NCBI GenBank assembly: GCA_003707065.3
Contig: PPXM03000005.1
Coordinates: 186,001-250,000, forward strand
DNA length: 64,000 nucleotides
From: Trigonopsis variabilis
Taxonomy: Eukaryota > Ascomycota > Trigonopsidomycetes > Trigonopsidales > Trigonopsidaceae
Direction: 5' to 3'
Shown: positions 1 through 64,000 of the stretch, piece by piece
How the letters are laid out: the number at the start of each line of letters is the position of its first letter
Numbering within the stretch: the stretch's first letter is position 1
Position numbers and translations under genes: made by a program
Notes under the pieces: generated by a model
Databases searched by the model: none
The model's input: the letters and a program-made list of their open reading frames with translations, nothing else
What the model was told of the DNA's origin: nothing

Positions 1-2
1 AA

Positions 3-62
3 GAGGCAGCCCCCAAAGCGACTGAGGAAAGTTCTCCTGTGGAGGAGCAAAATAAATCTTAG
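3..62 (+). CDS. 3' end of an unidentified gene (partial)
   Basis: The first bases read as an open frame ending in EEQNKS and a TAG stop at 60-62. The 19 visible residues are rich in Glu, Ala, Pro and Ser, as in many disordered C-termini. Two other frames also stay open only briefly, so the call rests on composition and on the following AT-rich, non-coding stretch. The gene would begin left of the window. Identity cannot be told. Confidence 0.4.
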   Translation, partial: EAAPKATEESSPVEEQNKS

Positions 63-954
63 TCAATAATAATAACCTGAGGTTTATTTTGCTGCTCGCC
101 AAATAAGGCACCACTTTGAGTTAACCTTTGAGCATTACCTCTTATAGTTAATAATTGTACCGTTACTACGTCGTTTAATCTTGCATTGTTATATGGTCTA
201 ATCTAATATTGTTGTTCCAAGTTGTGCTCGCTATAAATAAGAAAATTTGCTGTGTAAGCTGTGAGTCTGCGTTCACCCCTACCACTTGAGGGCACGAGAC
301 TGTGTCCGCTGTAGCTAATTATGGGCGAAAAGGCTACACCTGTGCCCTGGTCCACATTTTTAGAACACAGTTTAGCAAGCAGTAGTTACACTAGTGTCGT
401 CGTGCGCTTATAATGCATTCTGATCCGCATCACGTAGATTACAAAGGCTCCGGAACGGCATGGAAGACATCTCGATCAGGAGACCTGAGACACGGCAACG
501 CGGAATGATGCATACCGATAATACCAAGGGGAATGCAAGGTACAGGCTAAATGGATCGAGAAGGAGCGCGAATGTAAAAGCAGCCACAGTGAAACGTTGT
601 CAAGACCCTCAAGGGACGACGAGGGCGGGCAGGACCTCAGCCGCAAAAGCCGCAAGAGAGTAGAAAAAGAGCTGGCTGATTCACCTAGCAACGCGGCCGA
701 CACGACAACCAACCAAGACTCTTACACCATTTTCTCAGCTTAAGTCTGCAGGAGAAATCCGCCTAAACCCTGCTCCATTACCTTTGCTCTTATCCAAGGG
801 TTTTATCTGCTGGTTTGTCCCTTTCTCCTTTGTTGTTCTTTCTCTAGCGCTCCCTGTTCGACTCGTGTTTGATCGGGACCCCTCTTTAGCCTAGCTGTGT
901 TTTTTTGTTGGTCTATCGTCCTTTATCGAGTGGTTTCTTGATTTTATTTGAATC
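63..954. other. Intergenic region upstream of CK1
   Basis: About 0.9 kb with no convincing gene. It holds a TATAAATA at 232-239 and a T/C-rich stretch from about 780 to 950 just before the CK1 start, the usual look of a yeast core promoter and 5' leader. A 67-codon ATG frame at 460-663 is basic, has no recognisable motif and is probably chance. Confidence 0.5.
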
Positions 955-2627
955 ATGTCTATGTAAGTAATTCATTTTACTGAGGAAAAGCGACAGAGCT
1001 CTTTATTTTACGCACATTCTCGCTTTTTTCCTTCAAACACCAGGCCTGACAGTTCTAGGGACCTTCGTGTGGGCAATAAATACCGAATCGGTCGAAAGAT
1101 CGGTAGTGGTAGCTTTGGTGATATCTATCTAGGTATGTTGGAATTGTTTGCTTGTTTTTATCGTGCCATGTGACTTCATCCTACCCCTTGACCTCATAGT
1201 CATCTACTGTTAAACTGGACTTATGCCCGTTAATTTTCTGTCTTTTTCCGTTCTTTGACATTATTTTCAACTTTGAAACTGGTTTCGTGCTTGACTTCAT
1301 CATAATAAATGGTGATTTTGATCACTGGTGGCGGGTGCAGTTGATGATGTTGGGTTGCTTTTAAAGTTCTCGCGTTCTCTTTGAGGGGGAAGCCTACGTC
1401 CTTTCTTGATTCGTCACAATTTTTTTCATGACTGTTATAAGGTTGATTGAATTGGAATTCGTTTTTTGGGTGGTTGCTGTTTCTAACGGCACTCGCCTAT
1501 GCGCTCCCAAAGAGGGGAACGGGCAAAAGGGATGGATCAGACATGCCGAAGACAGAACCGAGCATTGGCATCAACTAACATATTTAGGCACAAATATTAT
1601 TTCAGGAGAAGAAGTAGCTATTAAATTGGAATCGATACATGCTCGTCATCCTCAATTAGAATATGAGGCCCGAGTGTACAAGGCCATGGCTGGAGGAGTC
1701 GGAATTCCGTTTGTGCGCTGGTTTGGAACCGAATGCGATTACAATGCAATGGTAATTGATCTGTTGGGACCCAGCTTGGAGGACCTGTTCAATTTTTGTA
1801 ATCGAAAGTTCTCACTCAAGACGGTTCTTCTTCTCGCTGATCAGCTGTTATCCCGGATTGAATTTATTCATGCTAAATCCTTTATCCATCGTGATATAAA
1901 GCCAGATAATTTCCTTATGGGGATCGGAAAGCGAGGTAACCAGGTCAACGTTATCGATTTCGGTCTGGCCAAGCGGTATCGGGATTCCAAGTCCCATCTT
2001 CACATTCCTTATAGAGAAAACAAAAATCTAACAGGAACGGCGCGGTATGCTAGTATTAACACCCACTTGGGTATTGAGCAATCTCGGCGGGATGACCTGG
2101 AATCGTTGGCCTATGTGCTCATGTATTTTTGTCGGGGATCGTTACCTTGGCAGGGATTGCGGGCTGCTACCAAAAAACAAAAGTACGATCGCATTATGGA
2201 ACGGAAGATCGCTACTCCAGCCGAAGTTCTTTGTCGAGGCTTTCCTCCCGAGTTTGCTCTCTTCCTTAGCTATACTCGATCTCTTCGGTTCGATGATCGA
2301 CCCGATTACGTTTATCTGCGCAAACTCTTCCGCGACCTGTTTGTCCGTGATGGACTCCAGTATGATTATGTCTTTGACTGGACCTTGTTTAAATATAACC
2401 GACACCCTCTCCAAAACCATGCACAACAACAGGATCAAAATAATCAAGAACAGCAAACCCAGGACCAAAAAGACCCAAGTCAGGCTCAAAATAATCATAG
2501 TCGCCGAAAGATGATTGAGCCTCCTCCCCCTGCTGAAGTCGAAGGTCGTCAAGCTCCTCCCAGTGCCTCCCGTGCTCGAGGTACGATTGAGCAAAATAGT
2601 CATGGTATGGGTTCACCAAGAAAATAA
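955..2627 (+). CDS. Casein kinase 1 family Ser/Thr kinase (Hrr25/Hhp1 type)
   Basis: Exons 955-962, 1044-1132 and 1588-2627 give 378 aa. The spliced N-terminus reads [20 protein letters not shown] and runs into the glycine loop [11 protein letters not shown]; the junctions restore [16 protein letters not shown], the CK1 hallmark. Catalytic [20 protein letters not shown] and the CK1-specific [22 protein letters not shown] segment are all present. The last ~80 residues are a Gln/Asn-rich then Pro/Ser-rich tail. Kinases of this type act in DNA repair, ribosome maturation, vesicle traffic and meiosis. The first exon is only 8 nt and intron 2 is 455 nt, an outlier here. An uninterrupted frame from 1428 reads through the last part of intron 2 but lacks the glycine loop, so it is not the real start. 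Confidence 0.95.
1133..1587 (+). other. Unusually long intron 2 of the CK1 gene
   Basis: The donor is GTATGT at 1133 and the acceptor TTTAG ends at 1587, with a CTAAC branch point about 12 nt upstream. At 455 nt it is roughly ten times the usual intron size in this window. It contains a TGATGAT stretch near 1345 but no matching CTGA D box was seen, so no snoRNA is called. Confidence 0.85.
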
Positions 2628-4438
2628 AAAGCTAATATCAGCATTAGGTAATTAGAAAAACTGTCGCCCCTCTCGGTACCATCCCGGACCTAAAATATTT
2701 TGGAAGGAGACTTTTCAAATCTCATGCCTTCAACGAGGCTGTATTAGTTACGTTACACTTATTTGTCAAGGGGATATGTATTTCTGATGGTCTTTTATCT
2801 GTACTTTGAGACTACTGGTATGGCTAACACCTACGTTGCCAGTGTCCAAGACCATTCGTGGAAAAGTTGGACGTTTTCTTTTCTATCCACCCCAATTGAC
2901 TGTTTGCATTCTTGGTACCTTACCAGTCACCTTCTTCAACCGCATTCTTTTTCTCTCGACATCTTTACTGACTTTATGTGCTTAATATTCTTTCTCTCCT
3001 TGACACAATAATTTGAAGGGCAGTGAATCGGATTATTTGACAAGTATGCAAAATTAGCTCGACGTAAGCTCTCCTTCATTGTAAAAAGAAAAAGTAGATG
3101 GCTTGGGATGTGATCCTCCATCTTCAACTCGGAAGATTGGGTAACCCAAGTTAACTCGGTCAATTTCCTAAGGTATGAATCGCACCGCTTGGAGATGTCT
3201 TTGCTCCATTTACTTCATGATGATACTCTAAACGAGTCTAATCTCCTTCAAAACAAAACTATGTTCTATAAAATTTAATTTTGGTTTAGCTATCAAACAA
3301 CATTAAAGAACATTTAGCGCTTCGCTGTTCCATAAGGCATCTCGCACTAGGGTGAAACCTTCGATCCGACTGGGCGTTGCGACACAAGTTACATATTACG
3401 ATTCACCCAAAATTGATGGAGCTCCTCATTTCTCTTTTAGACGCCTTGGCCTCAAGACAACCAAGTCTAATTAGGACAGTACGAATACTGAAGTGACACT
3501 GAGGGGATTTATTATCTTATATGGAGACTCACGCTTTGCTAGTTTTTCGTACGTCCTAAAGTGTCTGGACATTAGTTTCTATGATGGTCTGCTAAAGCCG
3601 AGAGAAGATTGCTTCGATTCAACAGCTCGAATTGATAGAGATGTTTTTGTGTTTCATGCAATAATTCCTGCGCAGAAAAGCAAGCGATTGAAATAATCTT
3701 TGAACATTTTTATCACATGCATAAAGATCTCTTCCTCACTATATCGAAATTCTCCGTGGTTGCGAATAAGGAAGGCTTTGTTCACCTCTCGTTTGACCTT
3801 TTTCGACAAGAGCTCTGAATTGAGAAGCCTTTTCTCGAATTTCTGAAAGTAGGTGCTGTATTGGATATGTACACGCGGTTCATCGATTGTTCCTGGAACT
3901 GTTACGACTTTACGGAGTAAAACTTGGCAGACCACCGAGTGACCGCATCCCCCTGTGGCCAGAGAGCAGCAGAGGGTACCATTTCATCTTCCTTAACTCT
4001 TGCTTTTACGGAGTTCTCTTTGTTTTTTTGAATAATTACTGATATTCATTCACGGCTACGTTTTCTTATACCAACTTACACTCTTGGTGCTATATTTCTC
4101 GATCCTGAGAGAAGAGAGATTTGAGTTCTTTGACACTAGCTTTTTGCTGAAGCGTCTTCTAGCGTGATGAAGTTCAATATGGGCAGGAAAATACAAATAC
4201 CGATTACTGCATCTTTGTTTCTCCGTAATCAAATTTAGGACCTTTGGTTCATCTTTGTGGCACAGATATCCCTTAACTGTGGGCATGCTTTTCTCGTGAA
4301 GGATTCACTTTCTTCTCGTTTTCTCATTTTTCTAGAAGATGCCAATGCAGGCGTTTTGCTCATCTGTTTAAGGCGTAGCGCATATATAACCCAGAGGGCT
4401 TCAACTGTTGTCCCTACCTTCTTTCTGAGACCCCAAAG
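2628..4438. other. 1.8-kb stretch without a supported gene
   Basis: AT-rich sequence between CK1 and the orphan ORF. Only short frames occur. The best is on the minus strand at 3654-3935 (93 codons, charged, non-repetitive), which might be an exon of a lineage-specific gene: a CCACAG acceptor-like site lies just upstream on that strand. No family is recognisable and no donor could be fixed, so it is not listed as a gene. Confidence 0.4.
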
Positions 4439-5662
4439 ATGACTTTCAGAACTCATCTTGATGCTCTCAAACACGCTTTAAAAAGCAAAAAAGATCGGCT
4501 TGTCAAAACAGTCAAGTCCTTTCTCAAGAGATCGGAGCCTCAAAATTGTTCTGACCTCGCCATGCCCTCGGAGACCATGGCCGCCGGCAAGACTGTGAAC
4601 CCGAATGACAATATAGGGGAACAAAACAAGTCAGAGCGGCCCAAGGTCTCCCTCAGGCCACCGACAGCTCCTTTGCTGTCCCAGTCCATGCGGAACAGGA
4701 CTCTTGTCAAATACCTGTTATCGCTGGACTTTTTCAAGACCTACCGACTGCCTCACCTAGCTTTCGACTTGGACGGTTGCGATGAATCTTCTCTGGAGCC
4801 GTTTTATCACGAAATTGAGCAGAGATCTGCCGAGCTGCAAGTCTTCCTTTGCAGACAGTCTCATGCTCAAAGGACTACTTGCGACTTGTCGCAATTATTC
4901 CAGTGCCCAGAGACGGAAATCGGGCATCCGTCCAGTCATCCTAGGACCCCTCATTCCTTGCACCCCATGTGGGAGATGGAGGAACCAAACAAGGCGTCTC
5001 CTGCAGAGGCACAAAATCTTGCTTCTGTCGGTAAGGCAGCCTTTGGTCCCCAAGAAGAGGTTGCGAGAGTAGGGTTGCCTAAAGAGGTGGACGTGGTTTT
5101 GACGGGCAAAGCTGTCGGTGGCCTGCTGCCTCCCAATCACTTGTCACAGACACATCTTGAGCCTCCCAAAGCTGAAGCTGATGGCTCTGTGACGACGAAG
5201 CAACAAGTGCTCCCTGCAAAGGTATCAAACGAGACAGACCTGAAAGTTCAAGTGGCCCAGTATGAGAACAGCAAGGATGAGCTCACCTCACTTTCTCAGC
5301 CAGCCAGTCATTGTGGGCAATCTCTTGTGAAGGCGTATTGTTTTCAGTTCCATACTGAAAACAATACGCCTTATTCTCAAACGATTTGCCATCAAGATGC
5401 GAGTGACCTCAAAGAATGCCAGAACACTGATCGCATTTGTCCCTCTGAGGCTAGGCGGATCAAATCCTGCCAATCGATAGGATCAGATCCGCCTAGCCTC
5501 AGGAGGACTAAACAGAGTGCTCCTGAACACAAGCAAAATCAATCTCTGAGACTTATAAAAAAATTTAAAAAAAGAACTTTATTAAACCCAACCGAAGCGA
5601 GCTTTCTCAAACAGCGGCTCCCAAAATGGCCAACGCTGACAAGACGGCCACGCTGGCGCTAA
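4439..5662 (+). CDS. Orphan 407-aa ORF with internal perfect hairpins
   Basis: A single open frame from ATG 4439 to the stop at 5660-5662. The first ~35 residues are basic and look helical (Lys/Arg/Leu pattern). A hydrophobic-aromatic patch follows near residues 84-115 (KYLLSLDFFKTYRLPHLAFD), then a Ser/Pro/Gln-rich region that is probably disordered, then a very basic end. No known domain is recognised. Two perfect inverted repeats (5330-5372 and 5445-5502) lie inside the C-terminal third and are translated. The length of the open frame supports a gene, but absence of any known family leaves open a young, fast-evolving or decayed gene. Confidence 0.5.
   Translation: MTFRTHLDALKHALKSKKDRLVKTVKSFLKRSEPQNCSDLAMPSETMAAGKTVNPNDNIGEQNKSERPKVSLRPPTAPLLSQSMRNRTLVKYLLSLDFFKTYRLPHLAFDLDGCDESSLEPFYHEIEQRSAELQVFLCRQSHAQRTTCDLSQLFQCPETEIGHPSSHPRTPHSLHPMWEMEEPNKASPAEAQNLASVGKAAFGPQEEVARVGLPKEVDVVLTGKAVGGLLPPNHLSQTHLEPPKAEADGSVTTKQQVLPAKVSNETDLKVQVAQYENSKDELTSLSQPASHCGQSLVKAYCFQFHTENNTPYSQTICHQDASDLKECQNTDRICPSEARRIKSCQSIGSDPPSLRRTKQSAPEHKQNQSLRLIKKFKKRTLLNPTEASFLKQRLPKWPTLTRRPRWR
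5330..5372. repeat. Perfect 18-bp inverted repeat, 7-nt loop
   Basis: The arm AAGGCGTATTGTTTTCAG at 5330-5347 is exactly complementary to 5355-5372, separated by TTCCATA. It lies within the orphan ORF and would form a strong hairpin in DNA or RNA. Confidence 0.95.
5445..5502. repeat. Perfect 17-bp inverted repeat with nested inner repeat
   Basis: The arm CTGAGGCTAGGCGGATC at 5445-5461 is exactly complementary to 5486-5502. The 24-nt spacer itself carries ATCCT and AGGAT as a smaller inverted pair, so the hairpin can be extended inward. Confidence 0.95.
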
Positions 5663-5831
5663 ATCTCAGAATGGGGTGCATGTATTTTTACAGTTATATA
5701 TCTATTTTATCGTTATTGAATGCAGCATTGCTAAACGTAAAGAGAGATTCGACGAGATATCGCTGTGGACAATTCAATAGTGTAAATGTTTATTACAGCA
5801 TAAAGTACAGATCCAGTCCTCCAGAGCTCCA

Positions 5832-6668
5832 CTAGTCCCAATCATCATCATCGTCCTCCTGCTGATGGCGATCTTCCTTTTCTCTAGCCTGATCGTCGTC
5901 GAGCGCCTTCAGTCTCGAGTCCGAAGGGTCAATCAAGCCAGTAGACACAAGAACGGTCTTCACAAACACAGCCGGTGTGCAGTCGCGGACGCCACCAATA
6001 CGGGCAAGCGTGACGAACTGGTCTGCAAGCTCGCCGTGAGAGTAAACGAGAAATGTTGGGCAATTGCGGGTCGGATAGTTTTCAATGGCGGCGTACCCTG
6101 GCATCTCGACGAACTTGATGTCATTGAATGTCTTTGCCAACTGTGATATGACACGGTGGGCAATATGACACTCGACGCTAGGCCCAGACGTAGCAATCGA
6201 ACCGGTTGCAGCCCCAATGGATGATCCGTCGGTAAGAAGCACAACCACACCGGCGACGCCGGGCTTTGCACTTTCTTCGGTAACTGATTTCGCATAGTCC
6301 TGCTTCGAAACATTGGTGAAGATGGAGCCGTAGCCAAGGTTATGTCTATTAAGAGCCTCTAAGATCTGCTGTTTGCGGAGCTCTTCGATCCGGTTCGCTC
6401 GATACTTTTGCAGAAAGTCCGACTCCTCGTCATTTTCGCCCTCCAAAAGCCGCTCGAGCTCTTCATCAGAGTCTAGCTCCTGGTCATGGTGATGTGTTTC
6501 TTGGTATAATGGGATGTTCTTGAGGTTCTCATTGTGCTGGTCGATGGCCTCTTCTTTAGCTTTCGAGACCAACTCTTCGACTGTGGGCTCCTTGGGAGGA
6601 ATGACGCCCTTTTCTCTCAAGATATCATTCCACTCGGTGTCTTCATCAGGATTGACATCGACTTGCAT
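5832..6668 (-). CDS. PLP2: Phosducin-like protein, PLP2 type
   Basis: 278 aa from the ATG at 6668, chosen because the product then begins MQVDVNPDEDTEWNDILREKG, which matches the family N-terminus (E-[DT]-[ST]-EWNDILR-KGVIP). An in-frame ATG 17 codons upstream adds a basic, unconserved leader. An acidic coiled region (about residues 60-110) precedes a thioredoxin-like domain with the conserved IKFVEMPGYAAIENYP and CPTFLVY segments, and the tail is acidic. PLP2 proteins help the CCT chaperonin fold actin and tubulin. It is divergently placed with RRP40, 317 bp apart. Single exon. Confidence 0.9.
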   Translation of the reverse strand: MQVDVNPDEDTEWNDILREKGVIPPKEPTVEELVSKAKEEAIDQHNENLKNIPLYQETHHHDQELDSDEELERLLEGENDEESDFLQKYRANRIEELRKQQILEALNRHNLGYGSIFTNVSKQDYAKSVTEESAKPGVAGVVVLLTDGSSIGAATGSIATSGPSVECHIAHRVISQLAKTFNDIKFVEMPGYAAIENYPTRNCPTFLVYSHGELADQFVTLARIGGVRDCTPAVFVKTVLVSTGLIDPSDSRLKALDDDQAREKEDRHQQEDDDDDWD

Positions 6669-6985
6669 GGCGGATGAAGTATGACGACGGTTGCGACGCT
6701 GGGAAGAGCAAGGTGCCACGACGGCTGATAAGAGTTGCAGAGACGTACAGAGCTTGCAGCCTAGAAGAACCGCATGAAAGAGAAGCAGAAGTGAGCAGAA
6801 CTAGCGCAGCTATACAGACTAAGAATGAGTTGTAGACAGCCAGCCAGAGTTTCCTTCTTGTCCTAGTTTCTATCTACTGGGCATTCGTTGCTACAGTGGT
6901 ACTGTCGTAGAAAGGCCAGCGCTTGTATCGTCACTACCACTTCGAAAGGTCGTTGCCAAAGAAGTCATCCACCGTCTTTTTTCTC
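6669..6985. promoter_or_regulatory. Divergent PLP2/RRP40 intergenic region
   Basis: 317 bp between two divergent ATG codons. No distinct box is recognisable; it presumably holds both promoters. Confidence 0.4.
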
Positions 6986-8119
6986 ATGGTCTACCTCCCT
7001 GGAGATTCGGTGGTTCCAGTGACTGAAAGGATCAAGATCTCGCAGAATTTAGTCATTTCTACTTGTCCTGATACTTGTGAATCTAATGATTTGACCTTCC
7101 TGAGCCCACACCCACGTTTTTACTCATATACTGTACAGCCCACTCGGCCGGGCTATTGTCGAGAACGAGCCGCTAAAGATGGCTCCAAAGCTTTGTTATA
7201 TGACTCTTTCCCCTGTCGGTATTCGGCTAATGCTGGAGATTTGGTTCTGGGCATCGTTCATTCTAAAGCGTCTACGGGCTCCGATGTGGGCGGGTATAAA
7301 GTGGATCTCTCCAATCCTGATTTGCCTGCGACTCTGGGCCAACTGCCTGGTATTCTTTCTAATTTGGGGCCTACTGAATCGAATACTCGATCAACATCAT
7401 CAGATGCCATTGAAGCCAATGGTGAAGTACCGCCTCAAATCAGCACCTTTCAGCCTCCTACTTACCTTGCATCTACTGCCCTATTAGATGGCTTAGCTTT
7501 CACTAATACTTATAAGAAGAATCGTCCGGTCTTATCCCCAGGAACCATCGTTTATGCAAAGGTTCTGCCTTGTCCTTATTCTCCTTCAGGAAAAAGCTTG
7601 GATTCTTTCTCAGATATTGAAATTTCCTGCCAAGAGAATAATATTAAAGCCCCACTGGGTCTGGGTCCGCTGTCAAGTTCTGGTTATATCTTTTCGTTAG
7701 ACATCTCCCTATGCCGTCATCTCTTGTCACTCAGTCCGTCTAATCCTGCAAACCCCTTGGCAATATTAGGTTCGCGGCTTAGCTTTGAAATAATCATCGG
7801 CGTCAATGGTCGTGTTTGGGTCAATGCGACTGCTGCAGCTCCCGAGTCGGGTGATACCATCATGAAGAATGGCCAGGATCCTGATGACTTGAAGATTGAT
7901 CGGGATGACGAAGAGGGAGATGAAGCAGATGAAGACATTCAATCCAAAATCCAAAAGAATGTTCAAAAAGAGCTCTCGAAACAACCCTCTGATGATGGAA
8001 CTGACGTCAAAGTTGTCCTGGCCGTCTACCTTATGCTCTCCCAGGCTCATGCCCTTTCTACTCCCGCCGAAATTAACAAGAAGCTTGATCAAGTCCTCAG
8101 GTCACTGTCTTTGTCTTAA
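6986..8119 (+). CDS. RRP40: Exosome cap subunit RRP40 (EXOSC3)
   Basis: 377 aa from ATG 6986, which gives the typical start MVYLPGDSVVPV; the frame is open further upstream but unconserved. The S1 region contains AGDLVLGIVHSK, GGYKVDL and the NRPVLSPGTIVYAKVL strand; the KH region ends in LSFEIIIGVNGRVWVNA with the GxNG signature that replaces GxxG in this family. RRP40 is one of three RNA-binding cap proteins of the nuclear and cytoplasmic exosome. It is much longer than the usual ~240 aa because of a Ser/Thr-rich insertion inside the S1 domain (about residues 130-165) and an acidic, charged tail of ~90 residues. The stop lies 97 bp from the SEC21 stop (convergent). Confidence 0.88.
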   Translation: MVYLPGDSVVPVTERIKISQNLVISTCPDTCESNDLTFLSPHPRFYSYTVQPTRPGYCRERAAKDGSKALLYDSFPCRYSANAGDLVLGIVHSKASTGSDVGGYKVDLSNPDLPATLGQLPGILSNLGPTESNTRSTSSDAIEANGEVPPQISTFQPPTYLASTALLDGLAFTNTYKKNRPVLSPGTIVYAKVLPCPYSPSGKSLDSFSDIEISCQENNIKAPLGLGPLSSSGYIFSLDISLCRHLLSLSPSNPANPLAILGSRLSFEIIIGVNGRVWVNATAAAPESGDTIMKNGQDPDDLKIDRDDEEGDEADEDIQSKIQKNVQKELSKQPSDDGTDVKVVLAVYLMLSQAHALSTPAEINKKLDQVLRSLSLS

Positions 8120-8216
8120 TAATGTATATTAGTGTACCATATTCGTTATTTTTACGCTCCTGCCTTTGGGCTTTCTAGTCCTTACCTACGCTCATCTATA
8201 CAGTATGACTTTTTGA

Positions 8217-10880
8217 TTAAATTCCTTCGACAATCAACTCAGACACTTCGGCCTCTTCAGCACGAGCCGTCGCCTTCACCGCAACTCCACTTCTAGTACT
8301 ATACGCGAGACGCACCACTGCAGCAGCCCGAGTACCGCCAATGGTCTTTGCAAACAATTTGAACGTATGCGTAGGGCCAGTTGCAATTTCAGTGCCTTCG
8401 AGAGCCAACATAGACAGTCGCTGAGGAATATCTCGCACTGCTTCCTCTAAGGTAGCATCGGGCAAAGCAAGAGTCTGGCTTGTTTCATGGTCAAGTTGCT
8501 CCCATTGATTTGAGAACGAGCTTACAAAGACCGGCAGGAGGTAATCTCCGGCGCCAAGTTCTAGATCTTCGATCTGGTATTCATCGTCATAGCCTTCAGC
8601 TTCGGGAAGTCCAGTAGCAGGATCGATTTCCTTGCTAGTAAACCGGAGAGCATTAGCAAAGCCGGCAGCAGCGTAGCCTTCAGGTCGTTTGACAGCCACA
8701 TACACAGTTTCTGTCTCTCCAGGTCCAATGCGACTTGCAGATAGCACAAAGTCCTCTTCGAATTCTTCATTATCTGCATTCACAACAACACTGACGTCTT
8801 CTAAGACTGTATCGGTCAGCGTATTGGTAATCTCGTATTGTAGCACAGCATGGCTGGCGAAAATGTGCTTCGCGGCTCGAACTGCATACTCAGTCTCGGC
8901 TTCGGTAAGAGGAATAAGATGGCTACTCTTCAGTACAGCACCCAAAGCAGCCAGTTCGGGAACATCCTCAAGAACTGCAGCACTGGCGATCTGTTGCTCA
9001 GCCGGAACTTCTGGAGTTTCTTCTTCATCTGCGGGAGACTCGGTAGCAGTCATAGCTGTCTTGGTTCGAAGAAGTTCGGCATCAGCTTGGTCTTGAGAAA
9101 TCACGGGCACTTCGTTGACGTCAAACGGCTTAGCAAACGTTCCGGATTCCGTACTGGACACGTAGAGCACTAATTGGTGTTCGAGATTAGGAAGAGAGAA
9201 GAGGCGCTCAGGTGCAATCATCTCCTTGTACTCTGTAGACTTCTTGTCAATTAGGCCCAGCGCAAAGGTAGCGCGGTCTCGAACTTCATCGTCAGCGTCA
9301 TCCAAAGATCGTGTGAGGAGAGCACGGACTGATGTCAAGACGGCTGGGTCGTCAACCAAAGCGAACTTGGATAACGCAGTAACTGCAGCGGCACGGACAA
9401 GGGAGTTTTCAAGCACGAGCCGGTTGCAGATGTATCGGATGTATTTGGTGGGATGAGTAGATTTGGGACCCTGGGCGCCCAAAAAGTGCAAGACACGGAT
9501 GGCCAGACGAGCAAATTCACAATCCTCAATGAACTCACAAAGCTGATTAAGAGCATCATCTCGGCAATCAGGGACAAAGCGAACCAAGTCGAACAGAGCA
9601 TCAATGACTCCCCGTTTCAGTTCATAACCGCCATCCTCACGTAATGTTGTGGTCAGGAAGGACAGAGTAGCCGCCTGTTTATTGGGGAACTTCAAGCACA
9701 ACGACCGCACAGCGTCGACGACTGTAACTTTGAACTCATCGCCCATGTCGATCATGAATCCAGCCAACTGTTTAAGTAGTCGATCGACAGAAGATTCGGT
9801 GCCTGTCTTTAATAGAGTGGTGATAGCATAAGTAGCAACAGATCGGTTAGAATCGCCAATCAAAGCCTCGATATCCATGTTGCACGTGGCGACAGCTTGA
9901 GGCCTTGAGACAGCAAGACGATTAAGGATTCTCATAGCCGCAAATCGAGAAACGATCCTAGGAGAAGAAAGATACAATTGGAGGACTGAAACAGCAGCGG
10001 AAATCTGCGCGTCAGTAGCTTCCCTGAGAGAACAGATGGTCTTTGCGGCCTCTAAGGTCACCGAATCACTTTTATTTTTCAACCAGCTTTCCAACAGTGG
10101 GCTCAATGGAGCAATGAGTGATTTATCGTCCGTAATAACTTTTGAAACAATGCGCACCAAGAGCATAGTAGCCGCTGGCGACTTGATTGGCGACGAAGAC
10201 GACGCCAACTGTTGAGCCAACTTCACCAATGCCATTCTATCATGAGATCGGAGTTCATATAATAAGCCTAAAGCATGATACTGCGACATGTAACTAGGGG
10301 AAGAACCGAATCCACCGGACATGATTTGAGGATGTGTTTTCGCAGCCATGACAGCATCTTGAACTTCATTGGCCCATCGTCGGATTAGATCTTTGGCTAT
10401 AGGTAATAGCTGATACGAAGTGATCAATGCAGCCGATGACACAGATGCAGATCGGTCAACGATGGCTGTCTTAATCAATCGATCGATGGTCTGGAACGTT
10501 GTCTTATCAATCACACGCCATAGAGCCCGAATAGCATTGGGACGGTAGATCGCATCACTTGTAGCCGAGGTGTCTTTGATGATAGACTGAGTGACAATGA
10601 TTCCATCCTCAGAACTATGCGACAGCTCCTGGATCACCAAGTAAACCATTTGCCGAAGAGCCGGATCCTTATTTTGGAAAAGCTTGGTCAACGAAAAGAA
10701 CAATTGAGTGCATTCTTCGGGAGGAAAAGTCGACCCTGTCGACAATAAATAGACCAACTTGGCTAATAGTAACCGCGTTCGCCGAGGCAAAATCTTCGAC
10801 GCATTAAAGACTGACATGCAGTCTTGGAATACCGCCATCTTGTCGACCTTATCCAGGTCTTCACTCTTTTTATATGACAT
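8217..10880 (-). CDS. SEC21: Coatomer subunit gamma
   Basis: 887 aa, single exon. The ATG at 10880 gives MSYKKSEDLDKVDKMAVFQD, matching the family start; the frame extends 22 codons further without conservation. An alpha-solenoid of HEAT-like repeats fills the first ~550 residues (LFQNKDPALRQMVYLVIQEL, YRPNAIRALWRVID), followed by a linker and the gamma-COP appendage domain. It is a core subunit of COPI vesicle coats for Golgi-to-ER retrieval. The length is close to the family norm of ~870-935 aa. Confidence 0.96.
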   Translation of the reverse strand: MSYKKSEDLDKVDKMAVFQDCMSVFNASKILPRRTRLLLAKLVYLLSTGSTFPPEECTQLFFSLTKLFQNKDPALRQMVYLVIQELSHSSEDGIIVTQSIIKDTSATSDAIYRPNAIRALWRVIDKTTFQTIDRLIKTAIVDRSASVSSAALITSYQLLPIAKDLIRRWANEVQDAVMAAKTHPQIMSGGFGSSPSYMSQYHALGLLYELRSHDRMALVKLAQQLASSSSPIKSPAATMLLVRIVSKVITDDKSLIAPLSPLLESWLKNKSDSVTLEAAKTICSLREATDAQISAAVSVLQLYLSSPRIVSRFAAMRILNRLAVSRPQAVATCNMDIEALIGDSNRSVATYAITTLLKTGTESSVDRLLKQLAGFMIDMGDEFKVTVVDAVRSLCLKFPNKQAATLSFLTTTLREDGGYELKRGVIDALFDLVRFVPDCRDDALNQLCEFIEDCEFARLAIRVLHFLGAQGPKSTHPTKYIRYICNRLVLENSLVRAAAVTALSKFALVDDPAVLTSVRALLTRSLDDADDEVRDRATFALGLIDKKSTEYKEMIAPERLFSLPNLEHQLVLYVSSTESGTFAKPFDVNEVPVISQDQADAELLRTKTAMTATESPADEEETPEVPAEQQIASAAVLEDVPELAALGAVLKSSHLIPLTEAETEYAVRAAKHIFASHAVLQYEITNTLTDTVLEDVSVVVNADNEEFEEDFVLSASRIGPGETETVYVAVKRPEGYAAAGFANALRFTSKEIDPATGLPEAEGYDDEYQIEDLELGAGDYLLPVFVSSFSNQWEQLDHETSQTLALPDATLEEAVRDIPQRLSMLALEGTEIATGPTHTFKLFAKTIGGTRAAAVVRLAYSTRSGVAVKATARAEEAEVSELIVEGI

Positions 10881-11675
10881 GATGGATAAAGGAGTCGAGC
10901 AGGACTGAGGCAGAAAGGCACCCCTTGGCAACCAAGTATCAACCACCGTGGACGGGCGTGACGAAGCTGCGACACAGAAAGACGGATGATCTGGGATAGA
11001 GACAAGAGCAATCTGGCTACTTCTCCAGTATCAGACTACTGTATTGAGATTTCAGAGGTGGATGATGCGTTGAGACTCTGTAATGCAGAGGTACCCAGTT
11101 TGACACCCAAGCGCACAGCTATAAATGCCTAAACAAAGACTAGAGCTATTGTGTAGTGGCACTTGTTATCTTGTCCTACGTAGTCTTTGGCTTCTTGACG
11201 AATAGCTCTCGATAAAGTACACCTCTACGCATCACTATGGTGTCGATTTGTGAGATGGCCGTTTGCTATTCATACTCAGAGCACCTCTACAACAGAAATT
11301 ATAGGCCTTGCTACAAGCGATCTACTATAAATTATCTGAATGGCCAATATCATTTGAATGAGGGGTTCTCGTCAATGTAAGAGCTTGCTGCACCCCTGAT
11401 ACCTCATGTTCTCCAACAAGATCGATGCCTCCTGCATTACTCACTCAATTTCGTATATGACGTGTGCGTAATACATCTGAACAAAGAAAACGATCTCCAA
11501 CCTCTTAAATGGAGTCACCTGACGCGCTGGCATTTATCCTAGTATCGTGTCGAGACGGTTGCCACTGCTCCCGGAATCGCATCTCCACTCTATTATAGCC
11601 TCGTACCCTCCGCATCGCCTGCAAGTGCTCTCGCGATCGTCAAGGCTTTAGTTCCATAGTGTGCATAACCGAGCA
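10881..11675. other. Divergent intergenic region, SEC21 and PA-TM-RING gene
   Basis: About 0.8 kb with TATAAAT-like strings at about 11119 and 11325, and no coding frame of note. It presumably holds both promoters. Confidence 0.4.
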
Positions 11676-12740
11676 ATGGTGGAACAAGCCCAGTTGATCA
11701 TCATGATATTTGTGTTTGTCCTGTTCTTCTCGTGGGGCACGTTTTCTTCTGGCAATATGTCAGGGAGAGGGCTTCTGTCTCTTTCTTCTTCTATTTATAT
11801 CAGTGGGACCAACATTTCGTATCCGGCGCGTCCGGCAGCCTTTGGGCCCGCGCTGGCCCAAGATGGCGGGCAATTTAGTGGGGATTTGAGAGTCATCGAT
11901 GGTTTGGGATGTCCTGGCGATGGTATAGGGGCGATAGATCAAGAGATAGCTTTAGTCCATCGAGGAAATTGCTCGTTTTATGATAAAGTTCTGCACTTAC
12001 AGTCTCGCGGTGCTTCGGCAGTGATTGTCGGAGATTATGCCGAAGGAACCAATTTAGTGACGATGTTCACAAGAGACGATAGCTCCAAGATCCATATTCC
12101 TTCTTTTTTTGTCTCGTATGACAGTTTTGAGGACTTACGACAAGTTGATTCCGTCTTTATCACTCCAGGCCCCTCTACGTCAATCCTATTAGACTCTATC
12201 TTGTTCCTCTTTGTTTCTCCCCTCTTGTCGCTCAGTGTTGTATACGTTATCCTTGCGATTCATAAGATCTTTCGAGCTCGAAGTGAACGGACGTCGAGAC
12301 AGGCAGTTGCCGCGCTGCCGACGCGGACTTGGGAGCCTGATGACTGTTCTTCTGCCGTCAACGTCGCGTTGGATACGCCAATAATAAAGGCGGGCGATAA
12401 CGAATCGTCTGAATCATCTCCTGTCGAAAACCAGATCTTGACGTCGACCTCAGTGGCTTCTGAGGGGTCTAAAGACCAAGACGAAGAGCAGTCACCTTCG
12501 CCTGCTGTCACCCAGCCTCATCATCATTGGGTGTCTGCAAACCAATGTATCATTTGTCTTGAAGAGTATATCCCTGGAGTGAGCAAAGTAGTGCGCCTTC
12601 CATGTGGACATGAATTTCACCCTGAATGTGTGACGCCATGGCTAACAAAGAGAAAGCGGACATGCCCAATCTGCAAGAAAGATATTTTTGCTAATGAAAA
12701 TACCCCTTTATTATCTAATGACGCCTCTGACTCGGTATGA
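11676..12740 (+). CDS. PA-TM-RING family membrane ubiquitin ligase
   Basis: 354 aa from ATG 11676. A signal peptide (residues ~8-25, LIIMIFVFVLFFSWG) is followed by a protease-associated luminal domain (about 60-170; ALVHRGNCSFYDKV and GASAVIVGD are diagnostic). One transmembrane helix lies near residues 170-200 (ILLDSILFLFV...VYVILAI), then an acidic Ser/Glu-rich linker and a C-terminal RING-H2 finger, CIIC-x14-C-x-H-x2-H-x2-C-x10-CPIC. The order PA, TM, RING is that of RNF13/GRAIL-type E3 ligases of the endosome, vacuole or Golgi. Single exon. Confidence 0.9.
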   Translation: MVEQAQLIIMIFVFVLFFSWGTFSSGNMSGRGLLSLSSSIYISGTNISYPARPAAFGPALAQDGGQFSGDLRVIDGLGCPGDGIGAIDQEIALVHRGNCSFYDKVLHLQSRGASAVIVGDYAEGTNLVTMFTRDDSSKIHIPSFFVSYDSFEDLRQVDSVFITPGPSTSILLDSILFLFVSPLLSLSVVYVILAIHKIFRARSERTSRQAVAALPTRTWEPDDCSSAVNVALDTPIIKAGDNESSESSPVENQILTSTSVASEGSKDQDEEQSPSPAVTQPHHHWVSANQCIICLEEYIPGVSKVVRLPCGHEFHPECVTPWLTKRKRTCPICKKDIFANENTPLLSNDASDSV

Positions 12741-13310
12741 TGCTTTTAATTGTCTTGCTCCGGCTCTTTTGCCCTCGATTGATGATTGACTCTGGTTGCT
12801 TTCATTTTCTTTGTGATAATGTATTTGTGGCTCTCGGCTTTCGGCGCTATTGGTTTGTACATGGTCTATGTGATTGGGTTGGTTCTTGGTCGTAGCTTGC
12901 ATAGTCAACTTGCTGTTATGTGCTTCTCTGTCCGCAGTAATGAGACATCTTTTCTTTCCAACACTTTTACTTGTCTATTCTCTTGCATTTTTTGAGATCA
13001 TCTGGACGCAACTAGATTTGAGAGACCATGTTCAGAGTCGGTAGTCTGCCACCCTATTCATAAACGGATGGGGCGTAATGGTCTTGGATAATGTAGTGCC
13101 TTTGAAATTCTTTACAAAACACAAGACAATGGCGCATACTAGACAATAGCTCATAAGAAGCAGCTGTAGCCAAGAGACTCTTAGGCCAGCTTTGTTGGTA
13201 GGACAGTACGGTTTGTCGTAACCGTTTCTAGCACGGCATTTGAGAGTGGCCGCAGCGTCAGCCAAGAAGTAACCTTTAGCATATTGCTTTCCTCCCTTGA
13301 CATTCTCACC
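12741..13310. other. Intergenic region before the AP-1 bZIP gene
   Basis: 570 bp, T-rich just after the RING gene. Open frames here begin only with TTG and encode no recognisable protein. The bZIP start sits in a good context (CACCATGG). Confidence 0.4.
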
Positions 13311-14340
13311 ATGGGAGATAATGGGACCTCGATAAAGTATTTTGCACCTCCTCTGAATTCAGATGAGTGTTTCGAAGCTCTTTACAATTCTGGCGAGAAA
13401 CCTGGGGAGGCGACCGGCAATGGACAGATGTATGGCCAAATGGGAGATCTAAAGGCAGATGGCACGAATCAATTGGGATTAAACTTGTATGATTCCATTT
13501 ATGCTCAGAATCTGGCTCAAGATATGCTTGACTGCAAGGTTGAGCCTCAGGAATGGATGCCAGAGGTGGTGAAAAGTAGGGACTTGGAGATGGAAAAATG
13601 AAGATCTAACATGAAGATAACGAGCTTCTGAGTTTTGAAGATGACGCAATGAATGACGCGATTGACGGTAATAAGAACGACATGACCGAACATGAGATTA
13701 TTGCGGTAGGGCGGAGATGTGAGAACATCATCAGCTAATACAATAGAAACGCAAAGCTCAAAATCGGGCGGCGCAGAAGGCATTTCGTCAGCGACGTGAA
13801 AAGCGGTTCAAGGAACTGGAAGAACAGCTGAAAAGATTTGAATCTCAAAACTCGAATTTGGAGCTGACCAATCACAATTTACAACAAGAATTGGCCAATA
13901 TCAAGGCTGAGTATTACAAGCTGCAGGTTGAAAACCACGAGCTAGGTCAAGTCCTTCGAGAGAGCGATCAATCGCGGTCATCCTCGTCTCCTTGTCTATC
14001 AGCGGCCCATTCAAACGGATTGACTCCTCTTGCTACTGTCCTGACCACGGACTACTCCCACTTTTTTCAAAAATTAACCGACCCAAGTACCCATCAATCC
14101 AGTGGCGGCAGTTCTAAAGCTAGCGAACCTGTTGAGCTGCTAGATGCTCATCAAGTGTGGAATTATATTCAAGAGCACCCTATGGCTGAATTTATAGATC
14201 TCGATAAAGTCTTGAGTGAACTGTCTACGAGAGTCATGTGTGGAGGCAACGGCCCGCGGTTTGCAAAGACTGATATCATCGAGGTCGTCAATGGTGTGGC
14301 CAGTGAAATTCAAGAACAGGCAGATAGTATAGATATCTAG
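13311..14340 (+). CDS. AP-1-like bZIP transcription factor (Yap1/Pap1 family)
   Basis: Exons 13311-13575, 13617-13705 and 13747-14340 give 315 aa; both introns are 41 nt with GTAGGG donors. The basic region KRKAQNRAAQKAFRQRREKR starts at residue 119 and carries the fungal AP-1 signature NxxAQxxFR, followed by a leucine zipper. The C-terminus has the conserved block HQVWNYIQEHP...DLDKVLSELSTRVMCGGNGP, equivalent to the C-terminal cysteine-rich domain of Yap1, but only one Cys is left there. Three Cys are elsewhere (two before the bZIP). Family members bind TTA(C/G)TAA-type sites in oxidative or drug stress. With few redox cysteines it may respond differently from Yap1. TATCCTG-type short repeats follow the stop at 14341-14366. 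Confidence 0.88.
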
Positions 14341-14499
14341 GTATCCTGCTATCCTGATATCCTGAGATTTTTGCTGGGAGTCTGCGGGATTGACTCTACG
14401 TTCGTCTCAGATTGATAAGGAACGCTTTTCTAGATACAAACAATAATGACAGACGCCTCAGAAAGCGATATTAAAGACACGGCGGCAACAAACAACTTT

Positions 14500-16269
14500 T
14501 CAACATTTCACGGTAGTAGGTCTGGGCAGAAAGAACCAAAAGACAAGCATACTGCTAAGAAGTGCAATAACCATGGGATGTAAGCAATAGGTCCCAATAT
14601 ATTGAGTCAACATTCCAATGACAAAAGGCATCAAGGCGCCTCCAATAGCTCCACAGGCAGTCATAATTGTGAATGAGACAACTTGCAACTCGGGCGGAAT
14701 GAGATGGCAGGCCATTACAAAGTTGGCTGGGTAGCAAGGTCCCATGCAGAGGCCCACCAAAGAGACCAAGACGGCTTCGGCAATGGGGCTTGGAACAAGC
14801 CAGACTGCGATATCCAGGACGAGACTGAGCGCAGTGAGCAGATAGACAAGCTTCTTGTATCCAACCCGTGGGAGTAAGGGAGCCAGAATAAAGCGGCCCA
14901 CGGTAAGACCAGCCCAAAAACCTGAAGCAATGTAACCTGCTTTATATGCAGGATAATCTCGATAGTCGGCGATAAATGTATCTATCCAACCTCCTAGTGA
15001 GACTTCTGTGCCCTGGTAGAAAAGAAGAAAGAATGAAGTGATCCACGTCGTCGGGTTCTTGAGACTATCGGTGTAGCTAGGCTTTCGAGCAATGTTAATC
15101 GGAGCACCTTGCATTGGCGCCGTAACTGCAGAAGCAGTCTTGGTGATCATGGCCTGTTCAGGGTCTGGTTCTAACCTATGGAGTGTTTCTAATTGGTCTT
15201 CTTCTATTAGGTCATCATCGAAGGCATCATCGCCTAAGGAAGGTTGCTCAGTACTACTGTCTCGGAGAAAAGAGCGTCTTCTTGATGATTGAGAGGATGT
15301 GATATGGGAAAGGTGGATATTATGATTAGCAGAAGAGACAACGTGAGACTGGGATGGGGCAAGATCGTTGGCTGTCCTGAATTCGGACGACAACTTGCTT
15401 GCATCCGAGTCACTTTCTTCGGGGATGGTTTCCGGTAGTGAGATTTGAGAAGGGTTGAGCATTCTTTGTTTCCGTTGTGCGGAAGAGGCTGGTTTCATAT
15501 GGGAGAGTTGATAGATGATTGATTTTGAGGTTTGGGAAAAGAAAAGGTAGAGGCAGAGGCAAGTGACAAACATCAGACACAAGAGGACGACGAAGTAACG
15601 GGACCAGAGCAATCCATGAGAGACCATGCTAGTAGTGATTATGGGGCCGATTGTCGCACCCATGCCATAGCAGCCATGCATGATTCCAAGGTAAGTGTTT
15701 CCTCCGTCGAGGGCGGAAGCGAAGATGTTCAATTGAGTTAACGACGCAGCGAGGCCAAGTCCTCCAAAGAAATAGGCAATGACCAACAGCGCAAAAGGAG
15801 GAGTTCCCGAGATGATCGCATACATGACGACAATGGCCAGGGTTCCAACCCCAATCATATTCCGTCGGCCCAAGGCGGCATAGACCTTATGAGATAACAA
15901 GGCGATCAAGATGAACCCACAGCAATTGCCGAGCCAGACCAAGGATACAGTACCATAGCCTTTATTATAGTACCGTTCCAGGTAAGGCAAGAGAGGGCCA
16001 GTGCCGGCATCGTTAAGACCAAGGACCAGTGCACAGGCACAGACAGCGGCAAACCTGAGGATATTGCGTGTATTGCCATGCAAGGTATGTTCTTTATCGA
16101 CGACCGGCGCTAGGTCTTGAGAATCAAGGACGCCAGTAGGCGGATCCTTATCATCCTGGCTAAGTCGAGGGATATAGTCCAAGATTGTAACAGAATTGGT
16201 CTTTGAAGTTAGAGCGAGTTTGGGTAGAGGAGACTGGTGTGGGGTAAGCGTCTCGTCTGGATGTGTCAT
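14500..16269 (-). CDS. Major facilitator superfamily transporter (FucP/Bsc6-like)
   Basis: 589 aa, single exon, ATG at 16269. A ~75-residue hydrophilic N-terminus precedes six membrane helices (ILRFAAVCACALVLGLNDAG, LVWLGNCCGFILIALLSHKV and others), a long Ser-rich cytoplasmic loop of ~130 residues, then six more helices ending near the C-terminus. The LGLNDAGTGPLLPYLERYY motif in helix 1 is typical of the fucose-permease-like fungal MFS group. The substrate cannot be inferred. Confidence 0.88.
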   Translation of the reverse strand: MTHPDETLTPHQSPLPKLALTSKTNSVTILDYIPRLSQDDKDPPTGVLDSQDLAPVVDKEHTLHGNTRNILRFAAVCACALVLGLNDAGTGPLLPYLERYYNKGYGTVSLVWLGNCCGFILIALLSHKVYAALGRRNMIGVGTLAIVVMYAIISGTPPFALLVIAYFFGGLGLAASLTQLNIFASALDGGNTYLGIMHGCYGMGATIGPIITTSMVSHGLLWSRYFVVLLCLMFVTCLCLYLFFSQTSKSIIYQLSHMKPASSAQRKQRMLNPSQISLPETIPEESDSDASKLSSEFRTANDLAPSQSHVVSSANHNIHLSHITSSQSSRRRSFLRDSSTEQPSLGDDAFDDDLIEEDQLETLHRLEPDPEQAMITKTASAVTAPMQGAPINIARKPSYTDSLKNPTTWITSFFLLFYQGTEVSLGGWIDTFIADYRDYPAYKAGYIASGFWAGLTVGRFILAPLLPRVGYKKLVYLLTALSLVLDIAVWLVPSPIAEAVLVSLVGLCMGPCYPANFVMACHLIPPELQVVSFTIMTACGAIGGALMPFVIGMLTQYIGTYCLHPMVIALLSSMLVFWFFLPRPTTVKC

Positions 16270-16698
16270 TTTGCGTACGAGATGCGAACGAGTGTGAATG
16301 GATGTCTTTTCTGGTCCTTTTAACCTCGGTCCTAGTCTCTTTCTCCTTCGCCGTCACACGTACTTGTCTTTCCTATTTGGGAAACCTTTCTTCAGCTCCT
16401 GCATGGCGACGTTCGAGGCTGTGAAAAATCGTGCCTTGAGCCCATTTGTAATACGAAATACATAGTTCTACGACTTGATTTAGTCAGCGATGCCTAGAAT
16501 GTAAGCGGGGTCCAGCGATAGTCTCGTAAGCACGAGTAATCAAAGACCGTCCCGTTTGGTTGCTGGGAGCTCCCTACTAGCTCTAGTAAGGAAGCCTTAC
16601 TAACTGGTTGCGCTACTCCATTGACCTTACTAGCAATTTAGCAAAGCTCTACAGGGGCGTCTAGATAACAACTGGAGCACTTTTCACTATAGTACAAG
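16270..16698. other. Intergenic region, MFS promoter and RPL30 3' side
   Basis: 429 bp. The distinctive part is 16575-16633, with nested inverted copies: ACTAG/CTAGT around 16575-16586, TAGTAAGG (16584-16591) against CCTTACTA (16595-16602), and a further CCTTACTAG at 16625-16633. It could act in RPL30 3' end formation or MFS control; neither is shown. Confidence 0.5.
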
Positions 16699-17065
16699 TT
16701 ACTGTTCAGTGACAGTTTCGAGAATATCGGAATCACCAGGGTCAAGGACGGCAAGGGTACCGATACGGAAGAGTTTACCGCAGGCAGTTCCGAGCTCGTT
16801 GTTGCCGCCAGCAAAGTGGTGGACTTCGGTCTTGGAAAGCATGGCGTAGTACTCCAACTCAGACTTGCGCAACTTGGGGGTGTTGCCAGCAATGATAACA
16901 AGCTTGGCCTTTCCGGATCGGAGGGCCTTGACGGTGGACTTGTAACCGATGGTGTATTTACCCGATTTGAAAACAAGGGCGAGCTTGGAAGCAATAGTCT
17001 CTTGGTTCTTCTTAGATTTAGGTGCCTAATGAATCAGCCCAGACCGGTTTGAATTAACTCACCAT
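16699..17065 (-). CDS. RPL30: 60S ribosomal protein L30 (eL30)
   Basis: Exon 1 is just the ATG (17063-17065); a 37-nt intron (17026-17062, GTGAGT...TTAG) separates it from exon 2 (16699-17025). The product, 109 aa, begins [20 protein letters not shown] and includes [39 protein letters not shown] and the [11 protein letters not shown] loop, all diagnostic for eL30. It belongs to the kink-turn-binding L7Ae fold of the large subunit. In budding yeast L30 represses splicing of its own transcript through a kink-turn at the first splice site; the intron position here is the same, but I could not confirm a kink-turn. Confidence 0.95.
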
Positions 17066-17137
17066 CGCTGCGATTATGAACGCTCCGGTTAGTAGATGGA
17101 AGAGCAGCGACGTCCAAGGTAGTGCGTCGGTGCACGC

Positions 17138-17145
17138 CAGTCACA
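17138..17145 (-). promoter_or_regulatory. HomolD-like box of RPL30
   Basis: CAGTCACA on the plus strand, i.e. the inverted HomolD form TGTGACTG on the gene strand, 73 bp upstream of the ATG. In fission yeast this octamer works as a TATA substitute in ribosomal protein promoters and either orientation is used. An 8-mer match can be chance, but the position fits. No copy was seen upstream of RPS2. Confidence 0.45.
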
Positions 17146-17812
17146 GGTCACATGTTGCACGCCCTAGCCTGAACGCTCCTCCATGTCATTGCCTAATTGG
17201 TAAATAACGTAGCGTGTATCGGGTCTTGTCGTCGACGCAAGCAACAACTAGTGAGAAGGCAACGACCGACAGTGAGGCAGTCCTATAGCCCTGCTTTTGA
17301 TCGCTATGATCAGTTCGTAAAGAGAGAATCACTAGAACAATACACAGGTTACGTACCCCTGATATGTCGTTAAGTAAGCAGCTGAAAGACGTTATAAGAG
17401 AACGGTCAACGTTTCTTTTAATTGAACTAAAGTCAGCCATTACTACATACACAAATGCAAATATAAAATGCTCACGATTGGCTTCAGACAGTCCCATCAT
17501 GGTGATCGACAATTCTCGCCTCATATAACTGATGACGCACATCTCATCCAAACCCCCTAGACAGCCAAGATTTAATTTCAACAAGAACTGTGGTGCACTC
17601 TAGCATCTATGTTTGATGGAAGAACCCATTCACGCCCAAGTCAAACAAAAGCCTAATAGCCCAAGTCCAACTCTAGCATGTTTCAGAAGGTCCACACCCA
17701 TACCCAGACAAAGAGCCTTTGAGCTTAGAATAAACACCAATGAACTTATTTCCGTAGTGTCACTGAACCACTGTTCTTAAGTCAGGCTTTTTTACACCCC
17801 TCATCGTCTGCG

Positions 17813-17848
17813 CCTTGTCCTGGTAAGGCTCCTTGTCCTGGTAAGGCT
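17813..17848. repeat. 18-bp tandem duplication (2 copies)
   Basis: CCTTGTCCTGGTAAGGCT occurs twice head-to-tail without change, about 75 bp upstream of the NIPSNAP start codon. Each copy is itself partly palindromic (CCTT...AAGG). Confidence 0.9.
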
Positions 17849-17923
17849 TTGCCGCGTCTGCTCCTCTCTACTGGCGCTACCGTTTCCCCACACTCATCTC
17901 CCAGCCTCGATCTGCTCTCTTCC

Positions 17924-18995
17924 ATGCTCCAACGATTCTCTAGATTGGTCTCGCCCCGCGCATTCTCGACTCTTTCGTCTCGTTGTCATCCTCATCGGCT
18001 CCCATCTCTTGCTGACGTCGAAGTTTTCGATCCCAAACAGCTCCAGCTGCAGACAACAGGTAATGCGGCCTCTCTAGTGTTTACGGTTATTGATTCCCAG
18101 ATAAGCGTGAGAAGAAGACTACAGAAGAAAACCAGGATGATGACAAGCCATCCGCAGTGTCGAGAGCGAATCGTCTTGTGAAAGCCTTTCTCTACGGGTC
18201 TGAAGAGTCCAAGCGCGACCAGGAGCAGCTCGAGAAATCGTTCTCTGCCGTGCTCAGTCGAGGCAAATATGTTCATGAAATCGTCGTCCATCATGTCAAT
18301 TCGCGTTATCTGAGTGATTACATTGATGCCATGTAAGTATCTGTCGGCAAGGCGGACGAGCTAACTCGATCTTAGTGGTAACTTGTATCCTAAAATGGCA
18401 AACGATAATGCCCTCAATGTAAAGCTTGTTGGTAGCTGGATGACTGTTGTGGGTGATCTGGATCATTTCGGTAAGTCTCTCTTTTGTATTTGCCACTGCT
18501 AAGACGTTAGTCCATATCTGGGAATACGAAGGGTTTCCAGGGTTCCACAAAACATCCAACGTGATCCATTCCTCTGAATACGGCCGCAAGATTGCCCAGA
18601 TTTCCCAGATGCTCCATTCCCGGCGGTCCGACCTCGTCCAGGAGTTCTCGTTCTGGGGCGGGACGTCTGCTCCTCATCACTATGGAGGTATCTTTGAGCT
18701 TCGCAAGTACCAGCTCAAGCCAGGCTGCCTTTTGGAATGGGAGTCTAGTTGGAGACGCGGATTAGAATGTAGACGCCAGGTTATGTATCCTGTGGGTGCC
18801 TGGTTCACCCAGCTCGGGCACTTGAACTCAGTCTACCACTTGTGGCAGTTCACGGATTTGGAGCAACGGCGATTGTCGCGACAGAAGTGCTGGGAACTCC
18901 CTGGCTGGGCAGATACCGTCCACGAGACCGTCAAGCTCATCAACACAATGGATACGTCTATATTGGTTCCTACCGACTTTAGTCCTCTTCGCTAG
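17924..18995 (+). CDS. NIPSNAP family protein, mitochondrial
   Basis: Exons 17924-18059, 18101-18332, 18376-18470 and 18511-18995 give 315 aa; the introns are 41, 43 and 40 nt and every junction preserves frame. The N-terminus (MLQRFSRLVSPRAFSTLSSR) is Ser/Arg-rich without acids, a typical mitochondrial presequence. Two ferredoxin-like NIPSNAP repeats follow, with VNSRYLSDYI, VGSWMTVVGDLDHFVHIWEYEGFPGF and, in the second, ELRKYQLKPG, PVGAWFTQLGHLNSVYHLWQF. NIPSNAPs are mitochondrial proteins linked in animals to mitophagy signalling; the fungal role is unclear. Confidence 0.92.
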
Positions 18996-19184
18996 TTCTG
19001 GCTTCCGCTCGTTTGTTCTGGGAAGACGCTTCGTGAACATAGACCTTTGGTCTCGCTTGCTCACGCAGATCGTCGGATTGGCCCATAGAACTAGTTACGC
19101 TGGATTTGCTGCTACTTTTCACCTAGTAAACCGCGTCGGTTGGTTATCCTATGTACAATCAGAGGTATATACAGTAATTTACAG

Positions 19185-21425
19185 TTATGAGCGCCGTCTT
19201 CCCCGTACTCTCCGTCGCTTGGGAGCCGCTCTCCTTGGTCGATGCAGATCGACCCCATCGCCCTCGGTGAACTGAGATACGTCATCCATCAATCCCAGCA
19301 CGGTCTCGCGTAATGATTCAGGCGGCTGATTGGTGGTGTCCAGACCCAGAAATCGAGCCATAGTAGCAATCGCATCTGCAGGAGGCTCTTGACCGTCGCG
19401 GAGAGCCTCAACTATAGCAGTCATAGCCTCGAGATCTTCAGCGCTGTGATCCAAAGACTGATCATCGTCTTTGATTTCCGCAGTCTCAGGAGCTTGTGGT
19501 GGTTGTTCATCGACCTCCAAAGCTTCAAGTGTGGGCTCTTGGCCTTTCTCCCACAACGAGCGCCCACTTTCATCTTTGCTCAGATCCGCGAGAGCATCCT
19601 TTTTGGCTTGCTCCTCTAGCATTGCCCTTGCCTTATCCATCTCGCCTTTACTTACGGCTTCCTCGAGCTTGCTTTCAAGCTTCTGCTCTCCCTTGGTCTC
19701 TCGAGCCTTTATTTGAGCACGTCGACGGGCAACGTCATATCTAGAAACCCATCGATTCTCACTGACAACTTTCGACGAGTCTCCCTGGAAAGTAGAAGCA
19801 TCCATACCCTTTGAATACCAAGAAATAACCGGGATTTTGGTCTTCGCGTCCAGTCCCCAGGAATCGCCACGATTACTCTTTCTAGCGTCATGGTAAGCCT
19901 GCTTGCTAAAAGATTGGGGAACTATCCATCGTTCGACAGTCGAATCTTGAGTACAAACGTCCATGAGAACGTGTTTCTTGCGCTTGATAGATTCGGATAC
20001 AAGGCGAGGCCACGAATAGATTTGATTCCCGTATTCGTCCTGCGTTGAGGAATGCGGACGAGCATCCTGAGTGCCTTCCTCGGGCTCACGCTTAAAAATG
20101 ATGTAGGATAGATGACTCTCTTCCGTGTTTCTTGCTTTGTGAAGATGGCCTGATCCTTTGAGCTGCTTATTCAGGGAAGGTGTCTTGTTTTCCCAAGGAC
20201 TAGCAAGAAGCTTTCCTTTCTTAGTTTGCATAACCAAGGGAGGGCGGATCAGTGGTTGTTTGAAGTGGCACCAAGTCCTTCGAGGAGCATCAAGGAGGCC
20301 TGTTTGTAAAGGACAATGCCCATGATGAGGACAAGGAGAGACCACAGAGTATTTTTTCTCTAATTCAGGCACTTTTCGATTCGGTAGGACTAGTGAAACA
20401 GGAATTTTGGCTGGAGCTTCGTAGCAGGCCTTATGCTGCGTAGGGCCAGGTCGAATCACGACTTCTCGGGCTCTGGCGATCGTCTCGAACCCAGCCGGTG
20501 TTCCACGCTCGATGAAGACTGCATAGCCCGAAGGAGCAGCCAGTTGGAGGATGTTTGTAGCAGCATGATCGATAGTAAACGGGAATGAAGTGGGTTTGAC
20601 GAGAAGTTGGTGGGAGGCAATGACCAAATCAAATTTTCCTGCAGAATTCTTTGGTATACTTGACAAGTATGCAGGGGGTGTGTAGGGCTTTAATCCCAAG
20701 TCTCTAGCCTGAGTGGCATGCAGTCCCCTGGCATGATATTTCATAGAGGGATGTCCAGGGCTAATGATTAGTCTTTGGACGTCATTTTCATTCCAATGAA
20801 TATTAGATTCGCTGAGTAAATGTCTTAAAGCCATTGTAGCTGTTCCTGGCCCGAAACTTAAATCCAATATCGATTTCGGCCGCCAGCCTCTTCTGAAAGC
20901 AGGCATAAGTTGGTTTAGACTATAATAAGCAGCCATGAAATCTCGGGTGAATAATCCCAATAGGTGCACCATCGAGTCTTCGGCATCTGACACTGCTCTT
21001 CGAGCCTGGTGTGGCTCCGAAATCCTTAAATATTCCGCCCCCAACAGCTCCCGCCAGTAAGGAAGATCTTTCCCACTGGTCTTAACAAGTCCCATGATGT
21101 AGTCGTTCAAACAGGTCGGCAAAGTCAAATGCCCACCGGTGGCTTTCCCGGCCTCTGAGGCTGGATGCAAGCGGGAAGATCTTGAAGATAACACTATTTC
21201 ATCCACTTCCTCCGTCACTGTTTGAGCCTTCCGTAATTCCACCTCTTTTGCGTCCGGCTCCTCCAACATCTTATCTAGCATCTCTGTCAGCTTGAGATTC
21301 TCAACCTGAGCGTCCATATCAGAGGATGGGTTATAATAATTTGATGACCAGCGTATGATTCCAGGCCACCGCCTTATTCTGACCGCCATCCTTGCTCGCC
21401 ATGATATACTAGACCGTCCGATCAT
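19185..21425 (-). CDS. RSM22: Mitochondrial ribosome assembly factor/small-subunit protein Rsm22 (METTL17 family)
   Basis: 746 aa, single exon, ATG at 21425 giving a basic presequence MIGRSSISWRARMAVRIRRW. The frame is open to 21488 but starts with TTG there. A Rossmann methyltransferase-like fold is marked by SILDLSFGPGTATMALRHLL. The Cys cluster CPHHGHCP...WCHF matches the Fe-S/zinc site of METTL17/Rsm22. In fission yeast rsm22 is fused to cox11; here the C-terminal third is a charged helical tail ending in RRRVRGRRRS with no Cox11 domain, so there is no fusion. Confidence 0.9.
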   Translation of the reverse strand: MIGRSSISWRARMAVRIRRWPGIIRWSSNYYNPSSDMDAQVENLKLTEMLDKMLEEPDAKEVELRKAQTVTEEVDEIVLSSRSSRLHPASEAGKATGGHLTLPTCLNDYIMGLVKTSGKDLPYWRELLGAEYLRISEPHQARRAVSDAEDSMVHLLGLFTRDFMAAYYSLNQLMPAFRRGWRPKSILDLSFGPGTATMALRHLLSESNIHWNENDVQRLIISPGHPSMKYHARGLHATQARDLGLKPYTPPAYLSSIPKNSAGKFDLVIASHQLLVKPTSFPFTIDHAATNILQLAAPSGYAVFIERGTPAGFETIARAREVVIRPGPTQHKACYEAPAKIPVSLVLPNRKVPELEKKYSVVSPCPHHGHCPLQTGLLDAPRRTWCHFKQPLIRPPLVMQTKKGKLLASPWENKTPSLNKQLKGSGHLHKARNTEESHLSYIIFKREPEEGTQDARPHSSTQDEYGNQIYSWPRLVSESIKRKKHVLMDVCTQDSTVERWIVPQSFSKQAYHDARKSNRGDSWGLDAKTKIPVISWYSKGMDASTFQGDSSKVVSENRWVSRYDVARRRAQIKARETKGEQKLESKLEEAVSKGEMDKARAMLEEQAKKDALADLSKDESGRSLWEKGQEPTLEALEVDEQPPQAPETAEIKDDDQSLDHSAEDLEAMTAIVEALRDGQEPPADAIATMARFLGLDTTNQPPESLRETVLGLMDDVSQFTEGDGVDLHRPRRAAPKRRRVRGRRRS

Positions 21426-22056
21426 GGCATAAGCAGAAGATTTTTTTGTGAATTTGGGAGTTTGGGAGGACTGACTGTATCGGTGCAACCGTTACGCCTT
21501 CGACTGGTCTCGAGACTTGTCACGCAGTCGAGTCTTTTAAAAGTAGACTGTGAAGTGGCTTCCATGCATTCTATGCAGTTTTACTTATAGGTCATACGCA
21601 CTGCTTTTGATATATTGCTGCAGTGTCTGTCTTGCAGCGTCTCTTAGACCCTCCTTCGATACTGGAACTACTTAAAACTATCTCTTAGGGCAACCGAACA
21701 TTTGTCTTCAGCGTCATAATATTAGCAAGAAATTCCGCTCGATGCAGTAGAGCATTCACACTATGAAATTTCTTAGTTCACCTTCTAAACAAAAACTAAA
21801 CTATCCAACAATAATACTTATTACAGAGCTACAGATCCGTAAATTCCCGCCCTTCTGTCTCGCACTAGGTGACAAAGACGAGTAAAGTAGACTTCACCGA
21901 CCAAAATCTCGATTGGAGATCGACTAATTATGTTCCAAGCATTAATACGCACTCAGACTCTATTTCTTGCCCTACATCGAGCACGCAGAAAGCGAGTAGA
22001 CGACGTTGCAACGCCAAACGCCCGGGTGGTCGACATCTTGCTAGAGTTCATCTTCG
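21426..22056. other. Divergent RSM22/VMS1 intergenic region
   Basis: 631 bp, AT-rich, with no coding frame of note. TTTTAAAA is at about 21536. It presumably contains both promoters. Confidence 0.4.
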
Positions 22057-23684
22057 ATGTCGTCAAAGACTAGCCATTATACGGCATTTGACCTCCCTCA
22101 GTCGATCCTGGATGGACTGACGCTGGCCCCGGTATCCCAGGCTGCTCTTTCGCTAAGTACGTATTTGCTTTAGCCTGTGGTCTAACTGACTTAGATACTG
22201 ATCCCGAGAGCTACGACACCGAACTTGCTAATCAAGCTGAGGAACTGTCGCTATCGTCCTCTGACAAGGAATCTGCAACAGACGAAGATGAACCTGAAGG
22301 CCCAGAAGAGGTGGATCGTGAATCAACCGTGACGTATCCTACTAGAAAAGCCACTGTGCTTTATTTTCGGTCTGCTGGTTTACCTTCTGGGTCTGTGATT
22401 ACTTTATACTCTCATTTGCTTTCAAAAAAGTCGCTGCTAGATCCAGCAAGGGCTCTTTCCGATCTTCAATGCTCCTCGCCTCCCAAGATCTTTGTCCTTT
22501 TGATGATTGGTGGTGGGTATTTTGCAGGAGCCGTGTTTGAAAATAAGTGGAAAAATAAGCCCAGCCAAGGGAATCCAGGCTCCCCGGTTATATTGGCTCA
22601 CAGGACTTTTGCTCGATATACGACTCGTCGCAAACAAGGAGGAGCTCAGTCTGCGTCAGACAACGCCAACGGCAAAGCTCACTCGGCTGGTTCTAACCTA
22701 CGTCGATACAATGAACTGGCACTTCAACAAGAGGTGCGCGAGCTGCTCGATTCATGGCGACATTACATCGATTCTTCCCAGGCCATCTTTGTCCGAGCAT
22801 CTGGCCCCCAGAGCCGGAAAATCATCTTTGGTTACGACAAAGCGCCCTTGCCTTCTTATAAAGATCCCCGCGTCAGAGGCTTTCCCTTCACTACCTATCG
22901 CGCGACAGGCAAAGAGGTTGAGCGGGCTTGGAGAGAGCTAACGACTTGCCGCGTTGTGGACGAACCTGAGGTGCAGGAACGCGTCGAAGTGGCCGAGCCA
23001 AGCAAGGAGAAATCGACTGCACCGGTGAAAACCGTTCACACGCCCACCCCTGAAGAGAACTACACCAATGAGTTGGTGGCTTTAGTGCGCAGATCAAAGA
23101 TTCCCGCTCTGGGCAAGTACTTGGAAGACCACCACCTGTCGGCAGCAGACTTTAGACTGGTCCCGAAAGATCGCTATCATGTCACCCCAACTCTTCTCCA
23201 TTTTGCCGCCGCGCACGGGATACCCACTATGATCTCGGCACTGTTGACCACTTTTGCAGCTGATCCCACGGTGAAGAACGAGGATGGACGAACGCCATGG
23301 GATGTATGCAAAGATCGGCCTTGTCGGGATGCATTCAGACTTGCTCGAGGTATCCTAAGCGAGTCCAAATGGGACTGGAACGCGGCGCACGTGCCCGAAC
23401 CGCTGAGCCACGAAGAAATCGAGAGTCGAGAAGCCAAGGAACAGGCACGAAAGGCGGCGGAACAGGAAGCTATTGCTCGCCAGCGACGGCTCGCCGAGCT
23501 ACAGCTCAACAAGGAAGGCAGTGTCAATGTTGGCCAGAGTAAGAAACTGGCCAAGAATGTGGTCACCAAGTTGGGTGAGGATAGGCTGAAAGGACTTGGA
23601 GAGGGGGCACGAATGCAGGTCGAACGAGAACGCAGGGCTCGGGCTGCGGAAGAGCGATTCAAGAGGTTAGGAGGGGGAAGCTGA
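22057..23684 (+). CDS. VMS1: Vms1/ANKZF1-type peptidyl-tRNA endonuclease, lacking the usual zinc finger
   Basis: Exons 22057-22156 and 22195-23684 (38-nt intron, GTACGT donor) give 529 aa. The N-terminus MSSKTSHYTAFDLPQSILDG matches the family. The VLRF1 release domain includes FARYTTRRKQGGAQS (the catalytic GGxQ loop) and LRRYNE. Ankyrin-like repeats follow (TLLHFAAAHGIPTMISALL, NEDGRTPWDVC). The C-terminal helix has a perfect VCP-interacting motif, R-x5-AA-x2-R. Vms1 frees nascent chains from stalled 60S subunits in ribosome quality control and recruits Cdc48. The C2H2 finger normally found between the N-terminus and VLRF1 is absent, and the only intron leaves no room for it. Confidence 0.9.
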
Positions 23685-23687
23685 AGC

Positions 23688-24810
23688 TCACTTCTCATCA
23701 TTTAATAGACTATTCAATGTAGTTTCGGTGACCCTGAGCCACGCAGTGAGTTCCTGGAAAGGTTTCTCATGAGCGCAGAGTTTGGAAAGATGACGCTCGA
23801 GCTGCAAAAGATTAGAGGTGAATGACTTATCAAAGGACGGCTTGTACATTAGAACTTAATCTCGGAATGAACTCACTATTGATGACAGAGGAGGATCTCG
23901 AGCAAGGTGGATTTGACGGAGGTGGAAGGACTCGTCGTCGTTGACTTTATCGATATCAATGTCCTTAATAAGAGGATGCATTCGTCGTAACTGAGCTTTG
24001 CGTAGCGATGCTTGGGATTTAGCATTGCGGTCCAGCTGACCAAGATAAGCCTTTTCATCGGCCAGGCACCTGAGTTGTTAGCACCACATTTCACTTGTCC
24101 ATACTGTTTTTCCCTCAGTATTTCAGCTTCTAAGCGGTCGATAGCTGCAAGGTTTGACTGGATAAGGGCTTCGTACTGAGCCTACTGGTCAGCGTGAAGT
24201 TACAACAATCACTCTTACCGAACTCTGTAGTAGTTTGTCATAATTGAAATGCTTCTCGCGAGATGACGGAGGAAGAGGTATTTTCTTGAGATTGCGGTCC
24301 AGCCGGCGTAGCTCTTTCTCAACCAGTGCCGAAGCAGCTCGTTTCCGCGAGTCTCCAGCCATGGAGTTGATCACTGGTCTGGAAGCGTCGCGTAGAATCT
24401 TCCTCAGCTCTTCGCAGGAGCGATCTGAGATCAAGTGCCACGATTTATCGATCGTAGCCATAGGAATTCGTTTCATCGACTGCCGGATCGTGTTCACTGT
24501 CTTTCTTGAGCGGGTTGAAGTCGTCGACACTTCATTCTGAGACGTCGTGGGGTCCTGAGCGCGAACATCATTGGACTCTTCAACAGCACTGGCCTCGTTA
24601 ATATCCTCTTCCGCAGTCGTCTCATAAGTGTCTGGCCTTGACTCATTATCTGCGCGAACTTGGGAAATTTCGTCTGTCTCGAGACTGCTCCCTGGTGAAC
24701 TCCTTCTTATGCGCCCAGCTCTATGTGATCTGACACGGCTGTCGCCTGCTGCCTTGCGTGATTTCGTCTGGGGTCAGAAAAAGAGGAACCAATTAACTCA
24801 CATTGGCCAT
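23688..24810 (-). CDS. Inner-kinetochore CENP-Q-like protein (Fta7/Okp1 family)
   Basis: Five exons on the minus strand: 24802-24810, 24219-24767, 24105-24181, 23877-24069 and 23688-23801; introns of 34, 37, 35 and 75 nt. The product is 313 aa. The first ~110 residues are basic then acidic and probably disordered. From residue ~118 come SWHLISDRSCEELRKILRDA and ELRRLDRNLKKIPLPPSSRE, then coiled coil (QYEALIQSNLAAIDRLEAEIL) and LRKAQLRRMHPLIKDID, matching the CENP-Q layout of a W/S-rich entry, an LPP-type turn and an HPL motif within coiled coils. CENP-Q works in the COMA part of the CCAN. The 35-nt intron with a GTATGG donor was chosen because it alone restores the frame. Its stop lies 3 bp from that of VMS1. 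Confidence 0.68.
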
Positions 24811-25000
24811 AAGACAGGTTGATGACGAGAAGACTAACCAAACAGTGCAGTAACGGTGGTAACTTGGTCAGAGAGCGTCGAACAGGGAGCGAAACTGTGC
24901 TCAATTACAGAAATATGAGACGACAAAGCAAATTTCACTATATTATCACTACAAGGCCTTGGCTAGGCGTGCTCTAGTGGCTGTAGCCGTTGCGTACGAA

Positions 25001-25849
25001 ATGGAGGCTGGAAGCATCGAGCAGCGTGTTGTCCCAACCAGTGTCCAGTTCGAGCATTACTCCCAACTGCATCATCCCCGGATGCAAATCAGAATCCGAT
25101 TTGCCTCAGCAAGTCCAGATTTGAATCTTCCGCCGTTTGCGACATGTCCGACTATTTCTGAGATCAAAAGTACCATCTGTTCTCTTCGTCCAGAGCTTCA
25201 AGGCCGGCGGCTGCGGTTGATTCTGGCAGGCAAAGTCCTGATAAATTCCAAAGAAATCGAACGAGCGGTGCAGAAATTCAAAGTCGACGAGACAGACAAG
25301 TCGGACTCGCCAATTATTATCCAATGTCTGGTGGGTGAACCCGAGCCCAGAGGCGGAGCAAGGACGAGTGAACGGACGTCAGCTTTGGCCGAGGCAGAAG
25401 CTCGAGCACGGAGTAATCAGAACGTTCCCAGTGGGTTTGATCGATTAAGAAGTGCAGGCTTGAGCGAACAAGATATCCAGGCCCTGCGGAACCAGTTTCG
25501 GATGTTTCACGGAGTGGGGATTGAAGAAGACGACCCAAACGACCCTGATCGTCCGATTGGAGCACTGGCCAATGATCAAGCTAATCGACTACGTCAGCTG
25601 GAGGACCGGTGGATCGACGAGACAGAAATTGCAGGCAGTGGAGCTGCGGGCGCTAGAGGGATGGATGGGAACTTGATCCCTGGTTTATATGAAGACATGT
25701 TGACGGGCATGTTTATTGGGTTTTTCTTTGGGTTATCGGCCTTGTTCTTCTTGCGCGAGCGGAGGTTCTTCAACTCGCGCCAGCAAGGAGCGTTGATTGC
25801 CGGCATGTTTGTCAATATATGTTTTTCGCTCTTTCGAGTGAGTTATTGA
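25001..25849 (+). CDS. DSC3: DSC E3 ubiquitin ligase complex subunit 3
   Basis: 282 aa from ATG 25001; a later ATG at 25082 (MQIRIRF) is also possible. A ubiquitin-like domain (MQIRIRF...TISEIKSTIC...RRLRLILAGKVL) leads into the DUF2407 C-terminal region with SGFDRLRSAGLSEQDIQALRNQF, followed by two membrane helices near the C-terminus (MLTGMFIGFFFGLSALFFL and GALIAGMFVNICFSLF). This is the layout of Dsc3, a subunit of the Golgi DSC ligase that activates SREBP in fission yeast and degrades orphan membrane proteins. It is divergent from the CENP-Q gene with 190 bp between ATGs. Confidence 0.88.
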   Translation: MEAGSIEQRVVPTSVQFEHYSQLHHPRMQIRIRFASASPDLNLPPFATCPTISEIKSTICSLRPELQGRRLRLILAGKVLINSKEIERAVQKFKVDETDKSDSPIIIQCLVGEPEPRGGARTSERTSALAEAEARARSNQNVPSGFDRLRSAGLSEQDIQALRNQFRMFHGVGIEEDDPNDPDRPIGALANDQANRLRQLEDRWIDETEIAGSGAAGARGMDGNLIPGLYEDMLTGMFIGFFFGLSALFFLRERRFFNSRQQGALIAGMFVNICFSLFRVSY

Positions 25850-25992
25850 TGTATGATAGAGTTCAGTGTTAAAAGGTATGTGATCAGCAGGTGATTATGA
25901 TGAAGATGAAACTGTTACGAAGCTCTATAGTAACGGTATAAATTATAGTCATATCAAACGCACATTCAGACCTACAGGGGTAAGCAAAGAGG

Positions 25993-27446
25993 TTAGAAGT
26001 GGATCTTGCGATCCGCTTGGCCAATGACCTCGACCTTGAATCCAATCTCTTGAAGCTTTTCGCGATTCAGGATAGATCGGCCATCGAATAAAAAGGCCGG
26101 CTTTCTCATCGATGCATAGATAGCCGCATAGTCGAGGTCACGGAACTCGTCCCACTCGGTGACAATGATGATGGCGTCGCTGCCATTGCAGGCTTCGGCA
26201 GCCGAGTTATAAATGGTGACATTCTCGCTTTGCTGAATAGAAGCATCAGCAGCCGGAGCAGGCAATCGAAGATCCTGCCAGATCTGCTTATAGGGCACCT
26301 TGGGATCATAGACGGCCAGCTCGACTCCTCGTTCATCCCTGAAATGGTTCAGGAGAGTAATTGCGGCAGATTCTCGCGTATCACCAGTATCTTTCTTGAA
26401 GGCAAACCCCAGGACAGCCAATCGCTTGCCATTCAAAGTGTTGAATAAAGCAGTCATGATGCGCTGTGAGAATCGTCGTTTCTGGTATTCGTTCATGTCA
26501 ATGACTTGCTTCCAGTAAGCGGCCACTTCAGGCAGATGAAGAGACTCGGAAAGATAGACCAAGTTGAGAATATCCTTTTGGAAACAAGAGCCCCCGAATC
26601 CGACTGACGCCTTGAGGAACTTTGGCCCGATTCGACTGTCAAGACCACATGCATAGGCGACCTCATCAACATTGGCACCAGTAGCTTCGCAAAGAGCAGA
26701 CAGAGAATTGATGGACGAAATGCGCTGGGCCAAGAGGGCGTTGGCGGCCAACTTGGTTAGTTCTGAAGACCAGAGATTAGTTGTAATGATTCTTTCCTTG
26801 GGGACCCAGTTTGAATAGATCTCCACTAACTTCTGGCAAGCCGTTTGGCCATTCTTGGAATCAAGAGATCCGATTAAGACGCGATCAGGAGACAGCAAGT
26901 CCCGAACGGCAGTGCCTTCAGCAAGAAATTCGGGGTTGGACAGGATGTCGAAATGGATTCCAGGACGGCAATTGGCTTCGAGAACCTTGGAGATCGACGA
27001 CGCCGTCCTGCAGGGAACGGTTGATTTCTCGACGACGATCTTGTCTCCACTGGATACTCTAGCAATGCGACGAGTGGCCAATTCCAAGAATCTATCTGTT
27101 AGTTCCATCTCTCGCGCCATGAATCTTACCCCAAGTCTGCAGCGTATCCAGCGCCGACTCCTGAAGTCTTGGTAGGAGTATTGACGCTGACAAAAATCAA
27201 GTCGGCATCCTTTATAGCCTGGTCGACATCAGTAGAGAAAAACAAGTTCTTTCCGCGACAGCTTTTGACGATTTCATCCAGACCTGGCTCGAAGATGGGG
27301 AGCTCCTCACTGTTCCAGGCAGCAATACGATCAGGGTTCTGATCCACGATTGTCACGGTGATATGAGGACATTTCAGCGCAATGACTGAGCAGGTAGGAC
27401 CTCCTACATACCCAGCACCAATACAACAAACCCTCTTGATAGTCAT
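25993..27446 (-). CDS. UGD1: UDP-glucose 6-dehydrogenase
   Basis: Exons 27130-27446 and 25993-27091 (38-nt intron) give 471 aa. The NAD-binding [11 protein letters not shown], the [10 protein letters not shown] loop, [17 protein letters not shown], the catalytic-Cys motif [10 protein letters not shown] and [14 protein letters not shown] are intact. The acceptor ATAG (not the nearby ACAG) was chosen because it restores [13 protein letters not shown]. The enzyme oxidises UDP-glucose to UDP-glucuronate in two NAD-dependent steps; in fungi this feeds UDP-xylose and glucuronate-containing capsule or wall polymers. It is absent from common model yeasts. Confidence 0.96.
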
Positions 27447-28109
27447 TTTTCTAGGTGATAAGCAATCAGATCAACTGCGCGTGACGGCCGGAGGTTGGAT
27501 ACAAGGGCGCGTGGTAGTCCTGCTTATGTAATTTGTCATCATGGAGCGAGGCGGGTCATAAGGACATATCGTACACCAAATATAGACCGCCTTTCTCCGA
27601 GCATTTTAACTCTTCATTGTAGTGAACATCTATATTTGGAACAGGTCTTGGTTCTTCTCAATAGTGCTGCTATCTGTCCCGCAGACATGTCTGTGTGGAG
27701 ATTGTGACAGTCACCTATCAGCGAAATCTCCTCGGGTGACTTGTGTCGTAACGCAAGCTAAAGACAGCTCAGGCTCCTCCACTGGTTTGATACCACCACA
27801 GTTTGCGTGCTTATTCAAATTAGACGTGTTCTGACGCGTCCGTCAGATCATCTTCGCTTTTTCACATAAATTGGGGCCTCCTAACTGGTTACGGTGCCAG
27901 GGTTTCCCTTCTGGTCGTGCCAAGAGCCCGACAAGGGGTCAAGTGCGTTACACAGATTAAATAGGTCACGATCAACATGTTAGCGTAAATGCCAAAATGA
28001 TGGGCCAGTCAGCAAGAAAGCGGATGTAGAGTATTCCTTGGGATCTTATTTTAGCATTGGCGCTGTTTGATGTTGAATCTAGCTTGGAAATGGTTGAGAT
28101 TGAGACCAA
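27447..28109. other. Intergenic region, UGD1 promoter side
   Basis: 663 bp with only short frames and no repeat or RNA gene recognised. It would hold the UGD1 promoter and the 3' end of the PfkB kinase. Confidence 0.4.
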
Positions 28110-29315
28110 TCACTTGAGTAGAGATGCCAGGTTGGGATGGACAGAATGATTTGTAAAAAGCGAGCTTGCTGCAGCAAGCTGGCTCTTGTATATAATCTGA
28201 TCCATACGAGGCCACCAGTTGCCATTGGGCAGTCCATCAACAAGACAGCATGACAAGACGCCAGTAAAAGTATCTCCAGCGCCGTTAACGCTTGATAGAA
28301 CCGCTTTCTCGTCGTAGCCAATTGCCCTTTTAACATCAGCTAGATCAAGGGCTGGGTAGTGGACCACTTGAAGCGTCCAGCTACCGTCGTCGACTTTGAT
28401 CTTAAACTCGCTTTGGGGATAGGCGCTGGGTGGGGCCGGTGAAGGCTCATCGACCCTTTTGGCAATCACCACCCCGTGAGGCCCTAGCTTCATGACCACC
28501 AGCGGCACCCGATAACACAGGCGAGCGAGAGCGACAAGGTCAAATAGGTCTTCGTGGACATTGTCGCCTTGGATCGAGAGAACCTCGACATTAATTCTGT
28601 CTGCTATGGCCATCAACTCATAATGGTTAGGGGTGATCACATCGATCTTTTCCATGGAAAGCATCTTGATACACTTGGCCACGCTAGTAGGTTCAAACAA
28701 GACTTTAATCAGTACGTCAAGCTAGGCAAGCTCACCTTGGCACGTTGATCCAAGTAATGACCTCGATGTCAACTTCAAGGTCGTCTCAGATAAGTTTCCA
28801 TCAAAGCATATTAGTCCCAATGAGTCTCCAACTTGTTCCATCCTCGTCAACAACTCATCTTCAGTTATGCGTTCAATTAGATCCATATCGGCTGCCCCTA
28901 CTATAAGATCACCGTTGCGATCATGAATGGCAGTGTACCGGGCCGATGGACTGGGACAAACTTCAACCAGGTTTCCTTTTGGTATAAAAGAAGTAGGAAA
29001 GTCTCTTCCCACTTTGGATATCAATATCGGAGGATCACGCCTTTTAAATGCTTTCGAACACTCATCTGCCGCTTTCCAAACATTATATGCTACCCCTCCA
29101 GCACTTTGCGTAGTCGTGACGGGCAGGGAAGTAAACAGGTCTCTTTGAGGATCAAACGGACCCGCGATCCTGCTTGTTAACATTGTATCCAACGCGAGGG
29201 CTCCCGCCACAGCAAATCGTTGGCCTTGTAGACTCGGTGATAGGACATGAAATAGTCGTTTACATGTAAACTTTCTCCGGCTGTTGTGTATTGATCTAGC
29301 TAGACACCTCTGCAT
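28110..29315 (-). CDS. PfkB-family kinase, pseudouridine-kinase-like
   Basis: Exons 28736-29315 and 28110-28702 (33-nt intron) give 390 aa. The start is ATG 29315; one codon upstream is a GTG. A short basic N-terminus may target mitochondria. Both PfkB signatures are present: TQSAGGVAYNVWKAA near residue 70 and SSVNGAGDTFTGVLSC near residue 325, whose GAGD holds the catalytic Asp. The segment FEPTSVAKCIKML and VITPNHYELMAIA match pseudouridine kinase-type enzymes. The expected reaction is ATP-dependent phosphorylation of pseudouridine; no glycosidase domain is fused. The coding sequence contains a perfect 18-bp palindrome at 28163-28180. Confidence 0.8.
28163..28180. repeat. Perfect 18-bp palindrome in coding sequence
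   Basis: AGCTTGCTGCAGCAAGCT is its own reverse complement and encodes the conserved-looking SQLAAASS segment of the PfkB kinase. Confidence 0.95.
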
Positions 29316-29766
29316 CACAGGCTGCGACCTTATAAGCCTGTTTCAGACTACCTCACTCGAGCCTCCGTGTCTCAGAGCAATGATGATCGGATCAATTGGG
29401 GACTCTACTTAGGTAGAACGCAGTTGTCAGTCTGTAGCCAGGAAATGCATTTGGGACATGGATTGCAGGTATCGCCCAAACGTTACACGTTTCCTGCCTA
29501 AAGAGGAAATGTTTGTACTAGCAGTAATTCTTTTTCAAAGATGATCGAGGCTTTTGCATGGAGTTCATAAGCCCGTGACTGATGGCAAGTATTTGAATGG
29601 TCTTTTATATGATTGCATCATGTATCCAGTCAAGTCACTCCCATGCACCCTAAGCCTCTGCTGACAACGAGAACTACATCTCAAACAAATGGTCACAAAG
29701 CATGGAACGCTATTGTAATTGCTGATCAGGCTCATTGGTATTTCTACAGCTATTTATTGATGCCAT
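29316..29766. other. Intergenic region between PfkB kinase and SAM37-like genes
   Basis: 451 bp, upstream of the kinase. No box, repeat or coding frame of note. Confidence 0.4.
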
Positions 29767-30912
29767 CTAGTATGTTAAATAATGGACAATCGTCGTCACA
29801 AGACTGGGTCGCTCTTGATGTCCAGGAGTTCGTGTATGCAATTTGGCCTCCGCGTAGACGGAATTGACGACACCTCCACAGTTATCGTCTCTATTTTGGA
29901 TCTGTGCCAGCTTGTAGAGCTGATTGTATTGTTTTCGGATAAAGTCACCGAGGAAACGGTCGTGATACTCCCGCGCAGTTTGAAGTTTGAGATTACAGAT
30001 TAGGAATAAATCTGCCGTGGTAATTCTAGAAGTCAGCAAGAGTGCATACTCAAAGATATACCTATCCCCAAACATGAAAGGCCGCAGAGATCCGTCTGGG
30101 TCGGTCATGATATCCATGATTGTCGAGTAGATCTCATCAGCAAGCATCAACACCCAGACAGCTTGACCAGACAACGACTCAGATATTAACGACATCACCC
30201 GCGAATGACGTTCTTTTTCTTCTAGACTTGTTGCTGTTGAACGAGTGGGGTGGCCCCAAAGGGACATGGACGCCTGCGTAGAGTAGCTGTCGAGCAAGTT
30301 TGCTTGGTTCTTTTGATGAGACAAGGATTTAGAGGAAGGTGATGCTAGATGGCCATTGAGAGTTGAGTCTAATAAAGAGTCCCAACCCCAAGCTTGAAGA
30401 TTCCGCTCACTCGCCGACCGGATCTGGTTGGGAAAGAAGTATTGAGAAGGAAATGGAACCTGTCGAGCTATCATAGGGCGGAACGTATTCTTAAAGTTGA
30501 TATCATGCAAACACATGTTGTAAACAGTCAAAGGACCCAGGTGGTCCTTTAAATAGCGACACATTCTATAGTTAGTTCAAGGATTGATCCAGGAAAATGA
30601 ACATACCCGTCGTGGAACACCTTCTCCCTGGGTGATAGGTGACCATCAATATCAGCCCCTAGACTTTTCAGATAGCGGATGATATTATCAATTCCGCTGA
30701 TGTCCTTGCCGTTATAGCGTAGCAATGGTAGACTGACTAAAGTCTCAGCAAGCCCTCTAGAAGTACTCACAGTCTGGCGAAGTTCCGGGATTAGAGCATG
30801 GAACGATACTATAATCAACGCCCGTAAGCTGCAGGTAGCAAATGGCGACCAGATCATCGGCGCTAAACGATCCTAGATGATTATTAAAAGCGCCCCAAGT
30901 GAAGATTTCCAT
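29767..30912 (-). CDS. Metaxin/Sam37-like mitochondrial outer-membrane sorting protein
   Basis: Exons 30771-30912, 30607-30736 and 29767-30565 (introns 34 and 41 nt) give 356 aa. The N-terminal thioredoxin-like Tom37 region reads MEIFTWGAFNNHLGSFSADD...CNPGTSP-type with LPLLRYNGKDISGIDNIIRYLKS, close to metaxins. The second part is GST-C-like and helical (ADLFLICNLKLQ). Metaxins belong to the sorting and assembly machinery that inserts beta-barrel proteins. No strong C-terminal membrane anchor is visible, unlike budding-yeast Sam37, so it could equally be the Sam35/metaxin-2 arm. Confidence 0.75.
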
Positions 30913-31216
30913 GGCGACTCGGCGAGAGATGAAAGATAAGAATGCAACGGAAGACCTGGAAGGTGAACGGAGGAGAGGAAGTTCTAGATGCGCCGACGGA
31001 TCAAGTTTCACGATCCATTTCAACCAGTGGGAGCTGTCGACTGAACGCTACAACGGGGTACGAAAATCATGCTACAGTGACCAAACGACGAATTAGAGCC
31101 TACCCAAACATAACATACACTTGAGGCGTGTGAAGAACCAGTCTAGGGAAAAAATAGAGTAGCGTGAATGTAAGATGCAAAAGGCAAACGAGGAGAAAAA
31201 CCAAACCGGCCGGCCC
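30913..31216. other. Intergenic region between SAM37-like and eIF4E genes
   Basis: 304 bp, the SAM37-like promoter side and the eIF4E 3' end. Nothing distinct is seen. Confidence 0.4.
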
Positions 31217-31939
31217 TTAGACACGTAATTTTGGTTTCGCTCGAGTTGAGCCCGAGGTCGAGGCATCGCTGTGCGAGGTAAACTCCAATGGTTCCGAGGG
31301 TGACATTTCCAAAACTGTCTTGAGTCGGCGGCCAATTTTCATCAAGACTTGGTCGTTATCGCATGTCCGAGTCCAGACGTTGATTCGGTAAAAGTTCCGT
31401 CGAGAATTAATGACGCATCCCATGATTTCATTATCGCCTTCATCTTCTAAAGTTTCTCCAATCACTGCTAGCTGGACTTTTAACCAAATCTGATCGATAT
31501 CAACGCCTCGTTGCTCCTTATACTGGCGAGCCCATCGCCCCCCTTTTTTATTTTGGCTATCTTCCCATTCAGGCCGGACTCCAGTCTTGAACAAATGGTA
31601 ATCGGTCTTGACTGCAATCGAAGATGCTGTGGCTATATTATTATAAATTCCCCAAAAAAGCTCCACCGTATCAAACTCCGCCACTTTCTTGAGCATATCG
31701 TTCCAATTTCCCTTGCTGGCTTGATCTCTTGCCGTACGGGTAAACCATAGAGCCCATTTATGCATCAACGGATGGACCACCGTGTAATTATAAGGATCCT
31801 CAAATATCGTGATCTTTTCATCATCCCCCTTGTCTTCTCCTTCCGGTTGCTCCTCAACTTTCTCGTTGATCACCTCCTCCGTCTCATCAATTCTCAACTC
31901 CTTGACCGATTCTTCTATAACTTTAGTTTCGTCGCTCAT
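31217..31939 (-). CDS. Translation initiation factor eIF4E
   Basis: 240 aa, single exon, ATG 31939. After an acidic ~40-residue N-terminus comes the cap-binding fold: HPLMHKWALWFTR, VELFWGIYNNIATASSIAVKTDYHLFKTGVRPEWED, GGRWARQYKEQRG, and VINSRRNFYRINVWTR. The cap-stacking tryptophans and WED glutamate are in place. It binds the mRNA cap and eIF4G. An AAAATTTTT motif lies 17 bp upstream of the ATG. Confidence 0.96.
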   Translation of the reverse strand: MSDETKVIEESVKELRIDETEEVINEKVEEQPEGEDKGDDEKITIFEDPYNYTVVHPLMHKWALWFTRTARDQASKGNWNDMLKKVAEFDTVELFWGIYNNIATASSIAVKTDYHLFKTGVRPEWEDSQNKKGGRWARQYKEQRGVDIDQIWLKVQLAVIGETLEDEGDNEIMGCVINSRRNFYRINVWTRTCDNDQVLMKIGRRLKTVLEMSPSEPLEFTSHSDASTSGSTRAKPKLRV

Positions 31940-31955
31940 GTTGAACCACGGTTAG

Positions 31956-31964
31956 AAAATTTTT
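31956..31964 (-). promoter_or_regulatory. RRPE-like element upstream of eIF4E
   Basis: AAAATTTTT, similar to the ribosomal RNA processing element (AAAAATTTT) bound by Stb3 in budding yeast. It is very near the ATG. Confidence 0.35.
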
Positions 31965-32142
31965 GTCGCACAAAGCGTACCGAGGTGATGATTTAGCAGA
32001 CGTTGCTATGACAATCACCGACGCCCTGTTACACAAGCTTAGCCTCGCTTCTTACATGATTCTTCTGCTTGCGACAGATTAAGCGTGGTGAAGATGTGGA
32101 CGAGAGTCATCCCTCTTGGGTGTTGGTAGGAGGAAATTGATC

Positions 32143-32174
32143 GAGACTCTTGTTGGGTGAGACTCTTGTTGGGT
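32143..32174. repeat. 16-bp tandem duplication (2 copies)
   Basis: GAGACTCTTGTTGGGT is repeated exactly, head-to-tail, just past the 3' end of the orphan ORF on the minus strand. Confidence 0.9.
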
Positions 32175-32242
32175 GGTCAAATTTTCTCGTATCTTACGAA
32201 GTCTTTCGCACATTAGCTGTCTATAGATTGGATTAGAGATAT

Positions 32243-32884
32243 TCAGATAAATCTGAGCCATATTTGCGGCGATAATTTGCTCCTGATGGCGCTCTTTATT
32301 CCTTTCAGTTTCTTATAAAGAAATTGAAGGGAATAAAGAGCAATCATCCAGCAATTTTTCGTAGCTGGCTCTTGCTCAGCAGAAAGATCTCCATGTTTCA
32401 ATTCTGGGAAAGGAATTGGATCCCAATCCCTTTTCCAGAGTTGGTCATCGCCGTCGTAGTCTTGGTAGGTTTCTTTCTTTGCTTGGGCAAAGCTCACCCA
32501 TTTCATGATTTCAATCTCAGCTTCAGTCAAGTATATAGGTTCCACATGTTTCAAGCATGTGGAACCAATATACTTGCCCAAAGCAGGAATAATTGATTCC
32601 GGTTCCGTCCAAACTCTTCCAGCACCAGGCCTGACGAATCGATCCATGTTCCTCTTGAAAACCGGGGTTTTCTCAGGCGATTTGATGGCCGTCTCGCACT
32701 CGACTTTCTCTGGTAGGTCCACAAAAGGGATATTAATATAAGTTTGAAAAACTTCGTCTATTTTCTCTCTTCGTTCCCTCCAGGCATCCCAGTACATAGC
32801 TGGATCATCTTGGAGAGATGAATGATCCTCATGTTTTGCAAGAGCGTAATCTTTGATGATGGAGCAGTCGACAATAGAACTCAT
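32243..32884 (-). CDS. Orphan 213-aa ORF built over multiple hairpins
   Basis: A single open frame from ATG 32884 to the stop at 32243. The product starts MSSIVDCSIIKDYALAKHED, is rich in Glu, Lys and Trp (YWDAWRERREKIDEVF, DQLWKRDWDPIPFPELKHGD) and has a hydrophobic stretch, WMIALYSLQFLYKKL, near the C-terminus. No family is recognised. At least five inverted repeats lie within it, three of them with arms of 21-23 bp (32292-32340, 32399-32443, 32528-32576). It may be a fast-evolving lineage-specific gene or a non-genic region that happens to be open. The charged, non-repetitive composition favours a protein. Confidence 0.45.
   Translation of the reverse strand: MSSIVDCSIIKDYALAKHEDHSSLQDDPAMYWDAWRERREKIDEVFQTYINIPFVDLPEKVECETAIKSPEKTPVFKRNMDRFVRPGAGRVWTEPESIIPALGKYIGSTCLKHVEPIYLTEAEIEIMKWVSFAQAKKETYQDYDGDDQLWKRDWDPIPFPELKHGDLSAEQEPATKNCWMIALYSLQFLYKKLKGIKSAIRSKLSPQIWLRFI
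32292..32340. repeat. Near-perfect 23-bp inverted repeat, 3-nt loop
   Basis: Arms 32292-32314 and 32318-32340 pair at 21 of 23 positions; both exceptions would be G-U pairs in plus-strand RNA. Loop ATA. Confidence 0.93.
32399..32443. repeat. Near-perfect 21-bp inverted repeat, 3-nt loop
   Basis: Arms 32399-32419 and 32423-32443 pair at 18 of 21 positions around the loop ATC. The sequence is unrelated to the neighbouring hairpins. Confidence 0.92.
32528..32576. repeat. Near-perfect 21-bp inverted repeat, 7-nt loop
   Basis: Arms 32528-32548 and 32556-32576 pair at 20 of 21 positions around TTTCAAG. Confidence 0.93.
32657..32672. repeat. Short inverted repeat, 7-bp arms
   Basis: GAAAACC (32657-32663) and GGTTTTC (32666-32672) separated by GG. 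A further pair, GGATCAT (32802-32808) and ATGATCC (32822-32828), lies nearer the ORF start. Confidence 0.85.
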
Positions 32885-34080
32885 TGAGATTGTAGAAGAA
32901 CCTGTGATGCGTCTTCTGCATTACCTATTCTTTATATACCATTCTCGCCTTGGTTTAAAAGGCTTTCTCAGGCCGACTAAGGCGAGAAGTAATGAGGCGG
33001 TAATCTTATCTGGTATACGCCTTCAACCTATTATCAGTGTACTTTCTTTCATGTGTGAGAGGCCCATTTATGACGATCTAAATCCTCGATATGGCTATCG
33101 TCTGAATTCAGCTCTCGCCAATGGCTGGTATCGTTCAGAATGTGAGGCCCTGCTGCGGAGGTTTTCCCTCTATTGATATATCAGTTCACGTTTCCCTATC
33201 GGCACATGATTTACCATTTCATAGCCAGAGGCGATGCTGGTCATTCAAGGCTCTAGGTATCTGATATCCAGCCTTTCTGCCAGACTGCCTTAAGCACTTT
33301 GACAGGTGGCCTTGACGCTTACAGCGCCTCTGCTCGTGGTTTATACTTGATCTTGCTATATGGTTTGCAGAATGCTTCATTTATACCTATTAAAGGTAAT
33401 GGCAGGTGAGCGAAAACAGCGGTGAATGGGGTTAAATCGCCACTCAATTTTGTCACGTGGAGGGAGCCTTGCCTGTCCCCTAAAAAGCTGTTTGGTTTTG
33501 GATACACACTGGCGTGTAAGGAGTGGTGGATCCATCACCTATAGCATGCACTAACTTAACGGCTGGGCGCCGTTGGACCACAATTACGGAAATGGAAATT
33601 TAGCGTCCAGTCTATTCCCAAATAGGAATTGGGGACAAAGAGACTGGACTAGGGTGCGACTTACAAAGACAGATTGACTGATTCTTGTAAAAGATATGAT
33701 ACAGTCAATCGAGACGTGGACGTAAATATAAGATCTCGGACACAGAATGACGCTCTGGCCATTATCAGCTTTTCGCCATCTCTTCAGCGCAGCCCACGTG
33801 ACCTGGTATTGGGGCAGCACAATGAGCTAGCACGCAGGCTCAGGCAAAGGGACAGAATGACAAGGAAACATTTGGATCGTCGGGCATGGTCTAATCCCAT
33901 ATGTCATTGTGCTTATGCTCAGACAAAACTCACAGAGCATTCGGTCCCACTTCATGCGACAATGCGCTAGCGAGCAATGTCGCAAGCGAGTATCAGATAG
34001 TTGGCTGCGGCTTCTCCCGATAAGGATGACACCGGGCCTAACGTCTCGAGACTCGACTGGCTTGGTTATTAACAGAGAAC
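32885..34080. other. 1.2-kb intergenic region rich in inverted repeats
   Basis: No convincing gene. Inverted pairs: TTCTCGCCTT 32942-32951 with 32979-32988; GTCCAGTCT 33605-33613 with 33641-33649 (enclosing CCCAA/TTGGG); GATTGACTG 33672-33680 with 33702-33710, interleaved with TTACAA/TTGTAA; GCGACA 33956-33961 with 33978-33983. The right end is the promoter and leader of the G-alpha gene, and TTAACAG just before its ATG looks like a 3' splice site. Confidence 0.6.
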
Positions 34081-35331
34081 ATGTTATGTTGCTCCTATTC
34101 GGATGAAGCAGCGAATAAAGAACGCGATCTGTCGAACGGGCTAAGCGCCAATGAGTCAAAGGCGATTTCGAGGTCTGTGGACGCATTTTTGGAGGGCCAG
34201 AAAGTCTTGACGAAGAAACAGATCAAAGCTTTGGTTCTGGGGCCAGGTGGGAGCGGGAAAAGTACACTATTGAAGCAAATGAAGCTGTTGAATGGAGATC
34301 CGTTTACTGAGCATGATCGAGCCATAGGAAAGCTGGCCATTTTCGAGAATATCATCACCTTGTTTCAGACTGTGATTAAGAAGATGCCCGAGTATGATTT
34401 GACGTTTGAGTTGCCGGACGTTCACACACACGCGCTCAAGGTCTTGGAAGCTACCTTTCCGGCTGAGGATCTAAACAAGCAGGAAGTATACAACCCATTG
34501 AATGATGTACCCAAGCCCGCCGTTGAAGAGCAAGGCTCTGAGGCTGAAAATACAGCTAGCAATGGCGAGCAAGAAACGGAGAAAGGCCCGAAAGACATGA
34601 CTCCTTACAGTGAACTGTTTTCGTTCCAGTTGTTTGTTTCTCTTCGGGCTGTATTAGGGGATCCTGGATTCCAAGACTGTCTGGCTTGTGGGGCCGACTT
34701 TGCAATCGGGGATAACTATTTATTTCTTATAGACAACATGGAGCGCTTTTTTGGTCCCAATTATATGCCTACCGACCAGGATTTGTTACTTGTGCGACTT
34801 CAGACCTCAGGGATCCACCAGTGCATTCTGTCGGGCGGCCAGCTGACTTATCGGATCTTTGATGTTGGCGGCCAGCGCTCTGAGCGGCGGAAATGGATCC
34901 ACTGTTTTGAGAATGTAGATGCGATTCTGTTTGTGGTCGCTGCGAGCAGCTACAACGAATGTCTAGTGGAAGATCATAAGTTCAACAATCTCAAGGAAAG
35001 CATAAATCTCTTTGAAAGCGTGTGCAATTCCCGCTGGTTCGTCCAGACGGCCTTTATCTTATTCCTCAACAAAATGGATCTCCTGGCAGAGAAGCTGCGC
35101 GAGTCGCCGTTTAATCGCTACGTTCCCCTCTATAAGGACGATCCCAAGAACGCCGAGCAGGTATCAGAGTTCCTTAAAAAGCTTTTTGTCGGCGTTGGAC
35201 AGCGACTTAATCCGGGTCGAGAAATCTACACCCACAAGATAACTGCGATCGACACTTCGATTGTTAAAAAGACGATGATTTCCGTGGACGACATCCTTCT
35301 CCAGCACGCACTCAAGGAGAAAATATTCTAG
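34081..35331 (+). CDS. Heterotrimeric G-protein alpha subunit, divergent P-loop
   Basis: 416 aa from ATG 34081. G1 is GPGGSGKST (residues 54-62) rather than GAGESGKST. The helical domain follows, with an acidic Glu/Ala insertion of ~50 residues (about 145-185). Switch I has VRLQTSGI with the ADP-ribosylatable Arg; switch II is intact, DVGGQRSERRKWIHCFENVD; G4 is FLNKMDLL; the G5-like segment is TAIDT. The start MLCC lacks the Gly2 myristoylation site of most fungal alpha subunits but has Cys3/Cys4. A TTAACAG acceptor-like site directly upstream leaves open a missing first exon carrying MG. Such proteins relay nutrient or pheromone signals; which one is unclear. Confidence 0.9.
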   Translation: MLCCSYSDEAANKERDLSNGLSANESKAISRSVDAFLEGQKVLTKKQIKALVLGPGGSGKSTLLKQMKLLNGDPFTEHDRAIGKLAIFENIITLFQTVIKKMPEYDLTFELPDVHTHALKVLEATFPAEDLNKQEVYNPLNDVPKPAVEEQGSEAENTASNGEQETEKGPKDMTPYSELFSFQLFVSLRAVLGDPGFQDCLACGADFAIGDNYLFLIDNMERFFGPNYMPTDQDLLLVRLQTSGIHQCILSGGQLTYRIFDVGGQRSERRKWIHCFENVDAILFVVAASSYNECLVEDHKFNNLKESINLFESVCNSRWFVQTAFILFLNKMDLLAEKLRESPFNRYVPLYKDDPKNAEQVSEFLKKLFVGVGQRLNPGREIYTHKITAIDTSIVKKTMISVDDILLQHALKEKIF

Positions 35332-35503
35332 TAGCACAGCAAGCAGAGATAAGCGCAAGGTTTCTGAGCAAGGGCAACGGGTGGTTTCTGGATCATCTAT
35401 CAGACTTTATTGGAGTCTTTCATCAGCAATATAGATACACAATTTTGACATATCATCATCCTAATCTATTACAACTATTATTCTCGTCATTGCGTCCGTT
35501 ACA

Positions 35504-36907
35504 TTACCATCTGTGGCTCTCGTCGCCTCCTTTCCACGCTCTCTCCACGTAGCCTAGCTCTCTCTTGACCCGCGCTACGGTAGCAGGATCGCCAGTGTTC
35601 TTGCCGATGTTATCACTAATCTTAATCGCCGGGCGGCCCTCTGCGCTCGACAACTTGATCACGATATTCAGCGGTGGGGACTTCTTGGACGGGTCGCTTT
35701 GATGGACAAAGTCGTCTAGATATGTTAGCACATTCCAGGGCGAAAAAGTACTCACTGGTAAAGAACGTACCCACTCCAAAGGCTACGTTAAACCCGGCTT
35801 CCTTGGCAACAGCCAGGTACTTTTCGCATCGCTCCACATTGAGCGAGTCACTAAAGACGATGGTCTTTGAGTACTTTGGGTACCCGCGCTCTTTAAAGTA
35901 AAAGTCAGCCAACCGCTTAGTGTAGAGAATGGGGTCACCCGAGTCTTGACGGACACCAGCGTAGATGTCACAGAGCTCCTTGTTGAAGACCTTGAGATAG
36001 GCTTCCGTTCCAAACGTATCGGTGAGAGCCACTCCCGCATGAGCCTTGCCGACCGTGTCGATCCAATTCTCCATGGCGACTTCGTTGGCTCGAATGTAGT
36101 CGTCAGTGATGGCGGCGATTCCCATGAACCACTCATGGGCCACCGTTCCAATGGGAGCGAGATTGAATTTCCGAGCAAAGTGGACATTGGACGTTCCCGT
36201 TAGAGCGCCCTTACCAGCAGCAGACGGGTTCTTGGCTTGTTCTGCCTGGTACTGCTTGTAACCTTGGACGATCCCTTCGAGCACGAGTTCTTGCGTGCGT
36301 CGAGACCGCCGTCGACGAGTGCCAAATTCGCTAAAGCTACAGCCGGTCCGCAAAAGCTCGAGCGCCTTGGCGCTTGCTTTTTCGAGCTGCCCGTCATAGG
36401 TCCAGTCGGTGTCGGTGTAGCGGAAATAGGCCTCAGAGACCAAGGCCAGGAGGGGGATTTCGTACAGAATTGTAGTGACCCATTTTCCGCTTATGGAAAG
36501 GGAGATGTCGTAGGCGTCGCCATGTTCCGGGACCAATGTATATTCGAGCTCCACCTCGGTGTCTGGATCCAGCCGTAACGTGGGCAAAAAGTCATAGTAC
36601 CCAGCAGGAAGGTAGGGAACGGCGGATCTTAGGTAACTGACTTCGTCGGCGGTGAATGTCAGATTCTTTAGCTGGGCGATTTCATTCTTGAGCCAGTCGA
36701 CGGATTTCTTATTTAAACGCTGCTCGGGGGTCCGGTTATGAAAGGCATAAGATACATCTGGTCAGGTTAGCACCTCGGCAGGGTCCGGTACCGACCTATA
36801 TGGCGATAGTGTTTCCATACAGCAGCCTGCATGGTCAATTTGTAGAGATCTGTATCCAGCAGAGAGGTAATTGAAGGGCCATGGTGATCCAATTGAGCTT
36901 GGGCCAT
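35504..36907 (-). CDS. NPT1: Nicotinate phosphoribosyltransferase
   Basis: Exons 36796-36907, 35756-36757 and 35504-35715 (introns 38 and 40 nt) give 441 aa, close to the ~430 of the yeast enzyme. Motifs: SLLDTDLYKLTMQAAVWKHY at the start, EFGTRRRRS, GTSNVHFARKFNLAPIGTVAHEW, GVRQDSGDP and, across the last junction, FGVGTFFTNDF, then PAIKISDNIGKNTGDP. The enzyme makes nicotinate mononucleotide from nicotinate and PRPP in NAD salvage. The first intron has an atypical GTCGGT donor, required by the frame. Confidence 0.95.
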
Positions 36908-36939
36908 GGTTTGGTACTACGGTCTTTGGCACGCTCCCA

Positions 36940-36976
36940 GGTGATACAAGCGATCACCAGTTTGGTCCAGACTGGT
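36940..36976. repeat. Two overlapping small inverted repeats upstream of NPT1
   Basis: GGTGAT (36940-36945) pairs with ATCACC (36953-36958), and ACCAGT (36956-36961) pairs with ACTGGT (36971-36976). They share bases, so two alternative hairpins are possible about 35 bp upstream of the ATG. Confidence 0.7.
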
Positions 36977-37153
36977 CACGGATCGACACCACATCAAGTA
37001 GAGCGTGCCGTCGTCAGGTGCTTCTTTTATTACAAGTTGATTGACGTAAAAAACATAATTGCTAGGAATAAGACAGTTATATCGATGCCGCTACAAAGGC
37101 AGTACATTCAACACATTCGAATACTTTTACAAACACAGACACCTTTTGAAAGC

Positions 37154-37909
37154 CTAGAAAGCCTTCTTGTCGACCAAGAGAGAAGCATACTCCTCCAAAG
37201 GACTGGCGGTAAGAGCGGTCTCGCCCCACAAATCAGGGGTCAAGAAACCGTAGGTGTTGGTGATGGCAGCAAAAGCAGCCTTGAGGGTGTTTTCAAGGGT
37301 CTTGGTACGACCAGACGACGAGGTGTAGGCATCCTCGACACCAGCCATCTGTAAGAGTCGTTTAACGGCAGGCGAAGCAACGACACCAGTACCACGGGGA
37401 GCAGGGATAAGACGGACAGAGACAGATCCACACTTTCCGGTGTTCTTGGAGGGAAGAGAGTGAGGTTGACCAAGGACGGTACCCCAGTAACCTCGTCGGA
37501 CGGGAACAACAGACAATTTGGCAATGATGATGGCGGCTCGGATGGCAGTAGCAACTTCCTTGGCGGTCTTGATACCGACACCAACGTGGCCGTTGAAGTC
37601 ACCGACAATGACAATGGCCTTGAATCGAGTTCGCTGACCGGCAGAGGTCTGTTTCTGGACGGGCTTGATCTTCATGACCTCGTCCTTGAGACCAGGGAGG
37701 AAAGCATCGATGATCTGGTACTCCTTGATGGGGACAGAGTGCAAGTAGACCTCCTCCAACGACTTGATCTTGTTGGCCTTCACAAGTCGACCAAGCTTGG
37801 TGACGGGAACCCATTGTTTTTCTTCATTGACTCGTCCTCCTCGTCGTCCAGCACGTCGGCCACGGCCACGGTCGCCTCGTCGTCCAAAACCTCCTCGGTT
37901 GTCACTCAT
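37154..37909 (-). CDS. RPS2: 40S ribosomal protein S2 (uS5)
   Basis: 251 aa, single exon. ATG 37909 gives [20 protein letters not shown], the usual RG-rich N-terminus; the open frame runs a little upstream. The S5 fold shows [34 protein letters not shown] and [13 protein letters not shown]. It sits at the mRNA entry channel and aids decoding fidelity. Confidence 0.97.
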
Positions 37910-38177
37910 TTTGTACTGTTGTAGATGATGAGACTGGGAGACGTGCGTGGGTTGACTTGTTGCAAACAGTCTCCGCAAACCCTCGCACGTGCACCACCGC
38001 TACCATCGCAATCGTAGCACTCACCGTGGTTCCACAGATGGATGGCATCAGGCCTGCACAAAGCACCACTGCACTATGGGAATGGCCACAGCGTATCAAA
38101 ATGATCGCACTCGCCCGTCCATAAGTATCATTGCAGGTATTATAGCCAGCAAAAATCTTATAGAGAGAGTGATCACA

Positions 38178-38770
38178 TCACCAACCTTCTTCCTGTTGGG
38201 AACTAATCCACGTAGCCATGGCCTCGTCATTTGCGGGCTCCTCTGATACAAATAGGTCTGCCTTGGTACATGACAGCATCACGTATATCGCCCGTCGATC
38301 CAGTCTAGAATGCTGGAACCGACTCTCAAGCTCTGGCTTGACATCCTCAGGCTCGTCGCCGCTCTGAGCTTCACTGGGACGATCTCGAAGGAAGGATTGC
38401 TAAACGTCAGAACTTGCATCTGATCCCAACTCACTCGTTCAAGAATCCATCCTTTACTCATATCCCCACCCTGGACCACGTAGATTTGAGCAGCCCATGA
38501 CCTGTCATCGATCGCTCCCGTCACCTTGACCGCGATATTCTTGGACTTTTTGGAGTCATTCCAGTCGTCAAGCCCGCGGATCATCTGGTTGGTACAGTCT
38601 TGCAACACCTGGTCGATCCGACCCTGGCTGCCTTGCCCTTTGACGAAGAAGTCGTAGTCGTCCGGCATCAAAATGAAAATCCTCGTCACAATTGACCGCC
38701 CGCGGTACTTGATATAGCGTCGACTAGAGTCAGATCATCTCCCACCAACTTATACGTACACAACCGGCAT
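38178..38770 (-). CDS. Unrecognised 173-aa protein, three exons
   Basis: Best model: exons 38760-38770 (11 nt), 38435-38723 and 38178-38399, introns 36 and 35 nt with GTACGT and GTGAGT donors. The first junction was chosen because the same GTACGT donor occurs in VMS1 and it alone joins the only upstream ATG to the conserved-looking frame MPVVRRYIKYRGRSIVTRIF. The middle has ILMPDDYDFFVKGQG and two Trp-containing segments (DDWNDSKK, RSWAAQIYVV, KGWILERQS); the end is acidic and polar. It looks like a small folded domain with a charged tail, but I do not recognise the family. Consistent phases and intron lengths support a real gene. The first exon remains the weakest part. Confidence 0.6.
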
Positions 38771-38961
38771 CCTTGGGTGTGGACCTTAAGTTGGGTCTTG
38801 CTGTTGTCGCCAGACTAAACTCCCAACTGTGAAGGTGATGCTGTAATGTGAGAATAAAGCTTGCGTCTACGGACTGAGCACCAACCCAATCTGTCCAAGT
38901 TTTCTATCGTACACTAACAACGGAGAGAAAGCAGCAGTTTAGGAGACTGCTCGACACCAAT

Positions 38962-41139
38962 CTACATTTTCTTCTTTTGCTTGGTGATGTGAGCTCTGAG
39001 GATCTTTTGCTTGTCTCTCAGACTTCTCTTGGATTTTCCTTGCACGTCCCGCTTGTGGATCATCATCATAAAGTTCTTCTTGCGCGCCTTTTCACGGTTG
39101 GTCGTGCTATGGGCGGTCTCTATCTGGCCCTTGCGCGAGCCGTGCTTGATATCCTTGTTGTCTCCATGGGCCTTCTTGATCCGTTCCTCCTTGGTGTCGC
39201 GAGTCTTGTCCTGGCCAACCAGACTATCAGCGTCGACTCCTTCTTCGTTCATGCCCAGAATTCCAGTCGGTTCGCCCTGTTTCTTGGAGGACGAGAAGGC
39301 CTTGTCGACTTGGGCCTGGGCTCGAAGTTCTTGCAGTTTGGCGAAATCAGCCGGGGTGAGAATCTTTCTTCCAGCCAGAGTGGAGCTAGTACCAGTGCGG
39401 ACCCGTTTCGAGGGCTGCTTGTCGTTGTCTTCGTCTTCAGATTCAGACTGGCTTAGTTCCTCATCCGAAGGGAGATCAGCATCATCGTACTCTTGGTCGC
39501 TTTCCACGTTGATCCATCCTTCACTGTCGCTTTCGTGATCCTCTTGTTGGATCCAGTCCTCGTCCTTGTCTTCAACAAAACCTTCATCATCGTTCAATCC
39601 ATGCTCACGATGCCACTGCTCGAGAAGTTCCAATCCATCAATAGAAGTAGACACATGTTCGTGCCCAAACTGCCTCGACTGAGTGTCAAGTTCACCTCGA
39701 AGGAGACTCTGAGTAGCATCCTTGCCTCGTTCCTTGCGAGGAAGCCAATCAGGAGCCACTTGGCGATAGAGACCTAGCAGACCCCTAGCAGCCATGGTGA
39801 CCGACTTGGACTTGGATCCTTTGTATGTAATGAGGTCTTCCAGCAGTTCCTTGGAGATGACATAGGGCGATCGCGCACAAATCTCTCGGATGGTGTTCAA
39901 TCCGGCACTTGCCACTTCAGCAGCAACTCCTTCGCTGACAAACTCGTTGGAGATTTTCTTTAGAATGGGCTCGATGTACTCTGGCGGAACGAGCTCGTGG
40001 GTCGCCTGCGCAGTACAGGCCATGATCTGCGTGACGTTTTGTTGTTTGGGGCTGAGATATTTGAGAACGTAGGTGTAGATGCCCAGCACGGATAGCTTGT
40101 GTAAACCCACCAGCCTTGTGATGAGAGAGAGAAACAAGATCCTTTGCTCCAAGGTGATGTGTTTGTTTTTCACCAAATGGACCGAAAACAGCTGTTCGAC
40201 AAACCCTTGGGGGTCGTTTAGTAGATGCAGCGCTGAGAAGTTGAGCTGGACAGCCGATTTGGAGTGAGGCTTCTTGCGAAGCTTCGATAGCGATGCCTCC
40301 ATTTTCTTTTCTCGTCGCGTATTCCGTTTATTGATTCCCAATTTATGCTTTACGGCCTCGATTTCCTTTTTGGCGTCGTCATCATTGTCATCGTTTTCCT
40401 GGTTGAACTCCTCCTCTCTCTCGGTGTCAGCGTTGAGGAAGAACCGGACTCCCAACGAGGCGACCTTGACATCATTATGGAGGCAGGCTTGTTTGATGAT
40501 CTCGACTGTCTTGGAGTCATTCCAGATTCCTCGAGTCCACAACTCTCGAGTAAGACGAATCGCCCAGATGGCTCCCTGAGGTTGTTGCAAGAGGTTGAAG
40601 AGAATGGCTTGAACGGCCTTGTTGAGTTTTTGGGCCCTCGTCCCTTTGTTGGCTGTCTTGAGCGTGCTGACCAGACTGGTGTAGATCTGGAAACGCAGCG
40701 ATTTACTCGGCGACGCAATCAAAACCGGAAACAACACCTGGGCTAGTCTTTCTTCACTCAAAACATCTCGATTCTTGAGCGTGACGAGACTCTGGACGAC
40801 CTTGTCTCGCAGCTCCATGCTCAGGCTCTCGTGGTGTCCAAGTAGCAACTCACACAACTCTTCGGGAAACGCCTGTGTATCTTTAGGATAGCAGACACAG
40901 ACTTGCGTTAAAAGCCCAATCAGATCATGGAACTCTTCTCCCTGGTATGACGAGGGGTTATTCATAAAGATCTCCCTCTGGCTCTGGTAATGCCGATATT
41001 GCAACAGAAACTCATCTCGATAGGACCTAAACCGTTAACCAGACACTCCTGGTACCACTTACTGAGGATCCCTCCGAATTAAATTCTGCAGCAGCGCCAA
41101 GTTAGTCGGCAATAAGGCCGCTCTGTTCCTTTTGACCAT
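38962..41139 (-). CDS. SDA1: SDA1, 60S ribosome biogenesis factor
   Basis: Exons 41063-41139 and 38962-41026 (36-nt intron) give 713 aa. The joined start reads MVKRNRAALLPTNLALLQNL...RRDPQSYRDEFLLQYRHYQSQ, a clear match to SDA1. The N-terminal helical repeats include YPKDTQAFPEELCELLLGH; then come the acidic middle (DEDWIQQEDHESDSEGWINV) and a basic C-terminus KREKARKKNFMMMIHKRDVQ-like ending KKKM. SDA1 is needed for pre-60S maturation and export. A GAAATTTTC-type motif lies about 30 bp upstream of the ATG. Confidence 0.95.
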
Positions 41140-41167
41140 GGCGAGTAGCAGGATTTTCTCGTTGGGA

Positions 41168-41180
41168 GGAAATTTTCCTT
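41168..41180 (-). promoter_or_regulatory. RRPE-like palindromic element upstream of SDA1
   Basis: GGAAATTTTCC within an imperfect palindrome 29-41 bp before the SDA1 ATG. The same 11-mer recurs near 60054. It resembles the AAAATTTT core of ribosome-biogenesis promoters. Confidence 0.35.
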
Positions 41181-41510
41181 GGACCGTTACAGTGCCCAAG
41201 TGGGAAGAGAGGCAGAGCTGGGGCGATGCTTGCCAACGACCTGACAAGTATGTTTAAATTATATTTATATTTGGTTCCAAACAGCCGTCTAATCCTACTG
41301 ACGCTTCTGCCTGTGCCTCTACATATGACATTTGCTCTCTATCACAATGCTGGAGTGATCTCACGACACACGCAATTTTGTCCTCAGATGCAAATAAAAC
41401 ATAAAAAAAACCTCTCTGACAAGTCCTTCTCCACTACAATGCATACTTTTGTAAACTTGCTCAGTGTTAAATAAAATATACAACGAAATGACTTGCAAAG
41501 GCTTTGGCTG

Positions 41511-41538
41511 GTGCCATTGTACTCGTGCCATTGTACTC
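41511..41538. repeat. 14-bp tandem duplication (2 copies)
   Basis: GTGCCATTGTACTC occurs twice without a gap or change, 60 bp upstream of the ARL2 start codon. Confidence 0.9.
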
Positions 41539-41598
41539 GTGACCGTCTTCTCCAGATCCAGTAACGTCCCAACCTCAACGTCACTCTCCACTCGCACC

Positions 41599-42276
41599 AT
41601 GGGTCTATTGACCATCATTAAAAAGCAGCGCTTAAAAGAGCGAGAAATTCGTATCTTGATCCTGTGAGCTGTCCTAGGACGTTTCCTGCTAACATCTTTA
41701 GCGGTCTCGACGGAGCAGGCAAGTCATCAATTGTCCAGGCTCTGCGAGGAAAGAACCTCGGCAAAGTGGCGCCCACGGTGGGCTTTAATATCAAGACAAT
41801 TGAGTTCAAAGGGTAAGCTCAAGATATGGTTGTCAGCTGCTGAGACATAGGTACAAATTGAATCTCTGTAAGCCGGTTTCGATGGCGCCGTCTGACTAGC
41901 AGGGGATATAGGAGGCCAGTCGTCTCTGCGGCCGTTCTGGCGCAACTACTTTGAGAAGACTGACGCCATTATCTGGGTGATTGATATTGGAGACCTTGCG
42001 AGGCTGGGCGACATCAAGGTGGAGCTCGACAAGATCTTGCTCGAAGACAGGCTGATTGGAGCAGACGTGTTGATCTTTGCAAACAAGGCAGATACGCTAC
42101 CCGCAGAGATCGTCAAACCGACGCTCGATTCGATTACGCAGCAGCTCGATTTGGGCCGGTTCCCCAACCACAACTCGACTGTGATGGCATGCAGCGCTTA
42201 CACCGGTGAAAATATCAAAGAAGGCCTATCGTGGATTGTACAAAACGTGCGCCAACGTCTTCATCTATATAACTAA
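41599..42276 (+). CDS. ARL2: ARF-like GTPase ARL2 (Cin4/Alp41)
   Basis: Exons 41599-41663, 41702-41812, 41851-41867 and 41903-42276 (introns 38, 38 and 35 nt) give 188 aa. The start MGLLTIIKKQRLKEREIRIL is diagnostic of ARL2 and has Gly2. The P-loop is GLDGAGKSS, switch I PTVGFNIKTIEF, switch II W-DIGGQSSLRPFWRNYFEKTD, and the base-recognition loop FANKAD. Exon 3 is only 17 nt and encodes YKLNL. ARL2 regulates tubulin folding cofactors. Its stop lies 67 bp from that of the convergent DIP2-like gene. Confidence 0.94.
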
Positions 42277-42343
42277 ACCCATTTCCCAACCATGCTCGCC
42301 ATTGTCCTCCATGAAACTTATGCTCCTATGCTGTCCTTTCATC

Positions 42344-45300
42344 CTAAATCTGAAACCCTTCAATATCTCCGTTCCTCACCGTTAATGTCCTCTGCTGTTC
42401 CTCTGGCTCTTCTTGCAGAGACGCCAGAATCATCGAGTTCCTCAATGCCGAATATTCATTCATGCTCCACGCTCGAGCCTGCTCCTCCTCCTTCACCCGG
42501 AACTGGTCAGCCAGATCTCCGTCTTCAAACCGAATCTCGTCGTACAACTGTTCCTCTTCGTACGACGTGTCGCCCTTGGGCGTCGCCACGGCCAGACCAG
42601 GACCTCCCGGCGATGCGTCGTACGACGACGCGGAAAACGTCTCTGAAGCCCGACGCTGGTGGTCTTTGAACGATATTGACGACCGCTCGCTGCGAATATA
42701 GCTTGACGGCCGGTCGGGGAGTACTGTCGACCGTGGTCGCTGAAGCTTTGCGCTTGACACCGAATTGGCCTTTGAGTGGGTCAGACTCACCGAATACTCA
42801 CTGCCGTCGCCAATGGTGAACTGAGCTAGCGTGTTCAGTTTCCGGGAAACCCACAAGGACACCACGCGGGCGCGCTGTTTTTCGCCCAGCCGAGAATGGG
42901 GCAGGTCGCCCTTGGCCACAAAACACACGATATCCAGAATGGTCTGGTGCTCGTTCAACACGGCGTCGACAATCACTGGGACCAAGGACGAGAGATAGGA
43001 CTTGCGGCTGACCTCCACCACAGCAACAACCAGCCCTGCTGCCTGGAAGACGACCGAGCCTTTGTTGCAGATGCACGAGTGGCAGTGCTCGATCGAGTAT
43101 TCAAGATCGAGCGGGAAATGATTCAGACCGGCGACCTCAAAGGTGTCGCCAATGTGTCCCAACACGTACACCAGCTGAATGTCCATCTCGGCTCCTCCAG
43201 GCCCAATTGGCTCGGCTTTGGTGTATAGGAAGCCCAGGTCTCCCGTCCGGCAGTAGGTCAAGTTGCTCTCGACTTCGAGAATCTGCGCGTTGAATCGTAG
43301 CTGATCAAGATCGTCCATGGGCCCATAGAACGAATGGGAGTTGGCTTCCGAGGCAATCCAGATCTCTCCAATCTCTCCTTCGTCGCACAGCCGGCGGCTC
43401 TCGGGGTTGACGACTGCCACTTGGCTGCAAGCAGGTACCAGCCCGCTGTCCTGCAGACGCAGTCCTTCCTTGAATCGGTCCTGGGGCAGAGTCACCACCA
43501 AGCCCTGTCGCAATAAATGGCGGTCCAGGTAGATTTCCGTTGGATCCAGGTACATGTAGGATCGGGTGGAAATCATGGGATTGAACGATGATGAGTAAAA
43601 GGCACTGATGGCCATGGGATCGAGGCCATACGGTCGAAAGTACTGCCGCAGTCGATGGACGACATCACAGTTGACCCGCCCCTCAAACGTGAGCATCATG
43701 TTTTGTAGCTCGTCGAGACGGAGTCCCTTGGCGTCCTTTGGCAAATGCACCATGGCGTGTTCCATCATCTGCGGAGTCGTGTACACGTCCTTGATCTTGT
43801 ATCGAGAAAGCGCCATAAAAAACAAGATTGGGTTCGTAGCAAAGTCCACCGGCGAGAGAAGATAGGTGGAACAGCCAGTGTAAACGCCCAAGAGGCAAGT
43901 ATGCAGAAAACCCATTCCCATGGTGCTTCGAACACAGGCCAGGATGGGCTTGTTTGGCTGGAGACGGCACGTCTCGTGCTGGATCTTACACAGCGCCAGC
44001 ATGCTCAGCCGAGTCAGAGGAATGGCGACCCGCCGGTGGTCAGCACTGTAGTACGACCACACGACCTGGACCTGGTTGGCAGCATACGTCTTTGGATACA
44101 GATCACTCTCGCGACACGATCCAGACGACTTCAGCGACTTTGTGGTATTGATCATGGGCGGAATAGGAATGTGACTGAGATGAGAACACTGCTTGAGGTA
44201 GCTGTGCATGGCCTTGCTCTTGAGCGCGTTCTCAGTGTCTCCATTCACCAAGATCGTCTTGACTTTGAAGTCCTTTACCGCGTTCAGCAGTGCTGGAACG
44301 TCCTCGTTCAACCGGTTCGCGTCCAGCGGCGCCACAGGGATAAGAACCACCTGAAGGAACAGGCATGCAAAAACAGCCAGCACAAAGTCCTCTGAATGCG
44401 TGTAGATCAGGATGGCATGGTCGCCAGCGGACAGGCGGGCCTTGTTCTTGAGCAGCTGCACGGTGGATGCGATCTTTTGGTCAAACTTTCTCCACGACAT
44501 TCCTTTGCCTTCCTTGCCGCGGCCGTCAATGGTGCAAAGTGCAAGTTCCTCGGGATGGCGAGTCACGCGGAACTTCAAGATCTCGAGAATCGACGGCATC
44601 TCACACAGGTCGATCTTCAACCGCGCATCGATCACACAGTCACGAGGCTCGACGCCAGAGTACTGCTTTTCCCCTCGAAATAGTAGCGCTTCGTGGATTT
44701 TCGCGTTCGTCTCTGACCATATGCCGCCATCGGGGTCTGGTCCCAACGGGATGTTCATCACCGCGCGACTCACGCCAAACTTGACGATAACACTGGGGAT
44801 CGACCCCATGGTGAACTTGCGCCGACACAGCATATTCCCGATTTCAGACCGCCCGTTTCGTTTGACCCGCGGAAGAGCGTTGGGGGCAGTCACCATCACA
44901 CAGTAGACACGGACCTTGTGCACCTTGAAGAGCACGTCGATGCACTTCTGGGCCATCCTCTCCAAAAAGTCAGTGTCGATCTGAACCGGCGGCCCGCCTG
45001 GCTGGACTGGACTCGAGTCTGCAAGCACGGTTTCCATGATGATAATGGGGAGATACTCGTCGTTGACGTAGATGTCAAACGTCGCACAGTCGAAGATCCG
45101 CGGGATATTCCGCATTATAGTCTGCACGAGATGCGACGTATAGTAGTATCGGTACTCTGTCTCGCCCTCAAACTGTCCAGAGATCGACAGGTCGTCGTCT
45201 TCACTGAACCGCTGCCGCAGCCGGTCCTCGTAAAAGCCAAGAACATAGACTTTGCCGTCAAAAGTGAATCCCAAGAGCCCCGTTCGCAGAAAATCAATGT

Positions 45301-47382
45301 CCAGCGGCCCCTGTTCGCTGTAGGCCTGGGCTCTAAAGATTCTGCGCGTGCTTTCATCCGCGTTCCAGAACCCGCCGCTAAGACACGGACTATCGACCCA
45401 GATTTCGCCTATTGTCCCGTTTTTAGCAATGATGCAGGTCTCAGGGTCGACGACGGCCAAAAAAGCATCGGGAATAGGGAATCCAAACGCACCCACACAC
45501 AGGGTCGTCCGGTCATGCTCAAAGTCGACTCCTCCCGGCGGTGGCGCTGTCGAAAGGACTCGAAGGGCATTGTAGGCCAGCGCCTGCTTATCCAACAAGA
45601 TAAAAGACAAGTCTGAAGGTCCATTCCCGCTCTCGTCTTCGTTGGATAACGGCACGCTCAGTCTCTCCTGTCCCCCCAGCCAGTCTCGCATGGAAATGAC
45701 CATCCCGCCGTGTTCAGTCAGCGTCAGCATTGGCGCAACGATTTCTTGCGCCTGTTTGTTGCCCAGGGGCTTGAGCCAGCGGTCAGCGAGGATGCTGTGA
45801 AACTCGGTATCGACGGTAGACGAGTCAAGCAGACACCAATCCAGATACGAAAAGTTCACTCGCCGTCGCGAGTAGTTCTGGGTCATGTGAGGGAAGGACT
45901 GGTAGTTGTAGACGACTGTTTTTAGGCCAGGGTAGTTTCCCAGCAGGAAGTTGGCGTGGTATCTCGAGAGCACGTTTGCAAACAGCCCTGGAGTGGTGAT
46001 GATCTTTTCTGGGCAAAAGACAAAGGTATAGCCGCAGTAGATGGTGAGAAAGACGTTCATAATCAGGCCTATCGACTGCCTGGGGTCGAGATAGCTGACA
46101 AACGCTTTACCGAACCCATCGGGTTTGGGATAGTCCTTATCAACCAGATAGTCGGGCTCCCGTTTGGCTTTACTGGCCAGTATACTAGAAAGAGTCGTCA
46201 TTTGATGCATCAGCGTCTTGTGGGAAATCACCACGCCCCGCAGCTCTCCGGTGGGAGCCCGGGTGTATTCAATGTAAGCGAGGTCTGGGATCTGCAAAAC
46301 AGGAGGATGGGAGTGTTTTGAGGGATGGAACGAGCCAAAGTCGTTGGTTTTCCAAAACTCGACCCCTTTAGGCCACGACTTGCCCTGGCTGACCATGTGT
46401 TTTTGGAACAGCTTGAGCGTTGAATCGCTGCTGAGGGCCAGATGCGCCTGCGTAGCGTTCAGGATGCTCATCACGTCGGTGATGTTCTTGCAGTCGTTGA
46501 TGGGCACCGCCACCACGCCGGCAATCAGACAGCCCAGAAAAGCAATGGTAAAGTCGATCACGTCCTCTTCTCGATACAGCAGGGCCACGCGGTCGCCTCT
46601 GTAGAGCCCAGACTTGTCATGGATCACCTGGGCGACCTTTTCGGCGCGGGCAGCCAGTTTCTCGATGTTGATGGAGATCGACTCCTTGCCCCGGTAGTCG
46701 AGTATGAAAACCGCGATCTTCTTGGGGCTCTTCTTCGCCCGGTCCCTCAGCACAGACGCCATGTCTTCGTGTTTGCTCATATTCGAGCCGTCCGAGTTCT
46801 TGTACTCGTGGCCTGCCAGGCCTCTGGGCAACAGGGGCTTCTGAAGATCGACCACAGCCTGGATATTCGAGCTCTCTGGTTTGTGGGGAATGTCCAATCG
46901 CCCCGGCTGACGCACAGGTTCGGCCAGATTGAGGTCGTAGTCGTCAAACCTCTCGAACCCGTCGAAATCCTGAAACTCGCCGTTCACAATCGAGCCAAAG
47001 CCGTTATTGGGCAGCGGCTCAGGCGTCGAGTAGCCCAGCTGCGAAGCGTCCTATCACAATTAGCTCTCATCCAGTCTCGTCACCTACACTTGACGCAGTC
47101 CGCGAGTGACTCAGGTACATCGACACCGGCCTCGACGACGACACGTTCGACGAAGACGACAGGTTCCGCCGGTGGCTCATGGGAGGAACAGGCGGCCGAG
47201 TGTCCAAGCACAGCGAGAGCACCTGGTTCCTCCTCTTGTGGTACCCTTTCTCTGTCAATTCTCCATCCTGCCCGGTTAGTCGACCGTTCCAGACTGGCAC
47301 CTACCAAGTACTCATTTCTCAGCTCCCTGAGCTGTTCCTGGATTCCTGGAGGGACACCATCAGGAATGTCTGAATTATCCAT
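42344..47382 (-). CDS. DIP2/CPS1-type protein: DMAP1-binding domain plus two AMP-binding domains
   Basis: Exons 47305-47382, 47088-47267 and 42344-47050 (37- and 36/37-nt introns) give 1654 aa. The N-terminus MDNSDIPDGVPPGIQEQLRE...NEYLDGELTEKGYHKRRNQVL is a DMAP1-binding domain; after a Ser-rich linker come two tandem adenylate-forming domains (first: DKSGLYRGDRVALLYREEDV, YIEYTRAPTGELRGVVISH; second: LSAGDHAILIYTHSEDFVLA). This is the order in animal DIP2, budding-yeast CMR2 and filamentous-fungal CPS1. Yeast and animal relatives restrain certain diacylglycerol species. The Ser/Thr-rich C-terminal tail is probably disordered. The third exon alone has an apparent GTG start, so the spliced model was needed to find the N-terminus. 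Confidence 0.93.
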
Positions 47383-47542
47383 GACAAGTGATTGTAACGG
47401 GCAGACCCAAAAGGCAGAAAACTCGGTCGAGCGCTACACGCAGCGTGACAGTCAATTACGTATGGTTCTTGCCTCGATGTACTGTTCTTTACTCTCTCTA
47501 TGTATGGTTCTCTTGCTCTCTCTATTATCTTACTAGACATCA

Positions 47543-49945
47543 TTAGCGTCTCTTGGATTTGGGCTTGCTTGGGCCTTTGCTGGCGCCCCGTTTGAGGTCC
47601 CTCTTGGACGCTTTCAGGATCTTTCTTGCCCGCGACACTTCTTCGGCATCCTGGAGTTTCCGCTTGGAAGGCTGGCTAGCCGAGGCAGACTCTGCCTTTT
47701 TGTCGTTTTTCGACTCAAACCAGGTCCTTCGGGGACGAGAGGCGATCTCGTCTGCGTGGTGGATGAGGTTCTCGCCCTTGCGCAGCTCCATCTCGGCCGA
47801 CGCCAGCAGTTTCTGCTCCTTTTCTTCCTTGCAGATCTCCTTGATGGTCTCGTCAAACGAGTCGATCTTTTCTCCCAGCTTCTCGACCTTGTCCCAGTCG
47901 ACGTTCAGGCTCGACACCTTGTCTGGGCTCGAGTTCTTGAGCGCCTGGCGCACGATGCCTCGATCGCTCACGCTTTCGCCCACAAACGAGATACTTTGCC
48001 CGTTGCGGCCTGCTCGAGCCGTTCGCCCGACTCGGTGGAGGTAGATGTCGTAGCTCTTGGGCATGTCGTAGTTGATGACGAGCTCGATTCTGGGGAAATC
48101 CAGACCTCGCGACGCAACGTCGGTGGCCAGAATAGTCGAGATCTGGCCCGACTTGAGCTTGGTGACGGTCTCTAAGCGCTGCTGCTGCGTCAGTCCGCCG
48201 TGCAGCTCAGCCACCGCGAGACCACACAGACCGGCAATGATTCGTAGCAAATGCGCATTGTCCTTGCGCCCAATGAAGACGATGATCTTCTCGTTGGCGT
48301 CGATGGATGAAAGGAGGGTGATTAGCAGCGCAGCTCGCAGATGCTCGCGCTTTCTGATACGCACGAATTTCTGCTCCAGTCCCGAAACCGTTTCTTTTGG
48401 AGGGTTGATCATGATCCGTACCGGCTGGTGAAGCGACAGACCAATGAGAACCTTGACTCTGGTGTTCATCGTGGCCGAAAACAGCAGCGTCTGCCGCTTG
48501 CTGGGCAGCAGGCGCAGGATCTCGGTGAGCTCTTTCTGGAACCCTTCCTCGAGCATTCGGTCGGCCTCGTCAATCACCAGAATCTCGACATCGTCGACCT
48601 GGAACGACGGGGAGTTGCGAACGTGGTCGATAAACCGACCTGGAGTGGCCACCACAACGTCAGGCCTCGTTCGCAGCTCCTGCTCCTGCTGGCGCAGGTT
48701 CAGACCTCCCACAGCAAGGGCAAACCGCACGCCATGGACGTATTTACCCAGTTTTCGCCCAACATCAGCGACTTGGATCGACAGCTCTCGGGTTGGCGTC
48801 AAGACGACCACCCTGGTCGCAGCGACATTTTTGGCTCTAAACAGCAGGCGCTCGAGAATGGGAATCATGTAGGCAGCGGTCTTTCCCGAGCCAGTAACGG
48901 CACCAGCCACGATGTCTTTTCCTGCCATGGCCACGGGTATAGTGGCGCTCTGGATGGGGGTGGGAGCGTTGTATCCAAGCTCGCCTAGGGATCGTAGAAT
49001 AGGACGAGACAGGGATAGCGTTTGAAAGGATTTGTGAACTGAAGTATTGTCATTAGTGGTTTGCTCGGCAAAGTAGTCGGCCAGCTGTTCCACCGAGTCT
49101 TGCTCTTCCTCGTCGTTTGATTCTTCGCTAGACTCTTGGTCCATGGGATGAATGATGGGCTCCTCGTCTTCGTCTTCGTCTTGTATTTCCTCTTGATCCT
49201 CATCAGACGCATTGCTAAGGACGTCTGCACCAAACTCTTGGGCAGAAATATCATCTTCGTCTTCTTGACCGTCGCCGTCGTCTGAACTAAAGTCTGAGCT
49301 ATGCCATTCTTCGCCCTCACTGCTGCTTCCGCCCTCTTGTATCCTCTTTTGCCTCCTAGCTTCTTTTTTGAGCAGCCGCCGGGTCAGCTTGTCTTCGTAG
49401 ACAACCTCTTGCTCGTTTATGTCCTCCATCTCTTCATCTTGGTCCTCGTAACTCTCTGTTTCACTCTCCTTTTCTTCGTCGTCTTCTTCGTCGTCTTCTT
49501 CGTCGTCTTCTTCGTCGTTTTCTTCGTCGTTTTCTTCGTCGTCTTCTTCGTCGTCTTCCTCTCCATTCTCTTCGTCGTCGTCTTCCTCCTCTCCATTATC
49601 TACCTCTTCGTCGTCCTCCTCATCTTCCCCCTCGTCGTCCTCCATACCTCGCAGCTTCGACCTGACAATCTCGTCGAGATCCACCGCCGCTTTCCCTTGA
49701 GACCCGCTTTCCACCGAGAAATCCCACCCATCAAACGACGTCGTAGTCCCAAACTCGTCCGCTTCAAACGCAAAATCGGGATCCAGATCACCAGCCTTGG
49801 CTCGTTCCTCGGTCTCATCTCCCGACTCGTCGCTATCTATATCCTGGACCTCCTCCCCTTCGTCCGACAAGGTCATTATAAAGTCATCATCTCTCTCGAC
49901 TCCATCTCTGCCCGCCGTCCTCGTCTTTCCCGACTTTTTGGCCAT
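47543..49945 (-). CDS. DRS1: DEAD-box RNA helicase DRS1
   Basis: 800 aa, single exon, ATG 49945. The first ~300 residues are highly acidic, including a stretch of repeated EEDDEE units. Then come the Q motif ([19 protein letters not shown]...TPIQ), Walker [33 protein letters not shown], and [11 protein letters not shown]. The [13 protein letters not shown] context and basic tail ([20 protein letters not shown]) fit Drs1, which acts in 27S pre-rRNA processing in the nucleolus. An AAAATTTT motif lies about 10-20 bp before the ATG. Confidence 0.93.
49475..49560. repeat. 12-bp coding microsatellite in DRS1
   Basis: TCGTCGTCTTCT-type units repeat about seven times with few changes and encode the acidic run of Glu and Asp on the minus strand. 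Such tracts change length easily. Confidence 0.85.
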
Positions 49946-50003
49946 GACTTGAAGAAAATTTTAAACTCCCAACGATACAAGTAGAACGTTACCGGTGAAC
50001 ACA

Positions 50004-50019
50004 GGAACAAGCTTGTTCC
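50004..50019. repeat. Perfect 16-bp palindrome
   Basis: GGAACAAGCTTGTTCC, about 60 bp upstream of the DRS1 ATG. It could be a dimer binding site or part of the wider palindrome pattern. Confidence 0.95.
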
Positions 50020-50552
50020 CAATAATTTCCAAGTAATATTACGTTTCCTGACGAAAAGAGAACCCGTCTGCTTTATAGTGTTCCATGACTCCAAGTCGAG
50101 AAGGTCATTAAGTCTGAAACAAAGACAAAGACCTGCGCACTTCTGAGACAACCAACGACCCAGTGGACGATATACTTTGTTGTCTATAAAGGTTGGAGTG
50201 TCAGGGTGGTACAAACGTCGACATTAAAGAGCCAGCGAGTTATCAGGCCTGCTACGTTTCCTGCGTTGAATGTTGCCTGCCTTGCTGTAGACAGGCGTAA
50301 TGAGGAAGAATACAAGATTATGAGCGACTTGTCTCGTTACGAGGAAGAGTACAGGGATAATATTCAACTCTTGTTCCAGTACAGGAGATAATTTTTTAAT
50401 CAGTCTAATGCAGGGCGTTCTCATTGCCTCATCTTGCTCGTACAGCTGTAGCTCTGCCTAACGAGCAGACTGGATCTTGTAGCACTTCATATATAGAGCC
50501 TTGTAGTTTAGCAGGTTATCCAGTTGCCGCGGATAAGGTCGATTACATAATT

Positions 50553-50570
50553 GAGATAGCCGGCTATCTC
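50553..50570. repeat. Perfect 18-bp palindrome
   Basis: GAGATAGCCGGCTATCTC, about 100 bp past the NRDE2 stop codon and 600 bp upstream of DRS1. Confidence 0.95.
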
Positions 50571-50665
50571 CGTGGACGAGGCGCATCTTCTCGGCAATCT
50601 CCGCTGGACTCAACGTAATTCCATATTGGCAACCCAAGCTTACATAAACTGACAGATTGAACAGC

Positions 50666-53417
50666 TCAGTCAAGCCCCGTCTCGGTATCAGATCCGTCGT
50701 CAGGAAGCGATATGGGCGGCTCTTTCAGCGCCTGGTCGATGGCTGGAGGACTTGTAATCAGCCGTATCCGGCGCTCGAGCATCGTCTCTTCCAGCTGCGA
50801 GTGCTCAAACGGCGTAAAGTGGTGCTCGTACTGGGCTGTAAACGGTAGCAAGAGCAGCTCTTTGGACCAGGGGCATTCCCTGATGCCTTGATACAAGACA
50901 GCCTTGGCTTTTAGCACTTGATTATTAGCAAACTCGACCCCAATACTCTTTATCCACAGAGCAACGCAGTATCTGCCTTTGCCGGTATTGAGTGCTCTGT
51001 CCAACAGATTGCGATACACAGCCTTGTTGGGTTCGTGGTCAAGGACAAAGAGCATCGCAGGCAGACTCGAGCGAGGATTGTCGACCACGATATCGGAGGC
51101 CACCTGGCGGAAGAAGCTCTGCCATGCCTCTTTCTGCTGGCATTTGTATGCAAAAGCCAGCAAAGACACCGAATAAGGGAAGCGCTCGACGGCCTGCTTA
51201 ATGAGCTCAGCGATAGGCGCAATCCTGTACATCTGGCAGTGATCCAAATGATCAAATATAAGATCCATGTACCCAATGTAGATCTGTTCGCGGCCGTATT
51301 CGTCGAGTTCAGCGAGATATCTGGCCTCCAGGAGTTCCAACGAGTCCAGCATGACCGTTTGGCGACCTTCTGCGCTGGACTCAGCCAAGTAGTCGTAGGT
51401 CATACACACAAGACTCGCTATAAATACGTTGTACCACTTTTTGGAGGCTCGAGCTTCAGACAGGCAGTAGATCCGGCGCTAGCGTTAGAAAGGAATAGAC
51501 GATACTTACAGCACGGGGCTCCATTTTTGCGAGAGAAGACGACGAGTACAGGTCTGCTAGCTGCGTTAAAGACCACGACTTGAATAAACGGAGCGATTCA
51601 AGGCCCAAACGGCTGATTTCAGTGACGTTTTCCGGCGACGCTCGTTCGACGCTGCGAAATGATTGATAAAACCAATTCAGGTCATTCTTGGACAAGAGAA
51701 GCTGAATTATTTCCTGGCGGTTGACAGACTCGAGCCATTGGATCAGAGCAAACTTGAGATCTTCATCTTGAAGTTCAGGGTATACTTGTCGTATGAAATT
51801 GACTACAAAATCCTGGCGCGCTATAGGCAGGGCACGATGTTCCAGAGGCAGAAACGAGCTGCTGGTGATTTTCGAGCGATACTGATCCAAGGGAACACCT
51901 AAAAGGTAAAAACAGACCCAAACGAGCCTGTCCACGACACACGAGCTAGACAGTGCATGAAGAAAGGGGCGCAGATCATCGAAAATGATAGAGTTGTAGG
52001 GATCGTCGGGATGGTAGTGGATTGGGTGGACGGGAAGAGCATTCAGGGTCAAACGTAGCTCGTTATCTCCCCACGATTCGAGATTTGAAGAAATCTTTAC
52101 ATCATCAGACTGGTCAATCGCGGCTGGAGACGTATTCTTCCATCCCACGGCTTGATCTTCGCCGAGGCGAGGCGCCTCCATATCCCAGAACTGCTGCAAA
52201 CTACTAAGATAACGCTCCTCCTGCCTGCTTTCGATGGCAAAGGGACAGAAAACGTTCAATTCCAGAGCCGCCTGAACAAGAGCCAGGCAGAATTCGGTAT
52301 ATCCAGCCTGCAAGAGGAAGGTTCCCGTTGTCAGAAAAATTTCTGGGTATACCGACTCGAGATCGGAGCTTTTCCTCAAGATAAACGACTTTAGTCGCTC
52401 CACGACACCAGAGATCATGTTGAGCTTATCAAAGACGTCGAAATTCAGCGCATCGCCCAGTGACACCGCGAGGTTAGCAATCCACAGGTTCGGGTTATCA
52501 GGGCACTTGTTGAGGATTTCGTTCCACATTTCCGAGCGCTTCGATTGCGGTATGACCTTTATCGAGTACTCGGCATACAGCAGAGTCAGTTTTTCGTTGG
52601 TCGGGTTGGCAAGCCACGCTTTGGTGCATATCGACCGGATGATTTCATTTTTCTGATGCTCGGGCACCGTATGCGGGATAACTTTGGACTGAATGTTGAT
52701 CAGGGCAAGCCATGCCGGTTCGTTGTGGGGATCCGTGGTCAAGAGACCGTTCAGCCTGTTGGCCTCGAGCTGGTCTGGACTGAGCTCGACCTTTATGTCG
52801 GAGAAATCAACTCCCACGTTGTCTTTTTGTTCTGCACTCGGCTCCAGAGGCGGTTCGAGAGGAATGTAGTCTGTCAACTCGCCCGCATCGTCAGCCTTAT
52901 GGACTCTCTGGGGATTAGGCTCCACCGTAAACGCAATTCGCGGGCGCACTTCTTGACTTGTATCGCGCAGAAGAATACACTGATCGACTTTGGGGCCGAA
53001 ATCAATTCTCAGCCGGTCGTCCAGACCCAGAACGCGGCCTGATCCAGACACGAAATGGGCAGGAACCTGGTACTTGAACGTCTCATTGTACAAGAGATTG
53101 CCCTGATCGCCCTTTGGATCGATGTAAAACAGCGAATTGCGCTCGGGTGTATCTGACGACTCCCGTTGATGACCTCTGCGAGCTATACTGTCGCTAGAAG
53201 CGGGGCGAGAACCTTTGTCAGACACTTCCACGCGCGTCCTTTTGTGTCGTTCGTCTCTTCTGTGCTCTCTATGACCACTGTCGTCTTTCCTTCGATGCCT
53301 CGACCTGCTGGTCTTCTCCTGCTCCCTGTCCTCCTCCCGACGCTCACGCTCATCATGTTTCGACGAGGCCTTTCCCGGAAAGCTCTTGAAGCTTGTAAAC
53401 TTTGGAAAGCTGGCCAT
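50666..53417 (-). CDS. NRDE2/Nrl1 family nuclear RNA surveillance protein
   Basis: Exons 51510-53417 and 50666-51478 give 906 aa; the 31-nt intron is the shortest here. A basic Arg/Asp/Glu-rich N-terminus (~100 residues) precedes the conserved FYIDPKGDQGNLLYNETFKY block, then long arrays of HAT/TPR-like helices (ANRLNGLLTTDPHNEPAWLA, NLWIANLAVSLGD). The second exon continues the helical array (YDYLAESS, ELLEARYLAELDEYGREQIY). NRDE2/Nrl1 works with the MTR4/exosome and splicing machinery. It shares an 81-bp divergent promoter with DML1. Confidence 0.9.
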
Positions 53418-53498
53418 TACATGGGCGTCTGCGGTGTTCGAGATGAGGTCGCCTGGTGTAGCTGTCTCGTCCCACCGCTACACTCTTATGTCCACGAC

Positions 53499-55022
53499 AT
53501 GCGAGAGGTGATCCACTTATCGCTGGGCAGTCTATCGAACCATGCCTCCGTGCAGTATTTCAATATCCAGGAGTCCTACTTTACCTATCCTCCTGACGCC
53601 GCCTCTCCTGTGGACCACCAGGTGTCGTTTCGGCCGGGGCTGAGCAGAGGGCAAGAGACGTTTACTCCGCGCGCCCTGTTTTGGGACTACAATGGGTCTA
53701 TATCGCTTGGCGACAAGTATAATGAGCTCTATCCTGCGGTGGAGGCAGATCAGCACGAGACAGGGGCACTGGGTGGAAGTGTGGAGAAGATCGAGCTCAA
53801 GCGCCATTCGACGCGGTCGAATCGGTACCAGAATCTTCTCAATAACGGACTGACTCTGGAGGACCGGCCGCCGTTGACGTCCAAGGACACGCAGTACTGG
53901 ATAGACTACAGCCGGGTGTACTACCACCCGCGAACGTTCTCCAACATCGACGATTTCATGTACGAGCCCAACGATCCGCTGGGGAGACCAGCGGTGGCCG
54001 CTGAGAACCGCCCAGCGCAGGGTTTCCTAGGCGCAGAGCTGGGACAGAGCGAGTTCAGTCGCCACCAGGACCACGCCGAGTCGAACTTGCGAGCGCTGCT
54101 GGAAGAATGCGACTCGTTGCAGTATTTGCAGTTTGTGTGTGACTTTGACACGTCTTGGTCGGCGTTTGGCAGCTCGTGGATCCAGCTTATACGAGACGAC
54201 TACCTGCCAAAGACTCCCATCACGTTATACTCGCTGTTGCGGGACTCCTTGGACCAGCGGCAGCTGCTGGACAGAGTCAGGGCTGAAGCTGAGATCCACA
54301 GTCTGGTGGATTTGTTTGTTCCCTTGCAATTTCCGTCGGTCTCGACCAGGCCGCTGATCTCTCAGCTGGGCGGCGGTAGACCCGACTTTTGGGACGCCAG
54401 TAACTTCTGGTTCCTTGGCTCTCTCGTGTCCATCACCCTCGACAACCTTTCTCTCCCCTATCGCCTTCTTTCTCAGCCTGCGCCCCCTCTGCCGTCGTTT
54501 GCGTCCCCGTTTGTGTCTTCAGTGAACTTTGCCTGCCGCGAGCACGCCCTTTCAGACCTGAGCACCGGCCTGTCAAACTACTCCAAGCCCCTTCGACCCT
54601 CCCCTGAGGCTGTCTTCGCCAGGGCGGGCTCCATCCGCGGTGGCGACCTCAACACGCTCGATTCCCTGCTGAATAAATATCTGCAGCACAAGACCGACCA
54701 TACGGTCGTTTCGAATCTGCTCACCGAAACGTCCCAGCACGATACTGCGTCCCGCTTTGGCTGCCCCTACCTCGAGACCATGCCCGAGTTCTTCCCCGAT
54801 CTCCCTCGCTACGGGTTCAATGGCGCGAACGACCAGCAAATCAACTATCTCTACACCGATCTCTCCTTCTCGTCCAAAACGGCCCGCGTCTTCGAGGAGA
54901 AATCGGCGCTTGCCCACAGATTCCTCCGTGGCGACGACCGCGAAGCGCTGGTAGAATTCACAAGCTCCGTCGCCGACCTCTATCGATCCTCTCACTACTC
55001 TTCCGACGACGATTCTGACTGA
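53499..55022 (+). CDS. DML1: DML1/Misato, tubulin-like mitochondrial inheritance protein
   Basis: 507 aa from ATG 53499, the first ATG giving the family start MREVIHLSLGSLSNHASVQY-F; the frame is open further upstream because it overlaps NRDE2 antisense. The misato segment I (NIQESYFTYPPD...HQVSFRPGLS), LFWDYNGSISLG and the tubulin-like segment (QFVCDFDTSWSAFGSSWIQ) are clear. These proteins help mitochondrial partitioning and morphology. Its stop is 75 bp from that of the nucleoporin gene. Confidence 0.92.
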   Translation: MREVIHLSLGSLSNHASVQYFNIQESYFTYPPDAASPVDHQVSFRPGLSRGQETFTPRALFWDYNGSISLGDKYNELYPAVEADQHETGALGGSVEKIELKRHSTRSNRYQNLLNNGLTLEDRPPLTSKDTQYWIDYSRVYYHPRTFSNIDDFMYEPNDPLGRPAVAAENRPAQGFLGAELGQSEFSRHQDHAESNLRALLEECDSLQYLQFVCDFDTSWSAFGSSWIQLIRDDYLPKTPITLYSLLRDSLDQRQLLDRVRAEAEIHSLVDLFVPLQFPSVSTRPLISQLGGGRPDFWDASNFWFLGSLVSITLDNLSLPYRLLSQPAPPLPSFASPFVSSVNFACREHALSDLSTGLSNYSKPLRPSPEAVFARAGSIRGGDLNTLDSLLNKYLQHKTDHTVVSNLLTETSQHDTASRFGCPYLETMPEFFPDLPRYGFNGANDQQINYLYTDLSFSSKTARVFEEKSALAHRFLRGDDREALVEFTSSVADLYRSSHYSSDDDSD

Positions 55023-55097
55023 ACATTGTATATAACTACGTCACGTTGCCTAAATACCGCGTACCTTCCTATCATACATATGCACATGCTTTTACTT

Positions 55098-58000
55098 CTA
55101 TCTCCTCCGCGATCGGGGAACCGCGTACTTGCGCCCGGCAACCGGCGTCGAGACTCCACTTGCAAACAGATTCGACGCAGGAGCACCCTGGGGAGTCGGC
55201 GTCATGCCCACTCCGGGCGACGGGCTGGCGGTTCCAGATCCAAAACCGAAGGCAGGCGCCGGGTTAGATGCGCCCCCGTTCATTCCTCCGTTTGCAGCGC
55301 CCCCAAACTGGAAGCTTCCGCCGCTGTTGAAATTGAATCCTGGGTTTTGGCTCGGTTGGCTCTGGCTCTGGCCAAAGCCAAAGCCCACGCTCGAAGACGG
55401 GCCATTGCTCTGGCCTTGGCCAAACGTGAATCCAGTGGTGGTTGTGCTGCTGTTGCCAAACGCAAACCCACTGCTGGAGGAAGCAGGAGCAGGCGAGCTC
55501 GACCCTGAAAACGCAAAGGGCGATTTCGTGCCGTTGACTTCATTCTGCGAGGGTTGCGAAGGTTGAGAGCTTCCAAAACTAAAAGACGGCGCGGTCCCTT
55601 GGGCGCTCGTTGCAGTGCTGTCTGCCGTCTTGCCAAACGCAAAAGTCGATCCAGACGCAGCGCCAAACAGCGGTTTCTTTTGTGCCGGACCTTCGTCAGC
55701 TGCAGGAGCACCAAAAACGCTTCCAGCCGAGCCATTCGCAGGAGCAGAACCAAACGAAAAGGTCGATTTTGGGGCTTCAGGCTGGGCCTGGCCAAAAGCA
55801 GGCTTGGACGCTTCAGGCTGGACCTGGCTCGTGCTCGAGAGCTGTCCAAAAGCCGGCTTGGACGGCTCAGACGACTTGGGTTGTCCGCCAAAAGCAAATG
55901 ACGAAGTCTGCCCGCCGCCAAAGGAGAATGAGGGCTTCTCGTCAGTCTTGCCTGTGGACGCGCCAAACGAGATCGCAGGCCCAGTTTCGAGTTTCTTTGG
56001 CTCTGTACTGGCGCCAAACAGACTGGGAGGCTTTTCGGGATTGTCAGCCGTGGCGGCTGCTCCAAACGCAAACACGGGTTTCTCTGTCTTGTTTTCGCTC
56101 GTTGACCCGAAAGCGAACGCTGGTTTGGCGTCCTTCTTCTCGGTTGACCCGAAAGCGAACGCTGGTTTGGCGTCCTTCTTCTCGGTTGACCCGAAAGCGA
56201 ACGCTGGTTTGTCGTCCTTCTTCTCGGTTGTTCCAAACGAGAATGCTGGCTTGTCTTCTTTCTTCTCGGTTGTTCCAAACGAGAATGCTGGCTTGTCGTC
56301 CTTCTTTTCGGGACTTGGTGCAAACAAGGAAGGCTTTTCGTCCTTCTTCTCGACCGCTCCAAACGAGAACGCGGGGGCTTCGTTCTTTTTCTCAGCTTGG
56401 GTACTGTCCGAGAAAGCTGGTTTGGGCTCCTTATTCTCAGACGTTGCGCCGAAACTAAATGACGGTTTATCCTCCTTCTTTTCTGCCGTGGCAGTTCCAA
56501 GCGAAAATGTCGGCTGCTGGGATAGATTGGTCGACGTACCAAACGAAAAGGCTGGTTTCTGTTCTGTTTGACCAAAAGAGAAGGACGGCTTTGCAGCGTT
56601 ATCGCTTGCAGCCCCAAAAGATAACGGTTTGGACTCAGATGGAGCTCCAAACGAGAAAGCAGGCTTCTGCTCTGGAAGAGCGGCCTTTGCATCTGGTTCA
56701 GGGGCCTTTTCGGGTTCCTTGGTTGGCTCAGAGGGTTTAGAAAAGGCAAAGCTGGCGGGAGCGCCTTTGGAGGGCTCCTGGGAGCCAGAGGAGCCGAAAC
56801 TGATGGTTTTAGAGGAATCAGTAGAGCCAAAGGGAGCGGGGTTCTCTGCTGCCGGTCCGCCAGCTCCTGCAGAGGCTGTAGTTCCGAATTTGAACGTTGA
56901 CTCGGCGGTGGCTGGCGTAGGATTGAAGGCAAACGTCGGTTTGGACTCTGCTGGAGCGCTCTGTTCAGTGGCTTTGGCGCCAAACGAGAATTGAGGCGTG
57001 GGCTGAGTGGCTCCTGAGCCGCCAAAGAGCGTAGACGCGCTTTCATTGTTGATTTTCAGGGTATCCGTGGCAGACGCAGCCGCCGAGAAGCCAAACAAGC
57101 TCTTGGCTGGTTTATTGTCGTCCTCTTTCTGCGCAGTCGAGTCTGCTTTTGCAAACGAAAACGGCTGCTGGGAAGAGTCGCTCGAGACGGGCAGTTTCAA
57201 GTTGAAGCCGGCACTAGGAGGAATTGGAGCGTCTGCAGAGTCGCTAATGGCACTTGGTCGATGAAGTTGGCCAGGTTTTGCTTTGGCACTGGCGTCTTCA
57301 GGATGTTTCAGAATGCCACGGATTTCGGGCTTGGACGCGACGCCATCGCCACCAGACGAGACGGCAGGGTGTTCAGACACCCGCGCTTTCTTGGTCTGGG
57401 CTGTTTCTTCAGGGGGTGACGTGTCGTCGTCGTCGTCGTAGTCGCTGATGTTGGCATTGAAGAAGCCGGGTCGCCTGGATCGGTCAAACGGGATATCAGA
57501 CAGTTGCAGCGGCCGCTTGCGTTTCATACGCGCAATGGGAGTCGTGTATCGGGGAATCCTGCCCGTTTGGGTGTGGGAGTTCTTGTCTTTGAGAGATGCG
57601 GTGGCAAGGTCTAGAATTTGCTTGTCAGTGAGCCCGCTATCATTTTTCCTGGGCTTGCGCCAGACCATCTTTTTCGCAGGGCGGTAGGAAGGATGGCTCG
57701 ACAGCCCGTTGGAGATCTCGATCCCCCGCGCAGCGAGATCGAGCTGGTCGTCCTTGAGGGTCGTGGGTTCTGGCGCCCGCTCGAGCCCAGGCCCAGCGTC
57801 AGCATTCGCCTGTGTGTTTGAAGATGGAGCGTGTTCGAGTTGGGGGATGTCGGGGCTGGTGGACGGGGGTCTTGAAGGAGGAGCCTGCGGAAGGGTCTTG
57901 GACGGTTTTCGGCGGTGACTCTGGCTCGGTCGACCTGACGAATCGAAAAAGCGCTTGAATTCTTCCTGGCGTCTAAGCACCTCGCGGTACGCGTTGATAA

Positions 58001-58684
58001 TGGAGACGGGGTCGCCTGGCACCCACTAGAGAGTCAGCTGTAGCGGCACAACGACTTACCTCGATATCGGACAGATCTGGTTTCTTGAGCCGTCGTTTTA
58101 CTGGCTCTTTCTTTGGTGCTGGGCGGCTCAGGTCGTTGGTCAATTGGTTCCCAACCGACGAGTTGAAGTTGGCCACGATATCGCGCTGCAGCGCCTGCTG
58201 GTCGAGTTTGATGGCGTCAGGGCGCTCAGCAGCGGGTTTTGGTCGCCGCTTAAAGTATCTGGTGCGTTAGCAGGGACTAGCCACGAGCCGGCAAGCCAAC
58301 TTACGGCGTTTCTCCAAGAAAGTGCGGTGGTAGAAGGGGCTCTTCGGGTTCTGAAGGCGCCTGATTGTCTCGCGGTTTCGAGCGGAAGAGGCCCCCCAGC
58401 CTATCGGCGAAGGCATAAGCAAGAGAGGAAAAGAGGCTGGTTCGGGTGGGAGTCTTGGATGCCTGGTCATTGGAAGGACGCGAGTACGGCGAGGGCAAAG
58501 GGCGGATGGACAAGGGGAGGTTGTCAAGGTCTGGCGCGGGCTTCGATAGCGTTAGGGCGGATTGCTGGGGAGGCCTGGATAGCAGCCGCTGTCGCTGGAG
58601 CATGAGGGCATTGTCCTTGTATCGAGCCCGGCGAGCACCCCGTAGAGGCCCCCCTGACGTCAAAGGATAGGATTCATGGTTCAT
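55098..58684 (-). CDS. FG-repeat nucleoporin of the nuclear basket (Nup1/Nup124/Nup153-like)
   Basis: Exons 58305-58684, 58060-58258 and 55098-58025 (introns 46 and 34 nt) give 1168 aa. The N-terminus has an amphipathic, Arg-rich stretch (RGARRARYKDNALMLQRQRL), then RSLFxxL-type text and MVWRKPRKND. From residue ~450 the protein is a long FSFG/FAFG/FxFG array. The C-terminus ends KYAVPRSRRR, a basic tail like the karyopherin-binding end of Nup1. Such proteins line the nuclear face of the pore. The start at 58684 was chosen because the in-frame upstream extension is encoded by 12-bp repeats. Confidence 0.85.
56099..56308 (-). repeat. 42-bp tandem repeat in the FG region (5 units)
   Basis: Five adjacent 42-bp units at 56099-56140, 56141-56182, 56183-56224, 56225-56266 and 56267-56308, each encoding 14 residues of the form (S/T)TEKKxxKPAF(A/S)FG. 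The first three are nearly identical at the base level, implying recent duplication or conversion. Confidence 0.92.
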
Positions 58685-58792
58685 GAGGGCAGAAGCGAGA
58701 GATGGGAGATGATGGGAGGGAGGAATTTTAGCTGGCGTAACGGCGACACAGGATGGTGGATATAGCGTGTAGCGTTGTGGGGAAGCCCGAGC

Positions 58793-58852
58793 GAGAAGCA
58801 CGAGGAGAAGCACGAGGAGAAGCACGAGGAGAAGCACGAGCGAGTGTGTCGT
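58793..58852. repeat. 12-bp minisatellite, 5 exact copies
   Basis: GAGAAGCACGAG repeated five times, about 110-170 bp upstream of the nucleoporin start. Confidence 0.95.
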
Positions 58853-59052
58853 GTTGAGTGGCTCGATGTGGTCTATCTAAGTAGGTTATTCGCTTTGTAT
58901 GGACGATGATGGTGGTTGATCAGAAGGGCGAGGACTGCACGGTCGCACGCAAGCGACGTTCTGGGAAGCCTCGACGTTGTCTGGTACTGAGCGTAGTTTC
59001 TGGGTCAACCGTCTGGGTCTGTCTACCGTCAATGGTGTCTGTCGCCATGGTT

Positions 59053-59079
59053 CGTCGTGCTCGTCGTGCTCGTCGTGCT
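59053..59079. repeat. 9-bp tandem repeat, 3 copies
   Basis: CGTCGTGCT three times in a row. Confidence 0.9.
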
Positions 59080-59315
59080 AGTGTCTGTGGAGGGGAGCTT
59101 GCAGGAAGAAAGTGATCGACTGTTGTCTTTGTCTACGGCATCACCGCTTGAGCCATCGGTGACTCCCCAGCGCCAATTTGTGTGTCGATAAAACGAGACG
59201 CGGCTTGTAGTACCACGTCACATGGAACCAAACCGAAGGAAAGAGGCACTAACGGGAATCACGACTACCAAGAGTTTTTCCGGCGGATGACTCAGCTGCT
59301 TATCTAGGAGCGTAG

Positions 59316-59346
59316 GGCACGATGAGAGGCACGATGAGAGGCACGA
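59316..59346. repeat. 12-bp tandem repeat, 2.6 copies
   Basis: GGCACGATGAGA twice, then GGCACGA. Confidence 0.9.
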
Positions 59347-59785
59347 CGTGAGCCATAAGATTGATGAGAGTCAGCTGTGTAACAAGACTCGAGCATAGAA
59401 GAGGTACAACTCTGGTGACAGAAACCCTGCCGACGCACCATGTCTGAACAGGAAGATAAACTACAGTAAGCGTCAAGCACTGTCGTCGGTTAGTTTATGC
59501 GTATCAGTGAACCAGAGTTCTTGGGAGCAGAGCCTTCGATGGAGGTCTTTGATGACGGCCTCGATGAGGGCCTTAGATGGAGCCTTAGGAGGTCAAAAGT
59601 TGGTTCCCTCTGATACCGTTCTGGCACTGTTAATGCCGACAATGACAAGGCTTATCTCGTGCCAATAAGTCAGCTGCGTAAAACGTTCTACATAATCATA
59701 ATCCAATCATTTCCATCTCTTTTACTATGACTCAGAGTAGCCAAGCTTTTTGTCAGATTGGCCAAGTCTGCTTACCTTCGTAAGT

Positions 59786-59838
59786 GATCTGAACCTCGAC
59801 AGATCTGACCTCGACGGATCTGACCTCGACGGATCTGA
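59786..59838. repeat. 15-16-bp tandem repeat, about 3.5 copies
   Basis: GATCTGACCTCGACG units (59802-59816, 59817-59831) flanked by a variant copy and a partial one. Confidence 0.9.
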
Positions 59839-60491
59839 ATGGATCCTCTGATCAAAGACTAGCGACTAGCCGCTACAGGAATGGCCAAGCGCCAAAGCGC
59901 CAGGGGAAGCGGGTAGACACGGAGATCGATCTCCGGTATGGTGGCTGATCTCGGCTAATATTACCTACTCTATCGCCTGGTTCTACCCAGTCTATCTCTT
60001 GCTTTCCCAGCGGACGACTCAACTCAACTCGCAGCTGCTATCCTATCTCTGGAGGAAATTTTCCGAAACAATCTCGTTTGCTCCTGGTTTATTCCGACAC
60101 CGACGCAGACACTCATAGCGACATCCGGGGCGGGCCACCTGATTGGTACAAACAGAGTTGCCCTCGACTCGCTCAGACTCACTTGACAAGGTGGCTGATA
60201 AGTCACCTTGAAGTATCCACGCGCATTCCCAATTAGGCAGTTAGTTGCCAAACTTTTGGTCTCAAGAAGCGGCTAATCATGTTACATCCACAATAAGGAA
60301 ACCAACGCAGACCGCTATCTCTCCCATCAGCCATCTGATAAGCTTGTTCGCACCGTCCAGCGCGCCCAAACCAGCCCATCTCGCTCGTGCCGGGCGGTCC
60401 TGGCCAGCCGGCCCTTGTGCCTCCCGGCGGCCCTTGCGACGGCTTCTGGATATCGGCGACTCACCACGACTCAGGCCATAATTTCCTAACA

Positions 60492-60509
60492 CGTGCTTAG
60501 CTAAGCACG
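60492..60509. repeat. Perfect 18-bp palindrome
   Basis: CGTGCTTAGCTAAGCACG, overlapping an E-box CACGTG at 60490-60495. It is a candidate dimer-binding site upstream of VHR1. Confidence 0.93.
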
Positions 60510-61023
60510 CCCAAGCGATACCCCCAGAGATAAGGATTTTGCAGTTGACTATATCCAAAGCACCACGACAAAGCCAGATCAGATCAGGTCAAGATCCAGT
60601 TCCACGTTCTTTCACATCTCTTGCATTGTCAGTTCCACTCTCGTTCCATCCAGTTCCACTCCGTTCCACTGTCTGTCATCTCCTGTCGCTACCCACTCGG
60701 CGTGCACTCGTCTCCATTGGACGCTACAGCTAGCCTATCAGGCCGTCACAGTCTGCGCGCCCGTCTGCCTCTCTGAGCAACGCCCATACTCCCCTCCAGC
60801 TATTTCCACTCTCCTCGCCCCTGAAATACCCCGTCGCCCGCCTATCTTTGCTCCTGCTCGCTATCATCCCCGTTTGCGACCCAGTCGGTCCGATCCGATC
60901 AGTCGCTGCCCAGCCAATACAGTCACCCGTGCCCGCCCTTTATGGCCCTCTGGAGTCATCGCCGGAGTCCCACCGCAATCAAGCCTGCTTTTCCATCTTT
61001 GCTGATCCTTCTTCATCCTGTTT

Positions 61024-61059
61024 ATGCGCCGGGGAACCGTGCGCCTGCCTGAACCCTAG
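61024..61059 (+). promoter_or_regulatory. Upstream ORF in the VHR1 leader (11 codons)
   Basis: ATG CGC ... CCC TAG, ending 65 bp before the VHR1 start. If it lies in the mRNA it could dampen or condition translation of the main ORF. Confidence 0.5.
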
Positions 61060-61124
61060 ACGCCGTCGAACACCCAGTTGGCACCGGATTCGTGCGCAAG
61101 ACCTTACCAAGCCTCCCTCCCGCC

Positions 61125-62777
61125 ATGTCGCCCTCGGGCCAACCTTCCTCGTCCCGTCCTCCCTCGCCCTCGCCCACCTGTTCCACGCCCTCGTCGACCC
61201 AGGCGTCGCGCAGCGCGGGCGTCACCCAGGCCATCCGCACCCGCCTGTGCTTCAACGACGAGGCGCTGTGGAAGCGGTTCTCGGCGCGCCGCCTCGAGCT
61301 GATCGACTCGCTGGCGCTGTCGTGCAAGAAGGCGTCCGAGCAGGACGCCGAAATCAGAGCCGTCGCCGACCAGCTGCGGGTCGAGTTTGGCTTTGGCAAA
61401 GAGTGCCTGCCCGACTTTGACAAGCTGGTGCGCGCGGCCGTCCAGTCGGTGCGTCGAAACCGCAAGCGCCTGCCCAAGTCCCAGACGCTCAACTCGTGGG
61501 ACCCCCTCCTGCGCTCGCGCCCAGCGCCAGTGCCCGTGCCCTATCTGCCTCCTCTCAAGCGGCGGCGCTCAGACGCCCGCCCGCCGCTGTCCCAGTCGGC
61601 GCCCTCGTCGTTCGACGACAGCCCGGCGTTTATGGACCCCTATCCCGGCCGACGCTACAGCCGGATCGGCATCGACTCGCTGGTGTCGCCGTCGTCGCGG
61701 CTGGACGACTCGACGGCGTCGAGCTCAGAGTCGATCTCGTCGCTCCATCCCGCCTCGTCGTACGGGGCCTACGCCTCGTCTGACCGCCCAGCCTATACCC
61801 ACTTTTACCCTCCAACGCCCACCTACGGCGCGGGCGGCCCTGGCCTGGCGCCCATGCCCTCGCTGGCGGTCCCAGGCTCGTCGCACTCGGGCCCGGGCTC
61901 GTACGACCGCGCGCTGGCCTACGCCTCGCCGAGCCTCGACGGCATCCTGCCCTCGATCGCGTCGCTCTCGGTCGGCCCCTCGCCGTCCACCTCCGTCGCC
62001 TCGTCGCCCTCGTCGGTCGGCAGGATGGGCTACTTTGAGCGCGCGCGCTCGCTCTCGCTCTCGTCCGGGCCCGCCCAGCCCTACGAGCCCGCGTCGCCCT
62101 TCCAGCCCTTTCTCTGCTACGTCCACTCGCTGCGCGCGCCCGACCCCCCAGACAAGGCCATGACCTCGGCCCTCGGCCACTCGGTCCTGTCGTCGGCGCT
62201 CGCAGTGTCGCTCGACCGCTTCGCGCTCGCCAAGCCGGTCGTCGCGTCCCTCCACGCGCGCTTCTCCGACCCCGCCCAGGCGCTCGCGTTTGTGGCGCTC
62301 GAGGTCTTTGGCCGCCTGCGCGACGAGACCCTCGACGACGAGCTCGACGCCGGCATCGCGCGCCTCGGCCTGCGCTCGCGCGAGCACGCGGTCGACGAGT
62401 TCAAGGTCCTCGTCGGCGTCACCGTGCGCGAGTTTGGGTTTGACGGCGTCGTGGCCGCGCTCGCGGCCGCGTACGAGTACATGCTCGCGCTCGACCTCCA
62501 GGGCGGCGGCCCCGGCTGGTCCCGGCGCCGAATCAACGTCAAGACCGAGCGCGCTGGCCACGCGCGCATCCTCGTCCGCTACCGCGACCTCATGGCCGAC
62601 GCCGCCGTCGACGACCTCGCCAGCGTGGCCGAGCTCGCGAGCGCGGTCAAGCGCATGTTTGTCATCCCCAGCCAGCGCTGCATCGCGCTGCGGACGTGCG
62701 GGGGCAGCGTCCTCGCCGGCGACGTCAGCGTCGACAAGCTCAAGCGGGAGTCTAAAATAGAGGCGTTTGATGGGTAG
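61125..62777 (+). CDS. VHR1: VHR1-type transcription factor
   Basis: 550 aa, ATG 61125 (the frame is open to a GTG 33 bp upstream). After a Ser/Pro-rich start comes the fungal Vhr1 DNA-binding block: GVTQAIRTRLCFNDEALWKR, FSARRLELIDSLALSCKKAS, EQDAEIRAVADQLRVEFGFG, PDFDKLVRAAVQSVRRNRKR. A long Ser/Pro/Tyr-rich middle and a helical Ala-rich C-terminal domain follow. In budding yeast Vhr1 activates the biotin transporter genes VHT1 and BIO5 when biotin is low. The gene is very GC-rich at third positions, unlike genes on the left side of the window. Confidence 0.9.
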   Translation: MSPSGQPSSSRPPSPSPTCSTPSSTQASRSAGVTQAIRTRLCFNDEALWKRFSARRLELIDSLALSCKKASEQDAEIRAVADQLRVEFGFGKECLPDFDKLVRAAVQSVRRNRKRLPKSQTLNSWDPLLRSRPAPVPVPYLPPLKRRRSDARPPLSQSAPSSFDDSPAFMDPYPGRRYSRIGIDSLVSPSSRLDDSTASSSESISSLHPASSYGAYASSDRPAYTHFYPPTPTYGAGGPGLAPMPSLAVPGSSHSGPGSYDRALAYASPSLDGILPSIASLSVGPSPSTSVASSPSSVGRMGYFERARSLSLSSGPAQPYEPASPFQPFLCYVHSLRAPDPPDKAMTSALGHSVLSSALAVSLDRFALAKPVVASLHARFSDPAQALAFVALEVFGRLRDETLDDELDAGIARLGLRSREHAVDEFKVLVGVTVREFGFDGVVAALAAAYEYMLALDLQGGGPGWSRRRINVKTERAGHARILVRYRDLMADAAVDDLASVAELASAVKRMFVIPSQRCIALRTCGGSVLAGDVSVDKLKRESKIEAFDG

Positions 62778-62871
62778 GAGTTTTTGTATACTACGCGGTC
62801 TAAACGGGACGCTTTCGTAGCGGTCATCACATACAGTCAATCCTCTTTGCAAGTCGGAGGATTGAGTCAAG

Positions 62872-64000
62872 TCACTCGTCCTCCCCCTCCGTATCTGTAT
62901 CAATGTCGGAAAAGTACTCCTTGGCCTCCTCCTCCTCGTCACTCGACTCGTACTCGGGCAGGTCCTCGTCCGACTCGACCTCGACCTCGACCGCCTCCGC
63001 CGGCGGCGCGACCACGTCGAACTTGACAATCAGCATCCGCGGCTCCGACACCGACTGCGCGCGGAAGCTGTCGGACCAGATCTTGACGCCAAACTCGAAA
63101 TGGTTGGGCGTGTCGGGCGCCGGCGACTCGAGCTTGATGCGAAACGTGTTGACCGTGTCTGGGTCGCTGTAGAGCCTCGTCAGCGGCACCGGGCCCTCGG
63201 CGACGCGGCCGTCGAGCGAGTTGCCCAGCGTCACCCACCACTGGGGCCGGTGGAAGACGGGAAGGTAGGGGTTGTTGACGGGCGCCAGCTCGGGCGGCGT
63301 CAGGTTCGCCAGCAGCGGGTTCATAAGCGTCTTGACGTCCACGGGCTCCGCGGGCTCGTCGCGCGCCTGGGCCGGCGTGGGCGCGTGCCCGGGGTGCACG
63401 ACGCGGAACTTGACCACCAAAAAGACCACCGAGCGCACGACGACCACGTCTTCGCCCGGCACTTCAAAGTACGCGTCCAGCAGCTGGATGGCGGGCATGG
63501 CCCTGGCGTACTGGAGGGCCACCGTGAACTGCCGGCCGTCCAGGCCGAGCGTCTTCTTTTGTTCGGGCTCGGGCATGTCAAACAGCTGCCTGAGCGACAC
63601 CTGGCGCGCGCCGTCGTCGAGCCTGGCGGGCAGAACGCCCGGCAGCTGGAGGACCTCGCCGCCGTCGAGGGGGATCGCCTGCACGAGCGACTGCGACACG
63701 GTGGCCACCGCGTCGATGATCTTGTCTTTTTTGAACGCGCCCGCAATGTCCATCAGCGGGTCGATGAGAATGACCGCCCGCGCGACGGCAGTCAGCTTGT
63801 CGAGCTCGGCTTCGCACGGCTGCCTGCTCATGTAGCTCTCGAGCAGCGCCCGCACGTCCTGGGGCGTCTTGCCCGGCAGAAGGATGCCAAACTCCTTGGC
63901 GCCACACAGCGTGTCCAGCACGTACGCCGGCGTCACCTGGTACTGGGGGACCTTGGAGAAGCGCTCGAAGAAGAACGCCGCCGTGTCGGTGTGGATGCCT
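62872..64000 (-). CDS. SEC63: SEC63, ER translocon subunit (C-terminal part; continues beyond the window)
   Basis: 376 residues are visible, with the frame open to the right edge (GIHTDTAAFFFERFSKVPQY at the edge). The Sec63/Brl region includes DAVATVSQSLVQAIPLDGGE, LPGVLPARLDDGARQVSLRQ-type text and PQWWVTLGNSLDGR, followed by an Ig-like domain (FEFGVKIWSDSFRAQSVSEP) and the acidic tail ending DTDTEGEDE, which in yeast is the CK2-phosphorylated Sec62-binding end. The J domain and membrane helices lie outside the window. VHR1 ends 94 bp away (convergent). Confidence 0.9.
   Translation of the reverse strand, partial: GIHTDTAAFFFERFSKVPQYQVTPAYVLDTLCGAKEFGILLPGKTPQDVRALLESYMSRQPCEAELDKLTAVARAVILIDPLMDIAGAFKKDKIIDAVATVSQSLVQAIPLDGGEVLQLPGVLPARLDDGARQVSLRQLFDMPEPEQKKTLGLDGRQFTVALQYARAMPAIQLLDAYFEVPGEDVVVVRSVVFLVVKFRVVHPGHAPTPAQARDEPAEPVDVKTLMNPLLANLTPPELAPVNNPYLPVFHRPQWWVTLGNSLDGRVAEGPVPLTRLYSDPDTVNTFRIKLESPAPDTPNHFEFGVKIWSDSFRAQSVSEPRMLIVKFDVVAPPAEAVEVEVESDEDLPEYESSDEEEEAKEYFSDIDTDTEGEDE

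Follow-up and report, generated by a model that had tools for sequence, protein, structure and literature searches.

The window analysed here, a stretch of 64 kb in full, reads as fungal nuclear DNA. Its genes with Pfam families include a protein kinase, coatomer gamma, UDP-glucose dehydrogenase, eIF4E, G-alpha, NAPRTase, ribosomal protein S5/S2, SDA1, a Mug62/DIP2-like AMP-binding protein, NRDE-2 and Vhr1. The PDB entries nearest to the ribosomal S2 protein are 7olc and 7r81, which we take to be the Chaetomium and Neurospora ribosomes. The NRDE-2 family gene lies at 51459–53417, and Pfam describes the family as 'necessary for RNA interference'.

Two open reading frames of this window, orfA and orfB, carry groups of long hairpins (Table 1). 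The original prediction had placed three hairpins in a frame of unknown function, and orfA agrees with this description: it matches no Pfam family at E = 1 or below, and its only two matches in the PDB (E 1 and 1.4) are regarded as noise. For orfB, no Pfam family was found up to E = 0.01. Relatives were sought in viral_contigs for both ORFs and in genome_contigs for orfA; the pattern matches obtained were in no case confirmed by tblastn. The structure predicted for orfA without an alignment is uninformative (mean pLDDT of 39). Kinship between the two proteins was considered and rejected (E 0.65). The absence of a known domain does not by itself set orfA and orfB apart, since among the 30 ORFs of the window that begin with ATG and reach 150 aa, five others are without a Pfam family up to E = 0.001 (ORFs 28722, 36881, 46442, 50666 and 62872). 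Two of these, 36881 and 46442, share part of their length with known genes on the opposite strand. ORF 5832 has a single Pfam match, to phosducin, with E 0.0093.

Table 1. Position of the hairpin-bearing ORFs, their hairpins and the promoter-like elements upstream (window coordinates)
Feature	Coordinates	Strand	Description
orfA	32243–32884	−	213 aa, no known family; hairpins A, B and C in 3′ half
orfB	4439–5662	+	407 aa, no known family; hairpins D and E near 3′ end
Hairpin A	32291–32341		arms 32291–32314/32318–32341, 22/24 paired, loop 3
Hairpin B	32399–32443		arms 32399–32419/32423–32443, 18/21 paired, loop 3
Hairpin C	32528–32576		arms 32528–32548/32556–32576, 20/21 paired, loop 7; weaker extension to 32520–32584
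Hairpin D	5330–5372		arms 5330–5348/5354–5372, 19/19 paired (perfect), loop 5
Hairpin E	5445–5502		arms 5445–5468/5479–5502, 22/24 paired, loop 10; gapped extension to 5436–5512
Promoter-like AAGGCG-N7-TATATAA of orfA	32932–32951	−	AAGGCG at −67, TATATAA at −54 from ATG
Promoter-like AAGGCG-N7-TATATAA of orfB	4370–4389	+	AAGGCG at −69, TATATAA at −56 from ATG
Three AAGGCG sites upstream of orfA	32942–33023		32946 (−), 32979 (+), 33018 (−)

Three near-perfect hairpins had been predicted within 32292–32576, and all three are present, with arms of 24, 21 and 21 bp (23, 21 and 21 had been noted) and loops of 3, 3 and 7 nt. Their centres at 32316, 32421 and 32552 are separated by 105 and 131 nt, in agreement with the earlier estimate of about 105 and 130 bp. 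The arms of A, B and C were described as mutually unrelated, and they indeed have no long sequence in common; the longest match of an arm elsewhere in the window is 12–14 nt. Two smaller hairpins up to 32828 were also part of the prediction. Both exist (32657–32672 and 32802–32828, with 7-bp arms), but they are at background level; besides A–C, orfA contains two hairpins scoring at least 14, compared to about 1.5 expected. A 10-mer, CATGTTTCAA, occurs beside B at 32392–32401 and again at 32545–32554, across the loop of C. The spacing of hairpins within the clusters (105, 131 and about 123 nt) could be read as regular, and we make no claim on these three values alone. Spliced introns were considered as an explanation of the hairpins; by eye, no GT..AG pair bracketing A or B was seen. 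Such a pair can be read by eye around C, yet the frame is open across A, B and C.

Hairpins D and E form a second cluster that was absent from the original prediction and is situated in another orphan ORF. In the predicted fold of E, one lone pair closes AATC. Hairpins A and D have a short similar stretch near their loops, with a direct local score of 26, the top of the ten hairpin pairs; the remaining nine pairs score at most 18.

A gapped hairpin scan gives scores of 41 for E, 38 for each of A, C and D, and 27 for B, and the top score in seven first-order Markov-shuffled copies of the window is 26. A–E all rank among the six best hairpins of the window, B being tied with a hairpin at 42–97 (score 27), and the scan of the window gave no hairpin scoring at least 28 outside orfA and orfB. 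Hairpins A–C are genuine and beyond chance, B being notable mainly for its location. The five are near-perfect local reverse-complement repeats with a short spacer, in excess of chance, and B alone is marginal in this respect. When five hairpins are placed uniformly in 64 kb, three and two of them fall each within 236 nt with P 2.5e-6 (2,000,000 simulations); this test was set up post hoc, with the data already in view, and leaves out hairpin 42–97. The latter has the same score as B, is imperfect (21-nt arms, 14-nt loop) and lies at the left window edge, where, judged by eye, a possible stop codon (60–62) of a frame open from that edge falls within it.

Folding energies were calculated for the same regions, as had been proposed with the prediction. 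Region 32292–32576 (+) has a folding energy of −115.1 kcal/mol compared to −61.6 kcal/mol (sd 4.2) for dinucleotide shuffles, which corresponds to z −12.7, and none of the 200 shuffles is as good. On the mRNA strand, 32285–32584 gives z −10.4 with dinucleotide shuffles as the reference and −4.4 with synonymous-codon shuffles (0/100 each), whereas the fold of the 5′ part of orfA (32585–32884) equals that of its shuffles (z −0.05). The outcome named in the prediction as refuting it, a folding energy no lower than in dinucleotide-shuffled controls, was thus not observed. In the orfB cluster, as in the orfA cluster, none of 100 synonymous shuffles is as stable as the native sequence. A folding scan of the window (240-nt tiles on both strands, 638 tiles, 30 shuffles each) places its eight lowest z-scores (−4.8 to −7.7) exclusively on the orfA cluster and on 5201–5640. 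The first 600 nt of orfB (4439–5038) are also more stable than shuffles, with z −3.9 in one 300-nt piece and −4.8 in the other, and contain weaker hairpins at 4683–4730 and 4837–4882; coarser tiling gives z −3.1 for 4801–5040 (+).

Over the whole ORF, the codon score in the own frame is +0.070 bits/codon for orfA and +0.015 bits/codon for orfB, compared to −0.05 to −0.20 for the five alternative frames. For comparison, eIF4E and G-alpha score +0.17 and +0.19, both being part of the training set, and NIPSNAP, which is outside it, scores +0.02. The coding signal of orfA is weak or negative at 32255–32434, and that of orfB is negative over most of 5429–5653. At 32300–32434 and 5294–5428, one antisense frame outscores the own frame, which is expected if part of the stretch is an inverted copy.

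The mismatches between the arms are informative with respect to translation. All six arm mismatches of orfA are synonymous when read as downstream-arm changes from a perfect copy of the upstream arm. The chance of this is 1.1e-4 to 1e-3 for transition weights of 1 to 8, and about double when the choice of arm is counted. Copying the upstream arms of A, B and C onto the downstream arms leads to no amino acid change, whereas copying in the opposite direction leads to four. If a synonymous change in either arm is allowed to explain each orfA mismatch, the chance is 0.0016 to 0.0064 for weights of 1 to 4. The pattern in orfA is compatible with mismatches that arose after a perfectly paired state. 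In hairpin E, two adjacent mismatches fall on codon 342, and the fully paired codon would be a stop. A perfect ancestral state of E would require a stop codon if the upstream arm changed, or an S-to-F difference if the downstream arm changed. With the orfA mismatches synonymous and E mispaired at a would-be stop, both ORFs seem to have been translated and constrained since the arms arose.

As to which arm served as the source, the synonymous pattern in orfA favours the upstream arm. The arm-wise codon scores (6–8 codons per arm) are higher for the downstream arm in A, B, C and D and for the upstream arm in E, and they argue against an upstream source, opposite to the synonymous pattern. The arms are in codon-aligned register in three of the five hairpins, no more than chance (P 0.26).

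Comparing the regions upstream of orfA and orfB, we identified post hoc a promoter-like module, AAGGCG-N7-TATATAA, at similar distances from the two start codons (Table 1). The exact module has two copies in 64 kb, those of orfA and orfB alone. Allowing up to two mismatches gives three matches compared to 0.7 in shuffles, and 3 of 100 shuffles reach three. TATAWA occurs within 120 nt upstream of 3 of the 30 ORFs that begin with ATG and reach 150 aa, including orfA (−54) and orfB (−56). The similarity of the orfA/orfB upstream pair has a Markov-shuffle P of 0.0012, and the pair is tied first with one other among 435 pairs. By itself, AAGGCG shows no enrichment across the window (34 sites compared to 33.4 expected). 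The three sites upstream of orfA span 72 nt, the tightest trio among the 34 (P 0.021), and the first two of them are inside an inverted repeat, 32942–32954/32976–32988. AAGGCG is also the outer end of hairpin D. TATATAA is found 26 nt before a 125-aa ORF (42266–42667) and 51 nt before a 142-aa ORF (55029–55506), in both cases without the AAGGCG spacing, and both ORFs are antisense to known genes. They contain hairpins of background strength at 42555–42628 (score 25, 125-aa ORF) and 55369–55422 (score 22, 142-aa ORF). The module is suggestive of a common regulation of orfA and orfB.

The original prediction had offered template switching during replication as a cause of the hairpins. This explanation stands in so far as the unique arms, tiny loops, near-perfect pairing and synonymous drift in orfA are concerned; that two genes sharing a promoter-like module were hit is left unexplained by a uniform mutational process. 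On balance, we think it probable that repeated in-frame short inverted copying by template switching has hit two protein-coding genes and that the arms have been kept as coding sequence. A replicating strand would briefly take the just-made strand (or its sister) as template and then return, leaving a reverse-complement copy of 19–24 bp a few nucleotides away and in frame. Since then, the arms in orfA would have acquired only differences that synonymous changes in the downstream arm can account for. We infer, as for the copying mechanism itself, that genes of this class become a hot spot through strong TATA-driven, possibly inducible transcription. Hairpins in the mRNA would mainly be a by-product; they may well affect the mRNA nevertheless, through ribosome pausing or through RNase III or Dicer cutting.

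Template switching is described as able to create a hairpin in one step (PMC8794818), and it is reported to alter coding genes in yeast (PMC8604942). The hairpins of orfA and orfB resemble the template-switch mutations as presented in these reports and in PMC7954356: a local reverse-complement copy, a short spacer, a near-perfect stem, later mismatches and, for yeast, a location in coding genes. They differ from the published yeast cases in the length of their arms, which is 19–24 bp here, with none above 16 bp listed in Table 1 of PMC8604942, and from template-switch cases as described in such reports in that there are two or three per gene, in two genes with a common promoter-like module. 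In a yeast assay, quasi-palindrome events are reported to have been observed only under high transcription (PMC3820800), and a strong promoter could thus make both genes hot spots. FEN1/rad27 mutants carry small inverted triplications that are likewise products of local inverted copying, which the authors tie to Okazaki-fragment ends (PMC13334657); as given there, the units of these triplications average 148/160/148 bp with a spacer of 30 bp, unlike the single 19–24 bp copies found here. Template-switch events are reported as depleted in human protein-coding regions (PMC7954356). It speaks against template switching that non-coding DNA should tolerate such events better, yet in this window hairpins scoring at least 28 are confined to orfA and orfB. 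The low coding score of orfB and the weak coding signal in part of orfA also count against the reading as a whole. RIP-type mutation was considered for the mismatches and rejected: none of the six transition mismatches, read as C to T, has A next.

An explanation that gives the RNA itself a role, as the original prediction had also offered, would have the orfA and orfB mRNAs act as co-regulated small-RNA precursors, with each 19–24 bp stem cut by Dicer to one duplex and the ORF being either a passenger or also translated. The two or three stems per transcript, the promoter-like module common to both genes and the synonymous shuffles, none of 100 being as stable in either cluster, all fit such precursors. 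In their stem and loop dimensions, the hairpins of orfA and orfB are similar to the confirmed fungal hairpin small RNAs of PMC9757828, described there as short hairpins whose terminal loop is small or missing; as in the mi/milRNAs of that report, the stem is about as long as a small RNA and the loop very small. The same source regards loci in coding sequence as doubtful, and here the stems are in ORFs, with orfA apparently constrained. Unlike the mi/milRNAs described there, the stems lie inside a constrained-looking frame and show no sign of constraint on mRNA pairing. Furthermore, the mismatches track the protein rather than pairing. Of eight arm mismatches in total, six are of transition type, and these give one G-U and five A-C oppositions on the mRNA strand and the reverse on the antisense strand. 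We see no sign of selection for mRNA pairing in these six, and six cases decide nothing. The arms have no long target match in the window, though 64 kb is little. In four of the five stems the antisense strand gives the more stable structure, which speaks against a precursor in the mRNA; an antisense precursor would be untouched by the mRNA-strand points, and antisense RNA as the functional strand is a possibility. Taken together, we consider small-RNA precursors unlikely. Quite improbable, in our judgement, is a composite in which the AAGGCG and TATA gene class would encode a lineage-specific protein together with two or three diced shRNA-like stems, born in frame by template switching.

The stems could alternatively be control elements of the mRNA, that is RNase III sites or structures in the 3′ coding part that slow translation or direct localisation. 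The confinement of strong structure to the hairpin part of orfA would agree with this, as would the wide variety of RNase III signals reported for yeast RNAs (PMC4334505). The loops of 3, 3, 7, 5 and 10 nt are not the NGNN tetraloops of that report, and AATC in E is not NGNN either. Together with the lack of any sign of selection for mRNA pairing and of an Rfam family at gathering score, this makes control elements a poor prospect. The Rfam scan of the window at this score gave no match, and a tRNA scan of the window gave no gene. An origin from older imperfect palindromes, perfected by repeated homogenisation of their arms (quasi-palindrome correction) rather than created in one step, appears about as doubtful, if not slightly more so. 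For yeast genes, PMC8604942 reports template switching in this form, and weak outward extensions of the stems are seen (P 0.02 for A; P 0.09 for C, D and E; none for B). These extensions are barely above chance at most, and a fair palindrome would be required to begin with. Several hairpins per locus and loops short enough for fold-back artefacts might also suggest insertions of a mobile hairpin element or an artefact of assembly or amplification. Dispersed hairpin or MITE-like elements would have an arm sequence common to their copies; here the arms are mutually unrelated and no long match to them occurs elsewhere in the window, so that they do not represent copies of a single element. Open frames, and substitutions between arms that in orfA are all synonymous in the downstream arms, would hardly be expected from an artefact. 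We therefore regard an element or artefact as very improbable.

The pattern is real and unusual, and a known mutational process that acted repeatedly on two genes of one promoter class is its most likely cause. Template switching is already known as a source of multi-base mutations and new hairpins. If it is the correct explanation here, five long inverted copies in two unrelated genes sharing a promoter-like module would point to gene-specific, perhaps transcription-linked hot spots, and peptide segments would have been gained by antisense copying and then retained. A full-text literature search, outside which most subscription journals lie, gave no arrays of hairpins in co-regulated fungal coding genes among the matches listed, which is weak evidence of absence. 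Just downstream of orfA, at 32143–32174, the 16-mer GAGACTCTTGTTGGGT is present as an exact tandem duplication, a sign of another local copying event.
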